IMG/VR virus record: IMGVR_UViG_3300042327_000470
Coordinates: 1-35,778 of that record
Strand: one strand, 5' to 3'
Length of the DNA stretch: 35,778 nucleotides
DNA from: a virus
The notes beneath the pieces were generated by a model. That model was not told the origin of the DNA. It did not search any database and worked only from the letters and a program-made list of their open reading frames with translations. Both the position numbers and the translations under genes were made by a program. Shown here piece after piece: positions 1-35,778 of the stretch (position 1 is the stretch's first letter; each line of letters begins with the position of its first letter).

Positions 1-2
1 TG

Positions 3-368
3 TGGGGATGCAAAACAGAATCTGCATCAAGAAGTGTTTACCCATATAAACCCATAAATACAAAAACTTACTTAACGGCAAGTTGTATGGGATTGATAAA
101 TGATGGTGAATTTTATTTTGATGAAAATTTTAAAGTAAAGGAGGATTACGAAATATGTTTAAGACACATTGTTAAATATGGAGGAATTTTAGGCATTAGG
201 TACTTTCATTGGGAAAATGAGCATTGGTCAACAGAGGGAGGTTGTAAAGATTATAGAACTGTTGAGATTGAAAAAGATGCCATAAAAAGATTGATACAAA
301 TGTATCCAGGCATGATTAGAAGTGCAAAAATGAATAAAAATGAATTTACAATTCAATTAAATTTATAA
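3..368 (+). CDS. C-terminal part of a possible phage glycosyltransferase (5'-truncated)
   Basis: The frame is open from the left edge of the window (first full codon at 3) through the ATG at 87 to the stop at 368, so the gene very likely begins outside the window and 87 is an internal Met. Visible features are an ESASRSVYPY stretch, FDENFKVKEDYEICLRHI and a GGCKDYRT segment after an aromatic HWENEHW patch. From memory this resembles the C-terminal half of phage TET-associated-type glycosyltransferases (KEDY plus a GG/R-rich region), enzymes thought to glycosylate modified phage DNA or other acceptors. That assignment is recall, not a search. It sits directly before the packaging genes. It could equally be an unrelated conserved phage protein. 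Confidence 0.5.
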   Translation, partial: WGCKTESASRSVYPYKPINTKTYLTASCMGLINDGEFYFDENFKVKEDYEICLRHIVKYGGILGIRYFHWENEHWSTEGGCKDYRTVEIEKDAIKRLIQMYPGMIRSAKMNKNEFTIQLNL

Positions 369-381
369 TAAAATATAAATC

Positions 382-597
382 ATGTTTCAAGAATTAGGTT
401 ATTTTAAAGAGTTTTACAAAGAAGGAAAATTAATAGGAATTGTAAATTGTGAAAAAGACAGAGAAGAAGTGGGGTATAACGGAAGGCAAAAGGAAATTAT
501 AAAGAAAGATATAATGCTAACAAATAAGAAAAAAGTAAAAGCAAATGTTGAATATTTGACAATTTTATATCCACTTTGCGGAAGAATAAATAAATAG
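382..597 (+). CDS. Small conserved phage protein, function unknown
   Basis: A 71-residue protein starting 13 nt after the previous stop and ending 2 nt before the terminase small subunit start, so it is probably co-transcribed with packaging genes. It begins with MFQELGYFKEFY, has a Lys-rich middle, and ends in TILYPLCGRINK. No signal peptide, membrane segment or catalytic motif is visible. I do not recognise a function. An 80-codon frame on the opposite strand covers the same bases but lacks any supporting context. Confidence 0.65.
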   Translation: MFQELGYFKEFYKEGKLIGIVNCEKDREEVGYNGRQKEIIKKDIMLTNKKKVKANVEYLTILYPLCGRINK

Positions 598-599
598 TA

Positions 600-977
600 A
601 TGGCATACGACAAAGTAAAAATATTTGAACAAGCCAAAGAAATGATAGTAAAGCACAAGCTTTTCTTTGTCGAAGATATTGTGGCTTTTTTACCTATTGC
701 TAAAAAAACATTTTATGAGTATTTCCCTATTGAAAGTGACGAAAGTAACGAACTAAAAGAACTTTTAGAAACTAACAGAGTAGAATTAAAAGTGTCAATG
801 CGGTCTAAATGGTATAAATCAAACGCTCCAGCCTTACAGATGGCATTAATGAAATTGATAGCAAACCCAGAGGAACTTCGCAAGCTATCAATGACACACC
901 AAGCAGTAGAAAAGTTTGAAACACCTATATTTAACGGCTTAGATTTAGATGTTACAGAGGACAACAGCACAGATTAA
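600..977 (+). CDS. terS: Terminase small subunit (DNA-packaging recognition protein)
   Basis: This 125-residue protein lies immediately upstream of, and overlaps by 29 nt, the large terminase. The N-terminal half (about residues 5-50, FEQAKEMIVKHKLFFVEDIVAFL, then AKKTFYEYFP) has the helix-turn-helix look expected for a small terminase that binds the packaging site. The middle (MRSKWYKSNAPALQMALMKLIA) resembles the oligomerisation helices of small terminases in Bacteroidota phages, and the C-terminus is acidic, as expected for contact with the large subunit. The role is to recognise phage DNA and load it on the TerL motor. Identification rests on position, size and remembered family style, since small terminases diverge strongly. 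Confidence 0.8.
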   Translation: MAYDKVKIFEQAKEMIVKHKLFFVEDIVAFLPIAKKTFYEYFPIESDESNELKELLETNRVELKVSMRSKWYKSNAPALQMALMKLIANPEELRKLSMTHQAVEKFETPIFNGLDLDVTEDNSTD

Positions 978-2115
978 GATTGCCAGCCTTAGAAAAAGAA
1001 TAAGGATAGTGCAGGGCGGAACCTCCGCATCAAAGACATTTAGCATTATTCCGATGCTTATAACTTATGCAAGTGTAAAAGCAAACTCGGAAATATCAAT
1101 AGTTTCTGAATCCATACCACACCTAAAAAGAGGTGCAATAAAAGACTTTGTTAAAATTATGCAGATGACAGGAAACTGGAATGATGCAAGTTTTAATAAG
1201 TCCGACATGAAGTACAAGTTTGCCAACGGTTCTTATATCGAATTTTTTAGCGTTGACCAGCCCGACAAATTAAGAGGAGCAAGAAGGCACGTTCTCTTTA
1301 TTAATGAATGCAATAATGTTCCTTTTGATGCTTACCTACAATTAAGCATAAGAACATCAAAGTTTATTTATTTAGATTACAATCCGAGTAATGAGTTCTG
1401 GGTGCATACGGAACTAATGCAAGACAAGGATGTGGACTTTATTATTTTGACCTACAAAGACAATGAAGCTTTAGACCAATCTATTATAACTCAAATCGAG
1501 AAAGCCCGGGACAAAGCTAAAACTTCAAAGTATTGGGAGAATTGGTGGAATGTTTATGGGCTTGGTTTGGTGGGCAGTATGGATGGCGTAATATTTAGCA
1601 ATTGGCAGCAAATTGATTCTATTCCAAAAGAAGCCAAATTATTCAGTTATGGCATGGACTTTGGATTTACAAATGATCCGACAACATTAGTAGCAGTTTA
1701 CCGGTACGACAATAAATTAATCATAGATGAATTAATATATCAAACAGGTTTACTTAATTCTGATATAATAAGGCATTGCAAAGGTTTGGAAGATAAAACC
1801 GTTTACATTACGGCGGATAGTGCAGAGCCGAAAAGTATTGAGGAAATAAAGCGAGCAGGCATTTATATTAAGGCGGCAAACAAGGGCAAGGATTCGATTA
1901 ATCATGGAATTGATATATTACAACAGCATGATATATTAATAACGTCTAAGAGCGTTAATTTAATAAAGGAGTTTAGGAATTACACATGGGATGCTGATAA
2001 AGCAGGCAATAAATTAAATAAACCGATTGATGCGTACAATCATGGAATTGATGCATTGAGGTATGCCTGTGAAGGTTTAAGCGTTCCAAAATTCAACCTT
2101 TGGGATATTTCGTAA
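949..2115 (+). CDS. terL: Terminase large subunit (packaging ATPase and nuclease)
   Basis: A 388-residue motor protein that pumps DNA into the prohead and cuts it. The ATPase domain has a Walker A variant GGTSASKT (residues 23-30), a Walker B VLFINE (115-120) in which the usual Asp before the catalytic Glu120 is Asn, and a coupling motif LDYNPS near 142-147. The C-terminal RNase H-like nuclease shows the expected acidic residues in GMDFGFTNDPT (about 235-245), ITADSAEPKS, and HGIDALRYA near the end. The start at 949 lies inside terS; it places TTAQIKI-rich residues before the P-loop as in relatives I recall. The portal follows after 33 nt. Length is slightly short for the family but all motifs are present. 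Confidence 0.96.
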   Translation: MLQRTTAQIKIASLRKRIRIVQGGTSASKTFSIIPMLITYASVKANSEISIVSESIPHLKRGAIKDFVKIMQMTGNWNDASFNKSDMKYKFANGSYIEFFSVDQPDKLRGARRHVLFINECNNVPFDAYLQLSIRTSKFIYLDYNPSNEFWVHTELMQDKDVDFIILTYKDNEALDQSIITQIEKARDKAKTSKYWENWWNVYGLGLVGSMDGVIFSNWQQIDSIPKEAKLFSYGMDFGFTNDPTTLVAVYRYDNKLIIDELIYQTGLLNSDIIRHCKGLEDKTVYITADSAEPKSIEEIKRAGIYIKAANKGKDSINHGIDILQQHDILITSKSVNLIKEFRNYTWDADKAGNKLNKPIDAYNHGIDALRYACEGLSVPKFNLWDIS

Positions 2116-2148
2116 ATAAATTATACATTTGCATTTAAAACATTAATT

Positions 2149-3537
2149 ATGGGGGCTTTAAAGTGGTTAGGGTTAAATAGAATAAAGGCTATTGAGGTGC
2201 AAGACCCGCAAGTGGTCAAAATTGTTTATAACGGAGATTTTGGCGGTTATAGACCTTTGGTTTATTTCGGAGACGAAACTCAAATATACATAGACCAAGG
2301 ATTCTTAGGCAATCACGTTATATTTACCATTACAGACTGGGTTGCTCGTAAAATGGCATCAGTTAGCCCGATAGTGTACAGGATAAAGAACAAGACTGCA
2401 TTAAAGCAATACAAAGCCTATCAGTCCAATTTTAATGTTAAGAATATTGCCAAAATTAATGAGTTAAAGAAAAAAGCATTTGAAACGGTAGAACTGGAGG
2501 ATCACCCACTCGTTGAATTGCTTAATAAGCCAAACCCGACACAAAGCTGGGATGAGTTTGTTTACGGATATTTAGTTTACAAAAAGTTTGTGGGTAGATG
2601 TTTTATCAAAGGTTCAAGGGTAGAGAATAGTGTTAGAACAAAAGGATTTCAGCAGATATACTTACTACCTGCCCAGCACATAATTTCTGAATCAGGAGAA
2701 GGAGCAACAGTAATAGCCAACTATGCAGACAAAAGACAACCGCTTAATAAGATAGCGACAGAGGAAGTTTGTGTAATTAAAACCTTTTCGCCAGTTGCTG
2801 GAGGCTTTGATGGTACTTCGATATTTAAGTCAGCCCGAAAGTTATTGCAAAAATCTTCGGATGCATTGGACGCAGAAACTGAAACCATGCAGAACAGGGG
2901 TGCAAAGAAAATAGTATTTCCAAATCTTACACCAGACCAGCTTAGTTCTATAAGTATGCCCAGCGATAGCCAAGAGAGCAACGCAAACGAGAAGCTAAGG
3001 AAAACTATTAAGGAAGCAGGAAACGGAGGCATAGCGTTAAATTCTATTCCTTTGGGGTCACTTGACCTTGGTTTAAGTCCAATCGATTTAAATATACTTG
3101 CATCAAAGAGCGTTGATGATAAAGCTTGGTGCAGTTTGTTTCATGTAAACTCAATGGTGGTGCTTAATGACCACGAATCGGCAAGTTACGACACAATGCA
3201 ACAGGGCAAAGTTTCAAGCGTAACAGATGGCGTAATACCAGAACTTGAAGCATTAAAGAACGGATTAAATTCGTGGTTATGCCCAAGTTATGGCGAAGAC
3301 CTTTATATTGATTTTGATTACACAGAGTTTCCGGAGATGTACGAGGAACTGTTTAAGGTTGCTGAAAGGTTGATGAAAACAGAATCGGTAACTATTAATG
3401 AAATCAGAGAAGTAATCAAGTATGATGCCTATACAGGTGAAAACGCAGACAAGATTTTAGTTTCCGGTAGCAAAAAGATTCTTGATGATATTATGTTTGA
3501 TTTGCCACAGGTACAAGGTTCTAATCTAAATCTATGA
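2149..3537 (+). CDS. Portal protein
   Basis: A 462-residue protein in the position expected for the portal, directly after TerL. It would form the dodecameric ring at one capsid vertex through which DNA enters and leaves and to which TerL and the connectors dock. Recognisable features are the N-terminal membrane-like VIFTITDWVARKMASV segment, the HPLVELLNKPNPTQSW motif (about residues 120-135) typical of HK97/SPP1-like portals, the following helix FVYGYLVYKKFVGRCFIKG, and a C-terminal helical region with an Asp-rich turn (DLYIDFDYTEFPE). It overlaps the next gene by 4 nt (ATGA at 3534), consistent with translational coupling. Confidence 0.93.
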   Translation: MGALKWLGLNRIKAIEVQDPQVVKIVYNGDFGGYRPLVYFGDETQIYIDQGFLGNHVIFTITDWVARKMASVSPIVYRIKNKTALKQYKAYQSNFNVKNIAKINELKKKAFETVELEDHPLVELLNKPNPTQSWDEFVYGYLVYKKFVGRCFIKGSRVENSVRTKGFQQIYLLPAQHIISESGEGATVIANYADKRQPLNKIATEEVCVIKTFSPVAGGFDGTSIFKSARKLLQKSSDALDAETETMQNRGAKKIVFPNLTPDQLSSISMPSDSQESNANEKLRKTIKEAGNGGIALNSIPLGSLDLGLSPIDLNILASKSVDDKAWCSLFHVNSMVVLNDHESASYDTMQQGKVSSVTDGVIPELEALKNGLNSWLCPSYGEDLYIDFDYTEFPEMYEELFKVAERLMKTESVTINEIREVIKYDAYTGENADKILVSGSKKILDDIMFDLPQVQGSNLNL

Positions 3538-4433
3538 CCAAGCAGGAGAAAGTATTATTATCAAAGGCAATTCAAAGGGAACTTATTAAAGTAGAAAAAA
3601 AAGGTTATAGAATCTTTTACAATGCTTTAAAAGAATCAGCCGAAAGAGTAATGCCATATTACGAACAGAGGGGCGTAATGGACACCTTATTTTCTTTAAA
3701 TGTACTTTTAGATACAGAGCCAATTGCAAAGGCTTATGAAGAGTTTTATTCACAAGCAATGACCAGCTTATTAGTTTCTAATCTTAGGATAATGATTAGA
3801 CAAGTTGGGGGCAAATTGAACAAAGATGCTATTCAAGATATTAATATTGGTTTCAGAAGTGAAGAGATAATTGCACAGACAGCGGAGGAGGCTAAAAAAA
3901 TGGGGCTGGGTGCAAACATTGTAAAAATCAATGATTACACCCGGGCGTTAATTAAAAAAGAAATTGAAGATGGCTTGGCGTTAAACCTAACAAAAGACCA
4001 GATAGCCCGAAACATCAAGAAAGTTACAGAAGGCACTATTTCAAAGATGAGAGCGTTACGGATAGCAAGAACGGAAACCACACATGCCAATAGTAAATCC
4101 ACCAAAATATTATCAAACGGAATCCCGTTTAAGCAGAACAAGATTTGGATTCCACGACTTGATGGCAGGGAAAGACCAGAACATGGGGCAATGATGGGTA
4201 AGCCTGCAATACCAAAGAACGAATTGTTTTTAGTTGGTGGTGAATATTTAGAATATCCGGGTGATCCGAATCATGGTGCATCGGCTTCTAATAATGTTAA
4301 TTGCAGGTGTAGCGTTCATTACATACCAATAGCACCAACGGAAGAGGAACAGGCAATAACAGAAAGACCAAGTATTTTAAATTATCTTAGAAATCTACTT
4401 AAAGGACTGCTGTTAAAAATAATTTTAAATTAA
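3534..4433 (+). CDS. Mu gpF-like minor head (head morphogenesis) protein
   Basis: A 299-residue protein with the signature of the phage Mu F / SPP1 gp7 family: a helical N-terminal part, then RIARTETTHANSKSTK (about residues 173-190), a KIWIPRLDGRERPEH segment containing the family Asp-Arg-His pattern, and a terminal NCRCSVHY (about 255-262). Members are minor capsid proteins that associate with the portal during head assembly. The gene is translationally coupled to the portal (ATGA). The C-terminus is hydrophobic and basic (LLKGLLLKIILN). The next plus-strand gene starts 354 nt later, past an oppositely oriented gene. Confidence 0.9.
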   Translation: MTKQEKVLLSKAIQRELIKVEKKGYRIFYNALKESAERVMPYYEQRGVMDTLFSLNVLLDTEPIAKAYEEFYSQAMTSLLVSNLRIMIRQVGGKLNKDAIQDINIGFRSEEIIAQTAEEAKKMGLGANIVKINDYTRALIKKEIEDGLALNLTKDQIARNIKKVTEGTISKMRALRIARTETTHANSKSTKILSNGIPFKQNKIWIPRLDGRERPEHGAMMGKPAIPKNELFLVGGEYLEYPGDPNHGASASNNVNCRCSVHYIPIAPTEEEQAITERPSILNYLRNLLKGLLLKIILN

Positions 4434-4448
4434 GCGTTTTTTTATGCA

Positions 4449-4478
4449 CAAAAAAAACTACCGACAAAGTCAGTAGTT
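4449..4478 (-). terminator. Rho-independent terminator of the minus-strand HTH gene
   Basis: On the minus strand AACTAC at 4478-4473 pairs with GTAGTT at 4461-4456, with inner GAC/GTC pairs around a TTT loop and one mismatch, and is followed by a run of seven T (4457-4451). The T tract lies only on the minus-strand side, so this ends transcription of the minus-strand gene, whose stop codon is about 26 nt upstream. Confidence 0.8.
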
Positions 4479-4503
4479 ATTAAATTTACCTTAACAATTA
4501 AAA

Positions 4504-4683
4504 CTATTTTTCCAACCTATTACTTCTTTTCACCTGCCCAAGAGTTACCATTTCCTTTGGTTTCTTTCCATAATGCAATCTCGCATTCTTACAGTAACGT
4601 TTTGCTGTATTAATGGCAATATCGAAGTAATCAGCAACCTGCTGGGATGTCACCGTTTTATCTTCTCTTTCTTCTTGGGTCAT
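4504..4683 (-). CDS. Small helix-turn-helix DNA-binding protein, lone minus-strand gene
   Basis: A 59-residue protein on the minus strand, beginning MTQEEREDK and ending KRSNRLEK. The core VTSQQVADYFDIAINTAKRY fits a helix-turn-helix: a QQVADYF first helix, a turn, and an AINTAKRYCK recognition helix, followed by a basic stretch. It would bind DNA as a small regulator or excisionase-like protein; the target is unknown. It is the only convincing minus-strand gene in the window and sits inside the head operon. It has its own promoter (boxes at 4713-4706 and 4737-4734) and its own terminator, and points away from the protease gene across a 104-nt region with an inverted repeat, so control of that region is a reasonable inference. 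Its self-contained form suggests later insertion as a moron. Confidence 0.82.
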   Translation of the reverse strand: MTQEEREDKTVTSQQVADYFDIAINTAKRYCKNARLHYGKKPKEMVTLGQVKRSNRLEK

Positions 4684-4705
4684 ACTTTTAAGAAAACTTA
4701 AAGTA

Positions 4706-4737
4706 CAAAAATAGCAATTTAGGAATCGCTACACAAA
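4706..4737 (-). promoter_or_regulatory. Bacteroidota-type promoter for the minus-strand HTH gene
   Basis: Reading the minus strand, TTTG (4737-4734) is followed after exactly 20 nt by TATTTTTG (4713-4706), a full match to the TAnnTTTG -7 box. The spacing is the one known for Bacteroides/Flavobacterium housekeeping promoters. The start codon lies 22 nt beyond the -7 box. Confidence 0.75.
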
Positions 4738-4768
4738 TTAAACTATTCCTTTTGTCGTTTTTTGTGTA
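4730..4768. repeat. 8-bp inverted repeat between divergent promoters (candidate operator)
   Basis: TACACAAA at 4730-4737 is the exact reverse complement of TTTGTGTA at 4761-4768, with a 23-nt spacer. CACAAA occurs again at 4783-4788, overlapping the protease start codon. The left arm covers the -33 box of the minus-strand promoter. The arrangement fits an operator for a small DNA-binding protein, most simply the adjacent HTH protein, but binding is inferred. Confidence 0.5.
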
Positions 4769-4782
4769 AATATTTTTTTTTG
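4751..4782 (+). promoter_or_regulatory. Possible promoter for protease/capsid genes
   Basis: TTTG at 4751-4754 is followed after 20 nt by TTTTTTTG (4775-4782), one base off TAnnTTTG. It lies 5 nt before the protease ATG, so a transcript would be nearly leaderless. The T-rich context makes chance matches easy, hence low confidence. Confidence 0.35.
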
Positions 4783-4787
4783 CACAA

Positions 4788-5534
4788 ATGAAAAGTAAAG
4801 GTATAAATGGTGATATTCTTGATTTATCAGGGCGGACAGTAGTAGCCTATGTGTCTAAGTTTGGTAATATAGACTTGGATGGTGACATGATAATGAAAGG
4901 AGCATACACTAGATCCATTAATGCCAGAGGCAAAAGCGGAACAGATGAACTTTTCCATTTAAGTAATCACAGACCTTCACCCGAATTTGTTTTATCCAAG
5001 CCAGAGTTTGAAGAAGATTCATTTGGTTTAAAAATGACTTCTAAAATAGTAGATACAACACATGGCAATGATATTCTAAAATTATACCAAGCAGGATTAG
5101 TTTCTCAGCATTCTGTAATGTTTTCAGTTCCAAAAGACAAATGGGAAACAAAGAAGTCAGGAGACGGAACAGAATACACATCAATAACAGAAGCTAAACT
5201 GTACGAAGGTTCAACAGTAGTATGGGGTGCAAATCCAGAAACACCAACAGTAGAGTTGAAGTCGTTGTACAAAAGCCATTTTGACAATAACATAATTACA
5301 GCATTTGAAAGAATGCAAAAGCTAACTAAGGCATTAAAAAAGGGAACGTTTACGGATGAGATGTTTCCATTATTGGAGTTACAGTTAGAGTTCACAAAGA
5401 ATTTTATACTTGAAGAAATTGAAGCAATTAAAAGCACTCAGACCGTAAAAGCACCTGAATCGCTTAAAACAGCGGAGGTTTCTAAAGATGAATCAATAGT
5501 TAAATTTTTAAAAGAATTAAATAAAGAATTATAA
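4788..5534 (+). CDS. Prohead protease, HK97 family (S78)
   Basis: A 248-residue serine protease that cleaves capsid N-termini during head maturation. The N-terminus matches the family: VVAYVSKFGNIDLDGDMIMKGAY (residues 18-40), a catalytic His in the HLSNHRP segment (most likely His61), and the nucleophile in SQHSVMF (Ser109). After about residue 165 comes a Lys/Glu-rich helical tail that may help scaffolding. It is the first gene of the capsid pair and overlaps the capsid gene by one base (TAATG). It starts downstream of the divergent regulatory region, so this unit may have its own promoter in addition to read-through from upstream. Confidence 0.93.
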   Translation: MKSKGINGDILDLSGRTVVAYVSKFGNIDLDGDMIMKGAYTRSINARGKSGTDELFHLSNHRPSPEFVLSKPEFEEDSFGLKMTSKIVDTTHGNDILKLYQAGLVSQHSVMFSVPKDKWETKKSGDGTEYTSITEAKLYEGSTVVWGANPETPTVELKSLYKSHFDNNIITAFERMQKLTKALKKGTFTDEMFPLLELQLEFTKNFILEEIEAIKSTQTVKAPESLKTAEVSKDESIVKFLKELNKEL

Positions 5535-6787
5535 TGAGCGAAGAATTAAATTCAGCAAAAACAGAATTGCTTGAAAAGGTAAAAGGTTTGGTAGAGAAAG
5601 CCAAAGGAGACGCCACAAACGATGCTAGTGCAAAGATTGAAGCTAAAGCGGTGGAATTGGCTGCAAAGATTGAGAAGTCGGCTGACAAGGCAGAATTTGA
5701 CAGTTTTAAGGATGCCATTGCAAAACAAGTAGATGCTTTGGAATTGAAATTGAAGAACAATGCAGAAAGCAAGACAAAAGAAGTTGTTTCTATTAAGCAA
5801 GCGATTTTAAACTCTATTGAAGAGCAAAGAGAATCAATAGACAGAATCGTTAAATCTGATGGCAAGCAAACAGAGCCGTTGTATTTGAAAGCTGCAGTGA
5901 CAATGGGTCTTGATAACACCATTGAAGCAGGTACAACTTTCCAAACGATTACGCAAAACACAGGTATTGTTTCTGTAATCAGACAAAGACAAGAAAGATA
6001 TTTGGCGAACGTTTCGGTGGGTTCAACAACAGCAAAACACGCTCTTTGGGTTGAAGAAGAAGATGCACAAGGTAACCCAATCTTTATCGGTGAAGGAGAT
6101 ACCAAAACGCAATTATCTGTTCTTTACAAAGAGAAGACAATGCCGGTAGGTAAAATTGCTGTTTACGGTAAAGTTACAACAGAGATGTTGGCAGATGCTG
6201 GGCAGTTGGCTTCATACGTTCAAAACAACTTGTTAAAAAGAGTTTCAGTAGTAACTGAAAACCAACTATTGACTGGCGATGGTACAGGTGATAATTTGAA
6301 AGGTTTGAAGACTTATGCAACTACTTTCAGTGCCGGTGCTTTGGCTTTGGCGGTTGATAATGCCAACGAGTTTGACGTATTAAACGCAATGGCTTTGCAG
6401 GTTGAGATTGCTAACGGTATTCCAACAGCGGTGTTTGTACACCCGAGCACAATAGCGAAAATGAAAACTTTAAAGTCAAGCTCAAACGAGCCACTTTACA
6501 AGCAGTACACAGATTTCGCTGGTGACATGGTTATCTATGGCATGAGGGTAATTGCAACAACAGCGGTAACTGCTGGAGAGTTTATCGGTGGTGATACTTC
6601 GGTGGCTAACGTATTGTTCAGAGAAGGTCTTTCAATTCAGATAGGCATGGATGGTAACGACTTTACGCAAAACAAGAAAACTATTCTTGTAGAGCAAAGA
6701 TTGGTACAATTCGTATCTGCAAACGATACACCGGTAATTGTAAAAGGTGTATTTAGCACCGCAAAAGCTGCACTCGAAACTGCTTGA
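5534..6787 (+). CDS. Major capsid protein, HK97 fold
   Basis: A 417-residue capsid protein. Residues 1 to about 105 form a Lys/Glu/Ala-rich coiled-coil region resembling the HK97 delta (scaffolding) domain, expected to be removed by the upstream protease. The mature part begins near GKQTEPLYLKAAVTMG and contains typical elements: TTFQTITQNTGIVSVI, the extended-loop region HALWVEEEDAQGNPIF, the spine-helix segment VTTEMLADAGQLASYV, and LLTGDGTGDNLKG. The C-terminal NKKTILVEQRLVQFV strand region is also usual. A strong hairpin terminator follows the stop codon within 10 nt, which would enrich for transcripts ending at this highly expressed gene. Confidence 0.95.
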   Translation: MSEELNSAKTELLEKVKGLVEKAKGDATNDASAKIEAKAVELAAKIEKSADKAEFDSFKDAIAKQVDALELKLKNNAESKTKEVVSIKQAILNSIEEQRESIDRIVKSDGKQTEPLYLKAAVTMGLDNTIEAGTTFQTITQNTGIVSVIRQRQERYLANVSVGSTTAKHALWVEEEDAQGNPIFIGEGDTKTQLSVLYKEKTMPVGKIAVYGKVTTEMLADAGQLASYVQNNLLKRVSVVTENQLLTGDGTGDNLKGLKTYATTFSAGALALAVDNANEFDVLNAMALQVEIANGIPTAVFVHPSTIAKMKTLKSSSNEPLYKQYTDFAGDMVIYGMRVIATTAVTAGEFIGGDTSVANVLFREGLSIQIGMDGNDFTQNKKTILVEQRLVQFVSANDTPVIVKGVFSTAKAALETA

Positions 6788-6796
6788 TCATAACAC

Positions 6797-6826
6797 AAGG
6801 GGAGGATTAATTTCCTCCCTTTTTTA
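6797..6826 (+). terminator. Rho-independent terminator after the capsid gene
   Basis: GGGAGGA (6800-6806) and TCCTCCC (6813-6819) form a perfect 7-bp stem with a 6-nt loop, followed by seven T (6820-6826); flanking A/T bases can extend it. The gene order continues on the same strand, so it is probably a partial terminator setting capsid-to-connector ratio, or a 3' end that protects capsid mRNA. Confidence 0.88.
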
Positions 6827-6837
6827 AAATTTAAAAT

Positions 6838-6984
6838 ATGTTTGAAGTAAAAAAAGAATTTAACGGTTACAAGGTAGGAGACAAAGTAAATTTTAAGTCT
6901 TACACTGCACATGACTTAATTAAAGAGGGGTATATTATCCAAGCAGAAAAAGTAGTCACAAAAGAAAGAAAGCTAACGAAATGA
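6838..6984 (+). CDS. 48-residue head-tail region protein, unknown
   Basis: A short frame beginning MFEVKKEFNGYKVGDKV and ending ERKLTK, with ATGA overlap to the next gene. It includes a GYKVGDKVNF-type small beta segment and an HDLIKEGYI motif. The pattern (KVGD plus a terminal x-x-I-x-x-G segment) resembles tiny proteins found between capsid and connector genes in related phages, and is similar in style to the 60-residue protein at 7816. No function is assignable. The position just after the capsid terminator and the coupling support it as a real gene. Confidence 0.7.
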   Translation: MFEVKKEFNGYKVGDKVNFKSYTAHDLIKEGYIIQAEKVVTKERKLTK

Positions 6985-7502
6985 CAAGGACAATATTAAA
7001 TAGTTGTACACAAACCGAAACAGGCAACGAACTTATTACTTTAAGTGAGGTTAAATATTACTTAGGCATAAGTACTTCTGTTCATGATACACTGTTAGCA
7101 ATATTGTTGGAATCAGCAAGGCAAGAAGTTGGTTTATACATTAAACAGGCATTAGTAACCACGAGCGTAGAGGCTCAATTCGAAAGCGTAAATGAATATT
7201 TTAACTTACCAGTTATACCGTTACAAGGAAGTATTACAGTCGTTGATATGGACAATGCATCGGTTTCTTTTACTGTAGGCGGAGGAAATAATCCAAAGGT
7301 TAAGTTAACATCAGAGGATCCAATCAAAGTGACATACACAGCAGGTTATGCAAGTTTAACTGATAACCTTAAAATGATAGTCATAAAGAAGGTAGGAGAG
7401 GATTTCGAGTTTAGAACAGGCATAACATTAACGACAAGCAATTTACTCCCAAACAACTGGAGAGAATCGGCTTTAAAATATAGAAGTTCATGGCTGATGT
7501 AG
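6981..7502 (+). CDS. Head-tail connector, gp6-like
   Basis: A 173-residue protein with the gp6/YqbG-type head-tail connector pattern: LITLSEVKYYLGIS (residues 19-32), then DTLLAILLESARQEVGLYIKQAL, an alpha-helical motif typical of these ring proteins, and a later VKVTYTAGYASL-like strand region common to the family. It would form a ring beneath the portal. It follows the 48-residue gene with ATGA overlap and overlaps the next gene by 13 nt. Confidence 0.85.
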   Translation: MTRTILNSCTQTETGNELITLSEVKYYLGISTSVHDTLLAILLESARQEVGLYIKQALVTTSVEAQFESVNEYFNLPVIPLQGSITVVDMDNASVSFTVGGGNNPKVKLTSEDPIKVTYTAGYASLTDNLKMIVIKKVGEDFEFRTGITLTTSNLLPNNWRESALKYRSSWLM

Positions 7503-7819
7503 TTTTAAACTTTGGAGACCTTAGAGACCAAATCGGATTTTATACTGTAACACCAACGGCAGACGGTGGCGGAGGTTATACCAGCACAAAAACTTTATCT
7601 TTTGAAATATTGGCTAAAATAGTACCTAATGGCAGGGCTAAGATTGATGGTCAAGGAATACAAATATTTCAGGAAGTTTTTGACGTTTGGATTAGAAACG
7701 AGGTAACGATTAACGATACTATGCTGGTTAGATACAATTCTAAGGATTACAGAATATTATTCGTTGAAAACGTTGAAAATAGAAATAAGATTTTAAAACT
7801 TAGAATTGCAACAAAATGA
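7490..7819 (+). CDS. Head-closure / head-tail joining protein
   Basis: A 109-residue protein in the phage_H_T_join pattern: LRDQIGFYTVTPTADGGGGY near the N-terminus (residues 10-30), an AKIVPNGRAKIDGQG region, then FDVWIRNEVTINDTMLVRY and a YRILFVENVENR segment, corresponding to the beta-barrel core of SPP1 gp16-like stoppers. It would close the connector after packaging. It overlaps both neighbours slightly. Confidence 0.85.
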   Translation: MADVVLNFGDLRDQIGFYTVTPTADGGGGYTSTKTLSFEILAKIVPNGRAKIDGQGIQIFQEVFDVWIRNEVTINDTMLVRYNSKDYRILFVENVENRNKILKLRIATK

Positions 7820-7998
7820 AAGTAACAGCACTGAAAAATATTGATTCATTGAAATATGGTCTTGTGGGTCAAGGAGAAGAAAAAGAAGTGGATGAGGAAA
7901 TAGCATTAATTTGGATTAAACATGGTTTAGCAGATGGCAAAGTTGAAATTAGTAACTCACATAAAGGGAATTCCAGAGTTACGGAAAAGGTTAAATAA
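7816..7998 (+). CDS. 60-residue head-tail region protein, unknown
   Basis: It starts with ATGA coupling to the joining protein and encodes MKVTALKNIDSLKYGLVGQG, an acidic stretch EEKEVDEEIALIWI and a KHGLAD segment. Such small proteins with an L-W-I-x-x-G-L-A pattern occur in this position in related phages, but I know no function. The last 65 nt overlap, in another frame, the start of the gp10-like gene at 7934. Confidence 0.65.
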   Translation: MKVTALKNIDSLKYGLVGQGEEKEVDEEIALIWIKHGLADGKVEISNSHKGNSRVTEKVK

Positions 7999-8365
7999 TC
8001 TTGAAAAAGATGCAACCATTAAAACAAAGTTTGCAGTTGCTAAAGCTACTCAAAATATACAACTAAAAGCTGTTTTAATCGTTCCGGTAAAAAAGGGAAA
8101 ACTAAAACAAAGCATAAAATCAAAATATGATAAAGGCGGATTGATAGGCAGAATTTCAGCGACAGAAGATTATGCACCTTATGTAGAGTTTGGAACAGGG
8201 CAGTTTGTAAAAGTTCCGAAAGGTTTTGATGAAATGGCGATGAGTTTTTTTGTTAACGGCAAAGGTAAAATGAAACCAAGACCTTTTTTGATTCCAAGCT
8301 GGGCAAGTGAAGTGCCAATTTTTAAAGCAGATTTAAAAAAGATAATTAAAGATTTGAAGTTATGA
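7934..8365 (+). CDS. HK97 gp10-like tail completion protein
   Basis: A 143-residue protein with the gp10 pattern: an N-terminal IKGIPELRKRLNNLE helix (residues 10-24), the VPVKKGKLKQSIKSK segment, then GRISATEDYAPYVEFGTGQF and a C-terminal MKPRPFLIPSW motif. YAPYVEFGTG and the RPFL ending are the family hallmarks. It is thought to act at the head-tail interface. The start at 7934 lies inside the preceding gene; no later start would keep the first helix. Confidence 0.9.
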   Translation: MAKLKLVTHIKGIPELRKRLNNLEKDATIKTKFAVAKATQNIQLKAVLIVPVKKGKLKQSIKSKYDKGGLIGRISATEDYAPYVEFGTGQFVKVPKGFDEMAMSFFVNGKGKMKPRPFLIPSWASEVPIFKADLKKIIKDLKL

Positions 8366-8799
8366 AATGGGCAGGATATGAATTACGGAAAGCTTACGTC
8401 ACAGCGATAGGAAATTCCATAACAAGTTCGGGACAAGTTGTAAAAGTTTACGACATGGAAGCACCGATTAATTCACCAAGACCGTTTATAATTTTAGGCT
8501 CATACGTTCAGACAGAAGACCAAAATACAAAGGACAATTTCGGAGGAACTGCAACGTTAAATATAGAAGTTAATACAGAGGTTATTCCAACGTATGGAGG
8601 CAGGAAACAAGCGGACGATATATTAAACGCAGTTTTAACAATCGTTAATCCAAGCAGAGACACAATTAATTTAACAAGTACAATATTTAATTTTGTCAGT
8701 TTAGAATTAAGTGGTAGTTTTGATGGGTTCAATGATGGTAATAGTGAAACGAATTACAGGACAGTAGCAATTTTGCAACATAAATTTTTTGAAAAATAA
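8362..8799 (+). CDS. Putative tail terminator protein
   Basis: A 145-residue protein coupled to the gp10-like gene by ATGA and followed by the tail tube gene, the usual place for a tail terminator (DUF3168/gpU-like). It has the expected mix of strands: VVKVYDMEAPINSPRPFIIL near residues 27-46, ATLNIEVNTE, a GGRKQADDILNAVL helix and an NYRTVAILQHKF final strand. Assignment is from context and this alternation, not a strict motif. Confidence 0.72.
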   Translation: MKWAGYELRKAYVTAIGNSITSSGQVVKVYDMEAPINSPRPFIILGSYVQTEDQNTKDNFGGTATLNIEVNTEVIPTYGGRKQADDILNAVLTIVNPSRDTINLTSTIFNFVSLELSGSFDGFNDGNSETNYRTVAILQHKFFEK

Positions 8800-8808
8800 T
8801 ATAATACA

Positions 8809-9231
8809 ATGCCAAGCGGAAAATTTAACGGGAAAGACATGAAGGTTTACACCGTTTCAGGTGGAACAGAAACCTTGATAACGGATACAGATTCGAGTGA
8901 AATTAGTTTCACAATGTCGCCGATAGACACTACAACCAAAGATTCAAACGGTTGGAGAGAAGTAATAGCTGGATTAAAAGAAGGTTCAATTTCTATTAGT
9001 GGAATGGTTAATTATTCAGGTACTAACCAAGTGGATCAACTGGTAGATGCTTTGGTTAATGGTACACAGTTAACTGTTAAGTTTAAGACCACAACCACAG
9101 GAGATACAACTTATCAATGGGCATGCTTTGTTACAAGTGTACCTTTGACATTTGGACAAGACGAAGCAGCGACATTTACTTGTGATTTAACTCCAACAGG
9201 AAGTCCGACTATTTCAACAGTAGCAGCATAA
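8809..9231 (+). CDS. Major tail tube protein
   Basis: A 140-residue beta-rich protein starting MPSGKFNGKDMKVYTVSGG. Features of siphovirus tail tube proteins include the EISFTMSPIDTTTKDSNGWR segment (residues 26-45), GLKEGSISISGMVNYSG, QWACFVTSVPLTFGQDEAAT and a CDLTPTGSPT ending. It would polymerise around the tape measure. It is followed after one base by the tail assembly chaperone, the standard order. Confidence 0.88.
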   Translation: MPSGKFNGKDMKVYTVSGGTETLITDTDSSEISFTMSPIDTTTKDSNGWREVIAGLKEGSISISGMVNYSGTNQVDQLVDALVNGTQLTVKFKTTTTGDTTYQWACFVTSVPLTFGQDEAATFTCDLTPTGSPTISTVAA

Positions 9232-9232
9232 T

Positions 9233-9598
9233 ATGAAGGGATTAGTAGAGTTCAAAAATAGCGAGGGAGAAGTTGTTATAAGTTGTTTATTTGTGATGAC
9301 TTCAATCATGAATTTTTGTAAAGCAAGAAAACTTTCTTTTACGGAGTTTGAAAAAGAAATGTCTGATAGTTCGGACATGATTAAGGTTGTAGATAATTTT
9401 GTAGGAATGGTTTATCATGGTGCTAAAACTTATGCTTCATTTAATAGACAACCTTTTGATAAAACAGAAGAAGAAGTTTCAATACTAATAGACATAAATG
9501 GTTTGATGAGCCAAGAAAGTTTAATTACCATGAACAGGGCTTTGTATGGTGGTTTTGATGTAGTAGAAAAAAAAACGGAGCAGGAGGTGACAACGTAA
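9233..9598 (+). CDS. Tail assembly chaperone (gpG-like)
   Basis: A 121-residue protein located between tail tube and tape measure, the conserved place of the gpG chaperone. It is mainly helical (MTSIMNFCKARKLSFTEFEKE; MVYHGAKTYASFNR) and ends EKKTEQEVTT. Its terminal codons include a run of nine A at 9567-9575. The overlapping -1 frame is open from 9559 to 9885, so a small share of ribosomes would make a G-T fusion as in lambda. In tail assembly these products bind the tape measure and recruit tail tube subunits. Confidence 0.82.
   Translation: MKGLVEFKNSEGEVVISCLFVMTSIMNFCKARKLSFTEFEKEMSDSSDMIKVVDNFVGMVYHGAKTYASFNRQPFDKTEEEVSILIDINGLMSQESLITMNRALYGGFDVVEKKTEQEVTT
9567..9575 (+). promoter_or_regulatory. 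Probable -1 ribosomal frameshift site (A9 slippery run)
   Basis: Nine consecutive A bases. In the zero frame the heptamer A AAA AAA lies at 9568-9574, read as two Lys codons. A one-base backward slip continues with Asn-Gly-Ala-Gly-Gly into the open frame ending at 9885. Zero-frame translation stops at 9596-9598. No convincing downstream pseudoknot was found by eye. Confidence 0.72.
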
Positions 9599-9885
9599 AC
9601 GTAAGCTTATATAATTTATTATTGTATTGTTATGGAGAACTCGAATTAAGGGAAGATGATTTAATTACACTTACTTTGTTCGAGTTTTTTATGTTATCAG
9701 AGGGGTACAAGAGAAGGGAAGAAAAAAAATGGTTACATACAAGGGAATTAATGACAATAATAAATAATACTTCATTTGGTGGCAAAGCTATAACGCCAGA
9801 AAAAATCAAACCTTTGGAATTGGACAAATCAATAGTTCAAGACCAAACTGCAAGTATAAATTTATTTAAAAATATGGTAAAATAA
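9574..9885 (+). CDS. T-domain of the tail assembly chaperone, expressed by frameshift
   Basis: Continuation of the chaperone in the -1 frame, giving about 103 residues after slippage and a fusion of about 217 residues. It contains LTLFEFFMLSEGYKRREEKK, matching the T-domain pattern in Bacteroidota phages (a prE-F-x-x-x-x-x-G-Y-x-x-R-E-E segment followed by an HTRELMTII helix). An independent start is unlikely: the first possible start is a TTG at 9622 with no ribosome binding sequence, and it would discard open coding sequence upstream. The stop overlaps the tape measure ATG (TAATG at 9885). Confidence 0.78.
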   Translation, partial: NGAGGDNVNVSLYNLLLYCYGELELREDDLITLTLFEFFMLSEGYKRREEKKWLHTRELMTIINNTSFGGKAITPEKIKPLELDKSIVQDQTASINLFKNMVK

Positions 9886-11891
9886 TGGCGGCAGATTTAG
9901 AAGTTCAAATAGGTGTAGATTTAAAAGAATTAAAAACTGGTTTAGGAAAAGTTTCTGAACAATTAGAGCAATTTTCTAATAAAACAAGGAAAGATTCTAA
10001 TTCAGTTGGTGAATCATGGACAAGTAATTTAAGTAGTATTGTAAAAGGGTTTGTTTCTATTGAATTGGCTTCTAAGGCACTCACAGGAATAAAGAATCTA
10101 TTCTTATTGGAGGAGAGGTTTAATGCTCTTAAAATGCCTTTAAAAAACGTCACAGAAGCCACAGGAGATTATGGTGTGGCGTTAGGGTTTATTACTAAGC
10201 TTGCAGACCAAACAGGACAAGATTTATTTGTTTTAGGTGATTCTTACAAAGGACTTTATGCATCAGCTAAGCAAGCAGGAATTGCAACTTCGGAAATAAA
10301 TAATATATTTAAGTCAGTTGTGGATGCTGGGTCGGCATTAAAACTAAGCAATGAACAAGTTTCTTTATCATTGAAAGCTGTTGAGCAAATGATGAATAAA
10401 GGTACTATTTCAAGTGAAGAGTTAAAAGGACAATTAGGTGAGCAATTACCGGGGGCTTATGGCATGATGGCTAAGGCAGCACAAGATGCAGGGCTATCGG
10501 TTTCAGGAAGTACGCAGGAATTAGGAAAATTATTAGATGAGGGAAGAGTTGCATCAGCAGATGTTTTGCCATTTTTTGCTAAAAGAATGGAAGAATCATT
10601 TGGCAAAAATGCAGAAGCAAATGTAACTACAATAAGTGGTTCAGCAAATAGGCTAAAAAATGAACTAACATTATTGGTTAGTGCTTTAGATGATTCTAAA
10701 GTAACTTCTTTTTGGGCATCAATGCAAAACGGATTAGCTGACATGGCTAAGGATTTGACTTATATTGTAAAGTCAGGAAGCTGGCAAGACTTCTTTTCTT
10801 TCTTTGGAGGCAATAGAATTGGTATAATGGGCAAAAGGTTAGGCACAGAAATGCAAGATGCTTTATTTGCTTCAAAAAGTGCAGCAGACCAAGCAAAAGA
10901 ATATTCTAATTTAAATAAAGAACTTGCACAACATGTAAAGACAAGCAGAGAATTATTAGCTTTTGGTATAACTCCAAATACCAAAGCCATGGAGGAACTA
11001 ACACAAAAAGTAAAAAGATATAAAGAATTAATGTCAGGTAGTGGTTCAGGCTCTGCTGCTAAACCTCCAAAAATACCAGCAGAAGGAGAAACAAAGGCAG
11101 TAAAAGATTATACTTTTGAACTTGCTTTATTAAATTCAGAAATTAAAAACACCCAAAAAAATATAAAGGAATTAAATGAAGCAAGGGAACTTTCTAATTT
11201 AAAAACATTGGGAAGAACTTCGGTAAGTCCTATTCCTTTTACAATGTCAAGGTCAGAAGATGCGAGCACAAAAGACAAAGGGTTAATTGACCAATTATTT
11301 GGTGAAGATTTAAATCAGTCAACAGCAAATTTACAAGCAAAATTTGAAGCATTAAAAAGTGGCATAAAGCCAATAATCACAGACTTCGGTAGTGCTGTAA
11401 GTGAAGATGTAAAAACAGCAATGGATTTTGTTTCAGAAGGAATGAATTTGTCTTTTTCTTTTCTTGGTGATACTTTAGCGGCTGGATTTGCATCAGTTTT
11501 CAATAAAGATATTAAATTTGATTTCAAGAAATTATTAGGTAATTTTTTATCTGGACTTGGTGATATGGTTATGAGAATGGCAATACAAATGAAAGCCGTA
11601 GCAGCATTAAAAACAAAAATAGAATTAGCTTTATCTTCATTAGGTGGTGGAGGTTTTGCTTTAGCTGGTGCAGTTGCTTTATTTGCTTTAGGTGCTGCAA
11701 TGAAAGGCGGGGGTATGGCTTTATCAAGTTCATCTGTTGGGTCTTCTTCTACTTCTGTTAGTACATCATCAGGAGCAAGGAATATTGTACCATTTCAAAA
11801 TCCATCAGGATTTAATAACACCGTAAAATTCGAGATTCAAGGCAATACATTAGTAGGGGTATTAAATAACGTAAATAGAGCAAATGGCTAA
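9885..11891 (+). CDS. Tail tape measure protein
   Basis: A 668-residue protein following the chaperones. It starts with a coiled-coil (VDLKELKTGLGKVSEQLEQF), then carries the tape measure N-terminal domain, with features such as FITKLADQTGQD, SYKGLYASAKQAGI, GTISSEELKGQLGEQLPG and DVLPFFAKRMEESFG (about residues 95-235). The middle is Ala/Lys-rich and helical with a flexible GSGSGS stretch near 390. A Gly/Ala-rich hydrophobic segment near 580-610 could insert in membrane during DNA ejection. Using the usual 1.5 angstrom per residue, the tail would be about 100 nm, consistent with a siphovirus. Confidence 0.93.
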   Translation: MAADLEVQIGVDLKELKTGLGKVSEQLEQFSNKTRKDSNSVGESWTSNLSSIVKGFVSIELASKALTGIKNLFLLEERFNALKMPLKNVTEATGDYGVALGFITKLADQTGQDLFVLGDSYKGLYASAKQAGIATSEINNIFKSVVDAGSALKLSNEQVSLSLKAVEQMMNKGTISSEELKGQLGEQLPGAYGMMAKAAQDAGLSVSGSTQELGKLLDEGRVASADVLPFFAKRMEESFGKNAEANVTTISGSANRLKNELTLLVSALDDSKVTSFWASMQNGLADMAKDLTYIVKSGSWQDFFSFFGGNRIGIMGKRLGTEMQDALFASKSAADQAKEYSNLNKELAQHVKTSRELLAFGITPNTKAMEELTQKVKRYKELMSGSGSGSAAKPPKIPAEGETKAVKDYTFELALLNSEIKNTQKNIKELNEARELSNLKTLGRTSVSPIPFTMSRSEDASTKDKGLIDQLFGEDLNQSTANLQAKFEALKSGIKPIITDFGSAVSEDVKTAMDFVSEGMNLSFSFLGDTLAAGFASVFNKDIKFDFKKLLGNFLSGLGDMVMRMAIQMKAVAALKTKIELALSSLGGGGFALAGAVALFALGAAMKGGGMALSSSSVGSSSTSVSTSSGARNIVPFQNPSGFNNTVKFEIQGNTLVGVLNNVNRANG

Positions 11892-14800
11892 GGCATTAAA
11901 ATATTTCTTTGAGTTTTCAGATATTGACGCAGACGATTACAAAGTAGAAATTTGGGTCGAAGGTTTTGCAGGTACACCAACAGAATTAATAGCAGGAGGG
12001 AATCCACTAACACGAACATACAACAAAGACGTTGGCGAGAAATATCTCGGTGGAATTGTACCATCAGTTATCAGTATTGAAGCCATTTCAAATGCTTCAT
12101 TTCATGCGGTGGACTTTACCGGTCAAAATTATGGAGATGCGGTAGCGGTTGTTTACAAGAATACTGTTTTGCAATACAATGCTATTATTGTACCTTTTGA
12201 AGGTTCGGATTCAGATTTAAATGATGGGATTTATTCTGTTAATTTAAGTGCTGAATGCGGATTGGTAAATTTAAAAACTATAACTTTTTTACCATCAGGA
12301 ACAAGAAAGAAATTATTAGATGTAATTATAGAATGTATTAATAATATTCCATACGTCAATAGCTTTGGATATTCAATAGTTGATAATGTAGATTTAAGGG
12401 ATGCAGATTTAAATAAGCCATACTATTACGAATCGTTTATAGAAGATAAGTTCTTTGAGGGGTTAAGTTGTTATGATGTTATTAATAGCATAATTCAGCA
12501 ATACGGACAATTTACGTTTACAGATGGAAGATGGGATATTAAAAACATTGCAGAAATATCTAAAGTAAATAGCGTAAAAAGGACATACAGCAATGCTGGA
12601 GTTCTTCAATCAAGCACAACGTACACAAGACCAGATGAAAGCGTAACAAGGATAGCAGGAGGCGATTTTGGGCTTATGTTCAGCCAAAAGAGCGTAACGA
12701 TTGAAAAGGCTAAATCCATATCAAGAAGTTTAAATGCAAATTCAGGTTTTGATAATGCAACAGGTTGGACTTTTGAGGGGCTTGCACCTTTGTTGTTTGA
12801 AATCACAAATGGCTATTTGACAAACAAAGGCAATACTTGGTTTACAGAACCGAGTAATTTGCCTGACAGTTCTTATGTACAAAGTCCACCAACAACTTAT
12901 TTTCCTTTTAAAAGTAGTTTTGAACTTACACCTAAACAGGAAATAAAGATTAAGTTTAAATCTACAAAAGGTAGTTTTATAAAAAATTTAAGACTGCAAA
13001 TAATAGCAGTTCAAGATTTAGATGTAAACTTTTATTATTTAACAAATGAAGGAAGTTGGTATAGAGCAGTATCAGGAGTTAATACACCTATTTATGCAGC
13101 AGATTTTAAAGATGGTGTTGAAGAAGTAATAACAGTACCTCAAGTTCCTTTTCTTTTACCAGACACACCTCCAGTTCTTTCAAACGTTATACCAGTTTAT
13201 GGTGAATTTATGCCATATCCATATCTTAACGCTGTTTCTGATTTGCCTTATAAAATTTACGTTAGGGTATTTATGCCAGAAAGGTTAGGAGATGATTTCC
13301 CAACAGGTGCAACAGCGTTAGATTTAACAACTCAAATAGATTATATTGATATAACAGCAGAGGAAATTAACAATAACTCCTTAAATGGTTTTACTAAAAA
13401 GTTCGGGGTTGTAAGCCAAAAAGATAGAAGTGGAGATTTAACGATAAAACTTGGCGTGGGTTATCCATCATTCCCAGTTTCTTATGATTCTTTGTTTTTT
13501 AACGGAACAACTACAAAGCCAATAACACTGTACAATTCTTTACCTATTGAAGAATTTATTGCTGATTCGTATTTGAGTGTTTTATCACAAAGACAAAAGT
13601 TTTATCAAGGTACGGTAATTGCCAATATTGAGTTTGGAGACTTATTAGATATTGATGGCGAAAAGCACAGAATACATAATTATGAATATAACTATAAGTT
13701 AAAGCAGGCAAATATTAAGACAATCGGATTAGGAGTTAATGCTGATACGATAGAGGAACTACCAGTTTACGATTCGGATGTTAATTTAGATATTGATTCT
13801 ATTCTTAATCAAGTTGATATTGATATGAATAGGAAGTATGGAGACAACCTTAATTTAAAGTTTGTTGACAAGAATATTCAAATTAATACATTAGCAGATG
13901 GGCAAAAGAGTTTAAGTCTTAGACAAGATTTTAGAATCAGCAGATTATATTCAACTGACGTATTTTTAAGGACTGCAAGCGATGGAAGCATTCAAGACGT
14001 TGCAGAAGATACGGAAGGAAATTTTACGCTAATAAAGCCAGCAAAAGATGGTACTTATGCTTTATTAGAAGACATTGAGGATTTAGCTTGGTTACAAGAG
14101 GGAAACACTGCAACGGTAGCGACTAAGAAGCTGGGAACGCTTGATAACTTCGATTTTAATATCATAAGGAATAATATCAATATTGGACAAATTAAGTCCA
14201 CAGGATTAGACCTTTTAGACAATAGATTAGATGTTGGAGCGGTTCAGTATAACGTGGCAACGGCTCAAACTGTTGGCGTTGCTAAAACAATTTGGAACGA
14301 TACTTTTGGAACATTAGAATTTGGCTTAAAAGGCGGGAATGTTAATTACCGTTTAGGTCAGAGTTCAATCGTTTATGTTAAGAGTGCCGACAATGCAGGG
14401 CTAACAAAAGGAACGGTCGTTTATACAGCAGGAAGTGATGGCATTAATAAGACTGTAAGGTTAGCACAGGCAAACGCAGAGAGTACAAGCAGTAAAACAT
14501 TTGGTATTATAGCGGAAACCGTAACGGGTGGAGGTAAAGCATTTTGTATAACGTTTGGAAATATTGAAGGTATAAACACCTCCGCATTTGCCGAAGGTGC
14601 AACGATATATTTAAGCCCGACAGTTGCAGGAGGTATGACAACAACAAAACCATCAGCACCTAATCACATGGTGGTAGTTGGATTTTGTTTAAGAAGCCAT
14701 GCAACACAAGGGGTGATATTTGTAAAAGTACAAAATGGCTTTGAACTTGACGAAATTCACGATGTAGCCATTGGTACGTTGGCGAACAATAATCTTTTGG

Positions 14801-17800
14801 CGTACGAATCAAGTACAAGTTTATGGAAGAACAAGACATTTGCGGAGTTAGGAATTGCAGTAGGAACAGGAACGTTGAATTATGTTCCTAAGTGGTCAAA
14901 CGCAACTGGAGGGCTAACTAATAGTTTAATATTTGACAACGGCACAAACGTAGGAATAAATAATGTTTTGCCTACTTATAATTTAGATATAACAGGTACA
15001 TTGCACAGCACAGGCAATGCTATATTTGACAGCAACGTAGGAATTGGAACAATAAGCCCAGCAACAAAATTGCATGTAGTTGGTCAAGTTTCAGCAAGCT
15101 TGGGTAGTTTAGCTAATCCATCGTATTCGTTTATTGGAGACTTAAACACAGGATTATACAGTCCAAGTGCCGATGCTTTAGCTTTAGTAACAAACGGTGT
15201 TAATAGACTTAATATATCAAGTGGAGGTGATGTTAATATCGGATCAGGTGCAGGTACTAACTCTTTAATTGTAAATAAAAGTATTACAGGAGGCACCGAG
15301 GTTTCTGGTATAAGGTCAAGTGGACAACTACAATCAGATGTTACAACAAGTGGATTCTTTTTTAGAGCTGTTATTAATCAAGCAAACTATGCAATTACTT
15401 CCATAATAGGTTATGAATCACAAGTAGGTACTATAAACGGTACTGGAACAAACTTAATTAATTTTAGGGCAAGTGCTAACAATGCTGGTTTTACAAATGT
15501 TTACGGATTTCAAAGTACTATTGCATCTGGAACTAATAGATACGGAGCCTTTTTTAACGGCACAGCCCAAAACCATTTTAGGGGCAATGTTGGTATAGGT
15601 GTAGGAAAGACAGTCCCAGCGGTTGAATTAGACGTGGCTGGAACAATAGCAACGACTAATTTTAGAATGACATCTGGGGCAGCGGTTGGGCGAATTTTGC
15701 AATCAGATGCGAGCGGAAATGCTTCATGGGTAACTCTTAACACAAGTGGATACTTAGGCACATGGAACGCAAATACAAACACTCCAACCATAGCAGACGG
15801 AACAGGAACAGCAGGGCAATTCTATATTGTAACGGTTGCAGGGACTTGGAATAGCTTAACTTTTGCGGTCGGAGACCAAGTATATTATAACGGCACTATT
15901 TGGCAAAGGATACCAAGCTCATTTACATTACCAGTTGCTACGGCTTCGGTTCTTGGTGGTGTGAAGATAAGCACAGGACTTACAATTAATGCAGGAGGTG
16001 ATTTGTCAGTAAGTTACGGAACAACCTCCACAACGGCGGCAAGTGGAGACCATACCCACACGTTTGGCGGAGACCTAACAGGAACAGGCGGAACAGGAAC
16101 TATTGCATTGACATTGGCGACAGTTAACAGCAACATTGGGCAGTTTACAAAGGTAACAATTAATGCAAAAGGGTTAGTTACTGCAGCAGAAAATCCGACA
16201 ACATTAGCAGGTTATGGCATAACAGACGTTTACACAGAAACAGAATCGGATGCGAGGTATGTATCTTTAACTGGTAGCTACTCAAATCCAACATGGATAA
16301 CTGCTTTAGCTTACAGCAAGCTTACAGGAGTGCCATCAACATTTGCACCATCAGCACACACGTTAGATTCTCATTCAAACGTTACGATAAGTTCAAACCT
16401 TGCAGGAGAGGTTTTAAAATGGGATGGTACGGCATGGGTTAATAATACCTTATCGGAGGCAGGTATTCAAGCCACATTAGGAGGCACAGGATTAGTTCTT
16501 TCTACTTCGGGTGTTATTACTTATATCACTGATAATTCAACGAATTGGAATACAGCATTTACCGACAGGAATAAATGGGATGGGGGGGCGACAGGGTTAG
16601 TGTCTTCGACAGGTAGAGCTTCGCTTGGTTTAGTAATTGGAACAGATGTTCAAGCTTATGACGCAGATTTGCAAGCCATAGCTGCATTAGCAGGCACAAG
16701 TGGAATATTAAGGAAGACCGCAGCAAACACTTGGTCATTAGATACGGCTTCTTATTTTGTTACTCCGACAACATTAACGACTAATTTTGTTTCAAAGTGG
16801 AATGGCTCAGCGTTTGCAAACAGCCAAATATTTGACAACGGGACTTATATTGGTATAGGTACAACAAGCCCAACTTATAAAGTTGACATTGTTAATGCAA
16901 CAGGAATTATATTAAGACATTCGGAAACAATTAACACAACTGGAGCATTCAGAATTATAGGAGGTAGTTATACCAATAACGGTATGACTGGTTTTATATT
17001 TGGTGCGAACATTAATAACAATACAATACAATATGGAGGAGGTACAGGATTAGCAGAACCAGCAACGCAGCATCAGTTTTACGTGGGAACATACGGAACT
17101 AAAGCAGTAGGAACGGAAGTAATGAGAATTGCCAATAGTGGTTTTGTAGGAATTAACACAACAACGCCAGCCTATACACTTGATGTTACGGGAACAACAA
17201 GAACAACGAATCTACTAATTACAAGTGGGGCAACAAATGGCAACTTCTTGAAGTGCAACAACGTAAACGGTACAAGTGTTTGGAGTTCTATAACGACAAG
17301 TGATATATCAAATCTAAGTAGTTGGGCAGGCTCTACAAGCATAACAACATTAGGGACTATAACAGCAGGAACTTGGAACGGCACCGCAATAGCAACTACA
17401 AGGGGCGGAACAGGATTATCAGCAATAGGTACGGCAAACCAAATGCTTAGAGTTAATGCAGGAGCAACAGCATTGGAATATTTTACTCCTACATTTATAA
17501 GTGGAAACCAAGCCATATCAATAACTGGTGATGCTACTGGGTCAGGAACTACATCAATAGCTTTGACATTTGCAAATGTAGCCACCGCAGGAACGTACAG
17601 AAGTGTTACAATCAATGCAAAAGGATTAGTAATATCAGGAACTAATCCGACAACTATATCAGATTATGGCATAACGGATGCTTATACCAAGACAGAATCG
17701 GATGGAAGGTATCAAGGTTTAGATGCTGATTTGACAGCCATTGGAGCATTAACAGGTACTAATGGAATATTAAGAAAGACCGCAGAAAACACTTGGAGTT

Positions 17801-19632
17801 TAGACACTAATACTTTTGTCCACTCTGGAAACTTAATTGACTTTAGGGCTACCACGAGTCAGGTTGGATTTGTTTCCGTTGGCACAACAATGGAGATTAA
17901 CGGGTTCGGAGTTATAAACCAAAAAAGCGGTTTGGTTACAATAGGAACTTATCGTAGTGTAACAGTTGATACTTATGGACGAGTAACAGCAGGAACAAAC
18001 CCGACAACATTGGCAGGGTATGCCATAACGGATGCTTATACAAAAACAGAATCAGATGAAAGATATGTTTTAACTTCAGTACTTTATTCAAACCCAACAT
18101 GGATTACATCATTAGCTTGGTCAAAACTTACTGGAGTACCTGCAACGTTTGCACCATCAGCACACACACACGCAGCCACAGATATTGTTTCGGGTGTCAT
18201 TGCAACAGCTCGCTTGGCATCAGGCACAGCATCAGCAACGACTTATTTAAGAGGTGACCAAACTTGGGCGACATTGCCAACAGGAGGCATTACAGCACTT
18301 ACAGGAGATGTAACAGCAAGTGGGTCGGGTAGTGTAGCAGCAACGTTGGCAACTGTAACGCAAGCAAATACAGGCGACTTTAGGAAAATTACTATTGATA
18401 CAAAAGGAAGGGTAATAGGCAACACAGCGGTTGTAGTTTCTGATTTAACCGCATTATTAGGGACTACAAGATATTTACCGTACAACACAGGGGTGGCTAA
18501 TTTTGTAACAAAATGGTCAAATACAAGTGGAGGCATTAGTAATTCTCAAATATTTGACAATGGGACAAATATTGGAATTGGCAATTCTGTACCAGATACC
18601 AAGTTGCATTTAACAGGTAACCTTAAAATAGATGGTGGCACAGGATATATGCTTATGGGTAGTGTAGCAGGGGCTTATTGGATTGATGTACCAAGCACAA
18701 GTTTGAATTTATATGGAACTACGGTTGTTTCAAAAAACAATCATAATTTTGAATTTAAGATTGGGCTAAACGGAAATTATGGAACTGCAGGGCAAGTTTT
18801 AACCAGTCAAGGATCATCAGCAAATCCAACTTGGACAACTATATCAGGTGGTACTTTAGCAAGTACACAAATAGGTTTTGGAAGTTTAACTAATGTATTA
18901 AGTGGAAGTGCTGGATTTACATGGAAAGACAATAGGTATATTTCAATTACAGCATCAAGTTCTAATTTTAACATTGGTGCATCAGGTGGGCTTGGATTTA
19001 TTGAATCAGTTAATGGAAATTTAGAACTTCAAGCAAGAGGTAGTTTTGGCGTTTTGGTTTCAGATGGTTATTTTAGAGTTAACGAATTAGGTGGTGCAGG
19101 TTTACAAATGGTAACTGTTGACAACAATGGGCTATTTGGTAAGCAAGCAATACCAAGCGGTGGCATTGGCACTATTGACCAAGTTTTAGCGGCTGGAAGT
19201 ACATCATTTAACAAGTTATTTAATTTACAAAATGGAGCGGTATTGTTTAATTCTCAAAATGGTTCATTAATTGGAGGTATGTCTGGTTCGTCTTTATCAG
19301 ATGGTAATCCAGCAGTTTTAAGTATAGCTACAGCTACTAATATAACAATGTTAATTACAGCTGGTATATTAACTTTAAATTCTGAAAGTGTAGGAATGGG
19401 TATAGCTAACACAACTGGGTTAATAAATCTTCATGGTACACCATTTAATTTTAACGAAAATGCTCAAAATTTAGGTATGGGTGAAAATGGAAACCAATGG
19501 GGATGGAATTTTATCCAATCTTCACCGCAACCGGGAGATAGAATAATATTCTTTTATGATGGAACGAGGTTTGTAATGTCTCATGTTCATACATACACTT
19601 CAGGTGGTAAAACATATTTAACAATAGATTAA
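11884..19632 (+). CDS. Giant tail hub and receptor-binding fibre fusion protein (2582 residues)
   Basis: One frame of 7.7 kb downstream of the tape measure with an 8-nt overlap. Residues 1 to about 620 look like a tail tip/hub: strand-rich FFEFSDIDADDYKVEIWVEG, a hub-like DGRWDIKNIAEISK, and an EFGDLLDIDGEKHRIHNY segment. About 824-960 form a beta domain (SSIVYVKSADNAG to VQNGFELDEIHDV) I have seen in Bacteroidota phage fibres. From about 1000 to the end come fibre repeats: VGIGTxxPxxxLxVxG units, three copies of a KWSNxxGG...IFDNGT module, and four copies of a TIxxKGxVxxxxNPTT / YGITDAYTKTESDxRY module, plus SAHTHAATDIV. No S74 intramolecular chaperone motif is visible at the C-terminus, and the end is strand- and Gly-rich with SHVHTYTSGG. 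It probably joins tail tip structure and host binding in one chain. Confidence 0.88.
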   Translation: MAKALKYFFEFSDIDADDYKVEIWVEGFAGTPTELIAGGNPLTRTYNKDVGEKYLGGIVPSVISIEAISNASFHAVDFTGQNYGDAVAVVYKNTVLQYNAIIVPFEGSDSDLNDGIYSVNLSAECGLVNLKTITFLPSGTRKKLLDVIIECINNIPYVNSFGYSIVDNVDLRDADLNKPYYYESFIEDKFFEGLSCYDVINSIIQQYGQFTFTDGRWDIKNIAEISKVNSVKRTYSNAGVLQSSTTYTRPDESVTRIAGGDFGLMFSQKSVTIEKAKSISRSLNANSGFDNATGWTFEGLAPLLFEITNGYLTNKGNTWFTEPSNLPDSSYVQSPPTTYFPFKSSFELTPKQEIKIKFKSTKGSFIKNLRLQIIAVQDLDVNFYYLTNEGSWYRAVSGVNTPIYAADFKDGVEEVITVPQVPFLLPDTPPVLSNVIPVYGEFMPYPYLNAVSDLPYKIYVRVFMPERLGDDFPTGATALDLTTQIDYIDITAEEINNNSLNGFTKKFGVVSQKDRSGDLTIKLGVGYPSFPVSYDSLFFNGTTTKPITLYNSLPIEEFIADSYLSVLSQRQKFYQGTVIANIEFGDLLDIDGEKHRIHNYEYNYKLKQANIKTIGLGVNADTIEELPVYDSDVNLDIDSILNQVDIDMNRKYGDNLNLKFVDKNIQINTLADGQKSLSLRQDFRISRLYSTDVFLRTASDGSIQDVAEDTEGNFTLIKPAKDGTYALLEDIEDLAWLQEGNTATVATKKLGTLDNFDFNIIRNNINIGQIKSTGLDLLDNRLDVGAVQYNVATAQTVGVAKTIWNDTFGTLEFGLKGGNVNYRLGQSSIVYVKSADNAGLTKGTVVYTAGSDGINKTVRLAQANAESTSSKTFGIIAETVTGGGKAFCITFGNIEGINTSAFAEGATIYLSPTVAGGMTTTKPSAPNHMVVVGFCLRSHATQGVIFVKVQNGFELDEIHDVAIGTLANNNLLAYESSTSLWKNKTFAELGIAVGTGTLNYVPKWSNATGGLTNSLIFDNGTNVGINNVLPTYNLDITGTLHSTGNAIFDSNVGIGTISPATKLHVVGQVSASLGSLANPSYSFIGDLNTGLYSPSADALALVTNGVNRLNISSGGDVNIGSGAGTNSLIVNKSITGGTEVSGIRSSGQLQSDVTTSGFFFRAVINQANYAITSIIGYESQVGTINGTGTNLINFRASANNAGFTNVYGFQSTIASGTNRYGAFFNGTAQNHFRGNVGIGVGKTVPAVELDVAGTIATTNFRMTSGAAVGRILQSDASGNASWVTLNTSGYLGTWNANTNTPTIADGTGTAGQFYIVTVAGTWNSLTFAVGDQVYYNGTIWQRIPSSFTLPVATASVLGGVKISTGLTINAGGDLSVSYGTTSTTAASGDHTHTFGGDLTGTGGTGTIALTLATVNSNIGQFTKVTINAKGLVTAAENPTTLAGYGITDVYTETESDARYVSLTGSYSNPTWITALAYSKLTGVPSTFAPSAHTLDSHSNVTISSNLAGEVLKWDGTAWVNNTLSEAGIQATLGGTGLVLSTSGVITYITDNSTNWNTAFTDRNKWDGGATGLVSSTGRASLGLVIGTDVQAYDADLQAIAALAGTSGILRKTAANTWSLDTASYFVTPTTLTTNFVSKWNGSAFANSQIFDNGTYIGIGTTSPTYKVDIVNATGIILRHSETINTTGAFRIIGGSYTNNGMTGFIFGANINNNTIQYGGGTGLAEPATQHQFYVGTYGTKAVGTEVMRIANSGFVGINTTTPAYTLDVTGTTRTTNLLITSGATNGNFLKCNNVNGTSVWSSITTSDISNLSSWAGSTSITTLGTITAGTWNGTAIATTRGGTGLSAIGTANQMLRVNAGATALEYFTPTFISGNQAISITGDATGSGTTSIALTFANVATAGTYRSVTINAKGLVISGTNPTTISDYGITDAYTKTESDGRYQGLDADLTAIGALTGTNGILRKTAENTWSLDTNTFVHSGNLIDFRATTSQVGFVSVGTTMEINGFGVINQKSGLVTIGTYRSVTVDTYGRVTAGTNPTTLAGYAITDAYTKTESDERYVLTSVLYSNPTWITSLAWSKLTGVPATFAPSAHTHAATDIVSGVIATARLASGTASATTYLRGDQTWATLPTGGITALTGDVTASGSGSVAATLATVTQANTGDFRKITIDTKGRVIGNTAVVVSDLTALLGTTRYLPYNTGVANFVTKWSNTSGGISNSQIFDNGTNIGIGNSVPDTKLHLTGNLKIDGGTGYMLMGSVAGAYWIDVPSTSLNLYGTTVVSKNNHNFEFKIGLNGNYGTAGQVLTSQGSSANPTWTTISGGTLASTQIGFGSLTNVLSGSAGFTWKDNRYISITASSSNFNIGASGGLGFIESVNGNLELQARGSFGVLVSDGYFRVNELGGAGLQMVTVDNNGLFGKQAIPSGGIGTIDQVLAAGSTSFNKLFNLQNGAVLFNSQNGSLIGGMSGSSLSDGNPAVLSIATATNITMLITAGILTLNSESVGMGIANTTGLINLHGTPFNFNENAQNLGMGENGNQWGWNFIQSSPQPGDRIIFFYDGTRFVMSHVHTYTSGGKTYLTID
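14878..18618 (+). repeat. Three copies of a ~40-residue fibre module inside the hub-fibre gene
   Basis: Copies at about 14878-14998, 16780-16905 and 18496-18618 each encode N-x-V-x-K-W-(S)N, then S-x-I-F-D-N-G-T, a V/I-G-I segment, a Pro, and L-D/H-x-T-G or similar. Further VGIGTxxP units without the KW part occur near 15040, 15590 and 17140. Diverged DNA but conserved protein pattern implies old duplications. Confidence 0.8.
16078..18480 (+). repeat. Four copies of a second fibre module in the hub-fibre gene
   Basis: Copies near 16078-16365, 17510-17830, 17930-18185 and 18295-18480. The shared core is G-D-L/A-T-G-x-G followed by a TV/TI-(N/D)-x-KG-x-V segment, NPTT, then Y-x-I-T-D-(A/V)-Y-T-(K/E)-TESD-x-RY. 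Two copies continue into SNPTWIT and SKLTGVP(S/A)TFAPSAHT. The last copy has lost the YGITDAYT part. Two other copies share ILRKTA(A/E)NTWSLDT, so the units are shuffled mosaics. Confidence 0.78.
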
Positions 19633-19650
19633 TTTAAACAAAATAAAACC

Positions 19651-20040
19651 ATGGGGTACATTTGGGATGTAGAGCCAAAGTCATTTACTGACGAGGTAGG
19701 AGAAACAAGGACAATTGTCGGCATAATGTGCAGTGCAGTTTCAGCAGTGGAATACAGCAGAAACGAATTTAAAGTAAGAGACTTATGGATTGCATTTGTG
19801 CAAGATTCTGGCTCGCTTTATAATGCAAGGTATTTTTCAAGTAATGATTTGGTTCAAAAGTTAGTAGCAGGAGGAGAAACAGAAGAGGAGGCAACGTTAA
19901 ATGTTAAGTCTATTTTAAAAGGTCTTGATTACGGAACACTTGAAGAAATAGAATTAAATGCCGAAATATTGGCTTCAATGTATGGCTACGTTTTAGTAAA
20001 ATCAAATTTTAATGCTACTTTTGTAGAAACTAAAATTTAA
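19651..20040 (+). CDS. Unknown protein downstream of tail fibre
   Basis: A 129-residue protein starting MGYIWDVEPKSFTDEVGETR, 18 nt after the fibre stop. It is soluble, with mixed alpha/beta character; an acidic helix TEEEATLNVKSILKGL lies near residues 77-92. I do not recognise a family. Being between the fibre and lysis genes it might be a fibre accessory or chaperone, but nothing in the sequence shows this. Confidence 0.7.
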   Translation: MGYIWDVEPKSFTDEVGETRTIVGIMCSAVSAVEYSRNEFKVRDLWIAFVQDSGSLYNARYFSSNDLVQKLVAGGETEEEATLNVKSILKGLDYGTLEEIELNAEILASMYGYVLVKSNFNATFVETKI

Positions 20041-20043
20041 TTT

Positions 20044-20400
20044 ATGACAAACAGAGAAGCAAAAGAGAAGTGTATCATTGCAAGCTTGTTAAGTTATTCT
20101 AATCAAGTAGGATTATTAACGGCATTGCAGTTAAGAAAAAACCAATCGCAAATAGCTGAAAAGATTATTGCTGATGAAAATGAGATAAAGAAAATTTCTC
20201 AAGAAAAGGAAAGCAAAGATGAAGAAGAGGCATTGGATGTTTTCTTAAACAAAGAGTTTGAAGGAAATTTCTTTTATGTGAATATCAACGACATTGGTAA
20301 TATTAAAGGAGAGGTTATAAGCCTACAAAACGGAGGACAAGTAGATGCCAAATGGGCAGCAGAAAATTTAATCGGTAATATTATAATTGTACCTGAATAA
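20044..20400 (+). CDS. Unknown small protein before the endolysin
   Basis: A 118-residue protein beginning MTNREAKEKCIIASLLSYSN. The first 70 residues are helical and strongly charged (NEIKKISQEKESKDEEEALD), compatible with a coiled coil; the rest is strand-like with FYVNINDIGNIKGEVISL. Its stop overlaps the endolysin start (TAATG at 20400), so the two are likely co-translated. No function recognised. Confidence 0.7.
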   Translation: MTNREAKEKCIIASLLSYSNQVGLLTALQLRKNQSQIAEKIIADENEIKKISQEKESKDEEEALDVFLNKEFEGNFFYVNINDIGNIKGEVISLQNGGQVDAKWAAENLIGNIIIVPE

Positions 20401-20867
20401 TGCTAAGTACCAAACAAATAATATCAATCTTCGGCAAGGCAGGTGATGATAGAAATATAGTAACTGTCACTATGCCATATTCAAGGCGTATTGCTTGGGA
20501 TTTAAAGGCACTTACCAATAAGATGCAATGCCACAAGTTAGTTGCTCCAGTATTTCAAAAGATTCACACCGAGATATTGGAGCATTACGGCATTGAGGAG
20601 ATTAAGAGGCTGGAGATTGATATTTTTGGTGGGTGTTATAACTTTAGGAAAATGCGAGGTGGTTCGGATTGGTCAAGGCATAGCTGGGGCATTGCAGAAG
20701 ATTTAAACCCGATTAAGAACGGGTTGAAAATGAAGGCAGATAAAGCACAATTTGCCAAAAAAGAATATAAGCCAATGATGGACATTTATTATGCAAATGG
20801 GTTCATTAATCAAGGCGTTGAAAAGGGATTTGATTTTATGCACTTCGAATTTAAAGAGTTTAAATAA
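20400..20867 (+). CDS. Endolysin: M15 family zinc peptidase
   Basis: A 155-residue cell-wall peptidase. It carries the M15 signature S-R-H-S-W-G-I-A-E-D (residues 92-101), where His94 and Asp101 are zinc ligands, and a C-terminal MHFEF in which His148 is the third ligand. M15 phage lysins (L-alanyl-D-glutamate or D-Ala-D-Ala type) cut peptidoglycan stem peptides; which bond is cut here cannot be decided. There is no signal peptide, so export to the periplasm would need the holin-like protein encoded just downstream. Confidence 0.88.
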   Translation: MLSTKQIISIFGKAGDDRNIVTVTMPYSRRIAWDLKALTNKMQCHKLVAPVFQKIHTEILEHYGIEEIKRLEIDIFGGCYNFRKMRGGSDWSRHSWGIAEDLNPIKNGLKMKADKAQFAKKEYKPMMDIYYANGFINQGVEKGFDFMHFEFKEFK

Positions 20868-21263
20868 ATGGTAACAAAAGAGCAGGTATTTGGCAAATTG
20901 ATAGATGCGTTTATTACGTTAAGCGTACCAGCAACAACATTTGCCTTTTTAGCTGAATATAACATTGCTCATGCTATTGTCGGGGCAGGCGGTCAAGCTA
21001 TTGCGATTGGGTCAAGAAAAGTAAGCGAATTTAGAAAGAAAGGCAAAAGCAAAGAAGAGCCAGTTTGGTACTGGGTTGCATCAATAACATTGGGTGCAAT
21101 TTTAGCTTATATCAGCACACCGTTTATTTCATCAAGATTTAATCTTCCAGAGTTACTGGTGGGGTTAGGCATGGGGTCCATTGCACAATTTACTTGGGAT
21201 ATAATATTAGCATTTAAGGACAGTGTAATTAAAACCATAGGCAATGGAGAAAATAATGAATAA
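20868..21263 (+). CDS. Holin-like membrane protein
   Basis: A 131-residue protein starting directly after the endolysin stop. Hydrophobic stretches lie near residues 12-30, 33-49, 67-87 and 94-116, separated by a strongly basic loop (GSRKVSEFRKKGKSKEE, about 48-64). Size, several membrane segments, and adjacency to the endolysin support a holin that would permeabilise the inner membrane. It is not matched to a named holin family, so the role is inferred from context. Confidence 0.65.
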   Translation: MVTKEQVFGKLIDAFITLSVPATTFAFLAEYNIAHAIVGAGGQAIAIGSRKVSEFRKKGKSKEEPVWYWVASITLGAILAYISTPFISSRFNLPELLVGLGMGSIAQFTWDIILAFKDSVIKTIGNGENNE

Positions 21264-21462
21264 GCTAATCAGCGAAGACACTTATTTGGCGTTTGTTTCA
21301 ATTCTGTTGATAGTCTTGTCGCTAGGTGGCATGATTCACTACCAAAACAAATATAAGAGGTCAGAGAGCGTTTTTAAGGCTGTAATAAATGAATCAGTAA
21401 AAGAAGGTGTAAATAAGGATTCTCTTAAAAAAGCAATTTATGATTGTGATAAAAGTAAATAA
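21256..21462 (+). CDS. Small single-pass membrane protein in lysis block
   Basis: A 68-residue protein (MNKLISEDTYLAFVSILLIV) with one membrane segment at about residues 10-28 and a charged C-terminal helix ending YDCDKSK. The start at 21256 is preferred because a GGAG sequence lies 6 nt upstream; an in-frame ATG at 21244 would add four residues and more overlap. N-terminal membrane anchor plus charged tail is spanin-like in topology, but there is no decisive motif. Confidence 0.62.
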   Translation: MNKLISEDTYLAFVSILLIVLSLGGMIHYQNKYKRSESVFKAVINESVKEGVNKDSLKKAIYDCDKSK

Positions 21463-21629
21463 TGGAATCAAAAATTTGGGAGTATGTATCAATCGTTTTA
21501 TTTGGCAGCATAGCACTGGCAGATTTGAAAAATATTGATTTAGGGTTATTGATATTGAGTAGGATTACAGCAACAGTTTTTTTTGTGGTTCGCACAATTT
21601 GTTACATCAAAAAAATTAAAAAGACATGA
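21462..21629 (+). CDS. 55-residue membrane protein in lysis block
   Basis: A short frame starting MESKIWEYVSIVLFGSIALA with TAATG overlap upstream and ATGA overlap downstream, which strongly supports translation. It has two hydrophobic segments (about residues 9-20 and 28-48) and a basic end YIKKIKKT. It could be a second holin or antiholin-like protein; this is a guess from size and position. Confidence 0.62.
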   Translation: MESKIWEYVSIVLFGSIALADLKNIDLGLLILSRITATVFFVVRTICYIKKIKKT

Positions 21630-22042
21630 TTTGGAAGTATTTAAAAATGAGTAAAGTAATTACCAATATCGCTATTGGCATATTTATAATTATTAGTTTT
21701 TTTAGTTTTTGGAATTATACCACAGTTAACAACAGGAAGTACAAGAAATTGTTAATCGAAAGAGACACGTTAATTATACACAAAGCAAAATTAAATAAAT
21801 GGGCTAATGATACGCAAAAGATGCTTGATGAAACGATACAAGCAAAGAAGACCAACGATTCATTATTTCAGATATTAGTACAGGATCAGAGCAAAGATAT
21901 TAAGGCAAAAGCCAAAGCGATAGAAAGATATAAGAATGGTTTGATTTGTAAAGTTCCGCAAAAAATCAAGGTCGGGTTTATGAAACATAGAACGGTACTG
22001 GTGGAGGTGAATTGCGATAGTTTGGCAAAAACATTACGTTAA
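21626..22042 (+). CDS. Membrane-anchored coiled-coil protein (i-spanin-like)
   Basis: A 138-residue protein with an N-terminal membrane segment (about residues 10-29, VITNIAIGIFIIISFFSF) and a long charged helical region (about 36-100) before a compact Lys-rich end. This topology matches inner-membrane spanins (Rz-like), which bridge to the outer membrane in the last lysis step. No partner lipoprotein with a lipobox was found nearby or embedded, so spanin function is only suggested. It is the last gene before a strong terminator. Confidence 0.6.
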   Translation: MIWKYLKMSKVITNIAIGIFIIISFFSFWNYTTVNNRKYKKLLIERDTLIIHKAKLNKWANDTQKMLDETIQAKKTNDSLFQILVQDQSKDIKAKAKAIERYKNGLICKVPQKIKVGFMKHRTVLVEVNCDSLAKTLR

Positions 22043-22071
22043 TCATTTTTTAAATTTTATTATTTATTTTA

Positions 22072-22103
22072 AAGATAGGGCTAATTTAGTCCTATTTTTT
22101 TTT
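22072..22103 (+). terminator. Rho-independent terminator closing the late operon
   Basis: ATAGGGCTA (22075-22083) pairs with TAGTCCTAT (22087-22095, one G-T pair) around a 3-nt loop and is followed by eight T bases. It lies about 30 nt after the last lysis gene and before a new promoter region. Confidence 0.9.
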
Positions 22104-22120
22104 GTTTAGATTATAAATAA

Positions 22121-22170
22121 AAAAAATAATTCCGTTTATTTTTTTCCCTGAAAAGTTTATTATACTTTTG
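22121..22170 (+). promoter_or_regulatory. Promoter for the DNA-metabolism block
   Basis: TACTTTTG (22163-22170) matches the TAnnTTTG -7 box. About 27 nt upstream is an AAAAAATAATTCCGTTTATT element (from 22121) that is nearly repeated at the same distance before the promoter at 30779. No TTTG -33 box is at normal spacing. The ATG lies 24 nt downstream. Confidence 0.6.
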
Positions 22171-22194
22171 TCGAAATTAATAAATAAAAAAAGT

Positions 22195-24420
22195 ATGGAA
22201 CAAACGTATGATGATTTTTTAAAAACAAAGATAAAAAACTTTGTTGAATCAGGATTTGAGGTCGATTTATCAGTACTAAATGATAAATTATTTGACTTTC
22301 AAAAGTATGCAATTAAAACAGCTTTAAGCAAGGGTAGATTTGCTCTTTTTGAGGATTGTGGACTTGGTAAGACATTTCAGCAAATGGAATGGGCAAGAAT
22401 TTTAACAGAAAAATATAACTCACCTGTTTTAATTTTAGCTCCTTTGGCTGTGGTAAATCAAACTATCCAACAAGGGAATAGATTCGGAATTAAAATAAAT
22501 AAATATGAATTTGATTGTATTTATGATGCAAAACAACCAAATATTTTAATCAGCAATTATGACCAATTAAAAAACATTGATTGTAGCGTGTTTATTGGTG
22601 TGGTATTGGATGAAAGTTCTATACTTAAAGGGAGAGATGGTGCTACTTCTTCATTAATCATATCTTCATTTAAAAATACGCCTTATAAGTTGGCTTGTAC
22701 TGCTACTCCTTCACCAAATGACCACATGGAGTTAGGTCAACATAGTGAATTTTTGGGTGCAATGAGTTATTTAGAAATGTTGGCTATGTTTTTTGTGCAT
22801 GATGGAGGAGAAACAAGTAAATGGCGTTTAAGAAAACACGCTACTGATGTATTTTGGAAATATGTATGCTCTTGGTCTTTATCAATAGATAATCCTAAGA
22901 CTTTAGGATTTGATGGTTGCGGATATGAACTTCCTAAAATTGAATTTGTAGAGCATTTGATACCAGTTGAAAATAATACTAATACATTATTTGGAGACGG
23001 TGCGGTTTCAGCAACTGATATACACCAAGACCTTAATAGGTCATTTGATTTGAGGATGGAAAAGACTATTGAACTTGTTGAAAATTCAAATGAGCAATGG
23101 ATAGTTTGGTGTTTAAGGAATAAAGAATCGGATTATTTATCTAAAAAAATATCTAATTCCATAAATGTTCAAGGTTCTGATAGTCCAGAGTATAAATCAA
23201 AACATTTAAATGGATTTGCTGATAATGAATTTAAGTGCTTGATAACAAAAACTTCAATTGCTTCATTTGGAATGAACTACCAAAACTCTTTTAATATGGT
23301 ATTTACTTCTTATGATTTCAAGTTTGAATCATTTTATCAAGCAGTAAGAAGGCAATATCGTTTTGGGCAAACTAATAAAGTAACAGTTCATTTGTTAGTT
23401 CCTGAAAGTCAATTAAATGTAAGGAAGTCGATATTAGAAAAAGAACAAAAACATAAGAATATGATTAGCGAAATGGCTAAGTATTCATCAATAACAGATT
23501 ACAAACAAAACAAATCAAAATTTATGGTAAACAAGAAAAACATAAAAACAAAAAACTATCATGTTATAAACGGGGATTGCGTTCAAGAAACTAAAAACCT
23601 AGCTGATAATGTAGCAGACTTAGTTGTATTTTCTCCGCCTTTCGCTGAATTGTACGTATATTCTGACAGCCCGAATGATATGGGTAATGTATCTGATTAT
23701 AATGAATTTGAAACACACTTTAAATTTCTGATTCCTGAATTAAAAAGGGTTTTAAAGAGTGGTAGAATTTGTGCTGTGCATTGTATGGATTTGCCAATAC
23801 AAAAGGGTAAAGAAGGCTATATTGGTCTTCGTGACTTTAGCGGTATGCTAATTGATTGGTTTCAAAATGAAGGATTTATATATCATTCAAGGGTTACTTT
23901 ATGGAAGAATCCAGTAACAGAAATGCAAAGGACAAAGGCATTAGGACTACTTCATAAGACTATAAAAAAAGATAGTTCAATGAGCCGTGTTGGTATTCCT
24001 GATTATGTATTATTTTTTAGAAATGAAGGCGAAAACTTAATACCAATAGAACATCAAGACAAAGATTCAAAGCTACCAAATTATTTACCAGTTGATTTGT
24101 GGCAAAAATATGCTTCTCCAGTATGGTACGATATAGATTATTCTAGGACATTGCAATACCGTTCTGGGCGTGATGGTAATGATGAAAAGCATATTTGTCC
24201 TTTGCAACTTGATACGATTGAAAGGTGCATACATTTGTATTCTAACGAAGGAGAAACAGTTTTGTCTCCATTTGGAGGAATTGGGTCAGAAGGTTTTCAA
24301 GCTTTAAAGATGAATAGGAAATCAATATCAATTGAGTTAAAAGAAAGCTATTTTAATCTTAACGAGAAAAATCATAGAGAATGTGTTGAAGAAAATAATT
24401 CTATTTTAACTTTATTTTAA
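22195..24420 (+). CDS. SNF2-like helicase fused to a DNA methyltransferase
   Basis: A 741-residue two-domain protein. The N-terminal helicase has motif I GLGKT (residues 56-60), motif II DESS (139-142), motif III TATPSP (169-174) and motif VI around QAVRRQYRFGQ (about 382-392). After a Lys/Asn-rich linker the C-terminal methyltransferase has motif IV SPPF (about 480-483) followed far later by the AdoMet-binding motif I LSPFGGIGSEG (about 690-700); this order marks the beta class of N6-adenine or N4-cytosine enzymes. Together it could translocate on DNA and methylate phage DNA, perhaps to evade host restriction. A TTG at 22168 in the same frame overlaps the -7 promoter box and is rejected; the ATG at 22195 is the start. 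Confidence 0.88.
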   Translation: MEQTYDDFLKTKIKNFVESGFEVDLSVLNDKLFDFQKYAIKTALSKGRFALFEDCGLGKTFQQMEWARILTEKYNSPVLILAPLAVVNQTIQQGNRFGIKINKYEFDCIYDAKQPNILISNYDQLKNIDCSVFIGVVLDESSILKGRDGATSSLIISSFKNTPYKLACTATPSPNDHMELGQHSEFLGAMSYLEMLAMFFVHDGGETSKWRLRKHATDVFWKYVCSWSLSIDNPKTLGFDGCGYELPKIEFVEHLIPVENNTNTLFGDGAVSATDIHQDLNRSFDLRMEKTIELVENSNEQWIVWCLRNKESDYLSKKISNSINVQGSDSPEYKSKHLNGFADNEFKCLITKTSIASFGMNYQNSFNMVFTSYDFKFESFYQAVRRQYRFGQTNKVTVHLLVPESQLNVRKSILEKEQKHKNMISEMAKYSSITDYKQNKSKFMVNKKNIKTKNYHVINGDCVQETKNLADNVADLVVFSPPFAELYVYSDSPNDMGNVSDYNEFETHFKFLIPELKRVLKSGRICAVHCMDLPIQKGKEGYIGLRDFSGMLIDWFQNEGFIYHSRVTLWKNPVTEMQRTKALGLLHKTIKKDSSMSRVGIPDYVLFFRNEGENLIPIEHQDKDSKLPNYLPVDLWQKYASPVWYDIDYSRTLQYRSGRDGNDEKHICPLQLDTIERCIHLYSNEGETVLSPFGGIGSEGFQALKMNRKSISIELKESYFNLNEKNHRECVEENNSILTLF

Positions 24421-24431
24421 AAACAAAAAAC

Positions 24432-24686
24432 ATGGCAGCATTTGCAAAAGGTGGAATAAACGTAACTAAATTATTAAAACTAATGGAGGAAAATAAAGGA
24501 TGCCTTTATACTTCTGAAAGCGGAGATAGCATATTAAAAATAAATATAAATTTCTTGGATAGGGATTTATTTAATGGTCAAAACATAAGTATAAGTTTGT
24601 TTAATGCGTCAAGTGATAAAGGTAATTTATACTTTGGAAACGCAAAATTAGATTATAATCACCTTGAAAACGCTGGGATTATTTAA
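24432..24686 (+). CDS. Small unknown protein after the helicase-methyltransferase
   Basis: An 84-residue protein, MAAFAKGGINVTKLLKLMEE..., 11 nt after the previous stop and probably in the same transcript. It has a short N-terminal helix and then strand-like segments (SILKININFLDRD; ISISLFNASSDKGNLYFGNA). No recognised motif; its tight placement suggests a DNA-metabolism accessory. Confidence 0.68.
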   Translation: MAAFAKGGINVTKLLKLMEENKGCLYTSESGDSILKININFLDRDLFNGQNISISLFNASSDKGNLYFGNAKLDYNHLENAGII

Positions 24687-24713
24687 TACAAAAATAAATC
24701 AAATTATTTTTCG

Positions 24714-24721
24714 TAATTTTG
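24714..24721 (+). promoter_or_regulatory. -7 box of a probable promoter, near-leaderless
   Basis: TAATTTTG fully matches TAnnTTTG and ends 4 nt before the ATG at 24726. Transcription would start at or within a few bases of the start codon. No TTTG -33 box is visible at the usual distance. Confidence 0.5.
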
Positions 24722-24725
24722 TCAA

Positions 24726-24980
24726 ATGAAAAAGTATAAGATAAATGATGATGTACGATTAATAGTTAATCAGTACATGGAATTGATGAAAAAAGGGGTT
24801 TCAATGAAACGTTTGGCTGATGATACAGGCATAAGTTATCATTACTTCTACAAGATGCTGGTGGAGCAGTCGATGCCAGTGTTTAAAACTCAAAAAATGA
24901 AAGACAAGGCAAATGTATTTTTGGCTCGGGAAGATGTAAAGGAAATTTTAAAAATGAAAAATAAATTATTAAACAAATGA
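24726..24980 (+). CDS. Small protein with a helix-turn-helix-like segment
   Basis: An 84-residue basic helical protein. The segment KGVSMKRLADDTGISYHYFY (about residues 22-41) looks like a helix-turn-helix with a recognition helix at ISYHYFYKML, and a second region, MPVFKTQKMKDKANVFL, follows. It may bind DNA as a regulator of the early block or act in replication; the family is not recognised. It has its own promoter and is followed by an ATGA-coupled gene. Confidence 0.65.
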   Translation: MKKYKINDDVRLIVNQYMELMKKGVSMKRLADDTGISYHYFYKMLVEQSMPVFKTQKMKDKANVFLAREDVKEILKMKNKLLNK

Positions 24981-25300
24981 CAAACATAATTGAATTAACA
25001 GAATGTGTAATTGACTTTGAAAACTTTGAAAGTTCGGATTTTGAAAACGGGATTAATTTAAAAGTGTATTCAGACACACGTGATTTAGTTCTTTACTATG
25101 AGTGGAATGAAGAAATGGATGCAACTATTTTTGGGTTGTGGATAGAATTTGGTAAAGAAAAAGAAAAAACAATAATGTTTGATGCACCAATTAATGATTT
25201 AGAGTTATTTGCGAAATCAATTTTAGCTCATATTGACATAGTTCGAAAAAATTATGCTGAACAAATAAAAATGCAGAATGATTTGGGTTCTGTAATATAA
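24977..25300 (+). CDS. Unknown acidic protein
   Basis: A 107-residue acidic protein, coupled by ATGA to the preceding HTH-like gene. Mixed strands and helices (LVLYYEWNEEMDATIFGLWI; a later helix LELFAKSILAHIDIVRKNYAEQ). Acidic small phage proteins sometimes mimic DNA or inhibit host factors, but nothing here shows that. No function assigned. Confidence 0.65.
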   Translation: MTNIIELTECVIDFENFESSDFENGINLKVYSDTRDLVLYYEWNEEMDATIFGLWIEFGKEKEKTIMFDAPINDLELFAKSILAHIDIVRKNYAEQIKMQNDLGSVI

Positions 25301-25311
25301 CTACAAAAATC

Positions 25312-25485
25312 ATGAAAGAGAAAGAATTGGTATTAGCTCCATACTCTGGAAGTAATGGTATAGTGATTTATTGTAAGAATTGTGGTTGTGAATTTGAGGA
25401 AACATCTGATGGTTATTATCAGCCAATAAAATATGAAAGTGATAAATACAATCGAAAATGTAGAAGGTGTTTAAGACAATTATAA
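25312..25485 (+). CDS. 57-residue zinc-ribbon-like protein
   Basis: A short frame (MKEKELVLAPYSGS...) with two Cys pairs: YCKNCGC (residues 20-26) and KCRRC (49-53), spaced as in small zinc ribbons. The start is preceded by AAAAATC, the same A-rich context as the next gene. Zinc-ribbon miniproteins in phages often bind nucleic acid or proteins; the target is unknown. Lies between two genes of the same small operon. Confidence 0.65.
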   Translation: MKEKELVLAPYSGSNGIVIYCKNCGCEFEETSDGYYQPIKYESDKYNRKCRRCLRQL

Positions 25486-25504
25486 AATAAAATTTAAAAA
25501 AATC

Positions 25505-25681
25505 ATGAAAGAAAAACTTATTGAATTGTATGGTTTTATTGAGCAACAACTTGCTGGAGAGCATGATTGGTATGTTCAAGCAATGTTAAGAGAGAAATTA
25601 AATGCGATTAACACTATTTTAAAGAAGTTACCATATTCGTTAACTGATGTAATTGAAGACTTTGAACGTGAAATATTATGA
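25505..25681 (+). CDS. 58-residue helical protein, unknown
   Basis: MKEKLIELYGFIEQQLAGEH to FEREIL, wholly helical and amphipathic. It ends in an ATGA overlap with the next gene, and is preceded by the same AAAAATCATGAAAGA context as the zinc-ribbon gene, both supporting translation. No function recognised. Confidence 0.6.
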   Translation: MKEKLIELYGFIEQQLAGEHDWYVQAMLREKLNAINTILKKLPYSLTDVIEDFEREIL

Positions 25682-26001
25682 AAGACAGATTTGAAGAAGC
25701 CAAAAGGCTTATGTATTTAGCCCTATTAAGCCAGTCTCTGATAGACGAAATTGATGATGGCATAGGATTGTTTAAGATGAAGACAAAACAGCGAGCCAAA
25801 GCCTTATTAGAAGACCTTATGGTTTTAATGAATAAAGACCTTGGGAGTGAAGGAGCAGTTGACCAGCTTGTGAATCTTACGGTATGGCATAAACAAATGT
25901 ATAATATCTTGATTGCAACAGGCGAATTGTCCAGATTGGAACAGCAATGTTTTGAGCAAGATTGGAATGCGTTGATAACTAAATATAAGTTGAAATCATG
26001 A
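25678..26001 (+). CDS. Unknown helical protein
   Basis: A 107-residue, almost entirely helical protein (MKDRFEEAKRLMYLALLSQS...). Coupled by ATGA to the gene before it. The pattern of short helices (KMKTKQRAKALLEDLMVLM; LSRLEQQCFEQDWNALITKY) suggests a small bundle. No motif recognised. A 163-codon opposite-strand frame covers it but is a shadow. Confidence 0.65.
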   Translation: MKDRFEEAKRLMYLALLSQSLIDEIDDGIGLFKMKTKQRAKALLEDLMVLMNKDLGSEGAVDQLVNLTVWHKQMYNILIATGELSRLEQQCFEQDWNALITKYKLKS

Positions 26002-26123
26002 TGCAAACGCAACACATTGAAAAAAAAAGTATCTCTATATACTGCTTTAGCGGAAAAAATGAAAAAAATAAAAATTACAAAAAATCGGGTTTCAATGTGT
26101 TGCAAGTGTTGCGGAGCTTATAA
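25998..26123 (+). CDS. Possible 41-residue peptide
   Basis: A frame with ATGA overlap to the preceding gene, encoding MMQTQHIEKKSISIYC to FNVLQVLRSL. Its 5' and 3' ends are made of the GCAACACATT repeats, so the open frame may simply be a by-product of a regulatory or origin region. Listed because of the coupling; translation is doubtful. Confidence 0.3.
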   Translation: MMQTQHIEKKSISIYCFSGKNEKNKNYKKSGFNVLQVLRSL

Positions 26124-26199
26124 CTTATTATAAATTAGATAGTTATAAACAACACTTTATTTTTTTAAAGTGTTTTGGAAGTGTATCCCGCAACACATT
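26009..26199. repeat. GCAACACATT repeats and a 9-bp hairpin before the primase-helicase
   Basis: GCAACACATT occurs directly at 26009-26018 and 26190-26199 and inverted at 26094-26103, next to a further GTGTTGCGG (26106-26114) whose reverse complement is at 26188-26196. Between them AACACTTTA (26151-26159) and TAAAGTGTT (26166-26174) form a perfect 9-bp hairpin with a T6 loop. The last copy touches a promoter-like TTTG. Candidate operator or replication origin; the rest of 26124-26277 shows no gene. Confidence 0.6.
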
Positions 26200-26228
26200 T
26201 GATATTTTTTTAAGTAATTCTATTTTTT
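26198..26228 (+). promoter_or_regulatory. Possible promoter for the primase-helicase gene
   Basis: TTTG at 26198-26201 is followed after 19 nt by TATTTTTT (26221-26228), one base off TAnnTTTG. The TTTG overlaps the last GCAACACATT repeat, so a protein bound there would block it. The ATG is 49 nt downstream. Confidence 0.4.
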
Positions 26229-26277
26229 ATTTTACCTAAAAAGGTATATTTTTATTTTTTAAATTTTAATTTTAACA

Positions 26278-28608
26278 ATGATTACTATTTTTAAAACACT
26301 TTACGGCAGTAAAGATGTACCTTACCATGTAAGCATGGAAAAGGTAATAGACCGAATAAAAAACGGATCCTCCGCTGCAACAATTCAAGCCATAGCAGAT
26401 GCCGAAGATAAAGAGACAAAGCAGAAGTTAAAATTTACTTTACCTTGCATTCTTTTTGCTGGCAATTTTTCAGAAAGAAACTCAAACTCCTTAATTAAGC
26501 ATTCAGGGCTTTGCGTTCTTGACTTTGATGGAATACCATTGGATGAGATTAAATCATTTAAAGAAATATTAAAACAGAATGAGCATATTACATTAATTTT
26601 TAAAAGTCCGAGAGGTAATGGCTTAAAAGCTGTTATTAAAATTCCAGAGGCAAATAAAGAAAGCCACAAAAAGTATTTTAAAGGTTTTGAAAATAAATTC
26701 AATTACGATTACTTCGATTCGGCTTGCTCAAACATTGATAGGGTATGTTTTGAATCCTATGATCCGGACTTGTATTATAATCCGAATGCCAAAGTATTTG
26801 AATGCAATATTGAAAACGATGAAGGCTATCAAATGACAGAGAAAGTTCCTTTGCTCCCGATTGATAGCGAGGAAGAAATTGTAAATCGTTTGATGAAGTG
26901 GTGGGATGCAAAGTATGGGTTTGTTGCTGGCGAAAGAAATAAAAACATTTACGTTTTAGCTTGTGCTTTTTGTGAATATGGAGTAAGCCAAGATTATGCT
27001 ATTGGATATATTAACAACAATATTGTTATTGGAGATTTTCCAGAGAAAGAGGCTATAACGGCAATCCGGTCAGCATACAAAAAAATGACATTTGGGACTA
27101 AGTACTTTGAAAATGAGCAGAAGATTAATAAAATCAAAAGTTCGTTTAAGGATTTAAAAAAAAATGAAATTATTAACAAGTTTGGCATTGATGATTCCAC
27201 CTACACCGAAATAAAAGAGGAAGTTGATCATGACTTCTTTTGGTATTATACAGAAGAAAAAAAGCCAAAATTAAAAATAGATTCTTTGCTTTTTAAAAAC
27301 TTCTTAGAAAGGCATGGCTATAAAAAGTTTTTCCCGCATGAATCAAATAATCCGACCTTGGTTTTTATTGAATCAAACAAGGTCGAGGAGACATCATCGG
27401 ACAAGATTAAGGACTTTGTATTAGAATACCTTTTAAGTAAGCGAGAGAACGAAGTTTGGAACTATTGCAGTACTTCTTCTAAATTGTTTTCGGACGATTA
27501 CCTAACTATGTTAAGCACCATTGAATTAATGATGCTCAAGGATGAAAAGGACAAATCTTACATAGCATTTAGAAATGGCATATTAGAAGTAACAGCAGAC
27601 AAAATAGAACTGAAAGATTACATTGATATTGAAGGTTATATCTGGAAGAACCAAATTATAAATAGAGAGTTTAAAAGGACATTGAACTTTGAGAATGATT
27701 ACAAAAGCTTTATAAACAATATTTGTAAGGATAAATCAATAGAATCTGTAATTGGGTATCTACTTAGTACTTATAAGGACAATACCAATAACAAGGCTAT
27801 AATATTAAATGATGAAGTAATAAGCGAAAACCCAGAGGGTGGCACCGGCAAAGGTTTATTTATTCAGGGAATTAAACAGATCCGAAAGGTTGCTATCTTG
27901 GATGGTAAAACTTTCGACGACAAGAAGTCTTTTCCATACCAAACAGTTCAGCAAGACACCCAAATACTTGTTTTTGATGATGTAGTTAAGAATTTTAACT
28001 TTGAATCTAAATTTAGTCTTGTTACCGAAGGCATGACGTTGGAACGAAAAAATAAGGATGCAATCAAGTTAACAGTTAAGGAAAGCCCGAAAATGGTTAT
28101 CAGCACCAACTACGCTATAAAAGGAGAGGGAAACAGCCACGACAGAAGAAGATTTGAGATAGAATTTGCCCAGCACTACGGAAAGAAAAACACACCTTTT
28201 GATGAGTTCAAAAGACAAATCTTTGACGATTGGACAGTTAATGATTTTACGCATTTCGATAATTACATGGTCTTTTGCTTGCAATCTTATTTAAGAGATG
28301 GATTGATGCAACAGGATGCCAAAAACATCAAGTTAAGGAAATTTATCGCAGAGACTTCGATGGAGTTTTACGAATGGATTAATGACAGCGAAAACTTCAG
28401 GAGCAATACACGAAACAATAAGGGCAAAGCTTATGAAACATTTGTGAACGAATATATTGACTACAAAAAACTTTCAAGAAAGAGGTTTCATATTTGGGTT
28501 GAAAAGTATTCAAATTACAAAGGATTTATATTTTCGGAAGGAAATACACAGGGCGAAAGGTGGTTCATGGTTACAGACGTAAATACTTTAGAAGATGCAC
28601 CATTTTAA
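26278..28608 (+). CDS. Primase-helicase with VirE-N/BT4734-type N-terminus
   Basis: A 776-residue replication protein. The N-terminal domain (about 1-190) matches the BT4734/VirE-N type: a CVLDFDG motif (residues 79-85) with metal-binding acids, and FKSPRGNGLKAVIKI (108-122), as in archaeo-eukaryotic primase-like folds. A linker domain follows with VAGERNKNIYVLACAF. The C-terminal SF3/D5-like ATPase has Walker A ENPEGGTGKG (about 517-526), Walker B ILVFDDV (about 562-568), a sensor region KMVISTNYAI and an arginine-rich HDRRRFEIEF. It would unwind and prime phage DNA for the host polymerase. The downstream helicase overlaps it by 14 nt. Confidence 0.88.
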   Translation: MITIFKTLYGSKDVPYHVSMEKVIDRIKNGSSAATIQAIADAEDKETKQKLKFTLPCILFAGNFSERNSNSLIKHSGLCVLDFDGIPLDEIKSFKEILKQNEHITLIFKSPRGNGLKAVIKIPEANKESHKKYFKGFENKFNYDYFDSACSNIDRVCFESYDPDLYYNPNAKVFECNIENDEGYQMTEKVPLLPIDSEEEIVNRLMKWWDAKYGFVAGERNKNIYVLACAFCEYGVSQDYAIGYINNNIVIGDFPEKEAITAIRSAYKKMTFGTKYFENEQKINKIKSSFKDLKKNEIINKFGIDDSTYTEIKEEVDHDFFWYYTEEKKPKLKIDSLLFKNFLERHGYKKFFPHESNNPTLVFIESNKVEETSSDKIKDFVLEYLLSKRENEVWNYCSTSSKLFSDDYLTMLSTIELMMLKDEKDKSYIAFRNGILEVTADKIELKDYIDIEGYIWKNQIINREFKRTLNFENDYKSFINNICKDKSIESVIGYLLSTYKDNTNNKAIILNDEVISENPEGGTGKGLFIQGIKQIRKVAILDGKTFDDKKSFPYQTVQQDTQILVFDDVVKNFNFESKFSLVTEGMTLERKNKDAIKLTVKESPKMVISTNYAIKGEGNSHDRRRFEIEFAQHYGKKNTPFDEFKRQIFDDWTVNDFTHFDNYMVFCLQSYLRDGLMQQDAKNIKLRKFIAETSMEFYEWINDSENFRSNTRNNKGKAYETFVNEYIDYKKLSRKRFHIWVEKYSNYKGFIFSEGNTQGERWFMVTDVNTLEDAPF

Positions 28609-29836
28609 ATTAAGAGACTACCAGCAGGAAATAGCTCAAGAAGCATATAAAATATTAATATCAAAAAAAATAGTTTATTTAGCACTTGAAGTGAGGATTG
28701 GTAAAACCGCTACGTCATTAGAAGTTTGTAGATTAATTAATGCTAAAAATGTTCTATTCTTGACAAAAAAAAAGGCAATTTCAAGTATTGAAAATGATTA
28801 TAAAAACTTTGGTTTTACTTTTAATATTGACATTATAAATGACGAACAATTAAAAAACATAAATTCTAAATATGATATAGTTATTCATGATGAACATCAT
28901 AGATTTGGAAAATATCCTAAGCCTTCATTTGGCACAAAATTATTTAAGGAAAAATTTTCCAATCTTCCACAAATATATTTATCAGGAACTCCTACACCAG
29001 AATCATATTCGCAGATTTATCACCAATTTGCAGTTTCTGATTATAGCCCTTTTAATAATTATAAAAACTTTTATAAATGGGCTAATGACTTTGTAACAGT
29101 AAAAAAGAAATATGTATCTTACGGTGAATTAAACGATTACAGCGATGCAAATATAGAATTGATACAAAAGTACATTAATCCTTATATTATAAGTTTTACG
29201 CAAAAGCAGGCTGGCTTTACAACGGAGGTTAAGGAAAATGTATTAACCGTAAAAATGAAGCAGCAGACATACGAACTAATTAAAAAGTTAAAAAAAGATT
29301 TAATAATAGAGGGTAAGCAGGAAGTAATATTGGCGGACACAGGCGTAAAGCTAATGAGCAAAGTACACCAGCTTTATAGCGGAACGGTAAAGTTTGAAAG
29401 CGGTAATTCTATGATTATAGACGACAGTAAAGCCGAGTTTATAAAAGAAAGGTTTTCTGGAGTTAAAATAGGGATATTCTACAAATTCAAAGAAGAATAT
29501 AACTTATTAAAAAAGGTATTTGGTGAAAACTTATGTAACACAGTTGAGGAGTTTGACAGCACTGATAAAAACATCGCTTTACAAATTGTTTCGGGTCGGG
29601 AGGGCATAAGTTTGAGAAATGCCAAATATTTGATATATTTAAACATAGATTTTTCGGCGACATCATACTGGCAGAGCAGAGACAGGCTAAGCACGATGGA
29701 AAGGCTTAAAAACGATGTATTTTGGATTTTTGCCGAGGGTGGTATAGAGTTCTATATCTATAAGGCAGTTATGAACAAAAAAGATTTTACACTTCAATTT
29801 TTTAAAGAATATGTTAGAAAGCAAGATACAAGCTAA
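28595..29836 (+). CDS. SNF2-family helicase
   Basis: A 413-residue superfamily 2 helicase starting MHHFKLRDYQ. Motifs: Q-like LRDYQ (6-10), motif I EVRIGKT (32-38, with Arg-Ile where Gly-x-Gly is usual), motif II DEHH (99-102), motif III SGTPTP (130-135), and motif VI WQSRDRLS (about 359-366). In phages this helicase is commonly followed by a VRR-NUC protein, as here, suggesting a joint role in recombination or branched-DNA processing. It overlaps the primase-helicase by 14 nt and the nuclease by 26 nt. Confidence 0.88.
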   Translation: MHHFKLRDYQQEIAQEAYKILISKKIVYLALEVRIGKTATSLEVCRLINAKNVLFLTKKKAISSIENDYKNFGFTFNIDIINDEQLKNINSKYDIVIHDEHHRFGKYPKPSFGTKLFKEKFSNLPQIYLSGTPTPESYSQIYHQFAVSDYSPFNNYKNFYKWANDFVTVKKKYVSYGELNDYSDANIELIQKYINPYIISFTQKQAGFTTEVKENVLTVKMKQQTYELIKKLKKDLIIEGKQEVILADTGVKLMSKVHQLYSGTVKFESGNSMIIDDSKAEFIKERFSGVKIGIFYKFKEEYNLLKKVFGENLCNTVEEFDSTDKNIALQIVSGREGISLRNAKYLIYLNIDFSATSYWQSRDRLSTMERLKNDVFWIFAEGGIEFYIYKAVMNKKDFTLQFFKEYVRKQDTS

Positions 29837-30050
29837 AATTATAAAGCGGTTTACCGATGGAGGTTATATGGTAATTAAATTAATCAAAACATCAAAAAAC
29901 GGAATCCCAGACTTAATGGCTTTAAAAGATGGTAAAACTATTTTTATAGAAGTTAAAAGACCATTGTTGGGCAAATTGTCAAAGGTTCAGGAATACAGGA
30001 TAAAGGAATTAAAAGAATATGGGTTCGATACATTAATATTAACAGAATGA
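29811..30050 (+). CDS. VRR-NUC domain nuclease
   Basis: A 79-residue single-domain nuclease of the VRR-NUC type (PD-(D/E)XK fold). Expected catalytic residues are present: Glu3 in the first helix, Gly-Ile-Pro-Asp (31-34), Glu47-Val-Lys49, and Gln60. Stand-alone VRR-NUC proteins form dimers that resolve Holliday junctions or cut branched DNA. The pairing with the preceding SNF2-like helicase is typical of phage replication/recombination modules. ATGA overlap with the next gene. Confidence 0.9.
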   Translation: MLESKIQAKIIKRFTDGGYMVIKLIKTSKNGIPDLMALKDGKTIFIEVKRPLLGKLSKVQEYRIKELKEYGFDTLILTE

Positions 30051-30325
30051 AATACAATAAAGAAAAACAAGAAATAGAAACTTTAGAGAATCACAAAGCT
30101 TTCTACAAAACAATCAAGCAAATATGCGAAAGGGATTTTGTTCTTTCAGCAGCCAAGCCAATGAACCACATTTGTAGCCTACAGGACAAAATAGGGGTTT
30201 TTATTAAAACAGAAAAAGGTTTAAAGTTAGCAAACAAAGACCAGCGATTAAGAGATGCGGAATTTGCGGATAAGTGGTTAGAAAAAGTAAGTTTAGATTT
30301 AATAGATTCAGGAATATCATGGTAG
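30047..30325 (+). CDS. Unknown replication-module protein
   Basis: A 92-residue basic helical protein (MKYNKEKQEIETLENHKAFY...), ATGA-coupled to the VRR-NUC gene. It ends in WLEKVSLDLIDSGISW. Co-translation with replication genes suggests a DNA-metabolism role. No motif recognised. Confidence 0.65.
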   Translation: MKYNKEKQEIETLENHKAFYKTIKQICERDFVLSAAKPMNHICSLQDKIGVFIKTEKGLKLANKDQRLRDAEFADKWLEKVSLDLIDSGISW

Positions 30326-30576
30326 AAGAGAAACAAGCAAACAAAGTCAATCAATTTGCAACGAAAGGAAACAGGAATTTCCCAAAGGAAGATTTTACAA
30401 GAAATCATAAGAAATCAAAAGTAAAATCAATAGCAGATCCAAGATTAGAAAAAATCAATATTTTGCTATCACACCAACGCAGAGGGTGTTTAAACAAAAC
30501 AATAGAGTTGCACCAGCTCGATATAATGAAAGCAAGGTGGGAAAGGGATGGTTATACCTTAACAGTAATAAACTAA
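30319..30576 (+). CDS. Unknown basic protein
   Basis: An 85-residue Lys/Arg/Asn-rich protein beginning MVEEKQANKVNQ. The ATG at 30319 overlaps the preceding stop by 7 nt and is preferred over a GTG at 30274, which would overlap by 52 nt. The high positive charge (RNHKKSKVKS) is compatible with nucleic-acid binding. No family recognised. Confidence 0.62.
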   Translation: MVEEKQANKVNQFATKGNRNFPKEDFTRNHKKSKVKSIADPRLEKINILLSHQRRGCLNKTIELHQLDIMKARWERDGYTLTVIN

Positions 30577-30746
30577 TGCTAATAAAAGACATTCAAGACC
30601 TGGATGTTAGAAAGCTGGCATTAATAAGGCAGCAAGCTTATCAAGGCAAATCAAACATAGAACAACCATTATTAACTGCATTCCTCTTTAGTAAAACTCC
30701 AGAGGGTGGTTCTTTTTGGAGGAAAGTAAAGAATAAAAAAAAATAA
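30576..30746 (+). CDS. 56-residue conserved phage-type protein, unknown
   Basis: Starts at ATG 30576 with TAATG overlap (MLIKDIQDLDVRKLALIRQQ). The C-terminal FSKTPEGGSFWRKV resembles an F-x-x-S-x-TPEG-x-x-FW pattern I recall from small proteins in many phages. An upstream in-frame start at 30486 would add 30 residues but would overlap the previous gene by 91 nt, so it is not used. Function unknown. Confidence 0.62.
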   Translation: MLIKDIQDLDVRKLALIRQQAYQGKSNIEQPLLTAFLFSKTPEGGSFWRKVKNKKK

Positions 30747-30786
30747 TCGTATTTATTTTTTTAATCAAATTTTTGTTTTAATTTTG
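30735..30786 (+). promoter_or_regulatory. Promoter before the small-peptide and SSB block
   Basis: TAATTTTG (30779-30786) matches TAnnTTTG and ends 3 nt before the ATG at 30790, implying a near-leaderless transcript. Upstream, AAAAAATAATCGTATTTATT (from about 30738) closely repeats the element at 22121, at nearly the same distance from its -7 box (28 versus 27 nt from the CGT). Confidence 0.55.
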
Positions 30787-30789
30787 GGC

Positions 30790-30900
30790 ATGGATAAAGC
30801 AACACGAAATAATTTAATTCAATTTGGAATTGGGTTAATTATAACGCTTACTTTAATCGGTGCGTTAACAGGTATTATTTTAAAAATTGTAAACAATTAA
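30790..30900 (+). CDS. 36-residue single-pass membrane peptide
   Basis: MDKATRNNLIQFGIGLIITL..., with one membrane segment (about residues 12-33) and few charges. The well-placed -7 box just before the ATG argues for real expression. Function unknown; such peptides in phages may influence membrane or host response. Confidence 0.5.
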   Translation: MDKATRNNLIQFGIGLIITLTLIGALTGIILKIVNN

Positions 30901-30904
30901 AACA

Positions 30905-31132
30905 ATGAAAAAAGAACTCAATTTAATTATGGAAATCTTAGAGAATTCTGTAAGCCTTCAACTTCATCATATTGCCTACAGGATTGATGGAGGTTACTTA
31001 GAAGTCTATTCTAAGGATTCAAGACATTTTAGTGCTACTAAGTTAATAGGCACTATAGAAGGTATTGATCATGTTGGCTGTTATATGGAGTACAATGAAA
31101 AGTTGGACAAGGTAGTATTAGTAATATTTTAA
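30905..31132 (+). CDS. Unknown small protein
   Basis: A 75-residue protein (MKKELNLIMEILENSVSLQL...) starting 4 nt after the membrane peptide. A first helix is followed by alternating strands (GGYLEVYSKDSRHFSATKL; DKVVLVIF). It probably shares the transcript with the SSB-like gene. No family recognised. Confidence 0.62.
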   Translation: MKKELNLIMEILENSVSLQLHHIAYRIDGGYLEVYSKDSRHFSATKLIGTIEGIDHVGCYMEYNEKLDKVVLVIF

Positions 31133-31145
31133 ACAAGTAATAATT

Positions 31146-31757
31146 ATGGCTATAATAGCTAAAAATTCAGGCGGTGGAGATTATGCCCCAATGGAAAGTG
31201 GAATGTACGTTGCAAGATGCGTACAAATGATTCAAATCGGTACAATAACCGAAATAATAAATGGTGAAACAAAGACACACCACAAAGTAAGATTAGGGTT
31301 TGAGTTCCCGACAGAAACAAAGGTATTTAAAGAAGAGAATGGAGAGCAGCCTTATTTCCTTTCAAAGGAATATACACTAAGTTTCCACGAAAAAGCAACC
31401 TTACGCCAGCACTTGGAGACGTGGAGAGGCAAGAAGTTTACGGAGGAAGAAGCCAAAAGCTTCGACATAACGAGGTTAATTGGAGTTCCTTGCACTATTA
31501 ATGTGGTTCATAAAGAAAGCAAGACTGCAAAGGTTTATGCCGAGATTGGAAGCATCAGCCCATTAATGAAGGGAACGGCTTGCTTAGAGCAGGTAAACCC
31601 GACACAAGTTTTAAGTTATGATGAGTTTAACTGGGATTTATTTGATAGCCTTCCAGACTTCCTTAAAAAGAAGATTGAGAGTTCTAACGAATATAAAGAA
31701 ATAGCAACAAGTAGAGCTTTGGAAAATAATAAAACAACCGAAGAGGTCCCTTTTTAA
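31146..31757 (+). CDS. Putative single-stranded DNA-binding protein
   Basis: A 203-residue protein in a class of phage proteins I recall beside recombination genes: MESGMYVARCVQMIQIGT (about residues 16-33), LSFHEKATLRQHLETWRGKKF (80-100) and FDITRLIGVPCTINVV, with a strand-rich beginning suggestive of an OB-like fold. The C-terminus, NKTTEEVPF, is acidic and ends in Pro-Phe like the protein-interaction tip of bacterial SSB (DDIPF). This makes an SSB role attractive. The assignment is inferential since OB folds cannot be proved by eye. Confidence 0.62.
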   Translation: MAIIAKNSGGGDYAPMESGMYVARCVQMIQIGTITEIINGETKTHHKVRLGFEFPTETKVFKEENGEQPYFLSKEYTLSFHEKATLRQHLETWRGKKFTEEEAKSFDITRLIGVPCTINVVHKESKTAKVYAEIGSISPLMKGTACLEQVNPTQVLSYDEFNWDLFDSLPDFLKKKIESSNEYKEIATSRALENNKTTEEVPF

Positions 31758-31758
31758 T

Positions 31759-32196
31759 ATGAGAAACCCATTAGCAATTTACGAACAATTAAGCCCGCTT
31801 TACGAGATCAGTAAGGCGGAGCTTAAAAGTCTTGCCAAAGAACAGGCAGACTACATTTTAGAATCTGGATCAAGCGAGAAGGCATTTGCCTTTCTTAAAA
31901 AAATATCAGAATTGATTGATAAAGTAGTTGATGGAATCAAAGATGATGCAATAGAAGAAGTAAGGAAAGGAAACAATCATGCTCATGGCGTAAAAATGAC
32001 CGTAACAGGGAAAACTACCTACGACTACTCGAACGATGCTGTATGGTCAGATTTGAAGGTAAAAATCAAAGAGCGTGAAGACTTCCTTAGGTCAATAAAG
32101 TTTTTCATTGATGTAGTTGACGAAAATACTGGCGAAGTTACGAGAGTGATGCAGGCAGGAAAGAAGGTCACAGATTACATTAAATCTGAATTTTAA
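31759..32196 (+). CDS. Conserved phage protein next to SSB-like gene
   Basis: A 145-residue, mainly helical protein (LSPLYEISKAELKSLAKEQA; a later YDYSNDAVWSDLKVKIKERE). It is 1 nt downstream of the SSB-like gene. Proteins with this helical style often neighbour phage recombination genes but I do not recall a defined activity. Ends in TAATG overlap with a 25-residue peptide frame. Confidence 0.7.
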   Translation: MRNPLAIYEQLSPLYEISKAELKSLAKEQADYILESGSSEKAFAFLKKISELIDKVVDGIKDDAIEEVRKGNNHAHGVKMTVTGKTTYDYSNDAVWSDLKVKIKEREDFLRSIKFFIDVVDENTGEVTRVMQAGKKVTDYIKSEF

Positions 32197-32273
32197 TGTT
32201 AGAATTAATTATCTTAATCATAGTAGCTGACTTAGTAATAAGTTGGCTGCTATCAGACAAAAAAAAGAAATGA
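32196..32273 (+). CDS. 25-residue membrane peptide
   Basis: MLELIILIIVADLVISWLLS followed by Lys-rich tail. It is one hydrophobic helix with a basic end. Overlaps upstream (TAATG) and downstream (ATGA) genes, which supports translation despite its size. Function unknown. Confidence 0.45.
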   Translation: MLELIILIIVADLVISWLLSDKKKK

Positions 32274-32374
32274 AAAAATATTTTGAAGACCCAGCAGAAA
32301 ACACGAACCCATGGTTTCTGTTATCGTTTTTTTTATTCTCAATCATTTGCCTACTTTTAAAGGCATTAATTTAA
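32270..32374 (+). CDS. 34-residue membrane peptide
   Basis: MKKYFEDPAENTNPWFLLSF..., a polar N-terminus and one membrane segment (about residues 15-33). ATGA-coupled to the 25-residue peptide, so the two may act together. Function unknown. Confidence 0.48.
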   Translation: MKKYFEDPAENTNPWFLLSFFLFSIICLLLKALI

Positions 32375-32402
32375 AATTTTAATCTTTAAAACAATACAAA
32401 AA

Positions 32403-32681
32403 ATGACAAATTTGCCTTACGTAAAAAAATATTCTGAAAAAGGAGAATTAATTAACCCAATAGAAGGTAATTATAAATCAGTCGGTAAAAACAGAAGCCA
32501 AAGAAGAAAACTTTTTAAAGGTTCGCCATTTATTGGCAACAAAAAAGGCATTTCTTTAAGTATAGTTAAAATTGGACCATTAAGCTTCCAAAAATATAAA
32601 AAAGTAATTCAAAAAGTATTTTTAAAAGATGGTTCAGTTAAATTTATTAATCATTGGGTTCTTATGAATATAAGTAATTGA
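32403..32681 (+). CDS. Unknown basic protein
   Basis: A 92-residue Lys-rich protein (MTNLPYVKKYSEKGELINPI...), with a KNRSQRRKLFKG segment near residues 29-40 and strand-like C-terminal half. High charge suggests nucleic-acid contact. Last gene before the noncoding RNA region. No family recognised. Confidence 0.62.
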   Translation: MTNLPYVKKYSEKGELINPIEGNYKSVGKNRSQRRKLFKGSPFIGNKKGISLSIVKIGPLSFQKYKKVIQKVFLKDGSVKFINHWVLMNISN

Positions 32682-32696
32682 TTTTTAAATAACAAT

Positions 32697-32952
32697 TCAA
32701 GTCCGAAAGACCATTTTTGCAAACGGTTAATTTCGGGCATGATAACAATTTCACCTGAATTTTTTGGGTGCGATTGCAAAGGTCGGAGACGACAATAAAG
32801 TTCTTTTAACCGCAAACCAAATGCGAAACAATCAGAGGGGGAAATCCGAATAGTTATAGGGCGAAAGTACGCTGATAGCCAGTACCAAGCTGGCGAGGTT
32901 TCAATGTTGGGTGTAACTTACATGACACTTGGAAATTGTCTTTGCGGTTGAA
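32697..32952 (+). ncRNA. Putative structured noncoding RNA domain
   Basis: No gene is visible between 32682 and 33176. By eye this part folds well: AACCGCAAA (32809-32817) pairs perfectly with TTTGCGGTT (32942-32950), enclosing a GCCAG/CTGGC hairpin (32879-32895). Upstream, GTCCGAAA (32701-32708) pairs with TTTCGGGC (32733-32740, one G-T pair), and GTCG-GAGA-CGAC (32784-32795) is a GNRA-capped hairpin. GC content is higher than in flanking coding sequence. It lies directly before a tRNA-like element and a terminator, so it may be one transcript with them. No known RNA family is recognised. Confidence 0.45.
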
Positions 32953-32961
32953 AAAAAAATG

Positions 32962-33086
32962 GTCAGGTGGCGGAATGGTAGACGCTATTATCTGAAAGGC
33001 TGAATGCGAGTTAGTTTCGATGCTAACGTAGACCTTGGTAGGTAGGAACAGCCACATTACCCGTTCGATTCGGGTCTTGACCGCAA
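32962..33086 (+). tRNA. tRNA-like element with an enlarged central domain
   Basis: The ends fit a tRNA: acceptor GGTCAGG (32962-32968) with CTTGACC (33077-33083, one G-T pair), D-arm GCG/CGC around GAATGGTAGA (32971-32986), T-arm ACCCG-TTCGATT-CGGGT (33060-33076), then G and CA (no full CCA). But the span is 123 nt. In place of an anticodon arm, GGCTG (32999-33003) pairs with CAGCC (33050-33054) and encloses two hairpins (GTTAGT/GCTAAC at 33011-33028; ACCT/AGGT at 33033-33044), a three-way junction. CTGAAAG at 32993-32999 resembles a Phe loop but lacks a stem. It could be a tRNA with an insert, a decayed tRNA, or a tRNA mimic. Confidence 0.5.
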
Positions 33087-33144
33087 GTATTTTCAGGTTT
33101 ATTAGCTAAGATTGGGGCAGGTTCTTCTTGCTCCAACTTTTTTA
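33077..33144 (+). repeat. Direct repeat copy 1 (acceptor 3' strand plus terminator)
   Basis: About 68 nt from CTTGACCGCA through GTATTTTCAGGTTTATTAG to the terminator T tract. It matches copy 2 at 34436-34507 apart from a 3-nt insertion and one C/T change. The two copies flank the gene at 33177-34334. Confidence 0.9.
33113..33144 (+). terminator. Rho-independent terminator, copy 1
   Basis: TTGGGGCAG (33113-33121) pairs with TTGCTCCAA (33129-33137) with two G-T pairs and a 7-nt loop, then a C and six T (33139-33144). It ends the transcript containing the tRNA-like element. Confidence 0.82.
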
Positions 33145-33176
33145 AATGAAAAATTATTTAAATAAATAGATAAAAA

Positions 33177-34334
33177 ATGAAAAATGTACACTTGATACCA
33201 ACGGATAAACCTAGTAGGTTAGGATATTTGACTAAAAAAGGTAAAGAAGTTTTTAAAGATTTAAGATTATTTGATAAACCTATGCCAAATATTTTAGATA
33301 GCGAGAATCAAAACATCTACATCACTTCTGATGAAGAAATTAATGGATTAGAAAATAATATTTGGGTATATAATAATGGTAGAGTTTGGTTATGGGAAAA
33401 TACAATGGCATTAGTTTCTAATAATAAACCAAGAAAAATCATCTTAACAACAGACCAAGACTTAGATGGTGTACAAGCTATTGATGATGACTTCCTTGAG
33501 TTCTTGGTTCAGAATCCGAGTTGTGAGAGGGTTGAGATAAAAGAAAAACAACATTTTGAAGCGGATAAATCTAAAAGAATTAATCCTTTAAATGGGGTTT
33601 ATTATTCTTATAAAATAATCTTGCCCAAAGAAGAGCCTAAACAAGATTACAGTGGTGTTCATTTCAGACATTGTTATCAAGGAGAATACGAAGATAGCTG
33701 TAAGTATGGAGAAGATAATTGTCCTGCAAAACCAAAAGAAGAGCCTAAACAAGAATTTACAACAGTAAATGGCACTTCTGGTTGTACTATTACAGTTACG
33801 GACGAAAAAGGGAAACCTCTTACTTATTGGGGCGGGTTAAAAGAGATTAAATCACATTCATTTTGTGAAACACCAGAAGAAAAATGCACAATGAATTATT
33901 GTGATGAAAATGGTTGTCAAAATAGGAAAAGGCAATTGACAGACCTAGAAATAGCTATAAGATTAGAAGAAATCGAGAGAGAAGAACCTACTCAAGAAAC
34001 TATTGAGGGAGCGGCTGAAAATCATCAAAAAGGAGGTTATGAATGGCAAAATGAAAAGAGGAAATCTTTTACAGCAGGTGCAAAATCTGACGCTGCAAGG
34101 GATTACTGGTTTGAGAAGTTCCAAGAACAAGGCAAGAATAAGTTCAGTGAAGCAGAAAAACCGCAACTGAATATAGGTGCAGTTAGCAGAAGTACTTTCT
34201 TGATGCCTATTAGATGGTTTGAAAAAATGTCTTGCAAGCATAAAAATAAGACTGAAATTTTTAGATGCTACCAAGACAGATATGTTAGTGAAGTATGCAA
34301 TATTTGTGGAAAAGTTATTTACAGCGAATTATAG
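33177..34334 (+). CDS. Modular phage protein with C-terminal zinc ribbon, unknown
   Basis: A 385-residue protein beginning MKNVHLIPTDKPSRLGYL, a start I recall from variable proteins of flavobacterial phages, followed by KKIILTTDQDLDGVQAIDDD-like sequence (about residues 85-105). The linker PKEEPKQ occurs twice (near 151 and 187), matched by repeated DNA at about 33627 and 33734. Cys/His-rich stretches sit between and after them. A GAKSDAARDYWFEKF segment (about 300-314) is followed by a zinc-ribbon-like CKH...EVCNICGKV end. The composition suggests assembly from shuffled modules. It is flanked by direct repeats of an RNA 3' end. Molecular function is unknown. Confidence 0.72.
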   Translation: MKNVHLIPTDKPSRLGYLTKKGKEVFKDLRLFDKPMPNILDSENQNIYITSDEEINGLENNIWVYNNGRVWLWENTMALVSNNKPRKIILTTDQDLDGVQAIDDDFLEFLVQNPSCERVEIKEKQHFEADKSKRINPLNGVYYSYKIILPKEEPKQDYSGVHFRHCYQGEYEDSCKYGEDNCPAKPKEEPKQEFTTVNGTSGCTITVTDEKGKPLTYWGGLKEIKSHSFCETPEEKCTMNYCDENGCQNRKRQLTDLEIAIRLEEIEREEPTQETIEGAAENHQKGGYEWQNEKRKSFTAGAKSDAARDYWFEKFQEQGKNKFSEAEKPQLNIGAVSRSTFLMPIRWFEKMSCKHKNKTEIFRCYQDRYVSEVCNICGKVIYSEL

Positions 34335-34445
34335 CATTTCTGCTAAAAAACATATCCTAACCGTAGGAAGTAGCATAGCTGGGTAATGTAACTAATAGGT
34401 TTGAGTGTACAATCAAATACAGGTTCGAATCCTGCCTTGACCGCA
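34332..34445 (+). ncRNA. Second tRNA-3'-end-like RNA segment, lacking a 5' half
   Basis: It has a T-arm-like CAGG-TTCGAAT-CCTG (34420-34434) followed by the same acceptor strand CTTGACC-G-CA (34436-34445) as the tRNA-like element, but no GGTCAGG-like 5' strand is found upstream. Instead there are small hairpins: TAGCA/TGCTA (34332-34345, including the previous stop codon), TCCTA/TAGGA (34355-34368) and TTTGA/TCAAA (34400-34417). A D-arm-like GCAT/ATGT with AGCTGGGTA loop lies at 34373-34389. Either a decayed tRNA, or a recombined tail of the upstream element. Confidence 0.42.
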
Positions 34446-34507
34446 ACACGTATTTTCAGGTTTATTAGTTAAGATTGGGGCAGGTTCTTCTTGCTCCAAC
34501 TTTTTTT
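34436..34507 (+). repeat. Direct repeat copy 2 (acceptor 3' strand plus terminator)
   Basis: Partner of the repeat at 33077-33144, about 1.36 kb away, with CAC inserted after CCGCAA and T for C in TTATTAGT. Near identity over about 68 nt is far above the background of this window. Confidence 0.9.
34475..34507 (+). terminator. Rho-independent terminator, copy 2
   Basis: Same stem as copy 1 (TTGGGGCAG with TTGCTCCAA, 34475-34499), followed by seven T (34501-34507). Confidence 0.82.
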
Positions 34508-34530
34508 AATGATTTAAACAAAAAACAAAA

Positions 34531-34728
34531 ATGGACAATATCAAATTAACATCAGTAGTTCCACAGGAACAAAACACTATCTCTTTTATGCAAGATAATG
34601 CTGGAAGAGAAATTTTAAAACTTTGTGAAAATGGAGATATTTTCGTAAAAGGTAAACTTGCAGAAAATGATAAAGAAGTTGTTGATGCTTTAAGAGAATT
34701 TCTCAAAACACAAGGTTTCCTAAAATAG
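34531..34728 (+). CDS. Small conserved flavobacterial-phage protein, unknown
   Basis: A 65-residue protein. The segment EILKLCENGDIFVKGKLAEN (about residues 28-47) and following DKEVVDALREFLKTQG match a small protein I have seen repeatedly in Flavobacterium phages, always without assigned function. It has no membrane segment or metal motif. Located just past the second terminator, so it probably has its own promoter or depends on read-through. Confidence 0.72.
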   Translation: MDNIKLTSVVPQEQNTISFMQDNAGREILKLCENGDIFVKGKLAENDKEVVDALREFLKTQGFLK

Positions 34729-34768
34729 CCTATAACAGGCATATTTACCCATTAAAAAAATAACAACA

Positions 34769-35128
34769 ATGAAAGAAACAATTAAAGCAAACGATTTAAG
34801 GATTGGGAATTTTGTCCTAGATAGAGGCAATAAAATATTAACTATTGATAGATTTTGGGGTAATAAAATTGAGTGCGATATTAAAGGAATGCCAGATAAA
34901 TCAGAAAGTGGAATACAAGTGTATTTACATCCATTTACAGAAGATATACATTACTTAATACCAATCCCACTAACCGAAGAATGGCTTTTGAAACTTGGGA
35001 AGATTGATTGGATTTCAAAAGACATAAATGGAATATTTTTTTGGTTTAATGGAGAAAAAAAATACATAAAATTTGTTCATTCATTACAAAATACGTATTT
35101 TTGCATAGAACAAAAAGAATTAATATGA
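34769..35128 (+). CDS. Conserved phage protein, unknown
   Basis: A 119-residue protein with a pattern familiar from Bacteroidota phages: IKANDLRIGNFVLDRGN at the start, IPIPLTEEWLLKLGKI in the middle (about 71-86) and a final KFVHSLQNTYFCIEQKEL. The function of this family is unknown to me. Its stop overlaps the HNH endonuclease start (ATGA at 35125). The C-terminal motif is complete, so the endonuclease has not interrupted it. Confidence 0.78.
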   Translation: MKETIKANDLRIGNFVLDRGNKILTIDRFWGNKIECDIKGMPDKSESGIQVYLHPFTEDIHYLIPIPLTEEWLLKLGKIDWISKDINGIFFWFNGEKKYIKFVHSLQNTYFCIEQKELI

Positions 35129-35598
35129 GACAGTATTTAACAACAAAATATTTTATTTCCAATGATGGTAAAGTTTTAAACTCTAAAACTGGAAGATTTT
35201 TAAAAAATCAAAATAATGGCAATGGTTATGAAAAAATAACATTAACTATTGATGGGGTTCAATGTCAAAAGTTAATTCATAGATTAGTTGCCGATTTATA
35301 TATTCAAAGAGTAAAAGATAAGAATCAAGTAAACCATATTAACGGGATAAAAACCGATAATAGGGTTGAAAATTTAGAATGGTGCAACAATAAAGAAAAT
35401 CAAATTCACGCACACCTAAACGGTTTAAAACAAAATGGAAATAGCCTATGGAATGGTAAGTTTTCTAAAGAAGATATTGAAAAAATAAAAACATTAAAAA
35501 ATAATGGAATGCTTCAATATAAAATAGCTGAAATAATGAATACAACAAAAGGAACAATATCTTTAATATTAAATGGAAAAAGATATAAATATTTATAA
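35125..35598 (+). CDS. HNH homing-type endonuclease
   Basis: A 157-residue protein. The N-terminal segment FISNDGKVLNSKTGRFLK (10-27) resembles a NUMOD4-like module; then QKLIHRLVADLYI (48-60) and VNHINGIKTDNRVENLEWCN (69-88) form the HNH core with His71, Asp78, Asn79 and Trp86. The C-terminal part (FSKEDIEKIKTLKNNG, QYKIAEIMNTTKGTISLIL) is a helix-turn-helix for DNA binding. Such free-standing enzymes are selfish elements in phage genomes. The ATG at 35125 is chosen over a TTG at 35101 since it gives ATGA coupling and removes only eight non-conserved residues. Confidence 0.88.
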   Translation: MRQYLTTKYFISNDGKVLNSKTGRFLKNQNNGNGYEKITLTIDGVQCQKLIHRLVADLYIQRVKDKNQVNHINGIKTDNRVENLEWCNNKENQIHAHLNGLKQNGNSLWNGKFSKEDIEKIKTLKNNGMLQYKIAEIMNTTKGTISLILNGKRYKYL

Positions 35599-35646
35599 AA
35601 ATCTATACTTCGCATTAACTGGATAAGAATTAACTATAAAACAACA

Positions 35647-35778
35647 ATGAAAGAGACAATACCAGTAGTAGGCAAAACTTACCACTACTTTGACGATGGC
35701 AAAATTAAAGTAAGTAGAAGAGGAAAAGTAGTTATAACAGACGTGATACCTTTTGAGAATATTGACGAAGAAACATTG
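35647..35778 (+). CDS. Conserved phage protein, 3'-truncated by the window edge
   Basis: The first 44 codons of a gene running off the right edge: MKETIPVVGKTYHYFDDGKI, then SRRGKVVITDVIPFENIDEE. I recall a protein family with this V-G-K-T-Y-x-(Y/F)-F-D-D-G-K-I start in Bacteroidota phages and their metagenomes; its function is unknown. The A-rich leader and separate start fit the style of the neighbouring small genes. Confidence 0.72.
   Translation, partial: MKETIPVVGKTYHYFDDGKIKVSRRGKVVITDVIPFENIDEETL

Follow-up and report, generated by a model that had tools for sequence, protein, structure and literature searches.

A tRNA-like element with no canonical anticodon arm in a tailed-phage contig and a large set of similar elements in viral sequences

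The role of the tRNAs carried by phages has been debated for decades, chiefly in terms of codons and anticodon nucleases. For one small stable phage RNA with a tRNA-like end, the species 1 RNA (rnaC) of T4, we know of no function. Evasion of anticodon nucleases has been proposed for phage tRNAs (PMC10264068), and the structured RNAs GOLLD and ROOL adjoin phage tRNAs, with GOLLD being able to contain tRNAs (PMC12286853). The elbow of the tRNA fold is a recognition feature for RNase P and RNase Z, and mascRNA, which has a non-tRNA anticodon arm, is cut from MALAT1 in this way (PMC11693755). A minimal E. coli tRNA-Leu devoid of both the anticodon and the variable arm is leucylated given A73 and the D/T contacts (work cited in PMC9976931). 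Our literature search, which covered mostly open-access papers, found nothing on phage tRNA-like RNAs without an anticodon arm.

The stretch of DNA analysed here (hereafter the window) is a 35.8-kb contig (35,778 nt) of a tailed phage possessing terminase, portal, head protease and tape measure genes. The host is presumably a member of Bacteroidota, since the window also contains a gene coding for a BT4734-type primase. A gene for an HNH endonuclease with a NUMOD4-like motif is located at 35128-35598, close to the contig end.

In a preliminary description a tRNA-like element was reported at 32962-33086; the element is real and lies at 32961-33083, its first base being 32961 and not 32962 (Table 1). 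It was also described as having an intact acceptor, D-arm and T-arm, and this canonical upper half was confirmed, with all arms found and the 7-bp acceptor fully paired (pair 3-70 being U-A). The D-arm resembles that of phage tRNA-Leu genes by sequence comparison, and the stretch between the D-stem and the T-stem is about twice as long as in most phage tRNA-Leu genes. No 5-bp anticodon stem with a 7-nt loop and U33 was detected within this stretch. As regards the Leu identity set, A15, G18G19 and U48 are present and A73 is absent, the discriminator base being G73.

ARAGORN reported neither a tRNA nor a tmRNA in the whole window. When the region was searched alone, the Rfam model RF00005 matched 32961-33083 from end to end with 30.2 bits (E 3e-4), which is barely above the gathering cut-off of 29 bits, and in its alignment a long insertion falls at the anticodon arm; no intron or tmRNA model matched, and a faster Rfam scan of the whole window gave no entry. 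A strict detector, requiring 7/7 acceptor pairs, 5/5 T-stem pairs and a D-stem with GG in the loop, found this element as its single match in the window. Across the window and 42 related loci (numbered with L below), some of which are overlapping contigs, the detector gave 17 matches versus none on the reversed sequences, so the upper half is not a product of chance, and 12 of the 17 matches are invisible to ARAGORN.

Table 1 Features of the tRNA-like locus in the window (all coordinates are those of the window)
Feature	Position	Strand	Description or basis
Conserved structured RNA (5' RNA)	32697..32955	+	Three hairpins, then long-range closing stem TTAACCGCAAA / TTTGCGGTTAA
tRNA-like element	32961..33083	+	123 nt, acceptor to discriminator base; Rfam tRNA 30.2 bits, strict detector
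Acceptor 5' strand GGTCAGG	32961..32967	+	7/7 pairs with CTTGACC 33076-33082, one G-U
Leu-type D-arm GCG(GAATGGTAGA)CGC	32970..32985	+	A14, A15, G18G19, A20a by homology
Middle, in place of anticodon arm and variable region	32986..33058	+	73 nt; last base U48 (33058)
GGCTG, helix b 5' strand	32998..33002	+	Stem of the preliminary description; MFE of element and of middle
Hairpin GTTAGT-TTCGAT-GCTAAC	33010..33027	+	MFE
Hairpin ACCT-TGGT-AGGT	33032..33043	+	MFE
CAGCC, helix b 3' strand	33049..33053	+	T-stem 5 nt further on; MFE
T-arm ACCCG(TTCGATT)CGGGT	33059..33075	+	Sequence, Rfam, strict detector
Acceptor 3' strand CTTGACC and discriminator G73 (33083)	33076..33083	+	Sequence, Rfam, strict detector
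Conserved tail with intrinsic terminator	33084..33149	+	Stem 33112-33136, then T run; terminator-like hairpin
Degenerate tRNA-like 3' half, second copy	34420..34443	+	T-arm CAGG-TTCGAAT-CCTG and CTTGACC-G
Second tail and terminator copy	34447..34512	+	95% identical to 33084-33149

The 5' RNA is 84-98% identical in seven other phage contigs. The RNAalifold consensus has an energy of -60.7 kcal/mol and 73 pairs, eight of which are changed on both sides, as in the stem GCCAG/CTGGC that becomes GCTAA/TTAGC. There is no Rfam match to this RNA, a covariance model of its first domain searched against 41 sources recovered its own lineage only and no distant homologue, and no close copy was detected in named phage genomes. 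It can be considered a candidate new structured RNA of about 260 nt, seen in eight phage contigs with the window included.

In all eight phages carrying the 5' RNA a tRNA-like unit directly follows it, and the tail with the terminator is common to seven of the eight (window counted), being 92-97% identical. The type of unit between these conserved flanks differs. Apart from the window type, there are two Leu-type units in tandem in L008 and L009, copies of this type having an 8-nt T-loop and an insertion in the D-loop; L005-L007 have a short unit with the arm CCCTTACGAGAAGGG; the L003 unit is close to normal, its loop being 8 nt long; and L044 has a unit of the L003 kind, which has no anticodon arm and only 9 nt from the D-stem to the T-stem. 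The acceptor of L003 and L044 is kept paired through two transitions (TCCCGAT/ATCGGGA and TCCCGGT/ATTGGGA). Most of the window lineage possesses G73. Downstream of the homologue of the window gene located at 31759-32196, two more distant phages, L024 and L025 (50-54% protein identity), have a tRNA-like unit at a distance of 77 and 111 nt, respectively. The L025 unit has a middle of 26 nt in which no stem is visible; in most of the other distant relatives no tRNA-like unit was seen.

The spacer between the tandem units of L008 (7560-7705) is hairpin-rich in appearance and contains AAAGTCCAGAGAG; a group I intron was considered there and rejected, having no Rfam support. In the window, the second, degenerate copy has no convincing 5' acceptor strand and was missed by the strict detector. 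The region of about 1.36 kb spanned by the two tail and terminator copies (33084-34512) comprises a tail copy, an ORF of 385 aa (33177-34334) with neither a Pfam nor a PHROG match, and this broken 3' half. Because close relatives have one tail, the region seems to have arisen by insertion or recombination at this feature.

Similar elements were searched for with an exact D-arm and T-arm pattern allowing 46-76 nt in between, in 2.9 million viral contigs and 84,980 genomes. This resulted in at least 120 stretches in the viral contigs and 17 in the genomes, the latter including five from Sphingobacterium as well as others from Saprospiraceae, Chitinophagaceae, Bacteroides and lactobacilli. The window element fits this class, as it has a paired acceptor, a D-arm, a T-arm and a 15-48 Levitt pair, possesses no canonical anticodon arm and is not called by ARAGORN. 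Among the matches listed there are 112 distinct viral elements, for 106 of which ARAGORN is silent and for one of which it calls Leu; for elements with middles of normal length (31-45 nt), it calls an ordinary tRNA-Leu in 72 out of 101. The long middles of the 112 listed elements are hypervariable, with a flat length distribution over 46-76 nt. The elements listed are intergenic and have the same direction as the downstream gene in 105 of 111 cases, and no neighbour gene is common to them, the listed neighbours being unrelated. The acceptor AGTCAGG, present in 57 of the 112 listed elements, marks the odd class: among normal-length elements, 15 of the 22 with AGTCAGG are not called Leu versus 14 of the 79 with other acceptors (p=1e-5). 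Middles of 5-30 nt were found in 27 stretches. A complete scan with a class I D-arm pattern gave 97 stretches, and six to seven acceptor pairs are present in 56 of the 77 distinct analysable elements of that set.

Loci L329-L423 have a class I D-arm and a remodelled anticodon arm and include recurrent subfamilies, e.g. L341/L358/L407. L034 (2432-2560), a tidy member of the class, possesses a 9-bp arm CTCTAATGT/ACATTAGAG whose loop ACTCC is complementary to GGAGT of the variable region; judged by eye, the two could form a pseudoknot. L183 (1500-1720 of LR756501.1, a 735-kb phage) is a tRNA-Leu-like gene with a seemingly interrupted anticodon arm, and the interrupting sequence resembles a group I intron core by eye only.

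Since the search pattern fixes both the D-arm and the T-arm, their conservation provides no evidence, and the three tests of selection rest on positions outside it, namely the acceptor pairing, position 48 and the 15-48 base pair. Seven of seven acceptor pairs are formed in 98 of the 112 distinct viral elements among the matches listed and six of seven in 11 more. The 61 distinct acceptor pairs among these matches have on average 6.72 of seven positions paired, compared with 3.98 (at most 4.46) after shuffling of the partners. U48, the partner of A15, is found in 110 of the 112 non-redundant middles listed. Positions 15 and 48 covary in the remodelled elements of class I type (G-C in 33, A-U in 14, others in 7; p=7e-10). 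Taken together, these observations indicate that the tertiary elbow is maintained though the canonical anticodon arm has been lost, and with the elbow selected while decoding is lost, the class represents neither decay nor introns.

Among the matches listed, one helix has a conserved position in the middle, its end lying 2 nt short of the T-stem (Z 10.6); the variable arm of class II tRNAs stops at about the same point. A further strand that would pair into this helix as a pseudoknot is enriched in the listed elements but not general (20 of 99 at p<=0.05 versus 5 expected), the swap control reaching a maximum of 9.9 against an observed 10.9; in the window copy, the candidate TTATCTG/TAGGTAG was rejected (p 0.49). 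It was suggested in the preliminary description that the middle of the window element forms a three-way junction, with the stem GGCTG/CAGCC enclosing two hairpins. The sequence does contain the stem and both hairpins, and the MFE fold forms them. Nevertheless, the folding energy is not better than that of shuffled sequences either for the whole element (z -0.39), the MFE of which is without the acceptor stem formed, or for the middle alone (z -0.94), and the same middle is absent from all relatives compared. On these grounds the junction by itself lacks support. The central stems, in sequence and fold, are not conserved among relatives, whereas the rest of the element is. The assignment of the stem to the anticodon-stem position, as in tmRNA, is doubtful as well, given that the class helix lies at the variable-arm site. 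The window stem may or may not be this class helix, as 5 nt, not 2 nt, separate it from the T-stem.

Of the three readings offered in the preliminary description, the phage tRNA mimic is the best supported one. The explanation that we prefer, at a probability of about 0.42, is that the element encodes a tRNA-like RNA that descends from a class II (Leu-type) tRNA, does not decode and acts as a mascRNA-like processing module cut by RNase P and RNase Z. The half gripped by tRNA-handling enzymes, i.e. the acceptor stem, the T-arm and the D/T elbow with the 15-48 pair, has been kept, and hypervariable sequence has replaced the anticodon arm. In the window phage, the transcript unit would consist of the 5' RNA, the tRNA-like unit and the terminator; host RNase P may cut at 32960/32961, which would release the 5' RNA and give it a defined 3' end; a cut by host RNase Z after 33083 followed by CCA addition would leave a stable tRNA-shaped by-product. 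Such processing fits because the elbow and the acceptor are the parts read by RNase P and RNase Z, and because a fixed slot from the 5' RNA to the terminator is filled by interchangeable tRNA bodies. The G73 of most of the window lineage argues against leucylation and favours processing there. At the level of sequence, the elbow and acceptor are kept, decoding is lost and the slot holds exchangeable tRNA-like units; transcription, cleavage by the two RNases and processing as the benefit to the phage are what we infer. Most other class members among the matches listed are not located behind the 5' RNA and their contexts are unrelated, which speaks against processing, as does the existence of class I types. 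Furthermore, pure processing tags would need neither a Leu-type D-arm nor A73, yet A73 is present in 91 of the 112 distinct viral elements among the matches listed, in which the Leu type seems over-represented.

The main rival explanation, which we find possible though on the whole unlikely, is that the element is a mimic competent for charging or binding. It would be matured, receive CCA and either carry an amino acid (leucine in the members with A73, which are the majority) or bind to LeuRS, EF-Tu or a tRNA-modifying enzyme, serving as a decoy, a sponge or an amino-acid donor outside decoding, and it would be immune to anticodon nucleases since the anticodon arm is lost, in keeping with the evasion proposed for phage tRNAs. 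The class keeps A73, A15-U48, G18G19, A20a and the D/T tertiary contacts, with which the minimal E. coli tRNA-Leu can be leucylated (PMC9976931), and A73 is kept in 24 of 32 among the listed acceptors other than AGTCAGG. However, leucylation should be weakened by G73, which is found in the window and in most of the related lineage; an anticodon loop would be expected to persist in a decoy for anticodon nucleases; and non-Leu types also exist.

Another reading in the preliminary description was a decaying gene, i.e. an unneeded phage tRNA that received random insertions, with the remainder persisting by chance and bound to be lost later. The hypervariable middles with their flat lengths of 46-76 nt among the matches listed, the 8-nt T-loop and D-loop insertion of the L008-type copies and the plainly broken second copy in the window speak for decay. 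On the other hand, the compensated acceptors, the near-invariant U48 and the 15-48 covariation extend over more than 100 elements, and a tRNA-like unit is found at one syntenic position in phages of about 50% protein identity. We hold decay to be improbable and disfavour it for the class as a whole; the single window copy may be decaying.

It is less probable still that the unit is a structural domain of a larger phage RNA comprising the 5' RNA and the tRNA-like part, not excised from it and comparable to the linker tRNAs of GOLLD. The constant adjacency in 8/8 phages and the precedent of GOLLD and ROOL near phage tRNAs are in its favour, but no Rfam match to either was found, and the unit is swapped wholesale with the 5' RNA unchanged, so no specific contact between the two is conserved. 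Least credible of all is a decoding tRNA with an odd but working anticodon arm or a removable insert, such as the intron suggested in the preliminary description: despite the apparently interrupted tRNA-Leu gene of the huge phage (L183) and the near-normal L003 unit with its 8-nt loop, no group I or II intron was matched by Rfam in the window or the region, no insert can be placed in the window so that its flanks read as a 17-nt anticodon arm, the 73-nt middle is below the size of group I introns, and the L044 and L025 units are armless or have a short linker.

The product of the window gene is probably an RNA that uses the tRNA-handling enzymes of the cell without reading codons. More broadly, we give about even odds to a widespread and so far unrecognised phage class of non-decoding tRNA-like RNAs, with the elbow and acceptor under selection and the anticodon domain turned into a hypervariable module, a pseudoknot in some members, by which the tRNA enzymes of the host would be engaged in a role outside translation. 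If this is true, a large set of phage tRNAs retains the tertiary fold without being able to decode, and phages put the tRNA body to another use as well; ARAGORN is blind to nearly all of the class among the matches listed, and the 15-48 covariation offers a clean testable sign of real elements. In our judgement, this is a large group for which no earlier description was found, and it belongs to a known kind, phage tRNA-like RNA, rather than to a new category.

As for the known systems, tRNA-Leu (class II, RF00005, 30.2 bits) has in common with the window element the acceptor, D-arm (GCGGAAT-GGTAGACGC), T-arm and A15-U48; unlike tRNA-Leu, the element has no anticodon arm, a 73-nt middle, G73 in place of A73 and no ARAGORN call. 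tmRNA also has a tRNA-like end and a long stem replacing the anticodon arm, but the window element has a D-stem, no G3-U70 and only 123 nt, and no tmRNA was found in the window by ARAGORN or Rfam. GOLLD and ROOL are likewise structured phage RNAs beside tRNA genes; here there is no Rfam match to them, and the 5' RNA of about 260 nt has its own fold. The T4 species 1 RNA is similar in being a small stable phage RNA with a tRNA T-arm and a tRNA-like 3' end, whereas its acceptor is only partly paired, no D-arm is recognisable by eye, and it is unrelated in sequence and comes from another phage group. The minimal E. coli tRNA-Leu constructs cited in PMC9976931 have the acceptor, D and T arms without the anticodon arm and are leucylated given A73, but they are engineered, and the window copy has G73. 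In mammals, mascRNA and menRNA (from MALAT1 and MEN-beta) are tRNA-like RNAs lying on the 3' side of a structured non-coding RNA; they keep the elbow and acceptor, while their anticodon arm is not tRNA-like. The phage element, which has a class II D-arm, no homology to them and only putative RNase P processing, likewise keeps its elbow and acceptor beside a structured non-coding RNA.
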